Source of the DNA: Methanomassiliicoccales archaeon
GTDB lineage: Archaea; Thermoplasmatota; Thermoplasmata; Methanomassiliicoccales; JAAEEP01
Assembly: GCA_013415695.1 (NCBI GenBank)
Contig: JAAEEP010000012.1
Coordinates: 1 to 62,644 of the forward strand
Reading direction: 5' to 3'
Length of the DNA: 62,644 nucleotides
Under the pieces are notes generated by a model that worked only from the letters and a program-made list of their open reading frames with translations, was not told the DNA's origin and did no database searches. Below, one piece after another: positions 1 to 62,644 of this stretch (positions are counted from its first letter, which is position 1; each line of letters starts with the position of its first letter). Position numbers and translations under genes: made by a program.

Positions 1-184
1 ATCCCTCCTGTTCTGTGAGAGGATAGCTCTCATCCGCGGTCACTTCCACATCGTTCAAAGGAAGATAATAAAGGAACAGGAAGGAGGCGATGATAGGAGC
101 GATTATGATTATAAGTATGAGAACAATGAGAAGCCTGCTTATGGAAGGCTTGGCCTTAGACCCTCCACGCTTCGATCGTTCCAC
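1..184 (-). CDS. Membrane-anchored protein, N-terminal 61 residues only (runs off window)
   Basis: An open frame begins with GTG at 184 and runs off the left edge. The start is supported by a purine-rich GGGGGAAG a few bases upstream on the minus strand. The visible part has a basic cytoplasmic head (MERSKRGGSKAKPS), then one strongly hydrophobic segment at about residues 17-42, then a polar acidic stretch, as expected for a signal-anchor or exported protein with an N-in topology. The catalytic or binding part lies outside the window, so no function can be given. The next leftward gene upstream is a decayed nitroreductase fragment, so this gene probably has its own promoter. Confidence 0.6.
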   Translation of the reverse strand, partial: MERSKRGGSKAKPSISRLLIVLILIIIIAPIIASFLFLYYLPLNDVEVTADESYPLTEQEG

Positions 185-263
185 TTGCTTCCCCCAAGAA
201 TGAATAGACACCTGTGAATAATAAACCTTGGGTTATGAGTTTGGAGATAGAATCTGATTGCGG

Positions 264-481
264 GATCCACTCGATTATTGGGTCTTTCTTATCCGGCCTC
301 AGCGCACGCTCCTGAGGAAGGTCATTCGGATACCCAAGAACTATTGTCCGATTATCTGCTCCTCATCTGTCAGTTCCAGCGCTTCCACCACCTTAGGGTT
401 GCCTTTCACAAGCGAGCCGAAGCCCACGAAACAACTAACGGGACCGAATGTGTGCGCGGCGAGTGTCCTTTTCGAACTCAT
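264..481 (-). pseudogene. Nitroreductase C-terminal relic with frameshift
   Basis: Translated on the minus strand, this stretch matches the C-terminal third of the intact nitroreductase at 2293-2889. Shared motifs include VGFGSLVKGN, VEALELT and, after a one-base shift, PIVLGYP and KKDP. The first frame stops at a TAG at 341-343; the rest of the homology continues in the neighbouring frame down to a Glu-Trp-Ile end. The N-terminal two thirds, with the FMN-binding arginine-rich motif, are absent. It is therefore a decayed partial copy, not an expressed enzyme. The two copies are only moderately similar, so the duplication or acquisition is not very recent. Confidence 0.8.
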
Positions 482-559
482 CTATTTCCCTTCATCATCG
501 GGATTGATTGGAAGCTGCATTGGATAAATGCGATAACATGCTTCCTGAGAAATTGGTGT

Positions 560-576
560 GGGGGGATGAAACCCCC
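560..576. repeat. G5/C5 hairpin in intergenic DNA
   Basis: A short perfect inverted repeat (GGGGG, six-base loop, CCCCC), followed on the plus strand by TTTT. It lies between the lipoprotein stop and the nitroreductase relic. In plus orientation it looks like an intrinsic terminator, but no plus-strand gene ends here, so its role is unclear. Confidence 0.35.
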
Positions 577-628
577 TTTTGAACATCCTATTGGAGATGT
601 CCTAAGAATTCTCCGAATTGGCGTCTCA

Positions 629-1153
629 TTAGGCCATTCTGGATGCCTGTATCTCTGCCAGGTTCTCCAGAGTAGCTTCGTCCAGCGCCCCTATCGGAGG
701 TTCTTCAAACCCAACTCCTGCCAGTATGTTCCCTACGCGCAGAATGTACCCCACACTTCCACCGTCATCAAGCAGGAAGCACTCATCACCTATGTTCACA
801 TCATCCGAAATGATCTGTTGATAGGTCGAATTGGCAAGTTCGTCATGATACTTATTAAAATGAGAACTCGCCGCATCGGGCGTCTCGAATCGAAGGAGCT
901 GGATAACTATTCTCGTTGAATTCCCATATTTGAAGTATTTGATGTATGCATCGACCCCGTCCTCCATAACGAATTCTGGGCCAACCTCGGTCTGATTATA
1001 GTAGAAATCGACAAGGAATTCCCAACCTTCAGGGAGATCGCTCTCGGTAATGGCGATCTCCTGGAGGGAGGCTGTACTGTCATCTCCCAAACATCCTGTG
1101 AGGGGAACCGCTACCAGAGCAAAGGCTATGACCACCATCAGGACCTTCTTCAT
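629..1153 (-). CDS. Predicted secreted lipoprotein, 174 aa
   Basis: The N-terminus MKKVLMVVIAFALVAVPLTGC is a classic lipoprotein signal: two lysines, a hydrophobic core of about 15 residues and an LTGC lipobox. The mature protein would begin at Cys21 and be tethered outside the cell. The remaining 150 residues are an acidic globular domain with several Asn-X-Ser/Thr sequons and no family I recognise. The upstream region (1154-1200) is very AT rich with TATA-like elements about 25-30 bases before the start, consistent with a short-leader archaeal promoter. No enzymatic motif is visible; a substrate-binding or envelope role is only a guess. Confidence 0.75.
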   Translation of the reverse strand: MKKVLMVVIAFALVAVPLTGCLGDDSTASLQEIAITESDLPEGWEFLVDFYYNQTEVGPEFVMEDGVDAYIKYFKYGNSTRIVIQLLRFETPDAASSHFNKYHDELANSTYQQIISDDVNIGDECFLLDDGGSVGYILRVGNILAGVGFEEPPIGALDEATLENLAEIQASRMA

Positions 1154-1239
1154 GAAATTCTTATGAAGTTATAAATATAAATTATTTTTTTAAAATACAT
1201 AATTTTAATAAAGAAAATAAAAAGGGGGAAAGGAGTTGT

Positions 1240-2082
1240 TTATGCCTTCGACATCTTCTTGGTCATTGAATATGCCAGTGGTATAAGCAGTATTGCAAGG
1301 GCAACCGCGAACGCCCAGGAGATGTTGGCAATTATGTCTGTCACTCCGCTGAAAGTGGCGAAGATCGCGCCCGCACCGATGATCAGGAAGATGGAGTAGA
1401 GCACGAACTTGGCATACCCAGCAACATCCCTGAACTCGGGATGATCGTCCGCCACCGATTTTATCAGAGCGTCGGTCAACAGGATGCCGGCAGCGATTAT
1501 CACGAAACCCAGGATCAATGGGTAGATGAGACCACCGCTAAGTAGCAGAGTGTCGAGTGCCAGGAACAGTATGAATGCGAGCAGACCTATCAGCAGGAGG
1601 TTCTTCAGCATATCGGCAATCTCCACCTTTTCCTCCGGGAACATCGGGCGGATTATCTTGCCGATGAAAGTTGCTAGGAAATCTACGAACACCGAACCCA
1701 GTATGAGTATCAGAATTCCAGCGAGCAGCCGGGGGAGATAGTCCGCTATTTGGGCCAGATAGTCCCCGACGGTCCCACCAACATTCAAGACCTGTATCGC
1801 CAGGACGATCGCGATGATTATTATGAAGGCCTTAACGGTCCCTCCGATGAGACCTGAGAAGTCCAAGCCCGAATTCTTGAGGGACCTCCCGATCGTGCTC
1901 TGGTCGTATGTCTGTTCGATTCCAATCCTTCTAACCAGACTGCTTATCCCCTTGCCGACGTAAGTGCCGACCACATAGCCGATCACCAGTATGATAATCG
2001 CCAGGATGATGGCCGGGATCGCATCGATTATAGCTTCCAGCATGTTTTCTAATTCTTGCACAATGTCTACCACAAGAATCAC
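1240..2082 (-). CDS. TM-helix-repeat membrane protein, mechanosensitive-channel-like
   Basis: A 280-residue, very hydrophobic protein. Repeated blocks of a long hydrophobic helix followed by a short basic turn (for example VGTYVGKGISSLVRRIGIEQ, then a GLDFSGLIGG loop) are typical of the conserved TM-helix family related to small mechanosensitive channels. I count roughly five or six membrane spans; the cytoplasmic beta domain of true MscS is missing. GTG at 2082 is preceded by GAGAAGG; other GTG codons at 2073 and 2061 and an ATG at 2043 are alternatives. A T-rich stretch follows the stop on the minus strand and could act as a terminator. Likely role is osmotic or ion homeostasis, by family only. 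Confidence 0.7.
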   Translation of the reverse strand: MILVVDIVQELENMLEAIIDAIPAIILAIIILVIGYVVGTYVGKGISSLVRRIGIEQTYDQSTIGRSLKNSGLDFSGLIGGTVKAFIIIIAIVLAIQVLNVGGTVGDYLAQIADYLPRLLAGILILILGSVFVDFLATFIGKIIRPMFPEEKVEIADMLKNLLLIGLLAFILFLALDTLLLSGGLIYPLILGFVIIAAGILLTDALIKSVADDHPEFRDVAGYAKFVLYSIFLIIGAGAIFATFSGVTDIIANISWAFAVALAILLIPLAYSMTKKMSKA

Positions 2083-2292
2083 CCTGGTCCTTCTCGATAC
2101 GATCCAGCACTAATATGGTGTTTATATTTTTTATGAATATGATAATTGGAAATGTGACTGAATAGGAAGACATTATAGATTTCATTGATTGAAATGAAGT
2201 TTGAATGACCATCCAATTCTATCCTTTCAATGGTAAATGGATATGAATCCAGAAAGGGATCGAGCTGAATTGACCACCAATCAATATTGCCC

Positions 2293-2889
2293 TCATATCC
2301 ATTTGACCGTTGGATCTTTCTTCTCAGTCCGCATCGCCCGCTCTTCGGGGAGGTCCTTCGGATAACCGAGAACGATGGGCCCGTAGATGCTTTCCTCCTC
2401 TGTCAACTCGAGAGCTTCCACGATCTCTGCATTTCCCTTGACCAGCGAGCCGAAACCCACATAGCAGCTTCCGAGGCCGAAGGATTGTGCGGCTATCATG
2501 ATGTTCTCGCAGGCAAGCGCGCAGCTCACAGCGTTTCTAGATGGACCTATGACGAAGAGAATGATTGGTGCGGAATAATACACCATGTCCTTGGGTTCGT
2601 CGGTCGCATCATAGAAGGCCTTCGCTTTCATGTAATATCCCGAGAACACAGGATCGTCTTTCATGCCATCGAAGGAATTCTTCCAGAATGGAAGCGTGGT
2701 CTCAACGAGTTTCTTCTTGAACTCTGGGTCCTCGACAACGACAAACCGCCAGGGCTGAAAAGGATAGGTTGAAGGTGCCTGATTGCCAGCCTCGATGATC
2801 GCGTTCATGATATCCCTCGGAATTGATTTTGGTTTATAGGCCCTGACAGACCTTCTACTGCTTATGGCTTCAATTACCGGGTTCGACAT
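2293..2889 (-). CDS. Nitroreductase family FMN oxidoreductase
   Basis: 198 residues, the usual length for the family. The N-terminus has the FMN-phosphate-binding motif SSRRSVRAYKP, followed by AIIEAGNQAPST and QPWRFVVVED; the C-terminal half has the conserved GLGSCYVGFGSL and PIVLGYP segments. Members reduce nitro groups, quinones or flavins using NAD(P)H; the physiological substrate cannot be read from sequence. The start at 2889 is supported by a strong AGGAGGAT six bases upstream. Two inverted repeats lie in the upstream region (2940-2961 and 2979-2993). A frameshifted C-terminal relic of a paralog sits 1.8 kb away at 264-481. Confidence 0.9.
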   Translation of the reverse strand: MSNPVIEAISSRRSVRAYKPKSIPRDIMNAIIEAGNQAPSTYPFQPWRFVVVEDPEFKKKLVETTLPFWKNSFDGMKDDPVFSGYYMKAKAFYDATDEPKDMVYYSAPIILFVIGPSRNAVSCALACENIMIAAQSFGLGSCYVGFGSLVKGNAEIVEALELTEEESIYGPIVLGYPKDLPEERAMRTEKKDPTVKWI

Positions 2890-2939
2890 GGAAAATCCTC
2901 CTAGTTCAATTTTCTTTGTATTTGGTACCCGCCTTACTT

Positions 2940-2993
2940 AACGCTTGTTACCGTTAGCGTTCCGCTTGGTATCGAACCTTCGGATGTCGAAGA
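2940..2993. promoter_or_regulatory. Inverted repeats upstream of nitroreductase (candidate operator)
   Basis: AACGCT at 2940-2945 is mirrored by AGCGTT at 2956-2961, and CTTCG at 2979-2983 by CGAAG at 2989-2993. Both lie 50-105 bases upstream of the nitroreductase start, in a gene-free stretch (2890-3131). Such dyads suit a dimeric regulator; no regulator is identified. Confidence 0.35.
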
Positions 2994-3131
2994 TATAGGC
3001 CTGTATCTCTTTCTTGCTCACCATTGGATGCTATCAGAACTTCATAACCTTTGAATTACTGGCCATATTTGAATGAACTCGAATATCGAGATATCAGAGT
3101 TGACAGTTCGAACTCAGGAAATGAGCCATCC

Positions 3132-6100
3132 TCACCTCCTTCTGAGTACGAATCCTACTATCGCTATCACCGCAACGACCCCTATGATCCCAAGGAAGAT
3201 GTAAATGGTGCTGTCGCTTGTATCTCCCCCCTCCTCAGCCTCTGGTGTGTCAACCACCATGGGGGATTGTGAGCTCTCGCCCTGATCATTGGCAGCCGTG
3301 ATCCTGTAGCAATATGTCTGTCCGCTCTCTACGGAAGTGTCGTTGTACGATGTCTCCGTGGCAGTCACGCTTGCAAGGAAGCTCAGGTTGTCGGGATCAA
3401 TTCCGCGGTAGATGTTGTACGAGGTGACGGCACTACCGCCGTCATCAGAGGGAGCTGTCCAAGTGATCAGGATATACTCATCACCTGAAGAACTCTGAGG
3501 ATCCTGGGGTGCTGATGGTGCAGTTGAAATGATTGCAGCTTCAGGTGTGGCATTGACCGTACTGGAGACCGGTCCCTCCCCGATCGAGTTGATGGCACTG
3601 ACCTGATAGTAATAGGTGATTCCGTTGGTCACGCTGGTATCGTTATAACTGAGTGTCTCGACGAAGGACAAGAGCTCGACCGAGGTTTCGGTTGAGTTCC
3701 GATAGATATTGTATCCCTCGATTCCCGAGCCTCCGTCATCTGAAGGAGCCGACCAGGTAATAAGAACATAGGAGTCTCCCGCTTCAGCCTGTGGATCTTG
3801 AGGAGCGGAGGGGATTGTAGCGGGTGTTGCATTGACGATCTCGGATCCGTCTCCCTCGCCGACATTGTTGACGGCATACACCTGGTAATAATAGGTCTGC
3901 CCGTTGATTAGATCGGTATCGGTGAAGGCGAGTACGTTGCCAATTGTGGTGAGATAGGTCTCAGATCCAGGGGAGGTACCCCTGTATATGCTATAGTTGG
4001 TGATGGCTTCACCGCCGTCATCTGAGGGGGCTTCCCAGGTGAGGTTGACGAAGGTGTCGCCTGAGCCAGCTTGCAGGTTCTGTGGGGCAGATGGTGTGGT
4101 GGCAGGGATGGCCGATGCCTCGTTTGATAGAGGACCTTCGCCCACTGAGTTGACCGCGCTTGCCTGGTAGTAATAGATCTGGCCATTGGCTACTGAATGA
4201 TCGGTATAAGTAAGCAGGTTGTCAAGCGATGCCAGAAGGGTCTTTTCCCCCGAGCTCGTTCCTCTGTACACCAAGTAGCCGGTGATGGTGGCCCCTCCGT
4301 TGTTGGATGGGGCTGTCCATGTGAGGGTAATCTGGCCGTCTCCTCTCTCGGCCTCGAGGTCCTGGGGTGCCGTGGGGACAGTGGGACTCGAGCTAGGTGT
4401 GGCGGATACTTCGCTTGAGTTGGGACCCTCGCCCACCGAGTTCACCGCACTGACCAAGTAATAGTAAATTTGGTCGTTGGTGACTGCGGTATTGTTGTAG
4501 AACAGCATGTCACCGATAGTTGCCAAGTGGACCTCTCCTCCCGGGCTTGTTCCTCTGTACACCTTGTAGCCTGTTACCGGACTTCCACCATCATCGCTTG
4601 GAGCATCCCAGGTGAGGTTGACGTACCCATCTCCTGGCGAAACCTGTGGGTTCTGGGGAGCGGTGGGAACCGTTGCAGGAATGGCCGACGCCTCGTTGGA
4701 GAGTGGTCCTTCTCCTACTGAGTTCACCGCGCTCACCTTGTAGTAGTATATCTGACCGTTGCTGAGACCTTCGTCGACGAAGGTGAGTAGGTCTCCAATA
4801 GAGGTCAACAGGATCTCTTCACCAGATGCGGTGCCGCGATAGATCTTGTAGTTGGTGATGGTCGCCCCGCCATCGCTGGCCGGGACCGACCAGCTCAGGG
4901 TCACCTGGGTATTGCCTCTCTCGGCCTCGAGGTCCTGGGGTGCCGTGGGAACTGCAGCGACGGAACTGGGTGTAGCATATACCTCCGTGGAATTGGGACC
5001 TTCGCCCACCGAGTTCACCGCGCTCATCTTGTAGTAGTAAATCTGGTCGTTGGTGACTGCGGTATCGTTGTAGAACAGCAGGTCACCGATAGTTGCCAAG
5101 TGGACCTCTCCTCCGGAGATCGTTCCCCGATAGACCTCGTAACCGATTACTGCGCTTCCACCATCATCGCTTGGAGCAACCCAGGTGAGGTTGACGTACC
5201 CATCTCCTGGCGAAACCTGTGGGTTCTGGGGAGCGGAGGGGACACCCGTGGGAGTGTCTGATACCTCATCCGATAGATAGCTCTCCCCGATGGCGTTGAC
5301 GGCACTTACCTGGTAGTAGTAGGTGACGCCGTTGGTAAGTCCAGTGTCGGTGTAGCTGAGGACAGCCCCTACCTGATCGATATATGTCTCTGTGCCAGAA
5401 GACGCCCCGCGATAGATGCTGTAATTGATGATCTCTGAGCCGCCATCGTCGGTTGGTGCGAACCATGTCAACTCGATGCTGCCGTTGCTGGCTACCGTCT
5501 GCAGATTCTGTGGGACGGTAGGGGTAGTGGCCGGTGTTGTATATGCCTCGTTTGATAGAGGACCTTCGCCCACCGAGTTGACGGCACTTACCTTGTAGTA
5601 GTATGTCAGTCCATTTGTGAGCCCGGTGTCCACATATGTGAGCGCCGTTCCAATTTGCGTAAGGAGGGTCTCCGAACCAGAAGAATCGCCCCGGTAGATA
5701 CTGTAATTGGTGATGGTCGCCCCGCCATCGCTGGCCGGGACCGACCAGCTCAGGGTCACCTGGGCATTGCCTCTCTCGGCCTCGAGGTCCTGGGGTGCCG
5801 TGGGGACAGTGGCACTCGAGCTAGGTGTGGCGAATATTTCGCTCGAGTTTGGACCCTCGCCCACCGAGTTCACCGCACTGACCAAGTAATAGTAGATTTG
5901 TCCATTTGTAACCGCTGTGTCGTTGTAGAACAGCAGGTCACCGATGGTTACTAAAAGGACCTCTCCTCCCGGGCTTGTTCCTCTGTACACCTTGTAGCCT
6001 GTTACCGGACTTCCACCATCATCGCTTGGAGCATCCCAGGTGAGGTTGACGTACCCATCTCCTGGCGAAACCTGTGGGTTCTGGGGGGCAAGAGGTGGCC

Positions 6101-7094
6101 CCGCGGAGATTACATAGACATTCACGGTTCCAGAACCGCCGTTGGAATTGAGGGGGATGGCGTAGTTGTAGGATCCGCTGGAAAGCCCACCTGTATCAAT
6201 GCTGACCGTGATGGTGTCATGTTCCCCGGTTGAAGTGCCGTTCGATGGAGAGACGCTGGTGATCCAGGAGCAGCTCTCGCTGATCGAGTACTCGAGAGTT
6301 TCATCACCCGAATTCCATACCTCGAATGTCTTGCTACCCGTGTATCCTATGGCTACGGTACCGAAGTCGAGAGAGGTGGGGGAGTATGAAAGATCAGGTT
6401 CCGATTGAACGGTTACGAAGGTACTCACGGTTCCAGAACCGCCGTTGGAATTGAGGGGGATGGCGTAGTTGTAGGATCCGCCGGAGAGCCCGCTGGTATC
6501 AATGCTGACCGTGATGGTGTCATGTTCTCCGGTTGAAGTGCCGGTCGATGGAGAGACGCTGGTGATCCAGGAGCAGCTCTCGCTGATCGAGTACTCGAGA
6601 GTTCCCTCGCCCGAATTCCACATTTCGAACGTCTTACTGCCCGTGTATCCTAGAGCTACAGAACCGAAGTCGAGGGAGGTGGGGGAGTAAGAAAGAATCG
6701 GTTTCAATACGATGACGTGGACACTCACAGACCCAGAACCGCCGTTGGAACTGATGGAGATGGTGCAGCTGTAGGTACCGCCGGAGAGCCCGCCTGTATT
6801 GACGGTGACCGTGATGGTGTCATGTTCTCCGGTTGATGTGCCGCTCATCGGAGAAACTGTTCTCCAGCCGCAGCCCGCGGCAATGGTGTAATCGAGGGTA
6901 CCTCCCCCATCGTTCCATATCTCGAACGTCTGGCTACCAATGTATCCAATGGCTACAGTACCGAAGTCGAGGGAGGTGGGGGAGTATGCGAGAACTGGAT
7001 CCGATAAATCCGATTCCGAAGCAGTTGTGACTTGAGGTATGGCAATCAGCAATATGATAGTAAGAAGTAGAACCTCAACGGTACTCTTATTCAA
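3132..7094 (-). CDS. Giant surface protein: 3 BACON-like and 10 fibronectin-III modules, C-terminal membrane anchor
   Basis: 1320 residues. A signal peptide (about residues 1-26, MNKSTVEVLLLTIILLIAIP) is followed by three Ig-like BACON-type repeats of about 100 residues, each starting YSPTSLDFG and containing GTSTGEHDTITV. Then come ten fibronectin type III modules of about 90 residues, each with a PxAPQ opening, a LTW or LSW core and a YYY strand. The C-terminus has an acidic linker, one transmembrane helix and a terminal RRR, so the array is displayed outside and anchored by a stop-transfer helix. Many NxS/T sequons fit archaeal S-layer glycosylation. No catalytic domain is seen; an adhesin or spacer role is inferred. 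The start is TTG at 7094 behind a GGGGATC-like element. Several module pairs are nearly identical in DNA. Confidence 0.85.
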   Translation of the reverse strand: MNKSTVEVLLLTIILLIAIPQVTTASESDLSDPVLAYSPTSLDFGTVAIGYIGSQTFEIWNDGGGTLDYTIAAGCGWRTVSPMSGTSTGEHDTITVTVNTGGLSGGTYSCTISISSNGGSGSVSVHVIVLKPILSYSPTSLDFGSVALGYTGSKTFEMWNSGEGTLEYSISESCSWITSVSPSTGTSTGEHDTITVSIDTSGLSGGSYNYAIPLNSNGGSGTVSTFVTVQSEPDLSYSPTSLDFGTVAIGYTGSKTFEVWNSGDETLEYSISESCSWITSVSPSNGTSTGEHDTITVSIDTGGLSSGSYNYAIPLNSNGGSGTVNVYVISAGPPLAPQNPQVSPGDGYVNLTWDAPSDDGGSPVTGYKVYRGTSPGGEVLLVTIGDLLFYNDTAVTNGQIYYYLVSAVNSVGEGPNSSEIFATPSSSATVPTAPQDLEAERGNAQVTLSWSVPASDGGATITNYSIYRGDSSGSETLLTQIGTALTYVDTGLTNGLTYYYKVSAVNSVGEGPLSNEAYTTPATTPTVPQNLQTVASNGSIELTWFAPTDDGGSEIINYSIYRGASSGTETYIDQVGAVLSYTDTGLTNGVTYYYQVSAVNAIGESYLSDEVSDTPTGVPSAPQNPQVSPGDGYVNLTWVAPSDDGGSAVIGYEVYRGTISGGEVHLATIGDLLFYNDTAVTNDQIYYYKMSAVNSVGEGPNSTEVYATPSSVAAVPTAPQDLEAERGNTQVTLSWSVPASDGGATITNYKIYRGTASGEEILLTSIGDLLTFVDEGLSNGQIYYYKVSAVNSVGEGPLSNEASAIPATVPTAPQNPQVSPGDGYVNLTWDAPSDDGGSPVTGYKVYRGTSPGGEVHLATIGDMLFYNNTAVTNDQIYYYLVSAVNSVGEGPNSSEVSATPSSSPTVPTAPQDLEAERGDGQITLTWTAPSNNGGATITGYLVYRGTSSGEKTLLASLDNLLTYTDHSVANGQIYYYQASAVNSVGEGPLSNEASAIPATTPSAPQNLQAGSGDTFVNLTWEAPSDDGGEAITNYSIYRGTSPGSETYLTTIGNVLAFTDTDLINGQTYYYQVYAVNNVGEGDGSEIVNATPATIPSAPQDPQAEAGDSYVLITWSAPSDDGGSGIEGYNIYRNSTETSVELLSFVETLSYNDTSVTNGITYYYQVSAINSIGEGPVSSTVNATPEAAIISTAPSAPQDPQSSSGDEYILITWTAPSDDGGSAVTSYNIYRGIDPDNLSFLASVTATETSYNDTSVESGQTYCYRITAANDQGESSQSPMVVDTPEAEEGGDTSDSTIYIFLGIIGVVAVIAIVGFVLRRR
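3280..6090 (-). repeat. Ten tandem fibronectin-III coding repeats, some locally identical
   Basis: Units of about 270-280 bases within the surface protein gene. The segments 4529-4658 and 5957-6086 are identical over 130 bases; 4852-4950 and 5707-5805 differ at only a few positions. Three modules share the stretch ending in the complement of PQNPQVSPGDGYVNLTW. The pattern indicates recent module duplication or gene conversion. Confidence 0.85.
6115..6990 (-). repeat. Three tandem BACON-like coding repeats
   Basis: Three units of about 300 bases encoding the N-terminal Ig-like domains. The stretches around 6122-6183 and 6426-6487 are almost identical, while the membrane-distal first unit (about 6720-6990) is more divergent. 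Confidence 0.75.
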
Positions 7095-7119
7095 TTCTCG
7101 ATCCCCCCATTCTTAATTA

Positions 7120-7139
7120 TCAATTGATAAATCAATTGA
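7120..7139. promoter_or_regulatory. Twin TCAATTGA palindromes upstream of surface protein gene
   Basis: Two copies of the 8-base palindrome TCAATTGA at 7120-7127 and 7132-7139, centre to centre 12 bases, lie 26-45 bases before the TTG start at 7094. The AT-rich position fits a core promoter, and the repeat could be a regulator site. 7140-7277 holds no recognisable gene. Confidence 0.35.
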
Positions 7140-7277
7140 ATCTCAAGAACTTAATTTAGGTTCTCGAAAGGTAAAATAACTTTGGGAGAACGAAAACGAG
7201 CGAGTAAGAAGCTAGCTTAATTCTCGTCCATCCCAGCTGACAGAAGAAAAATATCAACATCTGGATGAGGATGAGAG

Positions 7278-7352
7278 CGGGCGTGAAGGGATTCGAACCC
7301 CTGATCCGCAGCTTAGGAGGCTGCTGCCATATCCAGACTAGGCCACACGCCC
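7278..7352 (-). tRNA. tRNA-Arg(CCT)
   Basis: 75 nt. The acceptor stem is GGGCGTG paired with CACGCCC, with discriminator G. The anticodon stem GCAGC/GCTGC encloses loop CTCCTAA, giving anticodon CCT (reads AGG). The T arm contains the standard TTCGAAT loop. No intron and no encoded CCA. A T-rich run on the minus strand about 20 bases downstream (7246-7257) may terminate transcription. Confidence 0.95.
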
Positions 7353-7386
7353 TTGTTTGTATAAAAGGGGAAGTTGTAAAAAGGGT

Positions 7387-8205
7387 TTACTCAGAGTCCT
7401 CATCGGACTCTTCGGTCGCTTCCTCGGATTTGGCCTCGGGTTCATGCTCCTCCGGAGGTATCTCCTCTGGCTCAAGCTCTTCCTCGGTTTTCTCCTCCTC
7501 GGGGGCTTCCTCCTCGTGCTTGGGGTAGGCCTCAATGAACCTTACCTCGACGTTTCCGAAAGCTTCCCTGAGGTCAGCGACCACACGGTACTTTGCCATC
7601 GTCCACTTCTGATCGTACTTGCAGACATCAGGCATAGTGATGTTGTAGACATCATCCTCGATTACAACCTCAAAACCATCGCTGGAGCCATAATCCATCT
7701 CTAGGATACCTTTGACCTTGTCCTCGCTGGTCTCCAGCTTCTCGACCACTGTGAACTTGTACTTCAACGTGCTGCCGGCCAGGGGTCGGTTGAAATCCAC
7801 CCTAACCCTACCTGCGGTCACGGCCACGATGGTGCCTATCCGGTTCTTTATGTTGACCTCCATGCCAATCCTGGGATCGATGTCCTGCCTGTGGAACTCT
7901 CTGAGGGGGTGCAGCTCAACGAGCTTTGGATCCCTCTGACCGGCGGCCTTCTCTGGTGGGATACTGACCTCCTGCTCCACGCCGACCTCGGCACCATCGA
8001 GAGCCTCGTCAAGTCCCTCGAAGACCCTGCCGGCTCCGACCAGAATGGAAATGGGGGCGTAGTTGGCATTCTCGTTGAAGATGTCGTTCTCTCTGGCCTT
8101 ATCATCACTGGTGGTATCGAACATTTCCTCTGTGTCCTCTATCCACGCGTCGTAATCCAGACGGATAACATCTCCCTTTGTGATCTTGACAGCCTCATCA
8201 GACAT
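7387..8205 (-). CDS. FKBP-type peptidyl-prolyl isomerase, long archaeal type with acidic tail
   Basis: 272 residues. FKBP core motifs are visible: GDVIRLDYDAWIEDTEE near the start, then ILVGAGRVFEGLDEALDGAEVG, and, after the inserted flap domain, GRVRVDFNRPLAGSTL. The layout (FKBP half, inserted IF chaperone domain, return to FKBP, extra C-terminal domain) is that of long archaeal cytoplasmic FKBPs that assist folding by proline isomerisation. About 30 final residues are almost all Glu, Pro and Lys, a disordered tail. I choose ATG at 8205 because GGTGA sits seven bases upstream; a GTG at 8217 lies inside that Shine-Dalgarno. No signal peptide, so cytosolic, unlike the membrane-anchored FKBP at 27044-27967. 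Confidence 0.9.
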   Translation of the reverse strand: MSDEAVKITKGDVIRLDYDAWIEDTEEMFDTTSDDKARENDIFNENANYAPISILVGAGRVFEGLDEALDGAEVGVEQEVSIPPEKAAGQRDPKLVELHPLREFHRQDIDPRIGMEVNIKNRIGTIVAVTAGRVRVDFNRPLAGSTLKYKFTVVEKLETSEDKVKGILEMDYGSSDGFEVVIEDDVYNITMPDVCKYDQKWTMAKYRVVADLREAFGNVEVRFIEAYPKHEEEAPEEEKTEEELEPEEIPPEEHEPEAKSEEATEESDEDSE

Positions 8206-8290
8206 GAAATTCACCAAACTTGATTATTCTGGGAAACGATTTGGTGTCATCAATTGGTCCCTATTATATTTTTTGGTGATTACTAAGGAC

Positions 8291-9409
8291 CTACACCTTG
8301 ACCAGTCCCTCAACCGTTTCCTTGTCCAGGACCTTGACCAGCTCCACGAGCAGCCTGAGATTACTCTCAACGTCCTTCATATCGATTATACCTACATGTG
8401 AGTGGATGTGCCGGGTCGCGACACCCATAACCAGGCTGGGGCATCCTACATTCGAGATGTGTATTATGCCCGCATCGGTACCGCCACCAGTGACCTGCGC
8501 GAGCTGGTAGGGGATCTTATTCTGCTCGCAGATATCGATCGCCAACTCCTTCAGCGGCTGGTTGGGTATCATGGATGTGTCGAAGACGGTGATTGCGACA
8601 CCATCGCCCATTTTGGCTGGGGCCTGCTCCGGCCTTATGCCGGGAACATCTCCGGCGATGTCGACATCTAGCACCAGAGCGACATCGGGCTTGACCATGT
8701 TAGCGACCGTTCTGGCACCTCTAAGGCCGACCTCCTCCTGGACAGTTGCAGCGCCGATGATCTTGTTGGGGTGCTTGATCTTCTTCTCTTTCAGCGTTCG
8801 GATAAGCTCGGCGGCTAGGAATGCCCCGATGCGGTCGTCGAAGGCCTTGCCGAAAGCGAGGGTTCGCTCGTCCACCTTCTTGCCGTCCTTGAACCTGGCC
8901 TTCTTGCTCAGGTTGAATGAGGAATCTGGTACAGCAGCATCACCGATGCGCGCGCCCATCTCCTTGGCCTCGTCGGCATTCGCGGCTCCGATATCAATGA
9001 ACATCTTGTCCATGGTCACGACCTTGTCCCTCTCCTCTCTCTCCATTACGTGGGGTGGCTTGGCCGCAATGATCCCCTGGACCTTTCCCTTGTTTGTGAG
9101 AACCCATACCTTCTGTCCCAGAAGGGCTTGATTGAACCATCCTCCCAGGCCGTAGAAGTTCAAAAATCCTGTATCGTTGATGCCTGTGACAATGAATCCG
9201 ATCTCATCGATGTGACCGGGTACCAGTATCACAGGTGCTTCGTCCTCTCCGTTTTTTTCGAACACTAGAGAGCCGATCTTGTCGTTGTAAACTGTATCCG
9301 CCCATCGGTCCACGTATCCTTTCATGAGGGTGGTGGCCTCCCGCTCGAACCCAGATGGGCCATGGGCATTGCACAGGTCCTCCAGGAACTTCAATGAGTC
9401 CTTCTTCAT
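8291..9409 (-). CDS. M42 family metallo-aminopeptidase
   Basis: 372 residues, the normal length for the M42 family (glutamyl/deblocking aminopeptidases, TET-type particles). The co-catalytic metal-site motifs are present in order: PGHIDEIGF, then AFDDRIGA, the catalytic pair in VQEEVGLRGA, LDVDIAGD, and the C-terminal HIHSHVG. Members form large cytosolic dodecamers that trim peptides downstream of the proteasome. ATG at 9409 is chosen because AGGAG lies eight bases upstream; GTG at 9418 would abut that site. The gene is separated from the FKBP by about 85 bases and from the DUF362 gene by a divergent promoter region. Confidence 0.93.
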   Translation of the reverse strand: MKKDSLKFLEDLCNAHGPSGFEREATTLMKGYVDRWADTVYNDKIGSLVFEKNGEDEAPVILVPGHIDEIGFIVTGINDTGFLNFYGLGGWFNQALLGQKVWVLTNKGKVQGIIAAKPPHVMEREERDKVVTMDKMFIDIGAANADEAKEMGARIGDAAVPDSSFNLSKKARFKDGKKVDERTLAFGKAFDDRIGAFLAAELIRTLKEKKIKHPNKIIGAATVQEEVGLRGARTVANMVKPDVALVLDVDIAGDVPGIRPEQAPAKMGDGVAITVFDTSMIPNQPLKELAIDICEQNKIPYQLAQVTGGGTDAGIIHISNVGCPSLVMGVATRHIHSHVGIIDMKDVESNLRLLVELVKVLDKETVEGLVKV

Positions 9410-9504
9410 TTCGAACACTCCTAGCGATTGAACGCAGATACCTCTATTTAGGATGCAAAGTTAAACATATCGGCCCGTAATAGTAAAATGGAGGAGGTGC
9501 GCCC

Positions 9505-10731
9505 ATCGATCCCGATACCGTAGCCGTCACCAGGATTATGGATCCCGATTCGGAGGAATCGATTGGGAACTCGGTAAGAAGGGTTCTAGATTTGATCGAC
9601 GCCTCCAGCGATCTTCAAGGGAAGAAGAAGGCGATGATCAAGCCCAACATCTGCTGCGATAAGGACTGGACCACCGGGGCCACGACGTGCCCCTGGGTGG
9701 TTAGAGCCGTTGTCCAGTGGCTGAATGAGAACGGAATCCATGACATCACTCTGGCGGACGGCACCATTGTCGGTCAGGACACTCTGGAAAACATGGAGAG
9801 GATTGGATTCATGAGGTTGGCCGAAGAGTTCGGCCTGGAACTCGTTGACCTGAATAAAGATAAGCGTGTCCATCTCGAGGTGGATTCTCCCCGTGTCTTC
9901 GAGAGGATAAAGGTAGCGAGAACTCCACTTGAAACGGATTACCTCATCAACATCCCAGTGATGAAGACGCATATATGCACCTCAGTCACCCTGTCGATGA
10001 AGAATCTGAAGGGGTTGCTGGATAAGAAGTGGAAAAGGCAGTTCCACTTCATGGGACTGGATGGAGCGCTTGCAGATCTAGCCTCGGTCGTGAGACCGGA
10101 CCTGAACATCATCGATGGAACGGTCGGAATGGAGGGCCGGGGACCGATCAACGGCACCGCCAAGGAAGCGGGCGTTCTCCTCGCTTCCAGGGACCATTTC
10201 GCTGCGGACATCGCTGGCTCCAGGGCTATGGGGCTGGATCCCTTGGAGATCGGGCATCTCACTATGTTTGCCGAGAGGATTGGTGTAGGTGTTGAGTCCT
10301 ACTGGCCCCATCTGATCGGTGATGCAGATTTTAAGCTCGCCTTCAAGAAACCGGTATCGGCGAGGGATCAATGCTTCTCTGGCGTCGAGCTTGACTGGGG
10401 CGATCCCTGCAGCGGTTGCGCTAACGCCTTGGGAGCGGCTCTAGATCACTTGGAAAGGGATGGGGATCTGGAAGAGGTGCAGCGCCGCGGGGGTGTTCTT
10501 ATCGCTTTGGGAAAGAAGGCCGATCCCGATGCGAAGGAGAATCTCTTTCTCATGGGTAGATGTCAGCACCGCAATCGGAAGAAGGGCATTTACATCCCTG
10601 GCTGCCCGCCCCAGAGCTTCGTGATAAGGGGACTGTTCTACGAGATGATCGACAAGGAGACGGTGTACAGGCGGGAGGATGTGCTCAAGGAAGCTGAGGA
10701 GGCCTACGGGGATGAGCTTGAGGGCGATTGA
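9505..10731 (+). CDS. DUF362 domain protein, probably starting at an ATC codon
   Basis: About 400 residues of DUF362 type. Visible landmarks are a KAMIKPNICCD segment, a TGATTCP stretch, DYLINIPVMKTH, LSMKNLKGLLDKKWKRQFH, and a C-terminal cysteine-containing segment (GDPCSGCANALG, then CQHR and IPGCPP) that could bind metal. The family's biochemistry is poorly defined. Start choice: the first in-frame ATG is at 9538, but the typical N-terminal strand (VAVTRI) lies upstream of it, in frame back to a TAA at 9484. A strong GGAGGTG at 9493-9499 sits five bases before ATC at 9505. No ATG, GTG or TTG lies between. I therefore give 9505 as the likely start, with 9538 as the conservative alternative. 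Confidence 0.75.
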   Translation: MDPDTVAVTRIMDPDSEESIGNSVRRVLDLIDASSDLQGKKKAMIKPNICCDKDWTTGATTCPWVVRAVVQWLNENGIHDITLADGTIVGQDTLENMERIGFMRLAEEFGLELVDLNKDKRVHLEVDSPRVFERIKVARTPLETDYLINIPVMKTHICTSVTLSMKNLKGLLDKKWKRQFHFMGLDGALADLASVVRPDLNIIDGTVGMEGRGPINGTAKEAGVLLASRDHFAADIAGSRAMGLDPLEIGHLTMFAERIGVGVESYWPHLIGDADFKLAFKKPVSARDQCFSGVELDWGDPCSGCANALGAALDHLERDGDLEEVQRRGGVLIALGKKADPDAKENLFLMGRCQHRNRKKGIYIPGCPPQSFVIRGLFYEMIDKETVYRREDVLKEAEEAYGDELEGD

Positions 10732-10787
10732 CCCTCAATAACTGGGGAAAAAAGAATAAATGCTAGTTGCCAGATACACGGGCCAAG

Positions 10788-10861
10788 GCCACCATAGCTT
10801 AGCCCGGTTGAGCGGCTGACTTGTAATCAGCAGGTCGGGAGTTCAAATCTCCCTGGTGGCT
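10788..10861 (+). tRNA. tRNA-Thr(TGT)
   Basis: 74 nt. Acceptor stem GCCACCA paired with TGGTGGC, discriminator T. The anticodon stem GCTGA/TCAGC encloses CTTGTAA, giving anticodon TGT (reads ACA). T loop TTCAAAT. No intron and no encoded CCA. The 3' end lies eight bases from the stop codon of the convergent cupin gene. Confidence 0.95.
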
Positions 10862-10869
10862 CTTTCTCC

Positions 10870-11223
10870 CTACTCCTCAAGCCACACGGTATCGTCATGC
10901 TCGAAGTTGATCTTCAGCACGATGATGGAGAAGTCATCCTGCACTTCTGGAGTCTCGTGGACCTCACCTGGTTCGCAGACCAGTATGTCCCCGGGACCCA
11001 TATCGTGTCTAACGCCTTCTATGCTTATCGCACCATCCTGCAGGAAGTAGAATGCCTCGGTCTGCACCTCATGATAATGAGGGGGCACTCTCTCCCCTTT
11101 CCCGAAGCGGACCTGCTGAAGAATTGTTCTAGGTGGTACTACTGAATCATCGGTCAGGAGTACTTTCTTCTCGTAACCAGATCCACGAAGCCAATCGATC
11201 TCCTTGGAGCGTATCTCCCTCAT
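10870..11223 (-). CDS. Small cupin domain protein
   Basis: 117 residues forming a single cupin barrel. Cupin motif 1 is seen as GERVPPHYHEVQTEAFYFLQDG (metal ligands in HYH and Glu), and motif 2 as PGDILVCEPGEVHETPE. Such proteins bind a metal and act as dioxygenases, isomerases or ligand sensors; the substrate is not evident. ATG at 11223 (or GTG at 11226) lies within five bases of the upstream aminotransferase stop, so the two genes are almost certainly co-transcribed and translationally coupled. This suggests a role linked to that aminotransferase. Confidence 0.85.
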   Translation of the reverse strand: MREIRSKEIDWLRGSGYEKKVLLTDDSVVPPRTILQQVRFGKGERVPPHYHEVQTEAFYFLQDGAISIEGVRHDMGPGDILVCEPGEVHETPEVQDDFSIIVLKINFEHDDTVWLEE

Positions 11224-11227
11224 CACA

Positions 11228-12562
11228 TCACTGCTCTTTCACCGCGTCCCTTATGGCTTCATCGAGTATTTCCACGGCCGTATCAAGATACTCGTCTTCG
11301 ATGTTAAGCGGTGGTATGTATCTTATTCCAGAGCGACCACATGGGAGGAGAATTAGCCCTCTTTGGTAACTCAATTCAACCACTCTATCGCGGAGGTCCA
11401 CTGCATACTCCTTGGTGTTCCGGTCCTTGACGAACTCGGTGGTGAGCATCAATCCGAGTCCGCGAACGTCGCCTATGCAATCGTGCTTCTCCATGAGCTC
11501 CATCAGCATTTTCTTGAGATTCTCCCCTTTGCGCTGGGCTTCATAGACCAGATCCTCCTCATCGATTACATCGAATGTCGCCAGTGCGGCCCTACAGGCA
11601 AGAAGGTTTCCCCCATAGGTGTTGGAATGGGCTCCCTGCACCTGGAAGTCAAAGAGCTTGTTGTAGACCGTGGCGGCTATCGGGGCACCGGATCCAAGCG
11701 CCTTGGCGGTGCACAAGACGTCCGGAATCACCCCGTGGTGATCGATGGCCCACATCCTCCCGGTTCGGCCCATGCCAGCCTGTACTTCATCGTCCACATA
11801 AAGAATGCCGTGCTTCTCGGCGGTTCTCTTGATGATCCTTATGAACTCCGATGGAGGAACGATGTACCCGCCCTCGCCCTGCAACGGTTCGCAGAAGATC
11901 GCGGCCACCTCCTCAGGGGGAAGAAATGTCTCGAAGTATATCTCGTCCAGTATCTTGGCACACCATACTCCACAAGAAGGGTATTCCAGATGATATGGGC
12001 AGCGGTAGCAGTTGGCGTAAGGAATATGAGTGACCCCGGGCACCAGGGGGAAGAAATCCCTCTTCTGAACAGGCTTACTGGCAGTCAGAGAAAGGGCGCC
12101 GAATGTCCTTCCATGGAAGCCCCCGATGAAGGATATGAACTGCTTCCGACCCGTTGACCACCGGGCGACCTTCATCGCCGCCTCGACGCACTCTGCCCCC
12201 GAGTTGCTTAGGAAGACCTTCTTCTCGAAATCGCCCGGTGTTGTCTCACAAAGCTTCCTCGCCAGTTCCACCTGAGGCCTGTAGTAGAAATCGGTGCCTG
12301 CGAAGTGAATCAGCTTCTCAGCCTGGTCGCGGATCGCCTCAACCACCTTGGGATGGCAGTGTCCTGTGTTGAGTACTGCGATCCCTGATGCAAAGTCGAG
12401 GTACGTGTTGCCATCCACATCCGTTACGATCGACCCTTTTGCCTTATCGGCCACTATGGGTGATGTCTTGGTGGATGTGGATATGAATGCGTAATCCAGG
12501 GCAACGACCTCCCTGGCCTTGGGGCCGGGTGGTGTCTCCTTGATATCTGGAACGTTGCTCAA
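11228..12562 (-). CDS. Class III PLP aminotransferase, GABA/ornithine aminotransferase or racemase type
   Basis: 444 residues. Fold-type I PLP motifs are clear: FLSNSGAECVEAAMKVAR, FIGGFHGRTFGALSLT, FCEPLQGEGGYIVPP, YVDDEVQAGMGRTG, and the lysine in CTAKALGSGAPIAATV that should bind PLP. The cysteine-rich insertion (YRCPYH...SCGVWC) resembles archaeal members that include ornithine aminotransferases and broad-specificity amino acid racemases, so substrate and reaction remain open. Start: a TTG at 12562 preceded by AGAGGGA gives the family length. The frame stays open 94 codons further to 12844, but that extension is unlike the family and is probably leader DNA. The cupin gene follows immediately. 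Confidence 0.87.
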   Translation of the reverse strand: MSNVPDIKETPPGPKAREVVALDYAFISTSTKTSPIVADKAKGSIVTDVDGNTYLDFASGIAVLNTGHCHPKVVEAIRDQAEKLIHFAGTDFYYRPQVELARKLCETTPGDFEKKVFLSNSGAECVEAAMKVARWSTGRKQFISFIGGFHGRTFGALSLTASKPVQKRDFFPLVPGVTHIPYANCYRCPYHLEYPSCGVWCAKILDEIYFETFLPPEEVAAIFCEPLQGEGGYIVPPSEFIRIIKRTAEKHGILYVDDEVQAGMGRTGRMWAIDHHGVIPDVLCTAKALGSGAPIAATVYNKLFDFQVQGAHSNTYGGNLLACRAALATFDVIDEEDLVYEAQRKGENLKKMLMELMEKHDCIGDVRGLGLMLTTEFVKDRNTKEYAVDLRDRVVELSYQRGLILLPCGRSGIRYIPPLNIEDEYLDTAVEILDEAIRDAVKEQ

Positions 12563-12956
12563 AGTAATCCCTCTGTTCTCCTTGTTTAGAGGATTGAGAA
12601 AAGCGTATATGATGGTTGTGTATTTCTCTGGATACTTGAAGGATGAATCCCATCTCTGGAGATGTATCCAATTTTGATGGTCAAATCTAGAGGCCGTGGA
12701 CATGAAAGAGGGTAATTGCCACCCCCGCAATACCTCGATGCAGGGTATTTTACTTGGCCTGAAAAAACTGTCCCACCATCTTGGCCGATCAAATAATCTC
12801 CTTGACGAGCTGACAGTTCTGGGAACATCCTGGGCATCAGTCAAATTCTAATTAAATACTATCATTCAAATGTTAAAAATTAGTGGTCAAATAAAAATCA
12901 AATATTTCATTGAAAGACAAATTATTTGGATTCTTGATAAATATTAATATATTACA
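12563..12956. promoter_or_regulatory. Divergent intergenic region with dyads between aminotransferase and 12957 gene
   Basis: This 394-base stretch contains no supported gene. It holds a near-palindrome CATCTCTGGAGATG at 12651-12664 nested inside GGATAC (12630-12635) and GTATCC (12664-12669), and an AT-rich TATA-containing stretch at about 12840-12955. It probably serves as promoter and leader for both divergent genes; the dyad could be an operator or an RNA hairpin in the aminotransferase leader. Confidence 0.4.
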
Positions 12957-13343
12957 ATGCCAACACTTATATTAGAGAAGTTACTAAAGATGGCCGGAGT
13001 TATCAATTTGCGTAAGAGTAATAAAGGCGGGAATCCAGGGCGAGGAGGGCCGAATAAGAAGGCAAGAGGGCCAAAGGTCGACAATCGGCAACCCAAGGCT
13101 CCTATGTTGAACATGAGGAGGCTCGGTGATTTTAGATACGATATCAGGGAGGTCGTAGCAAGATCCCAGATGGATGAGGCTGCGGGACCATCCTTCATCG
13201 CCCAAGTGATTGCCAAGGCATCCAGAATATCGATAAGGGATGCCAAGAAGTATGTTAGGGACTTTGAGCAAAGGGGAGAATGCACCAAGAATGTCAGTGA
13301 GGACATCTGCGGGCTTCTCGACCGTTACACGAAGTACCGCTGA
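12957..13343 (+). CDS. Small basic protein of unknown function, 128 aa
   Basis: I do not recognise this family. Residues about 12-55 are strongly basic and Gly/Pro/Asn rich (KGGNPGRGGPNKKARGPK), which looks disordered and nucleic-acid binding. Residues about 75-128 form a predicted helical domain ending DICGLLDRYTKYR. ATG at 12957 gives 128 residues; ATG at 12990 (MAGVINLRKS) gives 117 and may be the better start because the AT-rich promoter (about 12935-12950) sits only a few bases before 12957. It is convergent with the ACT-domain gene and isolated from operons. A chromatin- or RNA-associated role is possible but is only inference from charge. Confidence 0.6.
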   Translation: MPTLILEKLLKMAGVINLRKSNKGGNPGRGGPNKKARGPKVDNRQPKAPMLNMRRLGDFRYDIREVVARSQMDEAAGPSFIAQVIAKASRISIRDAKKYVRDFEQRGECTKNVSEDICGLLDRYTKYR

Positions 13344-13377
13344 TTCTTCTTTCCAATAGGACAATATCTCTCGTGAT

Positions 13378-14058
13378 TCAGTGAGTCTTCATGTCCTCTG
13401 CACTCTCTATCAGCTTATTGAGAATGGAGTACGCCTGGATCATATCATCTTCGTCGACTATGAATATTGTATCAGTGAAACAGCTGACAGACTCGACCAC
13501 ATTGATCCCACCTTCAGCAAGATTGCTCGACAAGTAGGCGAAAACTCCGCTGGTGTCCACGATCGACTCTGGGGATTTGACCGCGATCTCGACAAGGTCC
13601 TCCCTGGTCTTGAGAACATTTGACTGCCCCACCGCGTTCACCACTTCATCCCTCAGCTTCTCGTCCGCGATGATGGTGATGGCGTGAGTGCTCTGGATCA
13701 CCTGCATCGTGCTTTTCTCGTTCAGAAGCTTTTTAAACATGGCCTCCAGGCGGTGAATGACGCTCCAATCGTTCTTGGCCGTGACGATGCAGATCTTGGT
13801 CTTCATCTCCAGGCGGCTGGTTCCCAATATCTTCAGGATCTGACTCTCGTGATCCTGCCTGCCAAGCTTCACAGCGTAGCGGCGACAGGCTATCATAACC
13901 GCCTCCTCGTTCTTCAAGCCCATATCCTTAAGGATCTGCCTGGCAAGGGATGAATAGTTAATGAGGTCCTTCGAAATGCAGTCCTTGATCGAGGGGTGAG
14001 CATCTATGTACGCGCGGGTCTTCTCCGCAGTGCTCTCCTTCTGGGATACCTTCTTCAT
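13378..14058 (-). CDS. ACT-domain regulatory protein (COG2150-like)
   Basis: 226 residues. The N-terminal about 75 residues are helical and look like a DNA-binding or dimerisation module (NYSSLARQILKDMGLKNEEAVMIACRRYAVKL). Two ACT-like segments follow, the second (SPESIVDTSGVFAYLSSNLAEGGINVVE...) the clearest, ending near ILNKLIESAED. This arrangement matches archaeal predicted regulators of amino acid metabolism. Its position directly downstream of argD, on the same strand about 155 bases away, suggests it senses an amino acid and may control arginine or branched-chain synthesis. A TATA-like TTTAATA about 30 bases before the ATG indicates its own promoter. The ligand is unknown. Confidence 0.75.
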   Translation of the reverse strand: MKKVSQKESTAEKTRAYIDAHPSIKDCISKDLINYSSLARQILKDMGLKNEEAVMIACRRYAVKLGRQDHESQILKILGTSRLEMKTKICIVTAKNDWSVIHRLEAMFKKLLNEKSTMQVIQSTHAITIIADEKLRDEVVNAVGQSNVLKTREDLVEIAVKSPESIVDTSGVFAYLSSNLAEGGINVVESVSCFTDTIFIVDEDDMIQAYSILNKLIESAEDMKTH

Positions 14059-14214
14059 CGTGCGAAGATAAATAATATGAGTATTAAAGAATTTTCAATT
14101 CGGTTGAAGGCCATTTTATCCATTCATATTCATACTGGAAGGATAGATCTGCTTGAATTCACAGTTTCATTCTTGGCTGAGTGTGATTATCGAGAGATAA
14201 AGGCGAACGTTCAC

Positions 14215-15393
14215 TCAATCCAACAAGAATTTCTGGAACACCCTGTCGAATATCCCGGTGGACTGCTCCTCTATCACCAGCGAGGGCACCAGCCTTACCA
14301 CGCTGCCACCGCAGACGTTTACAAGAACCTTGTTCGCGAACGCGAAACGATAGAACTGCTTCGCCGCGTTCCCCATGTCAATACCGATCATCAAGCCCTT
14401 TCCCCTGACATCGGTCACTATCTCACTCCCCTTCATCACAGAAGAGAGGCGCGCCATCCACTCATCTCCCAGCTTCCTAGAGCGATCGACTAGCTTCTCT
14501 TTGACGATTGTGGATATTACGGCGTTCGCCACTGCACATCCCAATGGGTTCCCGCCAAAGGTAGTACCGTGCGATCCAGGGGAGAAGGTCTTAGAGATCT
14601 CCTTAGAAGTGACAACCGCTCCTATTGGGAATCCTCCGCCCATCCCCTTTGCCAAGGTGACCATGTCTGGAACCACACCAAAGTGCTCGAACCCGAACAT
14701 CTTTCCGGTGCGACCGAATCCAGTCTGGACCTCGTCCATTATCATAAGCGCGCCGAAATCATCACACAGATCCCGAGCCAGCTTCATGAATTGAGGATCC
14801 GAAGGAATTATCCCGCCCTCTCCCTGCACTGACTCGAGTATGAGCAGAGCGGTGTCGTTGGAGAACATTTCCTTCAGCTGCTCAGTTGAACCGTAATCGA
14901 AGAAATCGAACGCCTTTGTCAGAAGGGGTTCGAAACCCTCATGGTATTTCGTTTGGCCAGTGGCAGAAAGGGCGCCCGCTGTCCTTCCGTGGAACGAGTT
15001 CTTGGCGGCGAGCGCCTTATTGCGTCCAGTTTGCTTGAACGCGAGCTTGAGAGCCGCCTCGTTGGCCTCCGCTCCACTGTTCACGAAGAGGGAGGTGCTA
15101 AGGCCATCGGGCATCACCGAGGCGATGGTCTCGCCCAACAGGGCTTGCTCCTTGATGTAGTATAAGTTTGAAACATGGGAAAGGCGCTTGGATTGATCGC
15201 AGAGAGCCTGAGCAATGTTGGGATGACCGTGGCCAAGTGCGCACACGGCAATGCCTGCCACCAGGTCCAGATATAGGTTGCCATCCAAGTCATAGAGGAA
15301 CTCCCCCACGCCGTGGTCGAAGCATATCTTCTCCTTACCGTAGTTCTGGAAAAGGTAGGTCTGATCGAGCTTGACTACATCATCGAAATTCAT
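14215..15393 (-). CDS. argD: Acetylornithine aminotransferase
   Basis: 392 residues. PLP fold-type I motifs: FVNSGAEANEAALKLA, NSFHGRTAGALSATGQ, ESVQGEGGI, MIMDEVQTGFGRTGKMF, and the PLP lysine in TLAKGMGGGFPIGAVV. It converts N-acetylglutamate semialdehyde to N-acetylornithine in arginine synthesis. ATG at 15393 is chosen because GAGGT lies six bases upstream; the frame stays open further but that part overlaps argB and matches nothing. It is the last gene of the argC-argJ-argB-argD operon, 17 bases after argB. Identity is secure from context; the related enzyme at 11228-12562 lacks this context. Confidence 0.95.
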   Translation of the reverse strand: MNFDDVVKLDQTYLFQNYGKEKICFDHGVGEFLYDLDGNLYLDLVAGIAVCALGHGHPNIAQALCDQSKRLSHVSNLYYIKEQALLGETIASVMPDGLSTSLFVNSGAEANEAALKLAFKQTGRNKALAAKNSFHGRTAGALSATGQTKYHEGFEPLLTKAFDFFDYGSTEQLKEMFSNDTALLILESVQGEGGIIPSDPQFMKLARDLCDDFGALMIMDEVQTGFGRTGKMFGFEHFGVVPDMVTLAKGMGGGFPIGAVVTSKEISKTFSPGSHGTTFGGNPLGCAVANAVISTIVKEKLVDRSRKLGDEWMARLSSVMKGSEIVTDVRGKGLMIGIDMGNAAKQFYRFAFANKVLVNVCGGSVVRLVPSLVIEEQSTGIFDRVFQKFLLD

Positions 15394-15410
15394 TGTGATA
15401 CCTCGTTGGG

Positions 15411-16289
15411 TCAGTTGATGGTCACGGTAGTGCCACAGTTGGTGCCCATCAGCACCTGATTGAGTATTGAATTCGGCTCTCTTCCGTTCACCATATGTGC
15501 CTTCTTCACACCGTTCTCGATCGCCAGGCGACATGCCTCTACCTTGGGAAGCATTCCCCCTGAGACGATCCCGACCTCAATGAGATGGTCCATCTCGGCA
15601 ATGGTTATGTCAGTGATGATGGTGTCCAGGTTTCCGATCTCCCTCATCACTCCGGGGACATCGGTAACCAGGACCATCTCCTCGCAGCCCAGCGCCCTCG
15701 CCAGATGTGCTGCCACTGTGTCGGCGTTGACGTTCATCTCCCTCCCTGAGGGGTCGACGCAGATGGGATAGATGACGGGCACGAAGCCGCTGGCACAGAG
15801 AACGGACACAGTGGTGGGATCGATGCACTTAACCTCCCCCACATTACCAAGATCCACCTTCAATTTAGCACCGTTCTCCTCTACTTCGACAGGGGACTTC
15901 TTCTCGCATATGACTGTCTTTCCCTCACTGCCGGAGATACCTATGGCCTTGACGCCTGTGGCCTTGAGAGCGTCGACTATTTGGTCGTTGATCTTCGAGA
16001 GAACGTCCTTCACCACATTGATGGCCTCGTCATCCGTGATGCGGAGTCCCGCAACCTTCTTGACCTCGAGTCCGCGAGCTTCCATCTCCTTGCTTATATT
16101 CGGACCACCCCCATGAACAACGATGGGCCTAAGGCCCAGCGAGACAAGCAGGGCGATGTCATTGGAGATGCGCTCCAGGTCTCCGTTGCCGTTGAGGGAG
16201 TTCCCTCCGAACTTGATCAGGATCTTCTTCCCACGGAGCTTCCATATCCGCGGAAATGACTGGGTCATGATGTTCAGGTTCACTTTCAT
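15411..16289 (-). CDS. argB: Acetylglutamate kinase
   Basis: 292 residues. Amino acid kinase fold motifs are seen: KILIKFGGNSL at the nucleotide-binding start, VVHGGGPNISKEME, VAGLRITDD, and the C-terminal GIVSGGMLPKVEACR and VNGREPNS. It phosphorylates N-acetylglutamate, the second step of acetylated arginine synthesis. The stop of argJ is a few bases upstream of the ATG at 16289 (GTG at 16292 abuts it directly), so translation is coupled. ATG at 16268 (MTQSFPRIW) is another possible start. Feedback control by arginine is usual in some families, but the sequence does not settle it. Confidence 0.95.
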   Translation of the reverse strand: MKVNLNIMTQSFPRIWKLRGKKILIKFGGNSLNGNGDLERISNDIALLVSLGLRPIVVHGGGPNISKEMEARGLEVKKVAGLRITDDEAINVVKDVLSKINDQIVDALKATGVKAIGISGSEGKTVICEKKSPVEVEENGAKLKVDLGNVGEVKCIDPTTVSVLCASGFVPVIYPICVDPSGREMNVNADTVAAHLARALGCEEMVLVTDVPGVMREIGNLDTIITDITIAEMDHLIEVGIVSGGMLPKVEACRLAIENGVKKAHMVNGREPNSILNQVLMGTNCGTTVTIN

Positions 16290-16292
16290 CAC

Positions 16293-17519
16293 CTATGTAG
16301 TGTACTCCGCGTTGATCTTCACGTACTCGTAGGAGAGGTCACATCCCCAGGCCTCAGCCAAAGAGTTTCCGAGGCCTATGTCCACCACTATGTGGATCTC
16401 CTTCTTCTTCAGCAGTTCCTTCAGAGGCTCCTCCCCCGTCCCGCAGGTCTGGATGAGAGGTTCGCCCTGCTCGTATATGGGTATCATGGTGCCGTTAGCC
16501 CCCATGGCTAAGTTCACCCTTTCGGGAACCATCTCTGCGCCCGAGTAGCCCAGAGCACACAGTATACGTCCGTAGTTGGGATCGGAGCCGAAAATAGCGG
16601 TCTTCACCAGATTGGAGGACACTATTGCCTTCGCAGCCTTTCTCGCATCTTCGGTCGACCGCGCACCCCTAACGACCACGGATATCAGCTTGGTGGCACC
16701 CTCTCCATCTAATGCAACCTGCTTGGCAAGGAGCTTCGCGACATACCTCACCCCCTCCCAGAAGGCTTCCGATTCGTCTGCTTTCATGCCCCCGGCGCAG
16801 CCGTTCGCCAAGATGACCGACATGTCGTTGGTGCTCTGATCACCATCCACATCGATCTGGTTGAAACTGGAGTCCATGACATCCTGCCATTTCCCGTCGA
16901 ATCCAGGTGATAGGCAGGCATCAGTGGTAATGAAACTGAGAGTGGTGGCATGAAGTGCCTTCATAGCGGGGGAGATCATCCCGCTACCCTTGGCCATCCC
17001 CCCGATGGTCACCTTGGTGCCGTCCTCGAGGGTCACCTCGCATGCAGCTTCCTTGATCACAGTGTCAGTGGTCAGTATGGCTTGAGCAGCCTCCACATCC
17101 TTCTTGCGGCCGCTATCAAGTTCATTAGTGATCTCCTTGATGCCCGAGATTATCTTATCCGTCGGTAGGAAGCGGCCGATGATACCCGTGGACACCACTC
17201 CCACCAGGTCCCTTTCGAGACCGAGTGAGGCAGCGGTCTGGGAAACCATGTCCCTGGCATCCTTTGCACCCCTGTCTCCGGTTAGGGTGTTGGCATTGCC
17301 AGAGTTGATTATGAATGCCTGGAGCTTCTTTGGGTCAAGCTCTATCATGACCTTGAGGGGTGCGCCCTTCACCTTGTTCTGAGTATACGCGATAGCGCAG
17401 GTCGCTTCCGTCTCGGAGTAGATGAGCGCCAAGTCGCGCTTGTGCTTCTTGATGCCGCAGGCAATGCCAGCGGCCTTAAACCCCTTGGGGGATGTTATAC
17501 CCCCATCTATCACCTTCAT
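16293..17519 (-). CDS. argJ: Glutamate N-acetyltransferase / ornithine acetyltransferase
   Basis: 408 residues, typical of ArgJ. The autocleavage site that generates the alpha and beta chains is in MKALHATTLSFITTDA; the new N-terminal threonine is the nucleophile. MKVIDGGITSPKGFKAAGI is the usual N-terminus, so ATG at 17519 is preferred over GTG at 17528 (MSEMKV). The enzyme transfers the acetyl group from acetylornithine to glutamate, recycling it; some members also use acetyl-CoA. The ATG lies one base after the argC stop. Confidence 0.95.
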   Translation of the reverse strand: MKVIDGGITSPKGFKAAGIACGIKKHKRDLALIYSETEATCAIAYTQNKVKGAPLKVMIELDPKKLQAFIINSGNANTLTGDRGAKDARDMVSQTAASLGLERDLVGVVSTGIIGRFLPTDKIISGIKEITNELDSGRKKDVEAAQAILTTDTVIKEAACEVTLEDGTKVTIGGMAKGSGMISPAMKALHATTLSFITTDACLSPGFDGKWQDVMDSSFNQIDVDGDQSTNDMSVILANGCAGGMKADESEAFWEGVRYVAKLLAKQVALDGEGATKLISVVVRGARSTEDARKAAKAIVSSNLVKTAIFGSDPNYGRILCALGYSGAEMVPERVNLAMGANGTMIPIYEQGEPLIQTCGTGEEPLKELLKKKEIHIVVDIGLGNSLAEAWGCDLSYEYVKINAEYTT

Positions 17520-17520
17520 C

Positions 17521-18540
17521 TCAGACACCCAGCCCGGGGAAGTTCAATCCGGTTGTCTCGTCCAGCCCGAACATGATGTTCGCATTCTGGACCGCCTGGC
17601 CTGCGCCACCCTTGGTGAGGTTGTCGATCGTTGCCATGACCACCACATTCTTCTCTCCTGCGAACTCGAAACCGATCTCACAGAAGTTCGATCCAGCGAC
17701 CGAGGCGATGTTGGGTGTCCCGTTGACGCGAATGAAAGGCTTGCCCTTGTAGAACTTCTCGTAAACATCATACAATGATTCGTGATCCATCTTATTCTTG
17801 AGAGTCACATAGCAAGTGGAGAATATTCCACGCACGATGGGCACAAGATGAGGAGTGAAGACTACCTCGATCGACCCGTTGCCCATGCTCTCCAAGGCCT
17901 GCTTTATCTCGGGGGTATGACGATGCTGGCCTACCTTGTAGGGGATTATGCCCGCGGCACAGGTGGGATGGTGGGTGATCTGAGAAGGTTCCATTCCCGC
18001 TCCAGAAGTGCCGCTCTTCGCGTCGATGATAAGTTTTCCCTCCACCAGGTCCTCTGAAAAGAGGGGAGCGGTGGCCAGCACTGCGCATGTGGGGTAGCAT
18101 CCGGGGTTGGCCACCAGCTCGGCGGAGGTTATGGCGTCATGGAAGAGTTCGGGTATCCCGTAGACGGCCTTCTTCAGATTATCAACGTCCCTGTGATCGA
18201 TCCCGTACCACTGGCGGTAGTCGCGAGGCGCCTTCAGCCTGTAGTCGCCGCTAAGATCGACCACCTTGATCCCCTTCTCAAGGAGGGGGGGTGCGAAATC
18301 CATGGAGGCGCCGTGGGGCGTCGCCAGGAAAGCGAGGTCGATGTCGGAGTTCTCGCTCAAGCTCTCATCGAATCTGATGTCGACGAAGCCCTTAAGGAAT
18401 GGGTGGACCTTCGTGACCTTCAGACCGGCCTGCCTCCTCGAGGTGATGGTCACTAGCTCCATCTCCGGATGGGTGCAGACCATGCGGGCTGTCTCCCCGC
18501 CCGTGTATCCCGATCCTCCGACTATACCAACCTTAATCAT
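17521..18540 (-). CDS. argC: N-acetyl-gamma-glutamyl-phosphate reductase
   Basis: 339 residues. MIKVGIVGGSGYTGGE is the NADP-binding start; the catalytic cysteine is in VANPGCYPTCAVLA, and GTSGAG and GQHRHTPE are also typical. It reduces acetylglutamyl phosphate to the semialdehyde in the cytosol. ATG at 18540 gives the family N-terminus; ATG at 18573 would add 11 residues. A TATA element (TATTAATA) lies at 18587-18594. It is the first gene of the leftward arginine operon and shares its 215-base upstream region with argG. Confidence 0.95.
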   Translation of the reverse strand: MIKVGIVGGSGYTGGETARMVCTHPEMELVTITSRRQAGLKVTKVHPFLKGFVDIRFDESLSENSDIDLAFLATPHGASMDFAPPLLEKGIKVVDLSGDYRLKAPRDYRQWYGIDHRDVDNLKKAVYGIPELFHDAITSAELVANPGCYPTCAVLATAPLFSEDLVEGKLIIDAKSGTSGAGMEPSQITHHPTCAAGIIPYKVGQHRHTPEIKQALESMGNGSIEVVFTPHLVPIVRGIFSTCYVTLKNKMDHESLYDVYEKFYKGKPFIRVNGTPNIASVAGSNFCEIGFEFAGEKNVVVMATIDNLTKGGAGQAVQNANIMFGLDETTGLNFPGLGV

Positions 18541-18755
18541 CTCGATATCACTCTCTTCTAAGGAACTGCGCATTGTGGAATTCGAGTATTAATAGTGATG
18601 TCATATTTCAGACACCATGCTCCCCAGGTGTTCGTCTGGGAACGGTACCACACATATCGGTCAGCCTTGTCGGAATGAGGACGATAGATGTGTCAAATGT
18701 CGCTTGCGGGTCATCACGAATATATATACAAGCGGGAGTAAACGGCCCGATTTAA
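18541..18755. promoter_or_regulatory. Bidirectional argC/argG promoter region
   Basis: A TATA element for argC on the minus strand (18587-18594) and one for argG on the plus strand (18719-18729, ATATATATA) face away from each other. Between them, CCCAG (18623-18627) is mirrored by CTGGG (18636-18640), a possible operator allowing joint control of both arginine operons. Confidence 0.5.
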
Positions 18756-20027
18756 ATGGTATCCAGTAATGACACTCGCGATAAGATCGTCCTGGCCTAC
18801 TCCGGCGGATTGGACACCTCCATTGCCATCAGGTGGCTCCAGGAGAAGTACGACATGGACGTCATAGCGGTTTCCATCTACGTGGGACAGCCGGGCGACA
18901 TGGACGCTACAATGGCCAAGGCCAAGAAGGTGGGCGCCGTCGATGCCTACGCCGTCGACGCGCAGGAGGAGTTCGTCAATGACTACGTGTTCCCCTCACT
19001 GAAGGCCAACGCCATGTACGAGGACAAGTATCCACTTGCCACAGCGATCGCAAGGCCGCTCATGGCAAAGATACTGGCGGACGTCGCGAAGAAAGAGGGA
19101 GCCAAATACATAGCGCACGGCTGCACCGCCAAGGGGAACGACCAGGTGCGCTTCGACGTTTCCATCAACGCTCTAGCCCCCCATATCGGGATCATCGCTC
19201 CCATGAGGCAGTGGATATACACCCGTGAGGAGGGCATCGAGTACGCGAAGGAACATGACATTCCAATACCCATCAAGAAGGCCACACCCTATTCGATTGA
19301 CGAGAACCTTTGGGGAAGGAGCTGCGAGTGTGGCATCCTCGAGGACGCCTCGGTCGAGCCACCTGAGGACGCCTACGAGTGGACAACCTCGCCGTTATCC
19401 GCTCCCGACGAGCCGGAATACCTCACTATTGATTTCGAGAAGGGAGTACCAATCGCCATAAACGGGGAGAAAATTCCTCCAGTCGACCTGATAAAGAAGG
19501 TCAATGAGATCGCTGGCAAGCACGGCGTGGGAAGAATAGATCACATCGAGGACCGCCTGGTGGGCATAAAGAGCAGGGAGATATACGAGGCTCCATCGGC
19601 CATCGTCCTGGTCACCGCCCATAAAGACCTAGAGAACCTCGTGCTCTCCAAGGATCTGATGGCATTCAAGAAGTTCGTCGAGCAGAAGTACGCGGAACTC
19701 GCGTACAACGGCCTGTGGTTCTCACCTCTCAAGGAGACCCTGGATGCCTTCGTCGACAAGAGCCAAGAATTCGTCACCGGATGGGTCAAGATGAGACTCT
19801 TCAAGGGCTCAGCTGTCGTTGTGGCGAGATCGTCCCAATACTCATTATACGACACCGCTATGTCTACCTACGACGAGGCGGACCATTTCGATCATAACTC
19901 TGCCGAGGGATTCATATATTGCTGGGGCCTGCCTCTGAGGATGGCCGCCAAGGCGTACAAGGAGAAGGTGGATATCAGTGAACAAGAAGGTCCTATGGTC
20001 GGGGAGATTCAAGAAAGGAGCCAGTGA
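18756..20027 (+). CDS. argG: Argininosuccinate synthase
   Basis: 423 residues. The PP-loop ATP-binding motif LAYSGGLDTSIAIRWL is near the start, and AHGCTAKGNDQVRFD and PYSIDENLWGRSCECG are hallmark argininosuccinate synthase stretches. It joins citrulline and aspartate using ATP. The ATG at 18756 lies about 28 bases after a TATA box, so the leader is short. It overlaps argH by 50 bases in a different frame, implying tight translational coupling. Confidence 0.97.
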   Translation: MVSSNDTRDKIVLAYSGGLDTSIAIRWLQEKYDMDVIAVSIYVGQPGDMDATMAKAKKVGAVDAYAVDAQEEFVNDYVFPSLKANAMYEDKYPLATAIARPLMAKILADVAKKEGAKYIAHGCTAKGNDQVRFDVSINALAPHIGIIAPMRQWIYTREEGIEYAKEHDIPIPIKKATPYSIDENLWGRSCECGILEDASVEPPEDAYEWTTSPLSAPDEPEYLTIDFEKGVPIAINGEKIPPVDLIKKVNEIAGKHGVGRIDHIEDRLVGIKSREIYEAPSAIVLVTAHKDLENLVLSKDLMAFKKFVEQKYAELAYNGLWFSPLKETLDAFVDKSQEFVTGWVKMRLFKGSAVVVARSSQYSLYDTAMSTYDEADHFDHNSAEGFIYCWGLPLRMAAKAYKEKVDISEQEGPMVGEIQERSQ

Positions 20028-21423
20028 GTCCACTCTCCTCTTCACATCATCCCTGACCGTGGACTCCAGGATGGCGTACCACGACATCATGGGTTCCCTG
20101 GCCCATGCAAGGATGCTGGGGCAGCAGGGGATCATATCCATCGAGGATCAGGAGGCGATCGTCAAGGGTCTCAGGTCAATCCTCTTCGACCTGGAGAACG
20201 AGGGTATCGGATTCCCCGAGACCACCGAGGATATTCATTCGGCCCTCGAGATGGAGCTAACTGAGCGCATTGGGGAAGCAGGTGGAAGGATTCACACCGC
20301 CCGCTCCAGGAATGATCAAGTGGCCACAGACCTCCGCTTGTACCTTAGGGACAGGTTGCTGGATACCATAGAGAACCTGGTCCACCTACAGGAGGTCATG
20401 GTCGATCTTGCGGAGGAGCACGTCAAGACGATCATGCCCGGCTTCACCCACTTACAGCACGCCCAGCCCGTAACACTGGGATATCATATGATGGCCCACT
20501 ACCAGCGCATCCAGAGGGACACCGAGCGCCTGATCGACATGTACAGGAGGGTGAACGTCTGTCCCCTTGGATCGGCAGCTCTGGCCGGAACCACCTACTC
20601 CATTGACAGGCATCTGACGGCCAGTTCTCTGGGCTTCGACTCGCCGACCGCGAACGCCATGGACGCTGTGTCGGACAGGGACCTGGTCGCCGAGTACTGC
20701 TTCTGCGCCTCGCTGTGCATGATGCACCTCTCGTCCTTATGCGAAGAGCTGGTTGTCTGGAGCTCACCCGAATTCTCCTTCGTGGAATTGGATGACGAAT
20801 TCTCAACGGGCAGCTCGATAATGCCCCAGAAGAAGAACCCGGACGTGGCTGAGCTCATCAGGGGGAAGAGTGCTGGAGTCCTCGGGGATCTGAACTCCAT
20901 CATGGTGATGATGAAAGGACTCCCATTCGCATACAACCGCGACCTGCAGGAGGATAAAGGAGCCCTGTTCAGGACTGCCGATACCCTAAACGGCAGCCTG
21001 GAGATCATGGCGCCCATGATGCAGACGCTGACTTTCAATAATGAGAAGATGCTGGCTGCCGCCAAGAGTGGTTTCCTGAATGCCACCGAGTTGGCCGACT
21101 ACCTGGCAGGAAAGGGGATGCCCTTCCGTGAAGCGCATGGAGTGGTGGGGCAGGTGGTCCAGAATGCATCCGAGAGGAATATCGGGATAGAGGATCTCTC
21201 CCTGGACGAGTTGTGCTCCTATTCTCCTCTAATCGATGATGATGTCTTCGACTTGCTTGCGATCGAAAAGGCTGTGGAACGGAGAGAATCGACCGGTGGC
21301 ACCTCGCCCTCATCGGTGAAGTCACAGATAGAACAGGCCCTGGTTTCTATGAACGAACAGGGCGATTTCGCCCGTTTGAAGCGTGAGGATATAGCTAAAG
21401 CGTTCGAGAAGCTGCAGAGCTAG
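19978..21423 (+). CDS. argH: Argininosuccinate lyase
   Basis: 481 residues. The fumarase/aspartase superfamily signature GSSIMPQKKNPD is present, as are HTARSRNDQVATDLRLYLRD and the catalytic-region segment PGFTHLQHAQPVTLG. It splits argininosuccinate into arginine and fumarate. The start is GTG at 19978 with GGTGG just upstream, inside the end of argG; the conserved LWSGRFKKG follows within ten residues, so this start is sound despite the 50-base overlap. The stop codon is one base from the stop of the convergent gene at 21425. Confidence 0.96.
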   Translation: MNKKVLWSGRFKKGASESTLLFTSSLTVDSRMAYHDIMGSLAHARMLGQQGIISIEDQEAIVKGLRSILFDLENEGIGFPETTEDIHSALEMELTERIGEAGGRIHTARSRNDQVATDLRLYLRDRLLDTIENLVHLQEVMVDLAEEHVKTIMPGFTHLQHAQPVTLGYHMMAHYQRIQRDTERLIDMYRRVNVCPLGSAALAGTTYSIDRHLTASSLGFDSPTANAMDAVSDRDLVAEYCFCASLCMMHLSSLCEELVVWSSPEFSFVELDDEFSTGSSIMPQKKNPDVAELIRGKSAGVLGDLNSIMVMMKGLPFAYNRDLQEDKGALFRTADTLNGSLEIMAPMMQTLTFNNEKMLAAAKSGFLNATELADYLAGKGMPFREAHGVVGQVVQNASERNIGIEDLSLDELCSYSPLIDDDVFDLLAIEKAVERRESTGGTSPSSVKSQIEQALVSMNEQGDFARLKREDIAKAFEKLQS

Positions 21424-21424
21424 G

Positions 21425-21790
21425 TCATTCACTCAAATAGAGGCGGTTCCACTCCAGTTCGTGATTTATATTTGCCACTTTCAGAATGCGGCTGAGCTTC
21501 TCGGCGATGCGGACCACTTCGTTGCTCTTTGAAGTCCCTCTGATGTAGAACTCCTTGCGATCCAGCGGGAACACCAATCGCATCCTTCCCTTGCGGTTGT
21601 AACCTTCAGGCTTCCTATTCTTCTCCAGCTCTGACTGGTTCAGATAGATGAACATTCGGAGTACATCCTCATCCTCGGGAACTTGCCCCGTCTCTTGAAG
21701 GAAGGTGATTAGCACCTCCGGGAAAACCTCCGCAAGGTCCTTGTATTCCACATTTTCTTCTAGAACGAAATGCCCACTGGTAGCCTTCAT
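21425..21790 (-). CDS. Conserved-looking protein of unknown function, 121 aa
   Basis: I do not recognise the family. The protein is mixed alpha/beta with equal acidic and basic content, no signal peptide, no membrane span and no cysteine. Basic central segments (KNRKPEGYNRKGRMRL) and RKEFYIRGTSKSNEVVRIAEKLSRILK suggest an RNA- or nucleotide-binding helix, but nothing diagnostic. A clear TATA box (TATATAAATATT, 21813-21824) lies about 25-30 bases before the ATG, so the gene is transcribed from its own promoter, probably with a leaderless or very short leader. It converges with argH and diverges from thiDN. Confidence 0.7.
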   Translation of the reverse strand: MKATSGHFVLEENVEYKDLAEVFPEVLITFLQETGQVPEDEDVLRMFIYLNQSELEKNRKPEGYNRKGRMRLVFPLDRKEFYIRGTSKSNEVVRIAEKLSRILKVANINHELEWNRLYLSE

Positions 21791-21812
21791 CGACCTGTTC
21801 GATGGTGAAGTC

Positions 21813-21910
21813 TATATAAATATTTGTCGAGTCGGTTGAACCCCCGGACGGGACATCAAAGGCCAGTGATTCGAGACCGAACAAAACAGACGAGGTAAAT
21901 TAATAATAAG
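21813..21910. promoter_or_regulatory. Divergent TATA boxes for the 121-aa gene and thiDN
   Basis: TATATAAATATT at 21813-21824 (read leftward) and TTAATAATAAG near 21900-21910 (read rightward) each lie about 20-30 bases before the respective ATG codons (21790 and 21927), indicating leaderless or short-leader transcripts in both directions. Confidence 0.5.
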
Positions 21911-21926
21911 AGGCAATATTCAAGCC

Positions 21927-23243
21927 ATGATAGCCGCACTCACCATCGCGGGCTCTGATTCCATCGGTGGCGCTGGATTGCAGGCCGATCTCAAGGCCTT
22001 TGCCGCCATATGGGTGCACGGCACCTCTGTGGTCACCTGCGTGACCTCCCAGAACACCCAAGGCGTTCTGGATATACGACCCATGGCTCTGGATGTCATC
22101 GAGTCCCAGATGGAGGCCGTTCTTGGGGATGCTGAGATAGCAGCGGCCAAGACCGGAATGCTTTACTCCACTGACATCGCCAGCACGGTGGTGCGAAGGC
22201 TGAATGAAGAGGATTTTCCTTTGGTCGTCGATCCCGTTCTCGTTGCAGGGGTGGGCGACTCGCTCCATTCCAGAGATCTAGTGGAGACGCTGAGGAGAGA
22301 GGTCATACCAAGAGCCACCCTAGTTACGCCTAACCTCCCAGAGGCCCAGGAGTTGGTCGGTTTCCCCATATCGAACTACAGGGATGTCGAGAGGGCATGC
22401 GATTCGCTGCGGGAGATGGGCGCCGAGGCTGTTCTGATCAAGGGTGGACACTTATCATCCGAAAAGGCAGAGGATGTCATGCTCTTTGAGGATCACTTCT
22501 ACACTTACTCGTCTCCAAGAGTCGAGTCAGCAGGCCACGGCGGAGGCTGCACGCTCTCCGCCTATATAACGGGCTTCATGGCAAAGGGAATGGACCCCCC
22601 TGAGGCCGTGGAGAAGGCCAAGGGATGCATATGGAAGGCATTCGTATCCAGCTACGGAGTGGGGAAGGGTGTAACATTGGTTGATCCCCTTGCGCCCTTT
22701 GAGGAAGCAGCAGAAAAGTACGAGATCATGACCCGATTGAGACGGGCGGTCGAAATCCTGGAATCGATCCTGCCTGCTTCGTGGGTTCCTGAGGTCGGCA
22801 TGAATTTCGTCTTCGCACTTCCTAGCGCTCTGTCTCCAGAGGACATCTGCGGGGTTGAGGGAAGGATCTCCTCCGTCAGGGGAAGGCTTGTTCACGCGGC
22901 CTGCTTTGATTTCGGAGCATCGCGGCATGTAGCCACCATAGCCCTGACCGCCATGCAGTTCGATCGGAGGATGAGGTCAGCCCTTAACCTGCGCTTCAGC
23001 GAGAGGAATCTGGAGAACCTCATGGCATCGGGATTGACGGTGGGAAGCTTCTCACGCTCAGACGAGCCAAGAGAGAGGAGGACCATGGAATGGGGAACTG
23101 AGAAGGCCATCATGGAGCTGGGTCAGGTCCCTGATGCAGTATACGACAGAGGAGGCGTAGGCAAGGAGCCCATGATAAGGATACTGGGTCAGGATCCCGA
23201 GGCGGTCCTAGACAAAGTGAGGATAATACTCGATTCACGGTGA
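21927..23243 (+). CDS. thiDN: Bifunctional HMP(-P) kinase / thiamine-phosphate synthase (ThiD-ThiN)
   Basis: 438 residues. Residues 1 to about 260 are Thi[21 protein letters not shown] binds the pyrimidine, [12 protein letters not shown] and [11 protein letters not shown] follow, and [12 protein letters not shown] holds the anion hole and catalytic region. Residues about 270-438 are ThiN, the archaeal thiamine-phosphate synthase ([15 protein letters not shown], then [12 protein letters not shown]). It phosphorylates hydroxymethylpyrimidine twice and couples it with the thiazole phosphate. This fusion is common in archaea. The following glycosyltransferase starts four bases after the stop, an apparently unrelated operon partner. 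Confidence 0.95.
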
Positions 23244-23247
23244 TCAG

Positions 23248-24423
23248 TTGAGAATCGCGATGTTCACGGACAGCTATCTGCCCTCTAGGGACGGTGTGGT
23301 CAATTCCATCCTGCTCACCAAACAGAAGCTGGAGGAGATGGGGCACGAGGTGATCGTGTTCGCTCCAGATCCTGGCAATAGTGATGACAGGGAGGAGGGG
23401 ACCCAATACTTCCGCTCCGTGGCCTACAGGAGCTACCAGGGCTACCGGGTCCCCATGTTCCCCACCAACAAGTGCCAGATCCTAGAGGGGCTGGACGTGG
23501 ACGTCATTCATAATCAAGGCCTTCTGCTCATGGCACTCCGCGGCATGTTCGCTGGCCGTTCGCTAAGACTTCCTGTGGTGACCTCCTTCCACACCATGAT
23601 AACAGAGGCGGTGGAGTACTACTCATGGCTACCGCTTCCAAGGGAGGTCATGGACGTGCTGTTCTGGCGCTACCTGCGCAGCCTGCTCCAGCGCTCAGAG
23701 GCTGTGATCGCACCTACCCAGGCCATCCTGGATGAGCTGATGGCCTACGCGCCCGATATTAGAAAGGGAGAGGTAATACCCACCGGGGTCGATTGCAGTC
23801 GGTTCCGGCCGGATGTTGACGGATCCGCCATCAGAGAGAGATACGGCCTAGAAGGAAAGGTCATCCTCCACCTAGGAAGGATCGCCTGGGAGAAGAACCT
23901 GGACCTAGTGCTGGAAAGCTTCAAACTCCTGCTGGAGAAGGACCGGACCCTGAGGCTCATGATAGTGGGCTCAGGCCCCGCCAGAGATCATTATATGGAG
24001 GTCGCGAAGTCCATGGGAATCGGAGATGAGGTAATCTTCCCTGGTTTCGTTGCGGATGAAGAGCTTCCCATGTATTATGCGGTCTGTGACGTATTCGCCC
24101 TCGCCTCCAAGTTCGAGACCCAGGGACTCGTGGTGCTGGAGGCAATGGCCAGTGGCAAGGCTGTGGCGTGCATCGACTATCGGGCTACCGCGGAGATAGT
24201 GAACGAAGGTGTTGATGGTTTCCTCTTTGAGGAGTCGGTAGAGAGCTGCTCGAGCACGCTGGAAAAGGCCTTGAACGCGCCTGATTCGATCAAGATGAAT
24301 GCGAGGGGAACCGCGGAAAGATATTCCATTGATGAGATGGCTGAGAGGTTGGTAAAGGTCTACGAGTACGCTATAGAACAGAAGAGGGAGAGGAGCGGGG
24401 AACCTAAGAGGAGAGCAATATGA
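23248..24423 (+). CDS. GT4 family glycosyltransferase
   Basis: 391 residues with the GT-B fold. The N-terminal MRIAMFTDSYLPSRDGVVNSI resembles glycosyltransferases that glucosylate diacylglycerol-type lipids. The C-terminal donor site is typical: IPTGVDCSRFRPD, VILHLGRIAWEKNLDLVLES, and ASKFETQGLVVLEAMASGKA with the EX7E-type pair. Retaining transfer from a nucleotide sugar at the cytoplasmic membrane face is expected; acceptor unknown. The start is TTG at 23248 with GGTGATCA just before it, overlapping the thiDN stop. Its own stop overlaps the next start as ATGA. Confidence 0.9.
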   Translation: MRIAMFTDSYLPSRDGVVNSILLTKQKLEEMGHEVIVFAPDPGNSDDREEGTQYFRSVAYRSYQGYRVPMFPTNKCQILEGLDVDVIHNQGLLLMALRGMFAGRSLRLPVVTSFHTMITEAVEYYSWLPLPREVMDVLFWRYLRSLLQRSEAVIAPTQAILDELMAYAPDIRKGEVIPTGVDCSRFRPDVDGSAIRERYGLEGKVILHLGRIAWEKNLDLVLESFKLLLEKDRTLRLMIVGSGPARDHYMEVAKSMGIGDEVIFPGFVADEELPMYYAVCDVFALASKFETQGLVVLEAMASGKAVACIDYRATAEIVNEGVDGFLFEESVESCSSTLEKALNAPDSIKMNARGTAERYSIDEMAERLVKVYEYAIEQKRERSGEPKRRAI

Positions 24424-25061
24424 TCGAATTCGACCTGGGAAACATCATCTACGATTTCTTCAGCGTGATGGGAGTGCCAGGTCTGCTCCTATGTATATTC
24501 CTCCTGTTCTACATAGATGCCATCCTCATCCCAACGCTACCGGAGCTCTTCACCGTGATCATTTTCATGGCCATTCCTGAACCCTGGTTCGCCGGACTGA
24601 TACTGTTCACCATCGCCGGGGCAGAATTCCTGGGTCTGACCACGCTTTACACCCTTGTCAAGAGCGTTAAGGTCCCGAGAAAGATAGAAGCGGCGGTCAT
24701 TAAGTACAGAGATTTCCTCATCGTGAGGGACGAGAGGATGATCATCGTCAACCGCTTCGCCCCGGTACTTCCCTTCATGGGAGCTTTCGTGGCCATATGC
24801 GGCTGGTCCTATCGCAAGGCGGTCATATACACGCTTGCCAGCGGTGTGATCAAGTACGGTGCGATACTGGCCTTGAGCAACCTGTTCTTCGTTTACTTCT
24901 CAGAGGGGACCGCTGGGATGATCACAATAATCATGGTCCTGATCATCCTGGTCCTGAGCCTCATCGTCTCCGTGTACCGCAGGAGCATGATGAAAAAGGA
25001 GAAGCTACCCGAGGGGGTTTGCCCTCTTCCGGACGCCGACCCGTCGGAGGAGGAGGCATGA
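24420..25061 (+). CDS. Polytopic membrane protein, DedA/VTT-like
   Basis: 213 residues with about five hydrophobic segments. Features resembling the DedA/VTT family are an N-terminal re-entrant-like stretch (FYIDAILIPTLPELFTVIIF), a conserved-looking NRFAPVLPFMGAFVAICG segment and a following helix. The C-terminal about 30 residues are a charged cytoplasmic tail. DedA-type proteins are linked to lipid scrambling or transport of undecaprenyl or other lipids, which fits a location between two glycosyltransferases. Assignment to that family is tentative. ATG overlaps the previous stop by four bases, and its TGA overlaps the next ATG. Confidence 0.7.
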   Translation: MIEFDLGNIIYDFFSVMGVPGLLLCIFLLFYIDAILIPTLPELFTVIIFMAIPEPWFAGLILFTIAGAEFLGLTTLYTLVKSVKVPRKIEAAVIKYRDFLIVRDERMIIVNRFAPVLPFMGAFVAICGWSYRKAVIYTLASGVIKYGAILALSNLFFVYFSEGTAGMITIIMVLIILVLSLIVSVYRRSMMKKEKLPEGVCPLPDADPSEEEA

Positions 25062-26134
25062 GGATAGTGCAGCTCAACCCTTTCCATTACCCGTTCATGG
25101 GGGGTATCGAGCACCGCATCCACCACATCTCCTCAATACTGGCCAAGGAACATGAGGTGATCGTCCTTACGGGTCAGCTTCCAGGGACCGCTGAGGAGGA
25201 GGAGATGGGCGGATACAGGGTGTTGAGACTTCCTTCCAAGCTGTACACCAATTACAATCCCCCTCATATCGTTACAAAAGGTCTGCTCGCCAAGCTGAAT
25301 GATCTGGAACCTGACGTTGTGGATTTCCACTACCGCTGGTCGGGCTCTTACCGAAAAGCCATGAAGCGTTACATGGGAAAGAGGGTGTTCACATTCCACA
25401 ACACCTTCGGCGAGGGAGAGGGATTGATCGGGATGTTCAGCACCTTGAACGATATCGCCCATACTGGTTTCATTAATAGTTTTGATAGGGTGGTCTGCGT
25501 CAGCGAGTTCGTAAGAAGTGATTTGGAGAAGAGAGGATTTTCCCCCGATTTGCTGGAAGCAGTTCCCAATGGTGTGGATCCCCCATCCCAGCTCGACGGG
25601 CAAGAGGGGGACTTCATCCTATTCCTGGGAAGGCTGGTGAGGACCAAGGGCCTTGACTATCTGTTGAAGGCCATGGAATCGGTAAGCGTGCCCCTCGTGA
25701 TCGCAGGTGGTGGCCCTGAAGATAAGCATCTGAGAAAGATGGTCCAGTCAAACGGCCTAGAGGATAGGGTCAAGATCCTGGGAAGGGTGAGCGAGGAGGA
25801 GAAGCACCGCCTGCTATCGGAGTGCAGACTGTTCGTCTTCCCATCGGTATGGGAATCGTACGGCATTGCCGCGGCCGAGGCCATGTCATATGGCAAGGCC
25901 GTCATCACGACGGACGTGGGAGGACTTCCCGAGGTCGTTGGAGACGCTGGGGTTTTAGTACCATCCAGGGAACCTAAGGCACTTTCCATAGCGATCAATG
26001 GACTCATCTCTGATGATAACAGGAGAAGAGAGCTAGGCCTCCGAGCCCGCGAAAGGGTAAGAAGCTACACCTGGAAAAGAGCCGCGGAAGAGATGGAAAG
26101 AATCTACAATGATGTGGTTTCGGACCGATCTTAG
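25058..26134 (+). CDS. GT4 family glycosyltransferase
   Basis: 358 residues, GT-B fold. MRIVQLNPFHYPFMGGIEHRI is a standard GT4 start with the glycine-rich loop; VPNGVDPP, ILFLGRLVRTKGLDYLLKAM and FPSVWESYGIAAAEAMSYGKAVITTDVGG give the donor site and EX7E motif. The frame is open upstream, but ATG at 25058, overlapping the stop of the membrane protein gene (ATGA), gives the conserved N-terminus. With its upstream neighbours it probably builds a glycolipid or glycan; donor and acceptor are not readable. It is only distantly related to the other glycosyltransferase, so they likely add different sugars. Confidence 0.9.
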   Translation: MRIVQLNPFHYPFMGGIEHRIHHISSILAKEHEVIVLTGQLPGTAEEEEMGGYRVLRLPSKLYTNYNPPHIVTKGLLAKLNDLEPDVVDFHYRWSGSYRKAMKRYMGKRVFTFHNTFGEGEGLIGMFSTLNDIAHTGFINSFDRVVCVSEFVRSDLEKRGFSPDLLEAVPNGVDPPSQLDGQEGDFILFLGRLVRTKGLDYLLKAMESVSVPLVIAGGGPEDKHLRKMVQSNGLEDRVKILGRVSEEEKHRLLSECRLFVFPSVWESYGIAAAEAMSYGKAVITTDVGGLPEVVGDAGVLVPSREPKALSIAINGLISDDNRRRELGLRARERVRSYTWKRAAEEMERIYNDVVSDRS

Positions 26135-26152
26135 TAAGCTCTGCCCACCTAA

Positions 26153-26168
26153 ATAGAAACGTTTCTAT
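26153..26168. promoter_or_regulatory. Perfect 16-bp palindrome (candidate operator)
   Basis: ATAGAAACGTTTCTAT is a perfect dyad in the gap between the second glycosyltransferase and the radical SAM gene. Perfect palindromes of this length rarely occur by chance and suit a homodimeric regulator. It lies about 20 bases before an ATG at 26190 and 78 before the TTG start used for the radical SAM gene. Confidence 0.5.
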
Positions 26169-26245
26169 CGTGAAGGCACGATTGAGTGCATGGATGTGAT
26201 TGACTGGAACCCAGGAGACTTGTTGCCTACGCCACGCTTTCCGAG

Positions 26246-27028
26246 TTGAGGCCGAGAGCCTGGATCACCTTACCTGGGTGCAACTTCAACTGCAGAGGAT
26301 GCTTCGCCATAGCCAGGAGAGCATTCGGAACACTGATGTCGCCATCGGAGCTGGTGGCTCTCCTGAAGAAGGCAAGCACGGAGTACTATGGGCAAACCTC
26401 ACTGGAGGAGATCATGATCACCGGGGGGGAGCCGGCCCTGAATGGCGATTTCCTAGAGTCGCTGGTATCTTCCCTGGGAGAGATCACGCCCAGGATCTTG
26501 GTACAGACCAACGCATCTCTGCTGACGCCCGAGCTCCTCGACCGCCTGATGGATAAGGGGCTGGACGAACTCGTTTGTGACCTTAAGGCGTGGGACGATT
26601 CCCTTCACAGATGGTACACTGGCCACACGAATCAGACGGTGTTGAACAACATCAAGTACGCCTGCGGGAGGATGAAGATCACGGTAAACACCCTCCTCAT
26701 CCCGGATGTGGTGGATGCTGAAGAGATCGAGGCCTTGGCCCATTTCTTGTCCCAATGCGATCCAAAAGAATTGGAGTATCGCATAAATCCGTTCAGAGCG
26801 GACCTCAGTCCAGAGCCGATGTCCAGAGAGCCCAACGAAGAGGAGATGAAAGCAGCGGTGATAGCTGCAGAGAGGCACCTTGAAGGTTCAGTACGTAGCA
26901 GGAGTTGCCTTCGCGAGAGCGAGGGGGGGCCGACAACTCACTGGATAACGGTTTTTCCTGATGGAAGAATGGAAAGAAGAGGAATGGAGAATTACCGGGA
27001 AAGGAATCGTGCATTATTCGAGAAGTGA
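26246..27028 (+). CDS. Radical SAM protein (activase-like)
   Basis: 260 residues. The SAM iron-sulfur motif is CNFNCRGC (CX3CX2C) near residue 12, followed by the GGEP motif in ITGGEPALNGDF. The sequence resembles radical SAM activating enzymes and MoaA-like small members, but no auxiliary cluster is obvious: only two isolated cysteines lie in the middle and one at the end. The substrate is unknown. The start is uncertain: TTG at 26246 is used, but the same frame is open back to a TGA at 26199 without ATG, GTG or a ribosome site, and a different frame begins with ATG at 26190, so a small frameshift or a longer N-terminus is possible. Confidence 0.75.
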   Translation: MRPRAWITLPGCNFNCRGCFAIARRAFGTLMSPSELVALLKKASTEYYGQTSLEEIMITGGEPALNGDFLESLVSSLGEITPRILVQTNASLLTPELLDRLMDKGLDELVCDLKAWDDSLHRWYTGHTNQTVLNNIKYACGRMKITVNTLLIPDVVDAEEIEALAHFLSQCDPKELEYRINPFRADLSPEPMSREPNEEEMKAAVIAAERHLEGSVRSRSCLRESEGGPTTHWITVFPDGRMERRGMENYRERNRALFEK

Positions 27029-27043
27029 AGAGTTGAGGTCTGC

Positions 27044-27967
27044 TCATGTCGTGGGAATTATCTCCTTCAGCGTGACCGTGAAGAATAGGGTCTGACCCAC
27101 CAGCTCACCGTTGAAGTTGAGCACTATGGTGTTGGTATCGGGATTCACCTCGTACAGAATGAACTCGTTGGCAATGTCGTCCAGACCCTTCAGGTTGCCG
27201 GCATCATCCACATTCAGCAGATTCCTGACACGGATCTCCCCCTTGCCACCATTGGCTGAGGAATCATAGTAGTCGACCTTGACGTACCAACCGGTCTTTG
27301 ATAGGCCGAGGTCCTTCCCATAGACGGGATACTTGGCACCCAGGTTAGGTTGGTTCATGACCATCACTCTGTCCGCTTCTGCGGAAACGCTCATCACGGT
27401 CACGTCCCATTTCCAGTGGGGATCCTTCAGGGTCATTCCCGCCACCGGTTCTGTCTGGAATTTGATGTAAAACTGGGTGAAGTTCAATGTCTCGAATACA
27501 TTCAATGTCTCGATGAACGGGATCTCAACCAGCTTGCTGTAGTTCAGCTGTCCGTAAGCCTCGTCTGGGGGAATCTCAATGACCTTGGTCTGGTTTATGT
27601 ACATTCCGATGATGCCGTTTTCGAAGCCAGGAATCATCTGACCAGCCCCGATACGGAATTCCAACGGGACATATTGGGACTCGTTCCTCAGCGTGAATGT
27701 CAAAGATTTGGGGTAGAGAGCGTCGTTGGAAGCTACATCCCAAAAGGAAGTGTCGAAGACCCTTCCATCCTCAAGCTGACCGATATAGTCTACGCTTACG
27801 AGGTCTCCCCACCTGGCGTAATCCACATCAGGCGATTCCGCCCTTTGACCAGAGTCGTACAGAAGAATGACCACGCTGCTACCGCTGACCATGAGTATGG
27901 CTACGAGAACGATCAGAACCGTGTTTGTCGCGGCCTTTATGTCACCCTTGAGATTTCTGAGGTTCAT
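27044..27967 (-). CDS. Membrane-anchored extracytoplasmic FKBP-type isomerase
   Basis: 307 residues. A basic N-terminus (MNLRNLKGDIK) precedes one transmembrane helix (about residues 15-38), and an FKBP domain follows: GDLVSVDYIGQLEDGRVFDTS, then FRIGAGQMIPGFENGIIGM and PPDEAYGQ. A C-terminal domain of about 130 residues is unassigned. The catalytic part would lie outside the cytoplasmic membrane, assisting folding of exported proteins such as the surface proteins in this window. ATG at 27967 is chosen over upstream starts because a TATA element (27998-28006) lies about 35 bases before it. The paralog at 7387 is cytosolic. Confidence 0.87.
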   Translation of the reverse strand: MNLRNLKGDIKAATNTVLIVLVAILMVSGSSVVILLYDSGQRAESPDVDYARWGDLVSVDYIGQLEDGRVFDTSFWDVASNDALYPKSLTFTLRNESQYVPLEFRIGAGQMIPGFENGIIGMYINQTKVIEIPPDEAYGQLNYSKLVEIPFIETLNVFETLNFTQFYIKFQTEPVAGMTLKDPHWKWDVTVMSVSAEADRVMVMNQPNLGAKYPVYGKDLGLSKTGWYVKVDYYDSSANGGKGEIRVRNLLNVDDAGNLKGLDDIANEFILYEVNPDTNTIVLNFNGELVGQTLFFTVTLKEIIPTT

Positions 27968-27997
27968 GGGATTACTACGCAGCAAAACGATTCGATT

Positions 27998-28073
27998 GAT
28001 ATAAAGTTTCGCTCCCCGAGTCCCCCTGGATGTCAAGGTGATGGGTCGGGTGAAACGGGATGCTTTTATAATC
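27998..28073. promoter_or_regulatory. Divergent promoters of membrane FKBP and thrS
   Basis: CTTTATATC (minus strand, 27998-28006) and CTTTTATAATC (plus strand, 28063-28073) are archaeal TATA boxes about 30-38 bases before ATG 27967 and about 26-36 before ATG 28099, predicting short or absent leaders. Confidence 0.55.
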
Positions 28074-28098
28074 GACTAGCTCATTACTTTGCGATTCG

Positions 28099-29934
28099 AT
28101 GAGGACGCTTTATATTCACGCTGATTTCATGGAGTATGAACTCAAGAAAAGGACCCCTGTCGCCGAAGAAGTGACCGATGACGAGATGGACGGCAGGATG
28201 GAGGAGGTCCTTGTTGCCTTCATCACCGTCGAGAGGCAGGACGAGGGGAAGGTGGAGCAGGTCGCTAGCGAGCTGGCCCAGGACCTGATGGAGACGGCGG
28301 AGAAGGTGGGCGCGGAGAGGATCATGCTGTATCCCTATGCTCACCTTTCACCTGATCTGTCGGACCCCAAGACCGGGGTGGAGATGATGCACAAGGCCGA
28401 GAAGTTCCTTCTTGAAAAGGGAGCGGAAGTGAAGAGAGCGGCCTTCGGCTGGTACAAGGCATTCAGGATCAGCTGCAAGGGACACCCTCTCAGCGAGCTC
28501 TCCAGGGAGATCCTGGGCAAGGAACTGATCGAAGAGGCAGCTGGAGAGGAGCGCTTTCTAATTCTGACCCCAGAAGGAGATGAGTACGCTCCTGAGGACT
28601 TCGCTGGCGGAACGGAATGCTTCAAGGTCATGATGGAGAAAGAAGCCCTCAAGAAGGAGGCTCCCGCGGCCGGCGAGTCAAAATATCTCCGCCTTTGCCG
28701 AAAGTTCGGGATTCAATGGGAAGCAATGAGCGATTCCGGACACATGGCCTTCAACCCGAAGGGCGCACTGATGTTCGATCTGATATCCGACTACTCCACG
28801 GAGATCGTGTTCGACCTTGGTCTCCCCATGTACAATGTCAAGGGGACAAATATGTTCTCATTGGACGAGCCGCCAGTCAGAGAGCACGCGGACCTCTTCG
28901 GCGACCGTCTCTATACCGTGGAGACAGAGAAGCGCAAGTTCGTGATGAGGTATGCAGCCTGCCACCAGCAGTTCGCGATGATCCGCAATTGGAACATCAG
29001 CTACAAGCATATTCCATTTGGGGCGTTCGAGGTCGCAGATTCATACCGTCTGGAACAATCGGGGGAGACCATGCTCTGTTTCCGAACCAGGCGCTTAAAC
29101 ATGCCAGATCTCCATGTCCTCTGTGCTGACATCCCAGAGTCAGAGGAGTGGTTCTCAATACTGGACGCACGTATCTACAAGGAAGCGGAGGACATCGGTC
29201 GCGATTACGAGATGCTCGTGAACTTCTCCTCGTGGAATGCATACCAGCAGCACAAGGAGATGATGTTGGATATCCTCAAGAAGCACGGTAAGCCCGCGCT
29301 ACTCCACTTCTACCCCGAGGGCATCAACTACTACTGGACGGTCAACATCGAATACCACATCCTTGATGATCTCAAGCGCGCAAGGGAGATCGGTACGGTG
29401 CAGATAGATGTGGGCAACTCCAAGCGCTTCGACATCACTTTTGTTGACGAAGAGGGGAAGAAGCAGTACCCCGTGATCCTTCACTCCGCGGTCATAGGTA
29501 CCATCGAGCGCTATCTGTACACCTTGTTTGATACCGCTGTATTGATGGAAAGGGAGGGTAAACCCGGCTGTCTTCCGGTATGGGTTAATCCAGAGCAGGT
29601 GAGGATATTGACCGTGGCGGAGGGGCATCTGGAACGGGCAAAAGAGATTGTCGATAATCTCGAAAGAGCCAAGATAAGGGTCTCATTCGATGATCGCGGC
29701 ATCACCGTCGGAAAGAAGGTGAGAGAGGCGAAACAGGACTGGGTCTCGTATATGATCGTGATAGGCGACAAGGAACTCGAGTCCGATGAGTTCACCGTCT
29801 ACGTTCGAGAGGTGAATGACAACCTCAACATGACACTCGACCAGCTGATCGCCCGTATCGGCGACGAGACGAAGGGCAAACCCTTCAGGCAGCTCTATCA
29901 TCCTAAGGAGATTAGCAAGAGAGTCGGTTTCTAG
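28099..29934 (+). CDS. thrS: Threonyl-tRNA synthetase, archaeal type
   Basis: 611 residues. The first about 140 residues (MRTLYIHADFMEYELKKRT...) are the archaeal editing domain, related to D-aminoacyl-tRNA deacylase, that removes mischarged serine. The class II catalytic core follows, with motif 2 around RYAACHQQFAMIRNW and motif 3 in GTIERYLYTLFD, then a C-terminal anticodon-binding domain (VNPEQVRILTVAEGHLERA). It charges tRNA-Thr; one substrate tRNA gene is at 10788. The TATA box at 28063-28073 fits a short-leader transcript from ATG 28099. Length and domains are complete. Confidence 0.96.
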   Translation: MRTLYIHADFMEYELKKRTPVAEEVTDDEMDGRMEEVLVAFITVERQDEGKVEQVASELAQDLMETAEKVGAERIMLYPYAHLSPDLSDPKTGVEMMHKAEKFLLEKGAEVKRAAFGWYKAFRISCKGHPLSELSREILGKELIEEAAGEERFLILTPEGDEYAPEDFAGGTECFKVMMEKEALKKEAPAAGESKYLRLCRKFGIQWEAMSDSGHMAFNPKGALMFDLISDYSTEIVFDLGLPMYNVKGTNMFSLDEPPVREHADLFGDRLYTVETEKRKFVMRYAACHQQFAMIRNWNISYKHIPFGAFEVADSYRLEQSGETMLCFRTRRLNMPDLHVLCADIPESEEWFSILDARIYKEAEDIGRDYEMLVNFSSWNAYQQHKEMMLDILKKHGKPALLHFYPEGINYYWTVNIEYHILDDLKRAREIGTVQIDVGNSKRFDITFVDEEGKKQYPVILHSAVIGTIERYLYTLFDTAVLMEREGKPGCLPVWVNPEQVRILTVAEGHLERAKEIVDNLERAKIRVSFDDRGITVGKKVREAKQDWVSYMIVIGDKELESDEFTVYVREVNDNLNMTLDQLIARIGDETKGKPFRQLYHPKEISKRVGF

Positions 29935-30010
29935 GAGGAAAAACAGTCCTCTTCACCCTTTTACAATCTCCATAATCAATCGACACAGTACATTGAGGAA
30001 TGTTTTGGAC

Positions 30011-31123
30011 TCACGTCCTGAGAATGAAGTCGACCACTGCGTCACCCACCTGTGATGTCGTCGCTTTCCCACCAAGATCGGGGGTGAGCATACCCCTGTC
30101 GATGCCATGCCTTACGCCTGATTCTATCCTCGATCCGAGCTCCTTCTTGCCGAGGTGATCGAGCATCATCTTCGCCGCCAGTAGCGCACCGAAGGGATTG
30201 GCCTTTCCCTGACCCACGATGTCAGGAGCGGAACCGTGAACGGGTTCGAACATTGAAACACCGAAGGGAGTGATGTTGCCGCTGGCCGCGAGACCGATCC
30301 CACCCTGCACCTCTGCCCCAAGGTCTGTGAGAATGTCGCCGAACATGTTGGGCGTGGCGACCACGCCGAAGTCCTGTGGTCTCCGCACCAGGGCCATTGC
30401 CATGGCGTCCACGAACATGAACTCGACATCAACGCCGTGTTCTTCGGCCTTCTGGATGAACACCTCCCTCCAGAGGCCGTAGAGCTGCCTGCAGACGTTG
30501 GCCTTGTCTACGGCAGTTACCTTTATCTCACCTCTTTTCAATGCGAAGTTCATCACGAATTCCGCGAACCTCTCCACGCCCTTTCTGGAGAGAAGACCGA
30601 CCTCGAAGGCGAAGTCGTTGTCGCCTGTGAAGCGGGCCTCCATGTCTATGTCCAGAGTGTACAGCTCCCTCTCGATGTGTATGGAATCACTCTTAGATTC
30701 TGGGGTGAACGTCCCGCCTGCACCCATGTACACATCCTCCGTGTTCTCCCGGAGGAAATCGATGTCGAAGTCGACCTCGGACTTCAGGGGGGTGAAGGGA
30801 TGCCACGACTTCACCGGACGGTGGTTGATGAATTGATCGAACTGGGTCCTCATGGCCAGTAGAACGCCCCTCTCCAGAACTCCTGGCTTGACCCTTGGAT
30901 CCCCTATGGCTCCGAAGTATATTGCATCCTGTTCCCGGAGGATATCCATGTCCTCGGTTGTGAGCAGCTCGTTGGTCTTAAGGTACCTAGTGGCCCCGAT
31001 GTCCATCTCGATGAACTCCATCTTGAGATCATCGTTCTCCTCCATGACCCTCAGGACCTTGAGCCCCTCGGCTATGACCTCTTTGCCTATCCCATCACCG
31101 GGGACAACGGCTACCTTGAACAT
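30011..31123 (-). CDS. leuB: 3-isopropylmalate dehydrogenase
   Basis: 370 residues. Beta-decarboxylating dehydrogenase family: VVPGDGIGKEVIAEG at the N-terminus, LLAMRTQFDQFINHRPVK with the substrate arginines, and the acidic metal-binding region NMFGDILTDLGAEVQGGIGLAASG. NAD-dependent decarboxylation of 3-isopropylmalate gives ketoisocaproate. Placement as the last gene of the leu operon, overlapping leuD by 13 bases, supports isopropylmalate rather than isocitrate as substrate. Like other archaeal members it may also serve a citramalate route to isoleucine. Confidence 0.93.
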   Translation of the reverse strand: MFKVAVVPGDGIGKEVIAEGLKVLRVMEENDDLKMEFIEMDIGATRYLKTNELLTTEDMDILREQDAIYFGAIGDPRVKPGVLERGVLLAMRTQFDQFINHRPVKSWHPFTPLKSEVDFDIDFLRENTEDVYMGAGGTFTPESKSDSIHIERELYTLDIDMEARFTGDNDFAFEVGLLSRKGVERFAEFVMNFALKRGEIKVTAVDKANVCRQLYGLWREVFIQKAEEHGVDVEFMFVDAMAMALVRRPQDFGVVATPNMFGDILTDLGAEVQGGIGLAASGNITPFGVSMFEPVHGSAPDIVGQGKANPFGALLAAKMMLDHLGKKELGSRIESGVRHGIDRGMLTPDLGGKATTSQVGDAVVDFILRT

Positions 31124-31605
31124 CGACCACCCTCCCTTATCTTGGCTAAGAGCCCCCCTTTATCTATCAGGTCCCTCACGAAATCCGGGTATTGGGGGAA
31201 TGTCCACTCTCCGCCTCGTGTCTCATTGATTATCCTGCCATTGATGGTGTTCACCGAAATGATGTCTCCCTCCTCGGCCTCCATTTGACATTGCACCGGA
31301 AGAAGACCCACATTCAGCGAGTTTCGGTAGAATATCCTTGCGAAACTCTCCGCGACAACGCAGGCGATGCCCGCCTGAAGCAGTGCCCTGGGAGCGTGCT
31401 CCCTAGAGGAGCCACAGCCGAAGTTCCTCCCGGCGACGATGATGTCACCCTCGGAAATCCGTTTGGCCAGGCCGGGCCTCGTCTTCTCGAAGGCGAAATC
31501 ATCTAGGTGGTCCTCGTTGTCGCTTGTCAGCCTCTCTGCGGGAATGATCTGATCGGTGTCCACGTGATCTCCGAACTTCCAAACCTTGCCTCTGATGGTG
31601 TCCAT
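31111..31605 (-). CDS. leuD: 3-isopropylmalate dehydratase small subunit
   Basis: 164 residues. The swivelling aconitase domain: MDTIRGKVWKFGDHVDTDQIIPAERL and the phosphate-loop region AGRNFGCGSSREHAPRAL. It completes the active site of the iron-sulfur large subunit encoded immediately upstream. ATG at 31605 has GGTGAGATC a few bases before it and lies eight bases from the leuC stop. The 3' end overlaps leuB. Confidence 0.95.
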   Translation of the reverse strand: MDTIRGKVWKFGDHVDTDQIIPAERLTSDNEDHLDDFAFEKTRPGLAKRISEGDIIVAGRNFGCGSSREHAPRALLQAGIACVVAESFARIFYRNSLNVGLLPVQCQMEAEEGDIISVNTINGRIINETRGGEWTFPQYPDFVRDLIDKGGLLAKIREGGRCSR

Positions 31606-31613
31606 GATCTCAC

Positions 31614-32876
31614 CTATACGATAGCCTCCGGGGTGACGATCCTGCCGGCAATGGCGCTTGCCGCCACAACTGAAGGGGAAGCGAGGTATACCTCAGAATC
31701 CTTGTGGCCCATCCGTCCAATGAAGTTGCGGTTGGTAGAGCTCACGCACCTCTCTCCTGACGCCAAAATACCCATGTATCCACCCAGGCACGCACCGCAT
31801 GTTGGTCCAGAAATAAAAGCACCGGCGTCGATGAAGATCTGAAGGAGACCTTCTCTCATGGCCTGCTCGTAGACCCTAGTGGACGCTGGAACCACGATCA
31901 TCCTGACATTGGAGTCCACCTTTCTGCCTTTGAGCAGCTTCGCAGCCGTCCTGAGATCCTCTATCCTGCCATTGGTGCAGGAGCCAAGGTAAGCCTGATC
32001 AATCGGCACATCCATCTCCTCGACTGGCTTGCCGTTACCGGGAGAGTGGGGCATTGCCACCATGTAATCCAGCTCGGAGAGGTCGTAACTCATCTCCTTC
32101 TCGTACTCCGCCCCTGCATCGGGCGACACCATCTGGTATTCGCCCCTGATCCTGTCACCAAGATAGTCCAGGGTCATCTCATCCGCGGGAAAGATCCCCG
32201 CCTTTCCCCCAGCCTCGATGGCCATGTTGGCGATAGTCAGCCTCTCGTTCACCGGAACACTCCTTACGCCATGTCCAGCGAACTCGAGGGCCTTGTATGT
32301 GGCCCCATCTACACCCATATCTGTGATCAATCTGATGATGAGGTCCTTTCCAGAGACCATCCTGGAGAATGAGCCTTCAAGCTCGATCTTGAAGGATTCA
32401 GGAACCTTGAACCAGAGCTGTCCCTCGGCAAAGCAGGCTGCCGCCTCGCTGCTTCCGATCCCCGTGGAGAAGGCGCCGAGCCCCCCGTAGGTACATGTGT
32501 GGGAATCCGCGCCCACGATCAAGCGCCCTGGGGCGGCAAACCCCTCGTCTATCATGACCTGGTGGCACACCCCGCCCTTTCCTACTTCGAAGTAATTCTT
32601 GATCATGTACTTCCTAGCGAAGCGCCTCATCTCCGCCGCCTGCTCTGCTGATGAGATGTCTTTGTTGGGTACGAAGTGATCTGGAATTAGGACGATCTTT
32701 TCGACGAAGGGTATGCAATCCAAGGTCTCGAACTCCTTGAAAGCGATCGGCCCTGTCACATCGTTGACCATGACGTAATCGATCTCCGCCTCAACGATTT
32801 CCCCAGCGTAAGCGTTCTCGCCGGATTTGGTGGAGAGTATCTTCTCAGCAACTGTCTTTCCTCGGTCCATCGTCAT
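31614..32876 (-). CDS. leuC: 3-isopropylmalate dehydratase large subunit
   Basis: 420 residues. Aconitase family with cysteine ligands of the [4Fe-4S] cluster in YLGSCTNG and GPTCGACLGGYMG; VGADSHTCTYGGLGAFSTGIG is the conserved substrate-loop stretch. With LeuD it isomerises 2- to 3-isopropylmalate. Archaeal enzymes of this size can also handle citraconate or homoaconitate; the surrounding leuA and leuB genes favour leucine. The ATG at 32876 lies 21 bases after the leuA stop; a second ATG two codons later is an alternative. Confidence 0.95.
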   Translation of the reverse strand: MTMDRGKTVAEKILSTKSGENAYAGEIVEAEIDYVMVNDVTGPIAFKEFETLDCIPFVEKIVLIPDHFVPNKDISSAEQAAEMRRFARKYMIKNYFEVGKGGVCHQVMIDEGFAAPGRLIVGADSHTCTYGGLGAFSTGIGSSEAAACFAEGQLWFKVPESFKIELEGSFSRMVSGKDLIIRLITDMGVDGATYKALEFAGHGVRSVPVNERLTIANMAIEAGGKAGIFPADEMTLDYLGDRIRGEYQMVSPDAGAEYEKEMSYDLSELDYMVAMPHSPGNGKPVEEMDVPIDQAYLGSCTNGRIEDLRTAAKLLKGRKVDSNVRMIVVPASTRVYEQAMREGLLQIFIDAGAFISGPTCGACLGGYMGILASGERCVSSTNRNFIGRMGHKDSEVYLASPSVVAASAIAGRIVTPEAIV

Positions 32877-32897
32877 TCCCCGTTACCTTATGACAGC

Positions 32898-34511
32898 CTA
32901 TTTCATATCTTTTACCGAGTAGAGGCGGTCGATAGCCTCCACGGCTGCGTCAACACTCGTCTGCACAATGTCCGAACCAACTGCCTTTCCTACGGACATG
33001 ATCGCGTGGTCACCGTTGTACTGAACCTTTATGATAACCTCGCATAACGAGTCGCTGCCTCCGGTGATGGCACTGAGACTGTACTCCTTGAGTGATATCT
33101 TCTCGCTCACCACTGTGCGTATGGCTTTGAGGGCAGCATCAATGGGACCCACCCCGATCTCGGATCCACGCCTGATCTCGCCGTCGACCTCTATCGACAC
33201 CACAGCGGTTGGAGTGATGTTCATTCCGGTCAGCACCGAGCACTCCTTCAGATCGATGCGCTTGCATTCATCAGGCCTCTTACCCTGAATGTGATAGGCT
33301 ATTGCCACCAGCTCCGCATCGTCAACATCCTTGCCGCTCTCGGACAGCCCCTTGACCTTACGGACGATCTCTCCCAGTTGTATTTCGTTAGGATGGATGC
33401 CGTATTCGCCAAGCTTCTCATTCACCGAATGAGCGCCCGTATGCTTTCCCATCACTATGGCTCGATCCATTCCCACCAGTTCTGGGCCGAAGGCCTCGTA
33501 GGTCGAGGGATCTCCCAGCACGCCGTGAACGTGGATGCCACTCTCGTGCGCGAAGGCGTTCGCCCCAACGATGGCTTTGTTGTTCGGAATCGGGTAACCA
33601 GTCACCCTCGATACCGTCTTGCATACGGGGCCTATCTTGCTGGCCTCCAGATTCGTTGAGACATTGAAGAAGGCCATGAGGGCCATTGCCACCTCTTCCA
33701 GGGCGGCATTTCCCGAGCGCTCGCCCAGGCCATTCACGCACACGTGGATCTGTTTCGCCCCCGCCCTGACAGCGGAGAGCGAGTTCGCTACGGCAAGCCC
33801 GAAGTCGTCATGACAGTGTACGGAAATGGGAACCCTGGTGACCGTCATCAGCTGCCTGATGAGAAGCTCCATGGCGGGAGGGGATATCACTCCTACGGTA
33901 TCGGGTACATTGATCTTGTCCGCCCCCGCCTCCTGGACCGCGATATGCATCTCCTTCAGGAAATCGATCGATGTTCGTGTCGCATCCTCGCAGGAAAATT
34001 CCACGGTGAGGCCGTGATCCTTGGAGTACTCTATCGCATCCACGGCAGCAGCCTTCACCTCCTCCCGGGACTTCTTTAGCTTGTACTTCAGATGCGTGTC
34101 CGAGGTCGCTATGAATGTGTGTATATAGTCCAAGCCGCAGTCCAGAACGGCGTCGACATCCTCCCTGCGGGACCTTGCAAGACCGCAGACCGCGGACTCC
34201 AGGCCGAGGGAATGGATTCTCTTCACCGCCTCCCTCTCGCCCTCTGATGCCCTTGGGAAGCCGGCCTCGATGACATCCACGCCCAAGTCGTTGAGAGCAC
34301 CCGCTATCATCACCTTCTCGTCAAGCGAGAGGGCAATGCCTGGCGTCTGCTCACCGTCCCTCAGGGTGGTGTCAAATATCATGACACTCTCGGGCATGGT
34401 GTCTAGCAAGATCTCGGAGTTGAAATCACTGGTGAATATTCTCCTCCGATCGATCTCCCGGGGCACGCCCGACCGTTCAGTCTTCCCACTATTGGTCTGT
34501 AGGTCTTTCAA
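32898..34511 (-). CDS. leuA: 2-isopropylmalate synthase (or citramalate synthase) family enzyme
   Basis: 537 residues. The TIM-barrel catalytic part starts VMIFDTTLRDGEQTPGIALS and includes the metal-binding histidines in SVHCHDDFGLAVANSL; FAHESGIHVHG follows. The last about 130 residues are a LeuA-type regulatory dimer domain (VSIEVDGEIRRGSEIGVGPIDAALKAI), where leucine or isoleucine can inhibit. It condenses acetyl-CoA with ketoisovalerate, or with pyruvate in citramalate synthases; the two are hard to separate by eye. The TTG start at 34511 has a strong GAGGTGAT upstream; it adds about 40 residues before the conserved start, and ATG at 34397 is the alternative. A TATA-like TTTAAT lies about 27 bases before the TTG. 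Confidence 0.88.
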   Translation of the reverse strand: MKDLQTNSGKTERSGVPREIDRRRIFTSDFNSEILLDTMPESVMIFDTTLRDGEQTPGIALSLDEKVMIAGALNDLGVDVIEAGFPRASEGEREAVKRIHSLGLESAVCGLARSRREDVDAVLDCGLDYIHTFIATSDTHLKYKLKKSREEVKAAAVDAIEYSKDHGLTVEFSCEDATRTSIDFLKEMHIAVQEAGADKINVPDTVGVISPPAMELLIRQLMTVTRVPISVHCHDDFGLAVANSLSAVRAGAKQIHVCVNGLGERSGNAALEEVAMALMAFFNVSTNLEASKIGPVCKTVSRVTGYPIPNNKAIVGANAFAHESGIHVHGVLGDPSTYEAFGPELVGMDRAIVMGKHTGAHSVNEKLGEYGIHPNEIQLGEIVRKVKGLSESGKDVDDAELVAIAYHIQGKRPDECKRIDLKECSVLTGMNITPTAVVSIEVDGEIRRGSEIGVGPIDAALKAIRTVVSEKISLKEYSLSAITGGSDSLCEVIIKVQYNGDHAIMSVGKAVGSDIVQTSVDAAVEAIDRLYSVKDMK

Positions 34512-34670
34512 AAAATCACCTCTACCAATCCAAATTAAAGCGATGAGGCTAGAGCAGGCGCAAAATCAATGTCCTGTGCAGGCCGTTTGAAACCATCGCG
34601 ATACCTCGGATTGGTTAATGGGATAAAAGAAAATGAGTTATTTAACGGTTGCTAAGGGATTAGAATGGGC

Positions 34671-35300
34671 TCAGATGCCCCTTTGCTCGCCCCATATGAT
34701 CTTATGCAGCTGGGGCATGACCCGTATCTGCAACCTCTTGGACAGCACCCACTCCGCAACATCAAGTAGTTCCACTCCACCCACGGCGGTCACGATGACG
34801 GGGCACTTGATCTCGTTGCTGGAGAGTATCTCCTCCACGAAGTCCATGTCCTCCTTCCCTGCGACCACGAACTTGAGCTGATCGAATGGTGACAGCATCT
34901 CCAGGTTCTTCATGACAGTACTACCCTTCATCCCAGATGATGGGGTCTTGATGTCCATGCTGATCATCAGCTCCTCATAGCAGGGCAGCTTATCCAATGA
35001 GATGGAGCCGTTTGTCTCCAGCTGTATGTAGAACCCCCTCTCCAGAAGGGCATCGATCAGCCCATAGGTCTCATCCTGGATAAGTGGCTCACCCCCTGTG
35101 ATGCAAACAGTGTCAACGCCGAAGGCCTCGACCTTCTTGGCTATATCTTCCACCAGCATCTCCTCCCCTCCATCCCTCGCGTAAGGGGTGTCGCACCAGG
35201 AGCAGTCTAGATTGCATCCTACCGTTCGGATGAAGACCGTTGGTAGGCCCATGAGCATTCCCTCGCCCTGAAGGGAGTAGTAAATTTCACAGATCCTCAT
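34671..35300 (-). CDS. queE: 7-carboxy-7-deazaguanine synthase
   Basis: 209 residues. A small radical SAM protein: EIYYSLQGEG at the start, the cluster motif CNLDCSWC (CX3CX2C) near residue 30 and ITGGEPLIQ. It contracts carboxytetrahydropterin to the deazapurine precursor of preQ0, which archaea use for archaeosine in tRNA. The ATG overlaps the queC stop by four bases (ATGA). It is the final gene of the leftward L10e-dph2-mtxX-queDCE run. Confidence 0.95.
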   Translation of the reverse strand: MRICEIYYSLQGEGMLMGLPTVFIRTVGCNLDCSWCDTPYARDGGEEMLVEDIAKKVEAFGVDTVCITGGEPLIQDETYGLIDALLERGFYIQLETNGSISLDKLPCYEELMISMDIKTPSSGMKGSTVMKNLEMLSPFDQLKFVVAGKEDMDFVEEILSSNEIKCPVIVTAVGGVELLDVAEWVLSKRLQIRVMPQLHKIIWGEQRGI

Positions 35301-35986
35301 ATCATTCCCTCATACTGAATGGGGTCCTGGTAACCAGCCTCCTCGAACCCCTTTAACCGGAGGAGGCAGGAATCGCACCGACCGCATGCCTTCATCCCTC
35401 CCTTGTAGCAGCTCCATGTGAGATGGAGGGGTGCGCCCAGTTCCTTGCCCATCGCGACGATCTCCCCCTTGGTCTTTCCGATGATGGGCGTGATTATCTC
35501 TATGGGCTTTCCTTCCACACCGGTCTTGGTGCCCACCTCCAGAACCTTTTGGTACTGTTTAAAGAATTCGGGACGGCAATCGGGATATCCGCTATAGTCC
35601 ACTGCATTCGCCCCGATGTATACCCTAGAGGCGGATTCGCACTCGCAGAGGCCCGCGGCTATTGACAGGAATATTATATTCCTGGCTGGGACATAGGTTA
35701 CTGGGATCTCATCCTTCATAGCATCTACCGAACCCCGCTCGGGAACCTCGATCGCCATTGAGGTGAGCGCGCTGGAGCTGAAGCAACCTATGTCCAGGTT
35801 GATTATGATGTGTTTCTGGAGGTCGTAATACGACGCCACATCCTTCGCCGCGAATAGCTCCTTATCATGCCTCTGGCCGTAATGGATGGTGAGTGGTACA
35901 ACTTCGTCACCCTTTGAGAGTGCGTGAGCCAGAGTGACTGTTGAATCCAGCCCTCCAGAAAGCAGGACCACTGCCCTTGCCACCAA
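35297..35986 (-). CDS. queC: 7-cyano-7-deazaguanine (preQ0) synthase
   Basis: 229 residues. The PP-loop VVLLSGGLDSTVTLAHA binds ATP; the C-terminal zinc site is CYKGGMKACGRCDSC. It converts the carboxy-deazaguanine made by QueE to preQ0 using ammonia and ATP. The start is TTG at 35986 or GTG at 35983; the latter has better spacing from AGGTGAT. The queD stop is one base away, so the three que genes are translationally linked. Confidence 0.95.
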   Translation of the reverse strand: MVARAVVLLSGGLDSTVTLAHALSKGDEVVPLTIHYGQRHDKELFAAKDVASYYDLQKHIIINLDIGCFSSSALTSMAIEVPERGSVDAMKDEIPVTYVPARNIIFLSIAAGLCECESASRVYIGANAVDYSGYPDCRPEFFKQYQKVLEVGTKTGVEGKPIEIITPIIGKTKGEIVAMGKELGAPLHLTWSCYKGGMKACGRCDSCLLRLKGFEEAGYQDPIQYEGMI

Positions 35987-35987
35987 A

Positions 35988-36464
35988 TCACCTCAGGTCG
36001 CGAGAGACCCAAGCGCTCTGCCCTCGTTCCTCGTCCACTCCTACCTCGATCCTGCGGATGTTGGATGGGAAGTCGACCTCCTCGATGACTCGGTTGAGCA
36101 TGGTCTCGGCTATCTCCTCGGCGCTTGATTCGGAGATGTCAAGGATGAGTATGTCCTCCTTGGGGAAAACATACCGTTTTCCGTCAATTCTTGCTTCAAC
36201 CTCGTCCCCTTTTTCCTCGATGGTGACCCTCTTGGAACTTCCCGGGAGTAGGACCCTGTGATCGAACTCTTCGGTAATGCGGCGCAGTGCCCGCTTCAGA
36301 TCGATGAAATCCATTATCATTCCGTTCTCGCCCTTCTCACCGTAAAGGATCATCTGCACCACGTACACATGACCGTGCAGCTTGCCACACCGCGCGTGCC
36401 CGGCGATAAAGTGGCATGCCGAGAACTTGATGTTCGAGTATCTTCCGTCTATTTCCAATCTCAT
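35988..36464 (-). CDS. queD: 6-carboxytetrahydropterin synthase (QueD/PTPS family)
   Basis: 158 residues. The zinc histidines and the catalytic cysteine are in FSACHFIAGH and CGKLHGHVY; DFIDLKRALRRITEEFDHRVL is also typical. It makes carboxytetrahydropterin from dihydroneopterin triphosphate, feeding QueE and QueC. AGGGAT sits five bases before the ATG, and the mtxX-like gene ends nine bases upstream. A loop of about 25 residues (KRVTIEEKGDEVEARIDGKR) is longer than in bacterial QueD. Confidence 0.92.
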   Translation of the reverse strand: MRLEIDGRYSNIKFSACHFIAGHARCGKLHGHVYVVQMILYGEKGENGMIMDFIDLKRALRRITEEFDHRVLLPGSSKRVTIEEKGDEVEARIDGKRYVFPKEDILILDISESSAEEIAETMLNRVIEEVDFPSNIRRIEVGVDEERGQSAWVSRDLR

Positions 36465-36473
36465 TTCAAATCC

Positions 36474-37256
36474 CTACTGAATGCAGAATTCCTGGCAGTA
36501 TCCCTTTCCAACCATTGCGGATGCAAGCGCTATCGAGTCAACATAACTTAACTTAGCTCTAGATGTATCAACGAATACCCTGTCGATATTAATTATTGGC
36601 GCCCCCAATGCCCGTCCTCCGCCCAGGAAGTGCAGGGTCCGGAAGATGAGATTGCCCGAGATTCCGTCGGGGGCGAGTATGAAATTTCGGCTGGAAACGG
36701 CCTTCTCGATGAGTATCTCATCATGCTCGATGTCCAGTCCTATGTCCCTCCCCCACAACACAATCTCCTCGGCATCCTTGATGGTCTTGTCGACCACTGG
36801 ATTTCGACCAATATCTGAAAGCCTTCCTCCAGAAAGGATGCCTATTGAGGGCTCGATGCCCATTCTCTCCAGCATCTCGATGCCCAGGGTGATGAAATCC
36901 CGTTTCTCTTCCAGATCCCATCCCTCATCGATGCCAACTGGTCCAAAGAAGAACAGCCCTTCCTCCCGGGGCTCGAGAACCGCCACCCTCATGACACGAT
37001 CAATGCCAAACCCCTCTTTGATTGCAGCCATGGCCTCGTTCGACCCCATGTCCCCTCTGACCGCTGCCTGTATCTCCCCCTCGAGAAGATCCATCACCAT
37101 CTTATCAGGGTTCGTGTAGATCTGGGTGACACCGTAACCCTTCTCATTGGCCACTGCGACGCTGGCTTCCACCTTGGTGGCGTTCAGCTTGGTCCCAATA
37201 CCTATCACGATATCAGGGTTCACGGCCATGGAAAGGATCATCTCTCCCGTCAACAT
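36474..37256 (-). CDS. mtxX: Methanogenesis marker protein 4 / MtxX-like
   Basis: 260 residues, similar to the phosphotransacetylase-like proteins known as methanogenesis marker 4 or MtxX. Landmarks are VIGIGTKLNATKVEASVAVA near the start, VRGDMGSNEAM, SIGILSGGRLSDIGRNPVVD, and DGISGNLIFRTLHFLGGGRALGAP. The function is not established; the fold suggests binding of an acyl-phosphate or a nucleotide-like ligand. The gene sits between dph2 (82 bases) and queD (nine bases) on the same strand. Presence is notable because the family is mostly reported from methanogens. The start may be ATG 37256 or an internal ATG (MAVNPDI). Confidence 0.75.
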   Translation of the reverse strand: MLTGEMILSMAVNPDIVIGIGTKLNATKVEASVAVANEKGYGVTQIYTNPDKMVMDLLEGEIQAAVRGDMGSNEAMAAIKEGFGIDRVMRVAVLEPREEGLFFFGPVGIDEGWDLEEKRDFITLGIEMLERMGIEPSIGILSGGRLSDIGRNPVVDKTIKDAEEIVLWGRDIGLDIEHDEILIEKAVSSRNFILAPDGISGNLIFRTLHFLGGGRALGAPIINIDRVFVDTSRAKLSYVDSIALASAMVGKGYCQEFCIQ

Positions 37257-37338
37257 CGTTCACTGATTATCTTGCCTTGCATTTCTATGTTTCGAATTGA
37301 CACTGAAATTGGGACTGTCCAGATGAGAAACAGGTCCT

Positions 37339-38334
37339 TTACCCTAGAATGCTGTCGAACCTGTAATCCTCCCAGTCACGGAGGCCGAGTGCAATCTCCA
37401 GCTCGACCGGTGTGAGTATGGGCTTGTTGTACCTCAGGTAATCGTCTATGGCCAATCTCGGACACGCTGTGGATACGTAGGCATCGACCTTCAGAGCGAT
37501 CAGGCTGTCAGAATCGAAACGGTCCATAGCTATCAGGAAGCCCTTTCTCCCCTTAGATTCAAGCTTGCTCCTGAGCGACCTAGCGAGCTCCAGTCTCATC
37601 TGTCCGGGTTTGGTGCAGACCAGGATAGCGAAGATCTTGGCCTCTGAGCCCAGCACAATCGCTCCGTGTCTCTGTCTGAGTACCTTGTCTGTCAGATCCT
37701 GCACATCTCGTACCTCGCGATTGAGGGGGTCGATCACGATCACTGGTTTCGAAGTCTCTATGGAGACCGCAAGCGGATGGAAGTTGCCGCTTCCGATGTA
37801 GAGGAACTGGTCCACCGCAGCTGCAAGTGAAGAAGCGGGCGTAACATTGCATCCCAGAACCTGACCAGCATGGGCCACTCGACTATCGCCCTCGCTGACA
37901 ATGGCGACCCTTCCATTCTTCTCTAGCCATTCCTTGACTGTTGGGAGAAGCCGAATGTGTTGGACCGTGGTTATTATCCCCACTTTCTCTCCAAGCTTCT
38001 CCAAGGCTTCCTCCAGCAGTGGTATTGGATCCACATCTGCATGTACCTCGACGAAGAACACGTCATCAGGAGCTCGCAGGCAGGGCATTTCAGCGTGACC
38101 GAACTGGACAAGCGCTTCGGCAAATCTCCTGAAATCCGTCGGGAAGTCGCAGGCACCATAGCATGGATCAGCTAGAAGAAGGATATCCGCCCCGGTCCTC
38201 TCCTCCAGACCACTCATAATGTCCAGGGCGTGAAGCTTCAGCCCTTCGGGCAGCTGGACGGCGACCTTTTTCGCTTCCCTGCGGACAATCCAGTCCGAGA
38301 CCTCATCCAGGTTGAAATCGTACATCGAAGACAC
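37339..38334 (-). CDS. dph2: Diphthamide synthesis radical enzyme Dph2
   Basis: 331 residues. The family's [4Fe-4S] ligands come from three separate regions: here DPCYGACD (about residues 58-62), VLGCNVTPA (about 163), and STACPRL (about 287). The enzyme cleaves SAM noncanonically to transfer the 3-amino-3-carboxypropyl group to a histidine of elongation factor 2, the first step of diphthamide. The start is GTG 38334 or ATG 38325 (MYDFNLDEV); neither has a strong ribosome site. It follows the L10e gene by about 30 bases, consistent with a translation-related operon. Confidence 0.93.
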   Translation of the reverse strand: MSSMYDFNLDEVSDWIVRREAKKVAVQLPEGLKLHALDIMSGLEERTGADILLLADPCYGACDFPTDFRRFAEALVQFGHAEMPCLRAPDDVFFVEVHADVDPIPLLEEALEKLGEKVGIITTVQHIRLLPTVKEWLEKNGRVAIVSEGDSRVAHAGQVLGCNVTPASSLAAAVDQFLYIGSGNFHPLAVSIETSKPVIVIDPLNREVRDVQDLTDKVLRQRHGAIVLGSEAKIFAILVCTKPGQMRLELARSLRSKLESKGRKGFLIAMDRFDSDSLIALKVDAYVSTACPRLAIDDYLRYNKPILTPVELEIALGLRDWEDYRFDSILG

Positions 38335-38363
38335 GGTGAATAAATAGAAGGGAAAGGGGGGGT

Positions 38364-38888
38364 TTAAGACTTGGGAATGAGCTCCTCACCCTTCTCTATC
38401 TCGATGGAGCAGGGAGTCGTGAGCTTCATGGATGCCCTCCAGAGGGCCTCCTTTGCTAGATTGAACTGATTGGGGTAGGTCCACACGGTCATGACCGTCT
38501 GACCGGAATTCACCCTTGCGGCGGTTCCAACGTTCTTGCCGAAGGCGTGCCTCATGCCGCTGGATACCCTGTCCGCTCCCGCCCCAGTTGCGAGTTTGTT
38601 CTCCCTGAGAACGTGATGCGGATAGATCCTGATCTTGAGGTGGTAGTTGACCGTGCCAACCCTCTTGGATAGGAGTCTGTTGGCAGCGATACGCGCGGCC
38701 TCCATGGAGGTGTGCCTTATCTGGCAGGGCTCCTTAGCCTTTAGTGAAACCTGAATAGGGAAGTCTCCAGTGGTTTCTCCCATATCATATTGAATGATCC
38801 TGGAGGCAGGCACTCCACCCATGTACTCCCTCCGGGTATATGCCTGTCCCTTGATCTCGCGATACATTCTTGCGGGCTTCCTTGCCAT
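38364..38888 (-). CDS. rpl10e: Large subunit ribosomal protein L10e (uL16)
   Basis: 174 residues. [25 protein letters not shown] is the archaeal L10e/uL16 start; [23 protein letters not shown] and the C-terminal [11 protein letters not shown] are typical. It helps position tRNA near the A and P sites of the 50S subunit. ATG at 38888 is preferred over 38891 because of spacing from GGTGATGA. A TATA-like ACATAAATC lies at about 38927-38937. It appears to be the first gene of the leftward operon. Confidence 0.96.
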
Positions 38889-38891
38889 CAT

Positions 38892-39149
38892 TCATCACCA
38901 ATTGTCATGTCACAGAAGGGAAGGCTACATAAATCTTTTTCTATTTGAAGATTGCCGAAATGGCCGTTGTCTCCGGCCACCTCCAGGTCGTCTGGGGAAG
39001 GCTTTGAAGACATTTCTGAGTTGGTAAACCCGCCCGATGACCCAGAGGCAAGTTCCGTCTAGAGGATGATCTTTTGCCCTTTTGGGGGTCTACTCACGAG
39101 AAAGTTATTTCAATTGAATCATCCTACGGCTTAACAAGGGGGTCACCCT
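38892..39149. promoter_or_regulatory. Divergent intergenic region between L10e and rnp4
   Basis: 258 bases. The left end holds the L10e TATA (38927-38937). The right end carries AGGGGGT (39137-39143), a Shine-Dalgarno element for rnp4. The middle is not AT rich; I see no tRNA or convincing small RNA fold in it. Confidence 0.4.
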
Positions 39150-39482
39150 ACGGCCAGAAAGCGCATCTCTCAAAAGGAAGCCAGGATTATTGCGAACGAG
39201 AGGATACAACGCCTCCTGAATCTGGCGGAGGAACAGGCAATCTCTGGTAACATTGAGAGAGGAAGGCGTTACGTGCAACTCGCCAGAAGGATCGGGATGA
39301 GGACCAATACCCGGATGCCCCGGGAGTTCCTCTATTGCAGGGAATGCCTTTCTCCCCTCGTACCGGGGAAGAACTGCACGGTCAGACTGAGATCCAATCG
39401 AATCAGCACTACCTGCAAGGAATGCGGCCATATACGGAGACACCCCTACCTTGCCGAGAAGAGGCGGTTACATGAGCAGTAA
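39150..39482 (+). CDS. rnp4: RNase P protein component 4, probably starting at ACG
   Basis: 110 residues. The zinc ribbon is CRECLSPL...CKECGHIRR (two CX2C pairs), and the helical N-terminal half (ARKRISQKEARIIANERIQRLL) is characteristic of Rnp4/Rpp21, a tRNA 5'-processing subunit. The frame is open only back to a TAA at 39132, and no ATG, GTG or TTG precedes the conserved N-terminus. The family usually begins Met-Ala-Arg-Lys; here that Met position is ACG at 39150, with AGGGGGT (39137-39143) six bases upstream, able to pair with the 16S tail. GTG at 39273 would delete half the protein. The 3' end overlaps the next gene. Confidence 0.82.
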   Translation, partial: TARKRISQKEARIIANERIQRLLNLAEEQAISGNIERGRRYVQLARRIGMRTNTRMPREFLYCRECLSPLVPGKNCTVRLRSNRISTTCKECGHIRRHPYLAEKRRLHEQ

Positions 39483-39738
39483 GAATAAGGAGCTTATCAA
39501 GCGGGGTGCCGAACTGAAGCCCACGATCCATGTGGGAAAAAGCGGCATAACCGAGGGAATCGTCGATGAGATCGTCAGACAGATCAAGGAAAAACACCTG
39601 GTCAAGGTCAAGCTCCTTCCATCATCTGATGTCCCTAAGGAGGATGCCGCCGCTGAACTGGCAGAGAGGACCCAGACCGGTCTCGTGGATTTGAGGGGGA
39701 ACACTGTCCTGCTCTGCGACAAAAGGCTTTTTCAATAG
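39472..39738 (+). CDS. CRS1/YhbY-type RNA-binding protein
   Basis: 88 residues. A single CRM/YhbY domain: IKRGAELKPTIHVGKSGITEG with the conserved GKSG-like loop, then LVKVKLLPSSD. Such proteins associate with ribosome precursors and RNA. ATG at 39472 lies inside the end of rnp4 (11-base overlap), so they are co-translated; an upstream TTG would add seven residues that match nothing. Together with rnp4 and serS it makes a small RNA-metabolism operon. Confidence 0.92.
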   Translation: MSSKNKELIKRGAELKPTIHVGKSGITEGIVDEIVRQIKEKHLVKVKLLPSSDVPKEDAAAELAERTQTGLVDLRGNTVLLCDKRLFQ

Positions 39739-39765
39739 AGACCTTGATTAACGGGAAGGGATGCA

Positions 39766-41028
39766 ATGCTCGATGTTGCTGTGATCAGGGAGAACCCAGA
39801 GCTGGTCAGGAGCGCTCTTAGGAACCGACTGTATGAGGAGGAAATTCTGGATAGGTTCCTGGAGATCGACGGCGAGTGGAGAAGGCTAGTTGATGAGAGC
39901 AACCAGCTGAAGAGGCAAAGGAACATTGTTGCTGAAGAGATCCCCACGATGTCTGGCGAGGAGAAGAAGGGAAAGATCGGTGAGATGAAGGATGTTTCGA
40001 ACCGTATAAAACATCTGGATGCGAGGATTGCCGAGCTCGAAAATGAACGAGACGAGGTGGTACTCAATATCCCGAACATACCCCATGAGAGCGTGCCGGT
40101 GGGCGCGAGCGACGAGGACAATCTGAAGATAAGGGAGTTCGGCTCACCAACGGACTTCGATTTCAGGCCCAAGGATCACATCGAGATCGCAGAGGATCTC
40201 GACATAATCGATTTCGCCAGGGGAACGAAGATTACTGGAAGCGGTTTCTACGTCCTTAAAGGAGATGGAGCAAGGCTGGAAAGAGCCCTAATAAACTATA
40301 TGCTCGACCTTCATAGAGGCCAGGGATATACTGAGATCTTCCCTCCCGTGATCGTAAACAAGAATTCGGTCATCGGTACAGGTCAGTATCCAAAGCTGAA
40401 GGATGACATGTACTGGATTGAGAGGGACGATCTCTGGCTGAATCCCACTGCAGAGGTTCCGGTCACGAATCTCCTTGCAGATGAGATACTGGAGAAAGAG
40501 GACCTCCCCATCTACTACACGGCATATCTTCCATCATTCCGCAGGGAGGCCGGGAAGCACGCAGATACCAAGGGAATCATAAGGGTTCACCAGTTCAACA
40601 AGGTGGAGATGGTGAAGTTCGTTCTTCCGGAGAACTCTTTCGATGAGCTCGAGACCCTGCTGGACAATGCGGAGGACGTGTTGAGAGACCTCAAGCTTCC
40701 TTATAGAGTGATGACTTTATGCACGGGCGACCTTGGCTTCGCCGCAGCAAAGTGCTACGACATTGAGGCTTATGCCCCGGGTAGCGACAAATGGCTGGAG
40801 GTCTCATCGTGCAGTTGCTTCACCGACTTCCAGGCCAGAAGGGCAAGGGTAAAGTACCGTCCGAAACCACACATGAAGAGCGAGTTCGTCCACACCCTCA
40901 ACGGCTCTGGTATAGCTCTTCCAAGGACCATGGTGGCTGTTCTGGAGAACTTCCAGAACAAGGATGGGACGGTGACCATACCTGAGATACTGAGACCATA
41001 CATGCAGGGACAGGAACTCATCGAGTGA
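39766..41028 (+). CDS. serS: Seryl-tRNA synthetase (common type)
   Basis: 420 residues. The N-terminal coiled-coil arm (about residues 30-105, rich in Glu, Lys and Arg heptads) binds the long variable arm of tRNA-Ser. The class II core includes LNPTAEVPVTNLL (TXE serine-binding motif), FRREAGKHADTKGIIRVHQFNKVEMV (motif 2), and NGSGIALPRTMVAVLENFQ (motif 3). This is the widespread type, not the divergent zinc-dependent SerRS of some methanogens. AGGGAT precedes the ATG. The stop codon directly abuts the convergent antiporter stop, with no spacer. Confidence 0.96.
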   Translation: MLDVAVIRENPELVRSALRNRLYEEEILDRFLEIDGEWRRLVDESNQLKRQRNIVAEEIPTMSGEEKKGKIGEMKDVSNRIKHLDARIAELENERDEVVLNIPNIPHESVPVGASDEDNLKIREFGSPTDFDFRPKDHIEIAEDLDIIDFARGTKITGSGFYVLKGDGARLERALINYMLDLHRGQGYTEIFPPVIVNKNSVIGTGQYPKLKDDMYWIERDDLWLNPTAEVPVTNLLADEILEKEDLPIYYTAYLPSFRREAGKHADTKGIIRVHQFNKVEMVKFVLPENSFDELETLLDNAEDVLRDLKLPYRVMTLCTGDLGFAAAKCYDIEAYAPGSDKWLEVSSCSCFTDFQARRARVKYRPKPHMKSEFVHTLNGSGIALPRTMVAVLENFQNKDGTVTIPEILRPYMQGQELIE

Positions 41029-42273
41029 TCAAAGCGCCGGTCCCCTTCCATTCTTTATTCTTCCTTCCTTCAGATGTGGGGAGTCCCAGCTGTTTATGGC
41101 ACCTTTGGATGAGCCTCCACGGAACATCAACCTGAAAAGAGGTGGAGTTATCAACGCGGTGATAAGGCCCATGAAGACCACGATAGAGTAAACGTCCTGT
41201 CCAATTATTCCGGTAGAGAGACCGTAAAGGGCGATGATCATGGCCACCTCGAGTCTTGGGCTCATTCCTATGCCCACTGCGATCGATTCCTTGATGGACA
41301 TGCCCAGAGCCAGGGCTGGAATTCCGCACCCAATCACCTTTGAGAGCACGGCCACCACTGAGATTATGATCGCCACCCAGATGAAGTTGGCGAGACCAGA
41401 TACGTCGAAAAGGATGCCCAAGGAAATGAAGAATACCGGTGCGAAGACCGCTCCCAGGTACTTGGTACCCCGTTCGAACTCCCCCTTGATAGCCAGGGAG
41501 GAGAAAACCGTTCCTGCAACGAACGCGCCCACGATGGCCGATATCCCTATCACCTCAGCAATGTAGGCGTAGAACAGGGCTATCATCAGTGCGAGGAGGA
41601 ATCCAGTGTGTTCGAGTCCCCGCCCTTTTGCTTCCCGATCAGCCTTCTCCAGTATGCGGCAGAGATACTTCGTGCCTGCCCAGATTCCTATTACCACGAA
41701 CCCTATGGCGGCGACGATCAGGTAGATTATACCCAGGATGTCGACCTGCCCACCAGCCGTGCCACCGGCAATAGCGAGGACCACCATTCCCAGAATATCA
41801 TCGACAACGGCAGCGCCGAGTATTGCCTGACCAACCGGCTTCTTAATCATCTTGAGTTCCATCAGAACGCTAGCGGTCACAGCTACACTGGTAGCCACTA
41901 GAGTGGCTCCCACGAATATCGCCTGGGTAGTGCCCGCATCGGGCATGAGTATCGTGAAAACGGCGAAGCCTGCGACCCAGGGCACCACGACACCCCCTAT
42001 GGCGATGGTTATGTTTCGCTTGGTGTAGATTGATTTCAGATCCGATTCGAGCCCTATCATGAAAAGGAGGACAATCGCTCCGAACTGGGCGAAAGTGGCG
42101 ACCAGATCGACATCGATCAGAGTGAATCCGATCACGCTGGGACCCAACAGCATCCCGATCAGGATCTCACCTACCACCATGGGCTGCCGCATCTTGCTGA
42201 TGACGAAGTGACTGATGACGGCAATCATTAGAAGTAGCGTCAGCTGAAACCATATCTGCGGATCGGACTGCAT
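41029..42273 (-). CDS. CPA2 family cation:proton antiporter (Kef/NapA type)
   Basis: 414 residues with about 12-13 membrane spans. The ion-binding aspartates of the CPA2 unwound-helix motif are in GAAVVDDILGMVVLA, and PMVVGEILIGMLLGPSVIG is the typical first-half motif. No C-terminal RCK/TrkA-N regulatory domain follows, so it is a simple exchanger, probably of Na+ or K+ against H+. The C-terminus is short and polar. It lies next to an MscS channel gene on the same strand, suggesting a shared osmotic or pH role. Confidence 0.92.
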   Translation of the reverse strand: MQSDPQIWFQLTLLLMIAVISHFVISKMRQPMVVGEILIGMLLGPSVIGFTLIDVDLVATFAQFGAIVLLFMIGLESDLKSIYTKRNITIAIGGVVVPWVAGFAVFTILMPDAGTTQAIFVGATLVATSVAVTASVLMELKMIKKPVGQAILGAAVVDDILGMVVLAIAGGTAGGQVDILGIIYLIVAAIGFVVIGIWAGTKYLCRILEKADREAKGRGLEHTGFLLALMIALFYAYIAEVIGISAIVGAFVAGTVFSSLAIKGEFERGTKYLGAVFAPVFFISLGILFDVSGLANFIWVAIIISVVAVLSKVIGCGIPALALGMSIKESIAVGIGMSPRLEVAMIIALYGLSTGIIGQDVYSIVVFMGLITALITPPLFRLMFRGGSSKGAINSWDSPHLKEGRIKNGRGPAL

Positions 42274-42376
42274 CTCATCCCGTTCATCGGATAAGGTGTG
42301 ACATTAATAAAAGTTCTCGATTCAGTTCTACCAGTAGCTATTGGCTATGAAGATTATTGATGTTTTTCGACCTCGA

Positions 42377-43708
42377 TCAAGGAGATTCGAAAAGGACCTT
42401 GTGTCCATCCTTGTGGAATTCTTCCTGCAGCTTGAAAATGAGGTTCGAACGGATGCGACGATCTTTCATGGGCTCATTGGTGAAGACTACCACGTCGTAA
42501 ATGATGTGGTTACCACGGACATCCTTGGCGTACAGCTCGGGCTTGTGATCTTTATTGACGTTGTCCACTTGATCGGCAGCCCGCTTGAGTATTCTCTCGA
42601 CCTTTCCGTGGGGAACTTCGTATGAGACCTCGATGCTGACGGTTATTCCGTGCTCACCCGAGAGGGTGTAGTTGAAGATCTTCTCCTCGATCATCTCGCT
42701 GTTCGGTATGTCCACGATCTCCCCCTCAAGTGTCCTTACTCTGGTGAAGATCAGACCTTTTTCCACGATATCACCGGTTATATTACCGCCAATTCCGATC
42801 CGGTCGCCCACATCGAAGGGGCCTGTGTCCATCAGGCCGAATCCAGCCACTACGTTCTGGATGGTGGAATATGAAAGCGCCAGTACCAAGCATACGAAAG
42901 TGATCACTATTATCACCAGTACCAGGCCTACCAGCTCCAGTCCCAGCATGGTCAGGATACTGAAGATCGCCGTCAGGGTTGCGATGAAGAACAGGGAGTA
43001 CCTTACACCTGTCTTGAGGAAGTCCACCTCCTTGGGGCTGAAGCGCTTGGTCCTGAACTTGAAGTCCTCGAGGATCGCCTCTACCAGTCTATCAAGGAAG
43101 TAGATTGCCACGACAATGACGCCTGTTATCATGAGACTGCCGGCGTTCTCGGAAATGAAGTCCTCAATCGCTGCCGCCAGGCTAAAATTAGGCACCATTG
43201 AGATGAGAATCAGGATGACGAGGATACCGGTTACCGCGTAGACGACGTAGCTCATGAACAGGCTTGTGAACTCAACGGCACTGGGATGGATCGATTCCTC
43301 GGACGAGGATTTTATCCTTGCTCTCCTTGCCAATCGTCTGAGCACCCTGACGATCAGCATTGCCACCATCACAACGACCACTATGAATATTATGTCCAAG
43401 GCATATCCTAAGAATGGAGTCCAAACATTCTCACGGAACCATTCAGAGAACAATGAAGCTATGAAGAATAATGAAACCAGCAGAATGATCACGATAGCAA
43501 TCCTTATGAATCGCTCCAGGAAGTCGATGACATCTGAATCGGTGTACTTGCCTTCCTTGGCTCTCATCAGCTCGAAATGCTTGGAAAGGTATGACCATAT
43601 GTATAGAGAGAAGACTATGAGCCCTATTACTGCCAGTAATGCCCAGCCGTACTCGTTCATCCACTCTCCCTCCCCGATTGGGAGTGGGGAGGACATTTCC
43701 GCGGCCAT
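42377..43708 (-). CDS. MscS family mechanosensitive channel
   Basis: 443 residues. Several N-terminal membrane helices precede the MscS pore helix and beta domain: STIQNVVAGFGLMDTGPFDVGDRIGIGG is the end of the pore helix and the start of the beta domain, followed by ITGDIVEKGLIFTRVRTLEGEIVDIPNSEMI, and an alpha-beta C-terminal domain. It releases solutes on hypo-osmotic shock. I choose ATG at 43708 (MAAEMSSPLP) because a TATA box (CCTATATTAT) lies about 20-25 bases before it; the TTG at 43738 would sit on that promoter. Confidence 0.92.
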   Translation of the reverse strand: MAAEMSSPLPIGEGEWMNEYGWALLAVIGLIVFSLYIWSYLSKHFELMRAKEGKYTDSDVIDFLERFIRIAIVIILLVSLFFIASLFSEWFRENVWTPFLGYALDIIFIVVVVMVAMLIVRVLRRLARRARIKSSSEESIHPSAVEFTSLFMSYVVYAVTGILVILILISMVPNFSLAAAIEDFISENAGSLMITGVIVVAIYFLDRLVEAILEDFKFRTKRFSPKEVDFLKTGVRYSLFFIATLTAIFSILTMLGLELVGLVLVIIVITFVCLVLALSYSTIQNVVAGFGLMDTGPFDVGDRIGIGGNITGDIVEKGLIFTRVRTLEGEIVDIPNSEMIEEKIFNYTLSGEHGITVSIEVSYEVPHGKVERILKRAADQVDNVNKDHKPELYAKDVRGNHIIYDVVVFTNEPMKDRRIRSNLIFKLQEEFHKDGHKVLFESP

Positions 43709-43830
43709 AGTCGACACAAAATAATATAGGTATTTCAAATTTGCCTAATCCCGACACAACTGGCCAAGTCACCATTTTCGGAAGCCTACCAGTATTCCAA
43801 TATTAACGGGATAGAACGGTACATGGTAAC

Positions 43831-46800
43831 TTATGATGCGAATATCATCCCCTTGACCAGCCAGACGTCCGCTTTCTTATCGACATCGACCGCAAACAGA
43901 TTAGGCAGGAATACCGCGGGGATCCCTGTGATCGCCACTCCAAACTCTATCTTCCATGCACCTATATCGAATCCAAAAGCAGATCCTACACAGGCTAAGT
44001 TGATGCTCACCATGGACTCTAGCCTGAACTCGGGAGTGTCGATTACACTTGATACCATTCCGGGAAGTCCAGCTCGTCCGAAGACCGAGAAGCGTATGAA
44101 AATGTGCTCAGCGAGCCGCTCAACTATTGAGGTCTGAGAGGTAATCCCAAGAGGATTCTTCACATCGAGCAACGCCTTGCAGATCATATCTCCTATCAAC
44201 GAAAGGGTCTCTCTTACGCAGTTTTCGGTTATGACCAGGCTCAACGAGAAACCCCCTCCAAACGAACCGGAGTATTCGTTCAATGATACCTCGACATACA
44301 ATCTCATCTCCACAATTGAAGATGCGAGGACATCGATGCATTTCTCCATGATCAGATCCACCGTCCTGCTGAAGACGTAACCAAGCGATTCTAGGGAAGG
44401 TTCGACACCTTCCGCTTCACTAAAAGCCCTGGCCGCAGAATCCCATATCGTCCTGGTGATGAAGTCTATTTCCGATGAGGTTACCATCATTTTGCCGTTT
44501 GTCGAACCTTTGGTTGCCTCCTTGAAAACCCAGCGATCAGCACCATCGTAAACTCGTTGCCATGATCTGCCATCGTTGTAATGGTCAGTCGTCCACGGCG
44601 TAGAGTCTACTCTGTTACCCGAGGCGTCCTTGAGGACAATGCTCTCGCAAATGGGGAACTTCACCCTTCCTCCGTTGTCGAGCGCCTGATGCTTGAAGGT
44701 GTAGACTACCCTCTCATGGGGCATGATCGATACTCCGGTAAGATCTTCCAGCCTCTGATTGCCATGTGACGTCTCCACCGACCAGTCCTTGAGCGAGATG
44801 GCCCGGTCCGTCGGGTTGTAGATCTCTATCCATTCATTGCCATTGTCGAGACCGGCGGGATTCTGCTCGTACTCGTTGATGACCAGATGATTCACAAAAG
44901 GTGAGTTGAACTTGACCTCGAGCCCAGCGTCGATAGATGCCTTCACACCCGGGATAGGGGTGGGAATGTTAGAAAGAAGGGCACCCAGACCTGGAATATC
45001 TTTCAAGGAGATCATGTGGCTTGTATACTGGACGACCTCGGGAAGGTAGAGCAGCAGAACCAGATCAGAGAATATCCCCTTGATCTCAACGAAATGACTG
45101 AATATCTTCATCAAGGGATCGACCACAATGCTCAGGCTCCATTCGTCCTGTCCAAGTGTGCAGTTGATCAGAATGTCATACTCTCCGTTCCCCAGTCTCA
45201 CCAACCGATTAGCCATGGAGATGGTGGTCCCCATCACTGACATGGAGAACGTCACCTTGAGGATGTCTTTGATCTTGCCCAAGGCTAGATCGACCGGGTT
45301 GGTTTCTACCGAGAATCTCAACCCGAATACAGTGGTATTGAACTCCACCGTACCCAACACTGACTCCACGAACTTCCCCATCAGATCGAAGGCGGTACCC
45401 GCCGCTCCTTTCAATATTCCCTGAAGACCTGAGACCATTGCCTGCAGAACTTGGGAGAGGTATTCCACCCCCTTCATGGAATAGGAGAGAAGGGTGGAGA
45501 ACATGTCCTTGAAGAAATCGAAAGCCGCAGTGATGCCGTTGGCCACAAATTTCAGGGCATCCACGATACCATTCCAGATGCCCTCCATGAAACTTGTAAC
45601 CTTTCCCATCAAGGTGGAAGTGGGAGAGTAATCTACTCCTTGAAGGGCCCATCCAGTGTTCACAGCTATGGTGAACTCCGTGGAGATCCTCACCCGTTTC
45701 TCGCATGAGGGCGACTCCGCACCCAGAAACATATTGGACGACTCAATGGAACTCGCAGACAACCGGATATCGCCCTGTATTTGAACTGTCCACTGTGTGA
45801 CGTATGGTACGAGTGAAAGGTTGGTCAACTCCGTCATATGGGTGTTTGGATAAAAATCGTTTCTTGGGTGATCCCAGGGCATCATTATACCTATCTCGAT
45901 TCGATCGGAGCCCTCAGAAACCAGTGGATTGGCATCTACCTGGATGGTCTCCTGCATATCGCAATCCCTTAACATTATGGTGAAGCCAGAATCCTTGGGA
46001 ACGGGGACCACAATCCTGTCGCATCTCAATTCGAAACTATCCTTAATCTGGGACATCTGCCTCTGAACATATCCTGCCAGAATGCCCTCCAAACCGGGTA
46101 ATCCCTCCATAGAACCTGAGATCAGATCAGAAAGCAGGCTGGAGATCTGGCCAAAGGATGTCTGAAAGACCTGCTTCGCAAACACATCCCTCATCGCCTC
46201 CAACCTCCAGGATGATGCCCTCTGATATTCAACTTCCAGAACATCCATCAGATTCCAGGTCGTTGAACTGGTGAAGTAGCTTCTAAGCTCGAGTTCCATC
46301 ATCCTCTTGGATCGCTCACCCATGTGGGGGATGGAATCGGAGGTCTCGTTCACCATTTCCTGAACCACTTGCGTGATGGCCGCCTCCAAGGATTCCTCGG
46401 TACTGAGTATGTCTCTCCAGTGGGCGTCCATGAAGGCGCACAGCTCTTCCGACATGACGTCCACCAGTCCTACGCTCTCCTCCGCCTCTTCGAGGACGGA
46501 TGTGAACCAATCCTGCTCCAAAATGCTTCCTAGTGAGTCCATTAGGCGATCCAGAGGACTCTCGCCATCGAGAGGGTCGAGATCCATCTGGACAGATGGC
46601 GTTCCAAAGTGTGAGATTATGCCAAGCACCACCTGTTTCAAGAAAAGGCTCAGAGTCTCCCCGAGTTGAAACGACGAGCGCTTCCATTCCTCCAGAAAGT
46701 CACCCCAGATTGATGAAGAGAAAATGTCCACTGATGGAAAATCCACCTCATATTCCCCTCCAAGATCCAGCGCGTAGGTCTGATTTAGATCATTCACCAC

Positions 46801-48057
46801 TGAATATGGATGATCTGAGACGGTGATCTTTCCATCCGGGGCGTTAAAGTGCAAGTACCTGTAGCTCTCCTCCAGGTATCCAAATTCTGCCATCCTTTCC
46901 GATATCCATTCTATCATTTCCTCTTGTAGAAGATCCATACCAAAACAGCTCTCTATTAGCCCGTTTAGGGAGAGTTCCCCCGTCTCGAGCAAAGTTTCCA
47001 ATCCCTCTATGAGATCCAGAACATGAAGGGACTCCAACCATTTGAGTACCAGAATATCAGAGATCGCAAACAGGCTCTGGGCCAGTATTAGCCCCATGTC
47101 GTACTCCAATGAACCATAAGATGAGAGAAGAAGATCAGCGGGATCCACCTGGCCCCCTCTGAGCGATTTGTTCAATATGGAGGAGTCGCCTTGCCATTGA
47201 CCTTCCATCCAAGAGGTCAGAGAAGGGTCCAGAGACCTCAGATGCTTCCTCTGCTCCAACAATAAAGCTAGATTCATTGCCCTGAGTACATCCTCTTCGG
47301 TTATCACTTCTGAAGTGCCCATCGCTCCTTGTTTTGATCTTAGCCCATATCCCCTCAAGACCCTGTCCTGCGCCAAAGCTGAGAGCTCGTATCTCACTAT
47401 GTTCTCGAACTCGCACCTACCTCCGCTCAGAGCTTCGGCGAGAGCCCCGATTCGATTAGCCAGCAATGGAAATGGAAGGTAGAGGCCAGTTTCTAGATCC
47501 TCTCGTTGTATGACCATTCCGCCGTATCCCTCCACCACGATGGTGATATTTCCTGCCATGGCGAAGTAAGCAGGAACAGTAGTCAGGTTGTAACTGGAAT
47601 AATCGCCTTCCAGCTCTGGATACAGCTCCTCCATGCAGGTCCGCATGAACACCAGGGTGGCATTGGAGGTATTCGCCCTGACAAGGAGCCCGTCCACTCC
47701 TCGAGGATAGTTCATCCTCACATGTTCTGAGAGCGATGAAGAGAACCTTGCCATGATGGCACTCTCGTTGATATCGTTGGATGCCCTTACAGAATCAATG
47801 GCCTTGGAATAAGCGACCTCCTGGAGATCGAATGAGATCTCATCTGCAGTTCTTGACATCTCCCTAGCGATCTCCAGGGGGATAGGGTTCGAGCCCTCTC
47901 TCAGATCGGCCTGGTAGATCAGTGCAATCGAGAAGCCGGAAAGAACAAGGAGGAGCACAGCCGCCACTGAGAAAGGCATTTGAGCCTTTCGCCACCGACC
48001 CTCCGCGAATCTTCTTGACCCGGGAATTGCTATCGAGTCGAACCTTTTATTGCTCAC
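43831..48057 (-). CDS. Large exported protein with lamin-tail domain, otherwise uncharacterised (1408 aa)
   Basis: A basic N-terminus (RRFAEGRWRKAQMP) and one hydrophobic segment (about residues 26-48) anchor the protein or direct its export; nearly all of the rest would be outside. Residues about 50-800 are helical and acidic with no family I recognise. About 840-950 is an amphipathic helical stretch (KVTSFMEGIWNGIVDALKFV). About 1050-1190 is a lamin-tail (LTD) beta-sandwich (HLVINEYEQNPAG, then GNEWIEIYNPTDRAISLKDWS). The last 200 residues are again unassigned. LTD domains occur in secreted archaeal and bacterial proteins near nucleases or surface structures. GTG at 48057 is the start; no ribosome site is evident. 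Neighbours are channels and antiporters, so an envelope-stress role is possible. Confidence 0.72.
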   Translation of the reverse strand: MSNKRFDSIAIPGSRRFAEGRWRKAQMPFSVAAVLLLVLSGFSIALIYQADLREGSNPIPLEIAREMSRTADEISFDLQEVAYSKAIDSVRASNDINESAIMARFSSSLSEHVRMNYPRGVDGLLVRANTSNATLVFMRTCMEELYPELEGDYSSYNLTTVPAYFAMAGNITIVVEGYGGMVIQREDLETGLYLPFPLLANRIGALAEALSGGRCEFENIVRYELSALAQDRVLRGYGLRSKQGAMGTSEVITEEDVLRAMNLALLLEQRKHLRSLDPSLTSWMEGQWQGDSSILNKSLRGGQVDPADLLLSSYGSLEYDMGLILAQSLFAISDILVLKWLESLHVLDLIEGLETLLETGELSLNGLIESCFGMDLLQEEMIEWISERMAEFGYLEESYRYLHFNAPDGKITVSDHPYSVVNDLNQTYALDLGGEYEVDFPSVDIFSSSIWGDFLEEWKRSSFQLGETLSLFLKQVVLGIISHFGTPSVQMDLDPLDGESPLDRLMDSLGSILEQDWFTSVLEEAEESVGLVDVMSEELCAFMDAHWRDILSTEESLEAAITQVVQEMVNETSDSIPHMGERSKRMMELELRSYFTSSTTWNLMDVLEVEYQRASSWRLEAMRDVFAKQVFQTSFGQISSLLSDLISGSMEGLPGLEGILAGYVQRQMSQIKDSFELRCDRIVVPVPKDSGFTIMLRDCDMQETIQVDANPLVSEGSDRIEIGIMMPWDHPRNDFYPNTHMTELTNLSLVPYVTQWTVQIQGDIRLSASSIESSNMFLGAESPSCEKRVRISTEFTIAVNTGWALQGVDYSPTSTLMGKVTSFMEGIWNGIVDALKFVANGITAAFDFFKDMFSTLLSYSMKGVEYLSQVLQAMVSGLQGILKGAAGTAFDLMGKFVESVLGTVEFNTTVFGLRFSVETNPVDLALGKIKDILKVTFSMSVMGTTISMANRLVRLGNGEYDILINCTLGQDEWSLSIVVDPLMKIFSHFVEIKGIFSDLVLLLYLPEVVQYTSHMISLKDIPGLGALLSNIPTPIPGVKASIDAGLEVKFNSPFVNHLVINEYEQNPAGLDNGNEWIEIYNPTDRAISLKDWSVETSHGNQRLEDLTGVSIMPHERVVYTFKHQALDNGGRVKFPICESIVLKDASGNRVDSTPWTTDHYNDGRSWQRVYDGADRWVFKEATKGSTNGKMMVTSSEIDFITRTIWDSAARAFSEAEGVEPSLESLGYVFSRTVDLIMEKCIDVLASSIVEMRLYVEVSLNEYSGSFGGGFSLSLVITENCVRETLSLIGDMICKALLDVKNPLGITSQTSIVERLAEHIFIRFSVFGRAGLPGMVSSVIDTPEFRLESMVSINLACVGSAFGFDIGAWKIEFGVAITGIPAVFLPNLFAVDVDKKADVWLVKGMIFAS

Positions 48058-48191
48058 TGGAATGGCTAGTTCAAGAGCGGTAAAAAGGCCTGCAGCTACC
48101 TGCAGGCTACATACATCATGGATTCATCAGGTGGTATTGGCTCAGGAAATCTATTATAGGATTCAATTAATGCTCCGAGAAGAGGATTGGG

Positions 48192-49550
48192 ATGCTTTCT
48201 GTAGTAATGGCTTTTCTGGCCATCGGGGCAATCATAATAATAGGATTCATCTCGAACCTGCTTTTCAACAAATCAAAGATACCAGATGTCCTGATCCTCA
48301 TACTTCTTGGGTACTTGATAGGCCCGGGCGCCTTTGGAATAATCGACCAGGATATGTTCAACATCATAGAGCTGATGGCACCATTCCTGGCGGCTTTGGC
48401 CCTGGCTATGATAATGTTCGATGGTGGCCTCGGCCTCAACTATGATCAGGTCCTTGGCTCGCTAACCCGGACAATGCTCCATACTATAGTGGCCTTCGTC
48501 CTATCGATAATTATCACCACTGCCATCGCGTTCATGTTGATGGGTTGGGACTTCATAACCTCACTTCTTCTGGGAGCGATACTCGGTGGAACGAGCGGGG
48601 CGGTGGTGATCCCGCTGGTCAACCGTCTCAGGGTCTCTCCGAAGACGCGGACCTTACTCACCATCGAGTCGGCGCTGACCGATGTCATAGTCATCGTGAT
48701 GGCCATGTCGATAATCCTTCTGATGCAGTCCCACACGGGAGACCTTGGACCCACGATCCAGGGTCTGGCGGCGGCGTTCTTCGTCTCCTTCATGATCGGT
48801 CTGATCTTCGGCATCTTCTGGTTGAGGATCCTGGCAAAGCTCAATGGTCAGCCGTTCTCATACATGGTGACCATCGCTGTTCTGTTGATCATGTACGCCC
48901 TCACTGACATCCTGGTCGGCCAGAGTGGTGTGGGGGCCATAGCAGCCCTTGTATTCGGGCTGGTCCTGGGCAACAAGGAGGAGTTCGCCCGGATATTCAA
49001 GAAGTTCAAGGGGGAGTACCATTTCAACGAGGAGATCAGACAGTTCCACTGCGAAATATCCTTCTTTGTCAGAACATTCTTCTTCGTCTATCTTGGAATG
49101 GTCTTCAGCGTTACGCCCGTGGATACAACTTACATCGTTCTGGCATTGGGCATTTTCCTGGGCCTGGTCGGGGTAAGGTTCCTCGCCGCGAACATCACCT
49201 CTTCGGTGTTCAGGCTCACCAGACCCAACAAGATGGCGGTGTTCTTCATGATGCCCCGCGGACTCAGCGCGGCGGTACTGGCATCCTATCCGCTGGCCCT
49301 TGGCGTGGTTAGCCCCGAGGTGGGTGCAGCCTTCCTGAGCGTGACCTTGGTTGTGATCGTTCTCACCACGGTCATGGCCTCGATCGGGTCGTTCACCATT
49401 GAGAACGCAGCACCGACGCCCGAGCAACAGAGGAGAATGAACCTTATCTCGAGGAGCAGGTACGCAGCCAGATGGCTTGAACAACGTGATAGAAACGGGA
49501 CAGATGGCAATGGCACCTCGGATTCGGACCTCATCGATCTGGAGGAATGA
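48192..49550 (+). CDS. CPA1 family sodium:proton antiporter (NhaP-like)
   Basis: 452 residues with about 12 membrane spans. CPA1 landmarks are FLAALALAMIMFDGGLGLNYD, the ion-site region LLTIESALTDVIVIVMAM (Glu-Ser-Ala-Leu-Thr-Asp), and the loop FFVRTFFFVYLGMVFS with its conserved arginine. The last about 50 residues form a charged cytoplasmic tail. It likely exports Na+ in exchange for H+. This is a second antiporter type within 8 kb, distinct from the CPA2 gene at 41029. The stop lies two bases from the convergent TrmB gene. Confidence 0.92.
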   Translation: MLSVVMAFLAIGAIIIIGFISNLLFNKSKIPDVLILILLGYLIGPGAFGIIDQDMFNIIELMAPFLAALALAMIMFDGGLGLNYDQVLGSLTRTMLHTIVAFVLSIIITTAIAFMLMGWDFITSLLLGAILGGTSGAVVIPLVNRLRVSPKTRTLLTIESALTDVIVIVMAMSIILLMQSHTGDLGPTIQGLAAAFFVSFMIGLIFGIFWLRILAKLNGQPFSYMVTIAVLLIMYALTDILVGQSGVGAIAALVFGLVLGNKEEFARIFKKFKGEYHFNEEIRQFHCEISFFVRTFFFVYLGMVFSVTPVDTTYIVLALGIFLGLVGVRFLAANITSSVFRLTRPNKMAVFFMMPRGLSAAVLASYPLALGVVSPEVGAAFLSVTLVVIVLTTVMASIGSFTIENAAPTPEQQRRMNLISRSRYAARWLEQRDRNGTDGNGTSDSDLIDLEE

Positions 49551-49552
49551 CC

Positions 49553-50296
49553 TCAATCCTGTCCCAGTTGCTCCATTGATATCCTGAGAAAGTTCTCCAG
49601 ATGTTCGACAAGGAATGGGTTGTCCGTGAACCCGCAAAGAGAAAGGTCCGGGGTGGCTATGAGCGCAATCTCTCCATCACTGAATACATCCGTGGCCAGA
49701 AGTCCCGTTCTTCGATGGAGATTTGTGCTGGATGGCACCTTAACGAATGGCTCGGTTATGATAGTGACCTCCACGCCCCTCTTCAACGCTTCCCTGAACT
49801 TCGTTCCGTGAACCTGCCTGATGACCCGGATAAGGGGGCTGGAGATGATGAAGCTGCTCAGCGATGAATCGAGTATTTCTCCGATCTTTGCGAGCACCTT
49901 CTCCTTTCCAACTATTGTGAAAACGAGCTGCGGAACCCCCCTTTCGCTAAGTATTCCCTGTACCTCGTTCAGCTTGTCGAAGGCTTCCGAGATCTCTTCG
50001 ACAATTTCCATCTTGATATCTAAGGGAGGAACTGGATGGAAGATGGTGGGTCTTCCCTCGATGGATGTAACGAATCCTTTCTCCTCCAACGATTGGAGTA
50101 CTTTGTAGGCCGAAGTGCGAGGAATACCTGCCGTTTCTCCAATCGCCTCTGCCGACCCCCGGTCCATGATTACGAGTGCGATGTATGTCTTCGCCTCGTA
50201 CTCAGAAAGACCCAGTTTCCTGAGGATTGCGGACACAGATTCGTACTCCTCCTCCAAGGTACCTGCATTCATGTTGAAAATGTTCAAGAAATCCAT
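49553..50296 (-). CDS. TrmB family transcriptional regulator
   Basis: 247 residues. The N-terminal winged helix (LRKLGLSEYEAKTYIALVIMDRGSAEAIGETAGIPRTSAYKVLQSLEEKGFV) is the TrmB signature, followed by a short coiled coil (IVEEISEAFDKLNEVQGIL) and a PLD-like ligand domain (KVLAKIGEILDSSLSSFIISSPL...). TrmB proteins bind sugars or other metabolites and repress or activate nearby genes. The gene is divergent from the lipid-synthesis genes starting at 50371, with only 74 bases between, which makes it the natural candidate regulator of that operon. The start may be ATG 50296 or ATG 50272 (MNAGTLEEE). No sugar-transport genes are nearby, so its ligand is probably not the classical trehalose/maltose. 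Confidence 0.9.
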   Translation of the reverse strand: MDFLNIFNMNAGTLEEEYESVSAILRKLGLSEYEAKTYIALVIMDRGSAEAIGETAGIPRTSAYKVLQSLEEKGFVTSIEGRPTIFHPVPPLDIKMEIVEEISEAFDKLNEVQGILSERGVPQLVFTIVGKEKVLAKIGEILDSSLSSFIISSPLIRVIRQVHGTKFREALKRGVEVTIITEPFVKVPSSTNLHRRTGLLATDVFSDGEIALIATPDLSLCGFTDNPFLVEHLENFLRISMEQLGQD

Positions 50297-50305
50297 GGGA
50301 TTACG

Positions 50306-50336
50306 TGTAGCTATACCAACTACATAAGTATTAAAT
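50306..50336. promoter_or_regulatory. Inverted repeat and TATA region between TrmB and lipid operon
   Basis: TGTAG (50306-50310) is mirrored by CTACA (50320-50324), nine bases apart, immediately next to AAGTATTAAAT (about 50326-50336), which can act as a TATA element in either direction. On the TrmB side the dyad lies between TATA and start (repressor-like); on the tes side it lies just upstream of TATA (activator-like). Confidence 0.45.
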
Positions 50337-50370
50337 CCTTACCTTACAATTCAATCCGTGGGATGTATTC

Positions 50371-51918
50371 ATGTTAATTCAAGAGAGTAAACTCAAGAAG
50401 GGACTTCCAAAGCAAACGGAGTCCTTATGTCCCGAGTGCGGTAAGATCATTACCGCAACCATCTTCGAGAAGGACGGCAAGGTCTTGATGGAAAAGGAAT
50501 GTCCTGACCACGGAAAGATAACCGATGTGTACTGGTCAGATGTGGACCTCTACCTCAAAGCCGAGAGCCTGGCCTTCGATGGAGTGGGCGTTTCCAATCC
50601 CCTGATCCCCGATGCGAAGGTCTGCCCTGATGACTGCGGCCTCTGCCAACTTCACCTTAGCCATACCTCACTCGCAAACCTCGATCTGACCAACCGCTGC
50701 AATATGAAGTGCCCCATCTGCTTTGCCAATGCGAACGCCGCAGGGTACGTGTACGAGCCCTCCTACGATGAGGTCGTCCAGATGATGCAGACACTGAGGG
50801 ATGAAAGACCAGTTCCATGCACTGCAATCCAGTTCGCCGGAGGAGAGCCCACCATATACCCCAGGTTCTTCGATGTCATAAAGAAAGCAAAGGAGATGGG
50901 ATTCGCACAGGTCCAGGTCGCCACCAACGGAGTGAAATTGGCCAATGACCCCGATTTCGCCAGGAAGTGTGCCGAGGCAGGCCTGAACACGATCTACCTT
51001 CAATTCGACGGCCTTCGTGAGGACATTTACGTGGCGGCCCGGGGCAAGCCAATGCTAGAGACAAAGCTGAAAGCCATCGAGAATGTCAAGGCACTGGCCA
51101 AGCCCCCTTCGATCGTGCTGGTACCCACCATCGTGAAGGGAATAAACGACGATCAGGTCGGTCCCATCCTGGAATTCGCCATAAAGAACAGTGATGTGAT
51201 AAGAGGCATCAACTACCAGCCAGTGGCATTCACTGGAAGGATCAGCAAGGAGCAGAGGGAGAAGGAACGGTACACCCTTACTGACCTGGTCCACGATGTT
51301 AACGATCAGACCGGTTACACCAATAACGACGATTGGTTTCCGGTCCCTGTCGTGGCACCTATCTCCACCTTCGTCTCCGCACTCCTTGAGGAGGAGAAGG
51401 TCACTTTCACCGCGCACCCGCACTGCGGTCTAGCCACCTATCTGTTCGTTCAGAACGGTAGGGTCATCCCCATCACCAGATTCATCGATGCCGAGAAGCT
51501 GCTCGACGGACTGTTGGAGCTCACCAAAGAGATGGAGGGGGGGAAGAGCAAGACCCTGTCCAAGCTCAAGGCGTTCTCCATTCTTAAGAAATCCATAATC
51601 AAGGAGAACCTGCCCGAGGGTCTCTCCATGACCAGGTTCCTGAAGACCATGCAGACGGTGTTCAGCGACGATACCAAGGAGGGACTTTCCGAGTTCTCAT
51701 GGAACATGATGTTCGTGGGCGGTATGCACTTCCAGGACGGATACAACTACGATATCGAGCGCGTGAAGCGCTGCGTTATCCATTACGTAACACCGGATAA
51801 CAGCATCATTCCTTTCTGCGCGTACAACGGTGGTCCGACCTATCGTACCCGCATAGAGAAGAAGTACTCCGTGCCCATAGAGGATTGGAGGAAGACCAAG
51901 GGCGAGGAGTATACCTGA
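50371..51918 (+). CDS. tes: Radical SAM tetraether lipid synthase-like protein (Tes/MJ0619 family)
   Basis: 515 residues. A rubredoxin-like N-terminal metal site is suggested by CPECGKIITATIF and KECPDHG; a cysteine cluster CPDDCGLCQLH and the radical SAM motif CNMKCPICF follow, then FAGGEPTIYPRF. The C-terminal third has further cysteines (HPHCGLATY, KRCVIHYV, IPFCAYNGG) for auxiliary clusters. This layout matches the enzyme that joins archaeol chains into tetraether lipids. The downstream ferredoxin and geranylgeranyl reductase genes, eight bases and one overlap away, strongly support lipid synthesis. A close relative of other function (MoaA-like methyltransferase) cannot be excluded by eye. 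Confidence 0.87.
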   Translation: MLIQESKLKKGLPKQTESLCPECGKIITATIFEKDGKVLMEKECPDHGKITDVYWSDVDLYLKAESLAFDGVGVSNPLIPDAKVCPDDCGLCQLHLSHTSLANLDLTNRCNMKCPICFANANAAGYVYEPSYDEVVQMMQTLRDERPVPCTAIQFAGGEPTIYPRFFDVIKKAKEMGFAQVQVATNGVKLANDPDFARKCAEAGLNTIYLQFDGLREDIYVAARGKPMLETKLKAIENVKALAKPPSIVLVPTIVKGINDDQVGPILEFAIKNSDVIRGINYQPVAFTGRISKEQREKERYTLTDLVHDVNDQTGYTNNDDWFPVPVVAPISTFVSALLEEEKVTFTAHPHCGLATYLFVQNGRVIPITRFIDAEKLLDGLLELTKEMEGGKSKTLSKLKAFSILKKSIIKENLPEGLSMTRFLKTMQTVFSDDTKEGLSEFSWNMMFVGGMHFQDGYNYDIERVKRCVIHYVTPDNSIIPFCAYNGGPTYRTRIEKKYSVPIEDWRKTKGEEYT

Positions 51919-51927
51919 GGTATTAGA

Positions 51928-52101
51928 ATGATAGTTACAGTTGAGATATGCATGCACTGCGGCGCTTGCGCGGGCTCCTGCCCCAAGAATGCCGTTTTCC
52001 TGAATGACACCCTTCCCGTATTCACGGACGCCTGCAACCGCTGTGGACGATGCGTGAAGGTCTGCCCTGTAGGGGCTCTAGAGATGGAGGCCAAAGCATG
52101 A
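51928..52101 (+). CDS. Small 2x[4Fe-4S] ferredoxin
   Basis: 57 residues, MIVTVEICMHCGACAGSCPKN...CNRCGRCVKVCPVGALEMEAKA. Two CX2CX2CX3C motifs (about residues 8-18 and 37-47) each bind a [4Fe-4S] cluster. GAGGTAT upstream supports ATG 51928, ten bases after the tes stop; the stop overlaps the reductase ATG (ATGA). It probably supplies electrons to the radical SAM enzyme, to the geranylgeranyl reductase, or to both. Confidence 0.93.
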   Translation: MIVTVEICMHCGACAGSCPKNAVFLNDTLPVFTDACNRCGRCVKVCPVGALEMEAKA

Positions 52102-53285
52102 AGCGTAAGTGCGATGTACTGGTGGTTGGAGCAGGACCTGGTGGAAGCTCGGCCGCCCGCCACGCCGCAGAGGCTGGAGCGGACGTATTGATCATCGAGA
52201 AGCGCCAGGAGATCGGGTCCCCAGTCAGATGTGCCGAGGGCGTATCGCGCGCCTGGTTCGAGGAGATCAAGGTCCCGGTGGACAAGAAGTGGGTCGCCAA
52301 GGAGGTCGATGGCGCCAAGCTCGTCTCACCCTCTGGAAGCTCATTCTACGTCGATGAGAAGATGGCCGGCAACGAGGTGGGAATGGTCCTCGAGCGTCAC
52401 CTCTTCGATAAGGCCATGGCTGCCAACGCGGCAAGGGCTGGAGCGGAGATCATGCTCAAGACCTCGGCCACCGGCGTGGTGAAGGAGGGAGACAAGGTGG
52501 TCGGTGTCACCGCTTCCAGCTACGGAGAGCCCTTGGCAATAGAGGCCAAGATCGTGATCGCCGCCGACGGATTCGAGTCACAGGTCGCTAGATGGGCGGG
52601 TCTGGACACCAGCCTCACGCAGAACGACATCACCACATGCTTCCAGTACAGGCTCACTGGGATAGATATCGAGCACATGTACACCGAGTTCTTCATCGGT
52701 AGCGCTGCGCCAGGAGGTTACGTTTGGGTCTTCCCCAAGGATGAGGATACTGCCAACGTAGGATTGGGCATCCTCCTCTCTCAACTCAAGAAGCCAGGAG
52801 AGGTGAAGGGATACCTGGACAAGTTCATCAAGGACAACGAGCGCTTCACCAAAGGACAACCGTTGGAGGCCGTGAGCGGCGCGGTGTCCGTCTCACACCC
52901 GCTCGACGAGACCGTCATGGATGGCATGATGCTGGTGGGAGATGCAGCAAGGCTGATCGACCCCATTACAGGAGGGGGCATTGCCCATGCATGCCTCTCC
53001 GGCATGTACGCCGGAAAGGTGGCCGCTAAGGCCCTTGAGGCCAATGACTTCAGCAAGGAGTTCTTCCAGGAGTATGAGACGCTCTGGCGCAACAGGCTTG
53101 AGGACAAGCTGTGGCGCAACTGGATGGCAAAGGAGAAGCTCGTAACCATCACCGATGAACAGTTCGACCTGGTCATCGAGACCCTTGCCGAGGCGGGGGT
53201 CGATAAGATGTCCGTCTACAACATATTGAAGGTTATCAAGGAAGAGCTTCCAGATCTCGTGAAGGATTTCGAAGAGTTCATCTGA
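52098..53285 (+). CDS. Digeranylgeranylglycerophospholipid reductase family flavoprotein
   Basis: 395 residues. FAD-binding motif VVGAGPGGSSAARHAAEAGADVL near the start, then the family's PVRCAEGVSRAW, and the second flavin motif VGDAARLIDPITGGGIAHA. It saturates the double bonds of the geranylgeranyl chains of archaeal membrane lipids (or of related isoprenoid compounds), accepting electrons from a ferredoxin-type donor encoded just upstream with a four-base overlap. ATG 52098 gives the family start; the frame runs open further but that part overlaps the ferredoxin gene. Confidence 0.94.
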   Translation: MKRKCDVLVVGAGPGGSSAARHAAEAGADVLIIEKRQEIGSPVRCAEGVSRAWFEEIKVPVDKKWVAKEVDGAKLVSPSGSSFYVDEKMAGNEVGMVLERHLFDKAMAANAARAGAEIMLKTSATGVVKEGDKVVGVTASSYGEPLAIEAKIVIAADGFESQVARWAGLDTSLTQNDITTCFQYRLTGIDIEHMYTEFFIGSAAPGGYVWVFPKDEDTANVGLGILLSQLKKPGEVKGYLDKFIKDNERFTKGQPLEAVSGAVSVSHPLDETVMDGMMLVGDAARLIDPITGGGIAHACLSGMYAGKVAAKALEANDFSKEFFQEYETLWRNRLEDKLWRNWMAKEKLVTITDEQFDLVIETLAEAGVDKMSVYNILKVIKEELPDLVKDFEEFI

Positions 53286-53307
53286 AACCCGAAAGACCGA
53301 TCCCGTC

Positions 53308-54231
53308 CTATTCCAGCCTGACACCTGGCACTCCGGTATGGACGATGATCGGTTCACCGCCTCTTTCTTCAATGGCCCTGCAGACCTTCTCAGCCTCCGT
53401 GGTCAGGGCGATCATGCTCCCGCCTCCTCCAGCTCCGGTGAGCTTAGCACCTAATGAATGGGGCAATGCTGCTTCCACAAGGGCGTCGAGCTCCGGGCAG
53501 GAAACCCCCAGCCTCGATAGAAGGGAGTGATCCTCCGTCATGAGTTCTCCAAGAACATCCGGGTCATTCTTCTTGAGTGCCTTCATACCTTCCAGGGATA
53601 TCTCACCGATCCGGTCGATTGCCTCTCTCGCCCAGGGGTGTTCCTCCACCCTCGTCTTGACCATATCTACAAGCGGACCGGTTGAGGCATGGATTCCGGT
53701 GTAACCAACAACAATGGTCAGCTCAGGAACTCGGAGATGGTGTATATGCCACAACCTCTCATCCCTTCTGATCGTCCAAAGATGGTCCTTCCCTTTCTTA
53801 CGGTTCACAAAGATACCGTGTCCATGAGTGCTTACCGATGTATCAATAGGGCTGGCCCTCCCCTGAACCTCTGACTCGACTTCAAAACCCAGTCGTGCCA
53901 CCGTGGGCTGATCGAAACCGCTCCTGAGCTGCATGAGGGCTGCCAGGGTCGCGGTCGTAACGGCGGCCGAGGACCCCAAGCCCGAACCGGAAGGGAGATT
54001 GGAGAAGGTCTGAACGGATACCGGATCGCCCATCCAGACCTTGTCCATCGCCGCATTGATATACGAACGGTAGGTAGTGTCCATCACCTTGCCGTTGATG
54101 GTGAACTCGATGGATGGCGTTGCGATGCATCTCAACCTGAGATCTATCGCCACAGCTATCGCGGGCAGGCCAAACACAACGGCGTGTTCGCCCAGAAGAA
54201 TGAGCTTCCCGGGTGCTGAAGTTATCACCAT
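53308..54231 (-). CDS. mvk: Mevalonate kinase
   Basis: 307 residues. GHMP kinase motifs: APGKLILLGEHAVVFG near the N-terminus, the ATP loop LPSGSGLGSSAAVTTATLAAL, and the C-terminal KLTGAGGGGSMIAL. It phosphorylates mevalonate, the entry to archaeal isoprenoid lipid synthesis. It is convergent with the geranylgeranyl reductase gene (22 bases between), so it is not in the same operon, but the functional link to the lipid module is clear. VITSAPGK at the very start indicates that ATG 54231 is right. Confidence 0.95.
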   Translation of the reverse strand: MVITSAPGKLILLGEHAVVFGLPAIAVAIDLRLRCIATPSIEFTINGKVMDTTYRSYINAAMDKVWMGDPVSVQTFSNLPSGSGLGSSAAVTTATLAALMQLRSGFDQPTVARLGFEVESEVQGRASPIDTSVSTHGHGIFVNRKKGKDHLWTIRRDERLWHIHHLRVPELTIVVGYTGIHASTGPLVDMVKTRVEEHPWAREAIDRIGEISLEGMKALKKNDPDVLGELMTEDHSLLSRLGVSCPELDALVEAALPHSLGAKLTGAGGGGSMIALTTEAEKVCRAIEERGGEPIIVHTGVPGVRLE

Positions 54232-54279
54232 CTATGACCCGAACGGTCCCAGAACCTAAAACGATTTGTCATCGTATAA

Positions 54280-54780
54280 TCAGAGATTGTATTCCTCGGT
54301 GATCTCCTTGACGGCCCGGTTAGGGCTCTTGTTATCCAGCTCCTCTCTCTTGGTGTTCCACCAATTGGTCTCGAAGGTCTCTAGGGCACAATCAAGTTCG
54401 TCCTCGGTCTCGAACTCACTGCCATATTCCTGGAAGAATTCGTCCTGGAAAGCCTTCATCAAGTCCGTTCCGTACTTACGGTTCACAAGGGCGACCCGCA
54501 AATATTCATCCAGGTTCTTGGCTACTAGAAGGGCGACCTCACCTGGCTGAGACCCCATGATAAGATCCAGGAGTGAGTTTGTCGCCATGACGAACATAAT
54601 CTCAAGCTTCTTCTCAAGAGGGGCATCAGACTCCATCACCTTCTCGTTCATCAAGGAGAGCCAAAGGTCTCCCAGGGCAACAGTCCGTTCGTGATTCTTC
54701 TCGAAGATGATCTTCTCAGCTTCTTGGTCTACTATCTCCCCGAAATCCACAACATCCTCTTGGTCATCGTTTCCGTTCAT
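54280..54780 (-). CDS. Acidic alpha-helical protein of unknown function, 166 aa
   Basis: I do not recognise a family. The first about 25 residues are highly acidic (MNGNDDQEDVVDFGEIVDQEAEKII), and the rest is predicted helical with few cysteines, ending NRAVKEITEEYNL. A possible core is APLEKKLEIMFVMATNSLLDLIMGSQPGEVALLVAKNLDEYL. No signal peptide or membrane span. It sits about 50 bases upstream of the mevalonate kinase on the same strand, so co-transcription is possible. Confidence 0.65.
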   Translation of the reverse strand: MNGNDDQEDVVDFGEIVDQEAEKIIFEKNHERTVALGDLWLSLMNEKVMESDAPLEKKLEIMFVMATNSLLDLIMGSQPGEVALLVAKNLDEYLRVALVNRKYGTDLMKAFQDEFFQEYGSEFETEDELDCALETFETNWWNTKREELDNKSPNRAVKEITEEYNL

Positions 54781-54910
54781 ATTCGTGATTCCTCCTGTTT
54801 GATCCCCAATTCTCAGACATGAATTCCAATCTCTGATTCAGAGTGCTATCTGCGATCACCTAGACTGTAACCCACGTAATAGTAATTTGTCCCGCAATCG
54901 GAATGGGCTA

Positions 54911-56035
54911 TCAGAGGGTCTCCACCACATCCTTGACGATCATCAGGCCTTTCTCGATGTCCTCCTCTGATGCCGCATAGGAGAAACGAAGATGCCCTTC
55001 GCCCCTAGCACCAAAGGCAATGCCCGGCGAGCAGATCACGCCCTGGGAAGCGATCGCCTTTGCAAGTTGCATGGAGGGAATGTCCATGTCGTAGGATGGG
55101 AATGCGAATATAGACCCCTTGGGCAGGTCGCACTTGAACCCGGGTATCTCATTTATCATCGATACCATCTTCTTCCTTCGGTTGTCGAAAACTGGGACGA
55201 CCTCCTCCAAGAATTCCATCATGTAGGGCATGGCAATGTTCACCGCATACTGGATAGGAGTTGGGGGACATGCCATGGTGTAATAGTGCATCTTCGATAT
55301 CTGCTTGATAGCCTCTTCGTTAGTCACCAGATATCCAATACGCCATCCTGTGGTGGCCATGGACTTAGAGAACGAGTTGACCACTATGGCGTTATCCAGA
55401 TGTTCGCAGAATGAGAAGTGCTCCCCCTCGTAGATGTAGTTATCATACACCTCGTCGGAGATGATGTAAATGCCATTGTCAGATGCGATCTCTGCCAAGG
55501 AGTTGAATGTCTCCCGGGATATTACCCCCCCAGTGGGATTTGAGGGACTGTTCACTACAATCGCCTTCGTTCTGCTGGTGATCTTCTCCTGGATCTCGTC
55601 CATATCGGGCTCGAATCCCCCTTCCTCACTGAGGCCGTAGGTGATAGGTTTCGCTCCTGCCAGAACCGCGTGGGGATGGTATAGTACGAATCCTGGCTCC
55701 GGTATTAGCACCTCATCTCCAATATCATACAACGATTGGCTGATGACCAAGAGGGCTTCGGTCGCCCCTGATGTGATCACTACGTTGGACGAGGTAATCC
55801 CCTCGCAGTATCTCTCTAGATAGTTGGACACTGACTCCCTTAATGAGCTGAGACCTATGGTGGGACCGTACTTGTTCATTCCCATGTCCAAGGCGCTTTT
55901 CAATGCCTCCTTGGCGACCTTTGGAGGTTCGTAGTCTGGTTCCCCCAATCCCAGGTTGATAGCGTCTCCGCCCACAAGCTCGAAGATCTCCCTCACCCCG
56001 GAGGGATTTACAGAAGTGATCCTGTTGGAGAACAT
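54911..56035 (-). CDS. Class I/II aminotransferase (aspartate aminotransferase-like)
   Basis: 374 residues. PLP fold-type I: INLGLGEPDYEPP near the start, GATEALLVISQSL, NSPSNPTGGVISRE, IISDEVYDNYIYEG, and the PLP lysine in NSFSKSMATTGWRIGY. Such enzymes transaminate aspartate or aromatic amino acids; the exact substrate is not certain. ATG 56035 (MFSNRITSVNPSGVREIFEL) gives the family start. The frame is open to 56098, but that stretch holds a TATA element (CGATATATTG), so it is promoter, not coding. Confidence 0.9.
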   Translation of the reverse strand: MFSNRITSVNPSGVREIFELVGGDAINLGLGEPDYEPPKVAKEALKSALDMGMNKYGPTIGLSSLRESVSNYLERYCEGITSSNVVITSGATEALLVISQSLYDIGDEVLIPEPGFVLYHPHAVLAGAKPITYGLSEEGGFEPDMDEIQEKITSRTKAIVVNSPSNPTGGVISRETFNSLAEIASDNGIYIISDEVYDNYIYEGEHFSFCEHLDNAIVVNSFSKSMATTGWRIGYLVTNEEAIKQISKMHYYTMACPPTPIQYAVNIAMPYMMEFLEEVVPVFDNRRKKMVSMINEIPGFKCDLPKGSIFAFPSYDMDIPSMQLAKAIASQGVICSPGIAFGARGEGHLRFSYAASEEDIEKGLMIVKDVVETL

Positions 56036-56271
56036 GATGGATTGGTGAACATCAACTGTGAATTTGCATTTTGTGTGATACGTGTTAACATAGAACAATA
56101 TATCGGGCTCGATTCTCCTTCTCCAGTATCATCGAATTGAGAGTAATCACTGAGGTCAATCGATTTTCTAACTCCTCCAATTCATCAATGAAATTCAAAA
56201 GAACAGATTAATTTAGTATTAATTCGTCAACCCCTTCCAAGCGTAATACCTGGCAGGCGGGAGATGGGAAA

Positions 56272-59200
56272 GTGGGAACATTCAACAACATCGGCAAGTT
56301 CATCGCAAAGAGGTACAAAGCGATCATAGTGTTCTGGATAATTATTCTCGCCATAGCGATTCCTTTCGCGCCGAGCGTCATGGAAGCCGTGGAATACAAC
56401 ATGCTGGCAATGGCACCTGAGGACATGGAGTCCATGCGGGCGCAGGAATACATCGATGCCAACTTCAACATCTCCATGGACGGATTCTCTACCATCATAG
56501 TCTTCAAGGGTGAGGGGCAGAACTCCGTTCTCGGGCAGGAACTCAAGGAAGCGATCTTCAACATATCTAGCGACATCTCTGGTAGAGAGGAGATGCCCAA
56601 TAACACTGTAATCTCGATCTATACGCCCCTGCTCGACAACTACACCGATATCGTGGTCAGCGGCATAGTCGACGTCAACAGGCTGGCGAACGGAACGGCC
56701 ATGCTCATCTTCGGCATGCCGTCCATGTACCCAATGCTGTGGAACATAACTCTCGAATCTGGTTTGATGTTCTACGGCTGTGGGGACGCTTTTGCGCTCA
56801 ACTGGATCGCTATCCATGACATCGATCCTGATGCCAACACCACCGAGGTCGACTCCCTTGCCTACGAGGCGACCTGGGACGAAATCGAGTTGATTCTCGA
56901 CATAGCTAACGTCTCAGCCGAATTCCAGGATCTGTTCTGGATCTGGTACGAGGACTTCTCTGCCGCCTGGAACTCGACGAGCGGCGACCCTGTGCTGGTG
57001 GACAATCCTCTCGAAAGGGAGGAGCATGCCATCAACTCTGCTTTCCCTGGGTTCTGGGAGGATGCGAGGCAGTACTTCGAGGATATTGGACTCGAGGACC
57101 TTTGGCCCATCGCCGGGGAAATATTCAACAGGACAGTCGAGATGCTTGACCCCCTGGATTTCGTGGATCCATATCGCGTGAATGCGGTTTGCCACACCGT
57201 GGTCAACGACATAATCCAACCGTACCTTGTGCAGATCCCATTGGACCTGAGGGCTCCGATCGAGGATTTCATACATGGATTCCAGCAGAAGTGGGATGAC
57301 AACACCACCGCCTCGATCAGCAGTAACTGGACGCTGCACTTGATACCGAACATGACCCAGGAGCGGCAGTTCGTGGAGGAGCTTGTTCCGCCCCTCGTGG
57401 ACGCTTTGCCAAAGGCGGGAGCAGAGGTTGTGGAGGCCGTGTACGCCCTGGGATGGGATCAATGGTCGAACTCCACCGCATTCAATGATACCGTCATACT
57501 GCTCACGCATGAGACCCTTGGCGATGTGGATGATGATCTCATCCTGGAGATAATCGGTCTGGGACTCAACGTCACAGATCAGCAGATCCGGGAGATGTCC
57601 ATCGAGCTGGTCCTGGACACCTCTCTGGTCGACTATCCGATCCCCATACCTGAGGGAATTCTCAAGATGATAGTTAATGTGCCGTCCAACGACACGATGC
57701 TGATGACCATAACCTATGACAAGCTGCCCGATGGTACTTACCTGGATGGAAGCCAGTACATTCCTCAGGTCAGGGAGATCATCCGGCAGAGGATCTCATC
57801 CCTTTCCGGAATTGAGGTTCTGGTCTCCGGCATAGATGGCATCACCTACGACATAGAGACCTCTTCCATGGAGGATATGGAGAAGATAGATCCCGTGAGC
57901 ATAGTGCTGGTCATCATCCTCATAGGGTTGTTCTTCAGATCTCTGGTTTCATCCATTATCCCGCCATCCATCATCGGAATGGCGTTGATAATAGCCCTCG
58001 TGGGCATATTCCTCTTGGCCACCTACGTCATGGAGGTGACCAACTACGTCCTGGTGCTGGTCATGGTCACCATGCTCGGTGCTGGATGCGATTACTGCAT
58101 CTTCATCCTCTCCCGCTACCGGGAGGAGAGAGTCCTTGGAAAAGAGAAGAAGGAGGCCGTCATAGAGGCCGTGACATGGGCGGGAGAGTCCATCACCACC
58201 TCCGGTTTCACCGTGATGATCGGATTCGGGGTGCTATCGGTCTGCAGCTTCAGCATGGTCAGCTCAATAGGCATCTCGCTCGCGATGGGGATATTCATCG
58301 CGCTCATGTTCGCGCTGTTCTTCCTTCCTTCACTGATCATGCTTCTTGGGGACCGGGTCTTCTGGCCCACCACGATCGAATACGTGCGGGAGAGAAAGAA
58401 GGATCCGTCCAAGGCTGGCCGTATGTCGAGGCTATCGCACAGGTACTTCGAGCATACCGCCCGAACCTCGATCAAGTATGCCAAGATCCTGGTCGTGGCG
58501 GCGATCATAATCTCGCTCCCTGCAATCTACGTTGTGACCAATCTCGATACCTCCTATGACATGATAGGGACCATGCCCAACTCTGAATCGAAGACGGGAG
58601 TGAACGACATAGTAGATGGATTCGGCGGGGGTATGATCAGCCCGGTGTTCATAGCGATCGAGTTCGACTCGAGGATCTACAACGGCACGGGTGAGATGAC
58701 CGATAGAGACGATCTGCAGAACATCTCCGATGAGGTGCTGGAACTCAATCTAAGCCAGGTTTTCGACCTCAGGTACTTCCCGATAATCGAGGACATGTGC
58801 GACGACATCTCCACGATGGGCAACATCAGGGAGGTCACATCCCCGACGAGACCCTATGGGGACACGATAGACTACCTGAACTTCGACAACTACACCATCC
58901 TGGAGCAGGCTGAGTTCTTGCTCATGATGCAGAAGGACATGTCGAGGAACGGCAGCGGCGTGATGATCCAAGTGACCATGGAGGACCAGCCGTACTCGGA
59001 GGAGTCGATAGGGACGGTCACTGGTCTCAGGGAACTCATAGCACAGGAGGTGGAGGAACGACCTGAGCTGGTGGCCGCCTACCTTTCGGGCGGGACAGCC
59101 CTGATGTACGACATCTCGATGCTGGTGAGCGGGGAGTTCAACCTCATGGAAATGCTCGCCATTCTGCTGATATTTGTCATCCTCCTGATAGTCCTGGGCT

Positions 59201-59694
59201 CGGTGTTCACTCCGATAAGATCTATTGTGACGATCCTGACGAGTGTCATATGGACTCTCGCGCTGACCGCTATCGTATTCGAGTACGTGCTTGACGATCA
59301 GCTTCTCTGGCTGATGCCCATAGTGCTCATCGTTGTCTGCCTCGGTTTAGGCATGGACTACGACATCTTCCTCACAACCAGGATTAGGGAGGAGGTGCAC
59401 AAGGGCAAGCCCATGAAGGAAGCCATTGTAGATTCGGTGAAGGCCACGGGAGGCATAATCACCATCTGCGGTCTGATCATGGCCGGTGCCTTCGGGACTA
59501 TGACCCTCTCGGGATCGGTGATGCTCCAGGAGTTCGGGTTCGCCCTCGCTTTTGCTATTTTGCTAGACGCGACAGTGGTGAGGATGTACCTGGTCCCGGC
59601 GATAATGTCCTTGATGGGGAGGTGGAACTGGTGGGCCCCTGGAAAGCTGCAGAGAACAAGAACGAGCCACCTGGAGGAAGTAGAGGAAGAGTAG
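56272..59694 (+). CDS. RND superfamily MMPL-type transporter
   Basis: 1140 residues. One N-terminal span (about residues 16-36), a large outer domain of about 500 residues with many NxT/S sequons, then five spans (about 540-700), a second span-and-outer-domain block, and five C-terminal spans (about 935-1115). Each half carries the RND proton-relay motif (GAGCDYCIFILSRYREE near residue 603, GLGMDYDIFLTTRIREE near 1025). It probably exports lipids, hydrophobic compounds or peptides using the proton gradient. The start is GTG 56272 with GGGAGAT six bases before it. The size of the first outer domain is unusual. Confidence 0.92.
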   Translation: MGTFNNIGKFIAKRYKAIIVFWIIILAIAIPFAPSVMEAVEYNMLAMAPEDMESMRAQEYIDANFNISMDGFSTIIVFKGEGQNSVLGQELKEAIFNISSDISGREEMPNNTVISIYTPLLDNYTDIVVSGIVDVNRLANGTAMLIFGMPSMYPMLWNITLESGLMFYGCGDAFALNWIAIHDIDPDANTTEVDSLAYEATWDEIELILDIANVSAEFQDLFWIWYEDFSAAWNSTSGDPVLVDNPLEREEHAINSAFPGFWEDARQYFEDIGLEDLWPIAGEIFNRTVEMLDPLDFVDPYRVNAVCHTVVNDIIQPYLVQIPLDLRAPIEDFIHGFQQKWDDNTTASISSNWTLHLIPNMTQERQFVEELVPPLVDALPKAGAEVVEAVYALGWDQWSNSTAFNDTVILLTHETLGDVDDDLILEIIGLGLNVTDQQIREMSIELVLDTSLVDYPIPIPEGILKMIVNVPSNDTMLMTITYDKLPDGTYLDGSQYIPQVREIIRQRISSLSGIEVLVSGIDGITYDIETSSMEDMEKIDPVSIVLVIILIGLFFRSLVSSIIPPSIIGMALIIALVGIFLLATYVMEVTNYVLVLVMVTMLGAGCDYCIFILSRYREERVLGKEKKEAVIEAVTWAGESITTSGFTVMIGFGVLSVCSFSMVSSIGISLAMGIFIALMFALFFLPSLIMLLGDRVFWPTTIEYVRERKKDPSKAGRMSRLSHRYFEHTARTSIKYAKILVVAAIIISLPAIYVVTNLDTSYDMIGTMPNSESKTGVNDIVDGFGGGMISPVFIAIEFDSRIYNGTGEMTDRDDLQNISDEVLELNLSQVFDLRYFPIIEDMCDDISTMGNIREVTSPTRPYGDTIDYLNFDNYTILEQAEFLLMMQKDMSRNGSGVMIQVTMEDQPYSEESIGTVTGLRELIAQEVEERPELVAAYLSGGTALMYDISMLVSGEFNLMEMLAILLIFVILLIVLGSVFTPIRSIVTILTSVIWTLALTAIVFEYVLDDQLLWLMPIVLIVVCLGLGMDYDIFLTTRIREEVHKGKPMKEAIVDSVKATGGIITICGLIMAGAFGTMTLSGSVMLQEFGFALAFAILLDATVVRMYLVPAIMSLMGRWNWWAPGKLQRTRTSHLEEVEEE

Positions 59695-59719
59695 AGAGTC
59701 GGCTCCGTACGAAATAAAT

Positions 59720-60250
59720 ATGATGGACGAAGACCTTCAAACCAAGGGAAGAATGTCCAGCTCAGACTATGAAATACGCCAGTTCCGTGAGGAAGACCGG
59801 GAGCGGATCATTGAGATATTCAATTACTACATCACGGAATCGTATGCGGCATATCCCTCCGAGAAGGTCGAGCCGGAATTCTTTGACCAACTGATGCACG
59901 GTTCCCACTCGTTCTATGTGGCAGAGCATGAGGGCAGGGTGGTGGGATTCGCATTTCTCAAACCTTATCTGCCTATCGCGACCTTCAGGACAACTGCAAC
60001 GGTAACCTACTTCATTGACCCAGTTCATAGACGATCGGGGCTTGGAACGCATATCCTGAGGACGCTCGAGTCAGATGCTAAGGAGAGAGGCATTCACACC
60101 CTTCTCGCCCACATATCTTCGAGGAATGAGGAGAGCGTAAACTTTCACAAGAAGAATGGTTTTTCCGAGTGTGGGCGTTTTCCTGAGATAGGGATGAAAT
60201 TTGGAGAAAGGTTCGACGTGATATGGGTGGTCAAGAAGCTAGATTCTTGA
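59720..60250 (+). CDS. GNAT family N-acetyltransferase
   Basis: 176 residues. IRQFREEDRERIIEIFNYY at the start, the acetyl-CoA loop DPVHRRSGLGTHILRTLE, and the C-terminal EESVNFHKKNGFSECGRF are typical, resembling the PAT/YncA group acting on small amine compounds. ATG 59753 (MSSSDYEIRQF), with AGGGAAG just upstream, may be a better start than ATG 59720. The gene follows the transporter by 25 bases and may be co-transcribed. Substrate unknown. Confidence 0.87.
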   Translation: MMDEDLQTKGRMSSSDYEIRQFREEDRERIIEIFNYYITESYAAYPSEKVEPEFFDQLMHGSHSFYVAEHEGRVVGFAFLKPYLPIATFRTTATVTYFIDPVHRRSGLGTHILRTLESDAKERGIHTLLAHISSRNEESVNFHKKNGFSECGRFPEIGMKFGERFDVIWVVKKLDS

Positions 60251-60412
60251 CTTCCCACCAACAGTGAACAAACTCTTTATCGCCTCATCCCGATTCGTGA
60301 ACGATGGATGGTAGGGATACTGGCTTCACGACAAATATATTTAATAAGACAAATTGAATATATAGCGTGCTAATTCATGTCTATGACATTTCTATTTCTT
60401 ATCTATAACCCC

Positions 60413-60418
60413 AAAAAA
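60413..60418 (-). terminator. Poly-T terminator of tRNA-Leu
   Basis: Six T residues on the minus strand, five bases beyond the tRNA discriminator, fit the T-rich transcription stop used by archaeal RNA polymerase after stable RNA genes. The plus-strand stretch 60251-60412 otherwise holds only AT-rich intergenic DNA with no supported gene. Confidence 0.5.
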
Positions 60419-60422
60419 GTAG

Positions 60423-60529
60423 TGCGAGGGACCGGATTTGAACCGGTGAACCTCTTCAGGAACAGATCTTGAGTCTGCCGCCTTTGATCGATGCATTCAG
60501 CATCTTTGACCTGGCTTGGCTACCCTCGC
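60423..60529 (-). tRNA. tRNA-Leu(CAA) with a 22-nt D-arm intron
   Basis: 107 nt including the intron; 85 nt after removal, the normal leucine tRNA length. Acceptor stem GCGAGGG paired with CCCTCGC, discriminator A. Anticodon stem GCAGA/TCTGT encloses CTCAAGA, giving anticodon CAA (reads TTG). The variable arm is long (CCT-loop-AGG), as required for tRNA-Leu, and the T loop is TTCAAAT. The D-stem GCC/GGC is interrupted by a 22-nt insertion (60484-60505) flanked by a bulge-helix-bulge. No encoded CCA. Confidence 0.93.
60484..60505 (-). other. Noncanonical tRNA intron with bulge-helix-bulge
   Basis: In tRNA orientation the region reads GCC-A-GGUC-AAA-GAUGC-UGAAU-GCAUC-GAUC-AAA-GGC. GAUGC pairs with GCAUC (intron hairpin), GGUC with GAUC (the central 4-bp helix) and GCC with GGC (the D-stem), leaving one AAA bulge on each strand. 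Cutting after the second A of each bulge removes exactly 22 nt and joins CAA to AGGCG, restoring a normal D-arm; the junction corresponds to about tRNA position 21/22. The surrounding direct repeat (UCAAAG) leaves alternative register possible by a few bases. Confidence 0.88.
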
Positions 60530-60715
60530 CTGACAAGGGTTCGTAAATGCCCATGCATTAATAAATCTTGTTGAATGCAAAGTCATATCAAGCTGTGATA
60601 ATCCTCCACCAAAGACAGGGAGATAGTGGAATAAGCCCGTTCTTTTCAAAGGAGGATTTCACAGATTATCGTAATTCGCATTCGTTCCAGTAACCCCGAC
60701 GCTATATTCCTTGGG

Positions 60716-60725
60716 TTTTTATATT
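60716..60725 (+). promoter_or_regulatory. TATA box for leaderless aminotransferase gene
   Basis: TTTTTATATT centred about 22 bases before the GTG start at 60742. This spacing places transcription initiation at or next to the start codon, and no ribosome site precedes it, indicating a leaderless mRNA. 60530-60715 contains no supported gene. Confidence 0.6.
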
Positions 60726-60741
60726 CGAATTTCGTTAACCA

Positions 60742-62037
60742 GTGGCTAGTGATATAGTGGCACGTTTAGGATTATCTAGGTTAGTCGAGGACATGCTCAA
60801 CAGGCCATCCGCCATCCGCGAGATCATGCGGATGACCGACGAGAAGAATGTCCGCCGTATGGGTCTCGACCCCACCGACATTATTTCATTCGGGGGAGGA
60901 TGGGTTGGCCACAAGGCACCTGAGAGGCTCAGAGAGATCTACCAGGATATCTGTGCCGATCCTCAAATCTTCCATGAGGCGGGGGCCTACCCGCCAACGC
61001 CCGGACTCAGGGCATGCAGGGAACAGCTGGCTCGCCTTGACGACGAGCTGTTTGGAGTGGAAGTGAGGGAAGAGAACGTTCTCATTTCCCAATCATCCAC
61101 CCAGCTCACGCACGACGTCTTCAGGGCAATTGCAAATCCGGGGGATTGCGTGGTGCTCCTAGATCCGACCTATGCCAACTACTACGGGCAGCTGGTCTTC
61201 TCGTTGCCCCACTACAACGGTGGGGTGAAGCCAGAGGCGAAGGTGGCGTATCTCAAGACCTTTGATGCGGAGACATGGTCATTCATGCCAGATGTCGATG
61301 CCTCAATAGGAGAGCTGGAGGACATCTTCCGAAAGGAGAAGCCTAACTCCATGCTGATCCCGTCTCCAGACAACCCCACTGGACAGGTTGTCAGCGACAA
61401 GTTCGTCAAGGCTGCCATGGAACTGTGTCAGGAGAATGACGCGTATCTTCTGCTTGATAACGCGTACAAGACACAGTGCTTCCTTGAAACCATGCCTGAT
61501 TACTACTCATGGTCCCCGGATGAGTTCGAGAACCTCATTCTCATCTACTCGAACTCGAAATGGGCTAGAGGTCTAGGAAGGAGAATGGGATGGATAATAG
61601 CCTCCGATATGGTGGTCAATGGACTAACCCAGATGCTGAACTATTCACTCCTCTGCGCCGACAATCTTCACCAGCTGGCGATGGCGGGATTCCTTGAACA
61701 GACATTGGACGATGGAAGCCTCAAGAATTACTTGGATGATACTCGAAATGCCTACAAAAGGGCGGCCAAGGTCACGGTGGATGCCATCGACGAGTACTGC
61801 GGTACAAGAAGGCTTTTGCCACAGGGAGGAATATACACACTAGCTGAGTTCGGGGATGGGAGCGATTCCTTCGTAACTGAGCTGATGAAGAACACTGGCG
61901 TCCTATTCGTTCCAGGCATTGGCTTTGGAGAGAGTGCGAGACCTGGAGTCAGAGTTTCCTATGGACCTCTTGTAGAGGATATGGACAAGATCGTAGAAGG
62001 CATGAAGCGAGTGGGCGAGTACCTGCACGAAAACTGA
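60742..62037 (+). CDS. Class I/II aminotransferase
   Basis: 431 residues. PLP fold-type I: ISFGGGWVGHKAPERL near the start, EAGAYPPTPGLRACREQLARL, PSPDNPTGQVVSDKF, the aspartate/tyrosine pair in YLLLDNAYKTQC, and the PLP lysine in YSNSKWARGLGRRMGW. It is only distantly related to the aminotransferase at 54911, with a longer N-terminal part (MASDIVARLGLSRLVEDMLN). Substrate uncertain. GTG 60742 is the start: a TATA box lies about 22 bases before it and there is no ribosome site, fitting leaderless translation. Confidence 0.88.
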   Translation: MASDIVARLGLSRLVEDMLNRPSAIREIMRMTDEKNVRRMGLDPTDIISFGGGWVGHKAPERLREIYQDICADPQIFHEAGAYPPTPGLRACREQLARLDDELFGVEVREENVLISQSSTQLTHDVFRAIANPGDCVVLLDPTYANYYGQLVFSLPHYNGGVKPEAKVAYLKTFDAETWSFMPDVDASIGELEDIFRKEKPNSMLIPSPDNPTGQVVSDKFVKAAMELCQENDAYLLLDNAYKTQCFLETMPDYYSWSPDEFENLILIYSNSKWARGLGRRMGWIIASDMVVNGLTQMLNYSLLCADNLHQLAMAGFLEQTLDDGSLKNYLDDTRNAYKRAAKVTVDAIDEYCGTRRLLPQGGIYTLAEFGDGSDSFVTELMKNTGVLFVPGIGFGESARPGVRVSYGPLVEDMDKIVEGMKRVGEYLHEN

Positions 62038-62083
62038 TAGGTGCGGAGATCAGGTTTCGATACTCTAAATTCATTAGAATGAT

Positions 62084-62644
62084 TCAGGAAGATGTCAATA
62101 TCTCTATCTTCGAGTTCTTGACAAGGACCGTGTGCTCGGCCTGGGTCACTATACCATTCTTATACTCGTACAGGATTGGATAGCTGGATATCAAACCGTG
62201 TCTCAACAAAGTCTTCAGATAGGCTGGAGCATTGTTGTCCATAGCGGTGCACCACCGTTCGCAGAACGGCAGCTTGTTGAACTTAGTTCTGATCTCATTG
62301 AAGAACTCAAGGGCTTTCTTATCCTTGAGTGGGCGCTCCCGGAGAACCCTGAAGATATTGCCGGGTTTGCCGTTCTTGACCTGCCCTCCACCATCGGTGG
62401 CGAAAGGTTCGATCGCGATTACCATGCCATTCTTGATGCGAGAGAGGTTGCCGTCGTCTATATTGGGAATTGTCATTCCAGCGTGAAGGCAGTATCGGTC
62501 CATCCCATGGCCTGTCAGATTCACAACTGGGAAAAATCCATCGTCCTTGATGCTCCTCTCTATGGCACCGCCCAGGGTGCTCACCGTCACGCCTTCCCCT
62601 ATGATCTCAAGGGCGATAGCGAGTGCCCTTTTTGACGACTCTAT
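62084..62644 (-). CDS. map: Methionine aminopeptidase type II, C-terminal part (runs off window)
   Basis: The frame enters at the right edge and ends at 62084, giving about 186 residues of the C-terminal half. Metal-binding residues of the pita-bread fold are in NLTGHGMDRYCLHAG (His), VIAIEPFAT (Glu) and the final TQAEHTVLV (Glu and neighbours). It removes the starting methionine from nascent proteins as a cytosolic dinuclear-metal enzyme. The N-terminal half, with the other ligands, is outside the window. Confidence 0.9.
   Translation of the reverse strand: MESSKRALAIALEIIGEGVTVSTLGGAIERSIKDDGFFPVVNLTGHGMDRYCLHAGMTIPNIDDGNLSRIKNGMVIAIEPFATDGGGQVKNGKPGNIFRVLRERPLKDKKALEFFNEIRTKFNKLPFCERWCTAMDNNAPAYLKTLLRHGLISSYPILYEYKNGIVTQAEHTVLVKNSKIEILTSS

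Follow-up and report, generated by a model that had tools for sequence, protein, structure and literature searches.

An interrupted tRNA-Leu(CAA) gene

The window (the whole 62,644-nt stretch of Methanomassiliicoccales DNA analyzed here) contains a complete tRNA-Leu(CAA) gene on the minus strand at 60423-60529. Read on that strand, the gene begins GCGAGGG TA GCCAAGCCAGGTCAA, continues with an insert, AGATGCTGAATGCATCGATCAA, and then reads AGGCG GCAGA CTCAAGA TCTGT ... CCCTCGC A. The acceptor stem (GCGAGGG/CCCTCGC) has seven base pairs and is perfect, the variable arm is long, and both the T-arm and the variable arm are normal. An earlier note, made from the sequence alone, held that the gene is 22 nt too long, that the surplus lies in the D-arm and not at position 37/38, and that its removal restores an 85-nt tRNA with a normal D-stem. 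All of this agrees with the comparison to relatives. The precursor has 107 nt, compared to 85 nt in orthologues that lack the insert; the CTCAAGA anticodon loop is uninterrupted, and the insert lies at 21/22. The D-arm reads GCCAAGCCAGGTCAA-AGATGCTGAATGCATCGATCAA-AGGC, compared to GCCAAGCCAGGTCAAAGGC in the intronless orthologues, and subtracting 22 nt from 107 nt leaves a spliced tRNA that equals these orthologues in length and sequence pattern. A sigma-70 and terminator scan, which is not suited to archaea, gave no match. An aminotransferase class I/II gene (60742-62037, plus strand) is divergent from it; the top NCBIfam match of this aminotransferase is GntC-like (E = 3.1e-46) but falls far short of the cut-off of that model, too weak to assign a function.

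Table 1. Features of the tRNA-Leu(CAA) locus in window coordinates
Feature	Position	Strand	Basis
tRNA-Leu(CAA) gene, 107-nt precursor, CCA not encoded	60423..60529	-	Sequence, fold, 23 full-length orthologues
5' exon, tRNA nt 1-24, last nt A21	60506..60529	-	Identical to 5' part of intronless orthologues
Predicted 22-nt D-arm intron AGATGCTGAATGCATCGATCAA at 21/22	60484..60505	-	Sequence, fold, relatives; cut sites from the canonical BHB rule
3' exon, A22 to discriminator A73	60423..60483	-	Sequence, orthologues
BHB central helix, 5' half GGUC	60508..60511	-	Fold, orthologous introns
BHB central helix, 3' half GAUC (GACC or GGCC in relatives)	60486..60489	-	Fold, orthologous introns
5' splice-site bulge AAA (AAU in most relatives)	60505..60507	-	Fold, orthologous introns
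3' splice-site bulge AAA	60483..60485	-	Fold, orthologous introns
Intron hairpin GAUGC-UGAAU-GCAUC	60490..60504	-	Fold, orthologous introns
Anticodon CAA	60469..60471	-	Sequence
TATA-box-like TTTATTAAT, 28-36 nt upstream of the gene	60557..60565	-	Read by eye from sequence
T6 run, terminator-like, just 3' of the gene	60413..60418	-	Read by eye from sequence

ARAGORN reported no tRNA at 60423-60529, and the gene was missed by Rfam at the gathering score, its own score being 19.6 bits. ARAGORN places introns solely in the anticodon loop, and for this reason the matches listed with introns allowed were all spurious giant introns. Rfam also gave weak matches to mir-649 and Plastid-ycf2 at the gene, which were rejected as chance. 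The earlier note had raised the possibility of a second intact tRNA-Leu(CAA). The spliced sequence was therefore compared with the whole genome (1.99 Mb in 41 contigs, 99.6% complete), and no second copy was found; the remaining leucine tRNAs have the anticodons GAG, CAG, TAG, and TAA. Since no second gene was found, this copy is probably the working one.

Fold of the precursor and orthologues in relatives

The unconstrained MFE fold of the 107-mer contains the bulge-helix-bulge (BHB) described in the earlier note: a 4-bp GGUC/GAUC helix with AAA bulges on opposite strands and a GAUGC/GCAUC stem. One refinement is needed, as A17a is unpaired opposite the 3' bulge. This produces a 1x3 loop on the 3' side and makes the motif slightly imperfect. 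In standard numbering (T20, C20a, A20b, and A21), a cut after the second bulge nucleotide would place the intron at 21/22. The fold has a z value of -3.49, and none of 200 dinucleotide shuffles folded as well. Among 400,000 trials with shuffled inserts, only 105 (0.026%) gave both the 4-bp helix and an inner stem of 4 bp in this register, and the BHB is therefore not due to chance.

Relatives were searched for genes with and without the insert, and both exist. Full-length matches to the interrupted gene were found in 23 of the 150 relatives searched, with 84-90% identity over 107-113 nt. In these 23 Methanomassiliicoccales genomes the insert occupies the same 21/22 site and is 22-28 nt long. 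Carriers occur throughout the list in two families, f5 and f6, and in a single genus of f3; the genome of the window is the only member of f1 seen. An intronless 85-mer, from which the insert is exactly absent, occurs in f4, in other genera of f3, and in one f2 genome. The 4-bp central helix and the two 3-nt bulges on opposite strands recur in the 22 distinct orthologous introns, where the helix is paired in each of its 88 cells. For the inner stem, pairing holds in 107 of the 110 cells, compared to 90.8 +/- 2.3 in shuffles (maximum 99, 2000 shuffles). This stem covaries, with GATG/CATC, GGCG/CGCC, and GGTG/CACC exchanged for one another and several pairs changing on both sides, and the intron loops (3 to 11 nt) are free in sequence and length. 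The AAU bulge found at the 5' site of most relatives removes part of the alignment ambiguity and is consistent with cleavage at 21/22.

Other interrupted tRNAs in the genome

Further introns were found by decoding the tRNA set of the genome (G000) and following weak matches. Many are canonical BHB introns at 37/38. Others lie elsewhere, and cutting them out at the BHB sites leaves ordinary D- or T-arms. The tRNA-Thr(CGU) gene (G000:C32:7908-8001, minus strand) has a 22-nt D-arm BHB intron (GCUC AGCG GUA ACCCC-CCAAA-GGGGU CGUU AAG GAGC). D-arm introns in this tRNA recur in f3, f4, f5, f6, and a class-level outgroup, f8, and the f2 genomes examined have a 72-nt tRNA-Thr(CGU) without one. The tRNA-Lys(UUU) gene (G000:C5:94470-94605, plus strand) has no intron at 37/38 among its two, which are a D-arm intron with a UAGG/CCUA helix and a T-loop intron with a UUCG/CGGA helix. 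The two-intron form is conserved in f3, f4, f5, and f6; in f2 genomes the spliced form matches over its full length, and the D-arm break is seen in f8. On the simplest reading of these distributions, the old introns of tRNA-Thr(CGU) and tRNA-Lys(UUU) were lost in f2.

A T-loop intron at 59/60 interrupts tRNA-Lys(CUU) (G000:C1:151317-151413, minus strand; GAGGG UUCG AAA GGUUUG-GAAA-CAAGCC CGAA CAU CCCUC). Several f3 and f6 relatives have this gene uninterrupted, and gain of the intron may thus be more recent. An intron of the same design at 59/60 accompanies a 37/38 intron in tRNA-Arg(UCU) (G000:C11, about 70980-71095, minus strand). The 32-nt insert near 23/24 of tRNA-Val(UAC) (G000:C18, about 16231-16335, plus strand) is probably another intron away from 37/38; its BHB (GUCA/UGGC) is plausible and weaker. 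The tRNA-Trp(CCA) gene (G000:C11, about 70600-70790, minus strand) has a long intron that resembles the C/D-box-containing intron of other archaea.

Splicing enzymes

The type of splicing endonuclease, which the earlier note had suggested checking, could be assigned from a single gene. This tRNA-splicing endonuclease (EndA) gene (G000:C5:44677-45777) encodes a protein of 367 aa that contains two PF01974 repeats; a separate gene for a second EndA subunit was not found in the genome. The protein matches TIGR00324, and its alignments to a two-repeat EndA chain and to the Archaeoglobus fulgidus alpha2 enzyme run from end to end. A single chain with two tRNA_int_endo repeats and the catalytic residues in the second repeat is the alpha2 type, as in the EndA of A. 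fulgidus (1r0v/1rlv) and Ferroplasma, which have the same architecture and a catalytic C-terminal repeat. The Tyr/His/Lys catalytic positions are conserved across about 30 related EndA proteins. Broad specificity is conferred by a crenarchaea-specific loop, defined in PMC6379350. In the alignment, neither EndA repeat has the loop that holds Lys44 in the Aeropyrum pernix enzyme (3p1z CSL), and none of the about 30 related proteins has an insertion at the CSL position. At the sequence level, the genome thus has neither a CSL/ASL-type loop nor a separate beta subunit. The genome also encodes an RtcB ligase (E = 4.5e-181), so that both an endonuclease and a ligase are present.

A related thermoplasmatal alpha2 enzyme, that of Ferroplasma, cuts minimal BHB substrates, with the motif as the chief determinant (PMC8707768). 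For the A. fulgidus alpha2 enzyme, a restriction to BHB motifs of the canonical form has been described (PMC12397907). To an enzyme that recognizes nothing but the BHB, the place of the intron in the tRNA should make no difference. Dependence on the motif also agrees with the displaced introns of this genome, most of which retain strict BHBs.

Processing of the tRNA-Leu(CAA) precursor

The locus very probably holds a functional tRNA-Leu(CAA) gene with a 22-nt BHB intron at 21/22 that is cut by the alpha2 EndA and joined by RtcB to give an 85-nt tRNA. In the predicted precursor, GGUC of the 5' exon would pair with GAUC at the 3' end of the intron and present two 3-nt bulges to the homodimeric alpha2-type endonuclease. 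EndA would cut after the second bulge nucleotide on both sides, and RtcB would join the exons into a class II tRNA with a normal D-arm. This reading is supported by the sequence and the fold, by conservation and covariation, by the empty sites, and by the presence of both enzymes; from these we infer transcription, the cut sites, cleavage by EndA, and ligation. Two points count against it. The 1x3 loop at A17a leaves the BHB slightly imperfect, and reviews place alpha2 action at BHBs in the canonical position (PMC4090602), which is a statement of distribution and not a tested limit.

Splicing by an overlooked broad-specificity endonuclease of the (alpha-beta)2 or epsilon2 type, in place of the alpha2 EndA, would fit the typical occurrence of D-arm and T-loop introns in lineages that have these enzymes (PMC4033280, PMC4090602). 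We regard this as very unlikely. The genome has one endonuclease gene, EndA was found in 40 of 41 genomes with mostly one full-length match per genome, neither repeat has a loop like the A. pernix CSL with Lys44, and most of these introns have strict BHBs for which broad specificity is not needed. Less probable still is that the insert is kept and enlarges the D-arm of the mature tRNA. Its conserved place speaks for retention, but its length (22-28 nt) and the sequence of its loop are free to vary, in contrast to the constant BHB helices and 3-nt bulges, and its removal gives exactly the intronless orthologue. The same BHB grammar also occurs in the T-loops of other tRNAs, where keeping the insert would destroy the T-arm. 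A decaying pseudogene or an assembly error, the least probable reading, would explain why ARAGORN and the Rfam gathering threshold miss the gene, but the perfect acceptor stem, the intact arms, and its place as the only Leu(CAA) found in the genome argue against both, and they were rejected because the structure is common to 23 independent genomes.

Inserts at the same site in other archaea

Genome contigs were scanned with a pattern for tRNA-Leu genes with a D-arm insert; the pattern fixes the site, so that the scan shows recurrence at this site and not preference over others. Of 78 stretches, 29 passed simple acceptor-stem and T-arm checks and are archaeal tRNA-Leu genes with an insert in the D-arm. 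Two others that passed, L117 and L123, were rejected as bacterial chance matches, and several more archaeal loci (e.g., L077, L090, L108, L142, L151, and L153) look genuine yet failed these checks. Inserts at the same D-arm site occur in tRNA-Leu from records of Methanocellales, ANME-2, Bathyarchaeota, Brockarchaeota, Thermoproteota, Nanoarchaeota, and Heimdallarchaeota. Among the loci with an insert at this site, L078, L086, L119, L121, L128, L130, L133, L135, L139, L146, L148, and L152 are tRNA-Leu genes of other archaeal groups. Some of these other archaeal tRNA-Leu genes carry an insert in the anticodon loop as well.

Comparison with known tRNA introns

Archaeal D-arm introns at 20/21, 22/23, and other sites are known, mainly from Cren- and Nanoarchaeota (PMC4090602). 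The 21/22 position given in the earlier note is correct, and what is unusual is the occurrence of D-arm introns, and of T-loop introns as well, in a euryarchaeal order with an alpha2 enzyme. BHB introns away from 37/38 have been described in Crenarchaeota (especially Thermoproteales), Nanoarchaeota, Korarchaeum, and three thermophilic euryarchaeal methanogens. The insert described here shares with them a short length, a BHB with a 4-bp helix and 3-nt bulges, and a D-arm site (PMC4090602, PMC3218864, PMC4033280), along with predicted removal by EndA and a ligase; multiple introns in one tRNA are a further feature common to those archaea and this genome. The insert differs in its host, a member of the Methanomassiliicoccales with an alpha2 EndA that lacks the CSL. 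Compared to the canonical 37/38 introns of Euryarchaeota, the motif and the single enzyme are the same, but the intron lies in the D-arm and, in other tRNAs, in the T-loop. Likewise, unlike the setting of the A. fulgidus and Ferroplasma enzymes, this genome offers D-arm and T-loop substrates. Judged by its sequence, the tRNA-Leu(CAA) insert is a member of the known archaeal BHB tRNA introns in an unexpected combination of lineage and enzyme. What makes the finding interesting is this combination, together with the further displaced introns of the same genome.

Reviews attribute to alpha4 and alpha2 Euryarchaeota single introns at the canonical site (PMC4090602), and they give Korarchaeum, whose enzyme has the specific loop, as the sole alpha2 archaeon that carries non-canonical introns (PMC4033280). 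With the introns predicted here, the Methanomassiliicoccales break this rule. A search of a limited set of papers found none on tRNA introns outside 37/38 in this order; database entries for them may exist, since tRNAscan-SE 2.0 detects this class of intron (PMC8450103). We consider it reasonably likely that a strict-BHB, loop-less alpha2 EndA supports a conserved set of D-arm and T-loop introns, including the two-intron tRNA-Lys(UUU), across most of the order, and that position 21/22 of tRNA-Leu is a recurrent insertion site in several archaeal phyla. Reviews link tRNA introns outside 37/38 to broad-specificity endonucleases (PMC4033280, PMC4090602). If this proposal is true, broad enzyme specificity is not a precondition for the spread of introns to new tRNA positions. 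The occurrence of several such introns, most with strict BHBs, alongside a single loop-less alpha2 enzyme suggests that the limit is the motif and not the position.

Interrupted tRNAs can score under standard detection thresholds, and tRNA genes reported missing from these genomes may therefore simply be interrupted. Genes for tRNA-Ala(UGC), tRNA-Arg(GCG), and tRNA-Arg(CCG) were not found in the whole genome G000; they may be interrupted or may fall in assembly gaps. Methanomassiliicoccus luminyensis was reported without any tRNA-Lys gene, which was put down to a 17-kb assembly gap (PMC4153887). By analogy with the relatives analyzed here, an interrupted gene may be an alternative to that gap.
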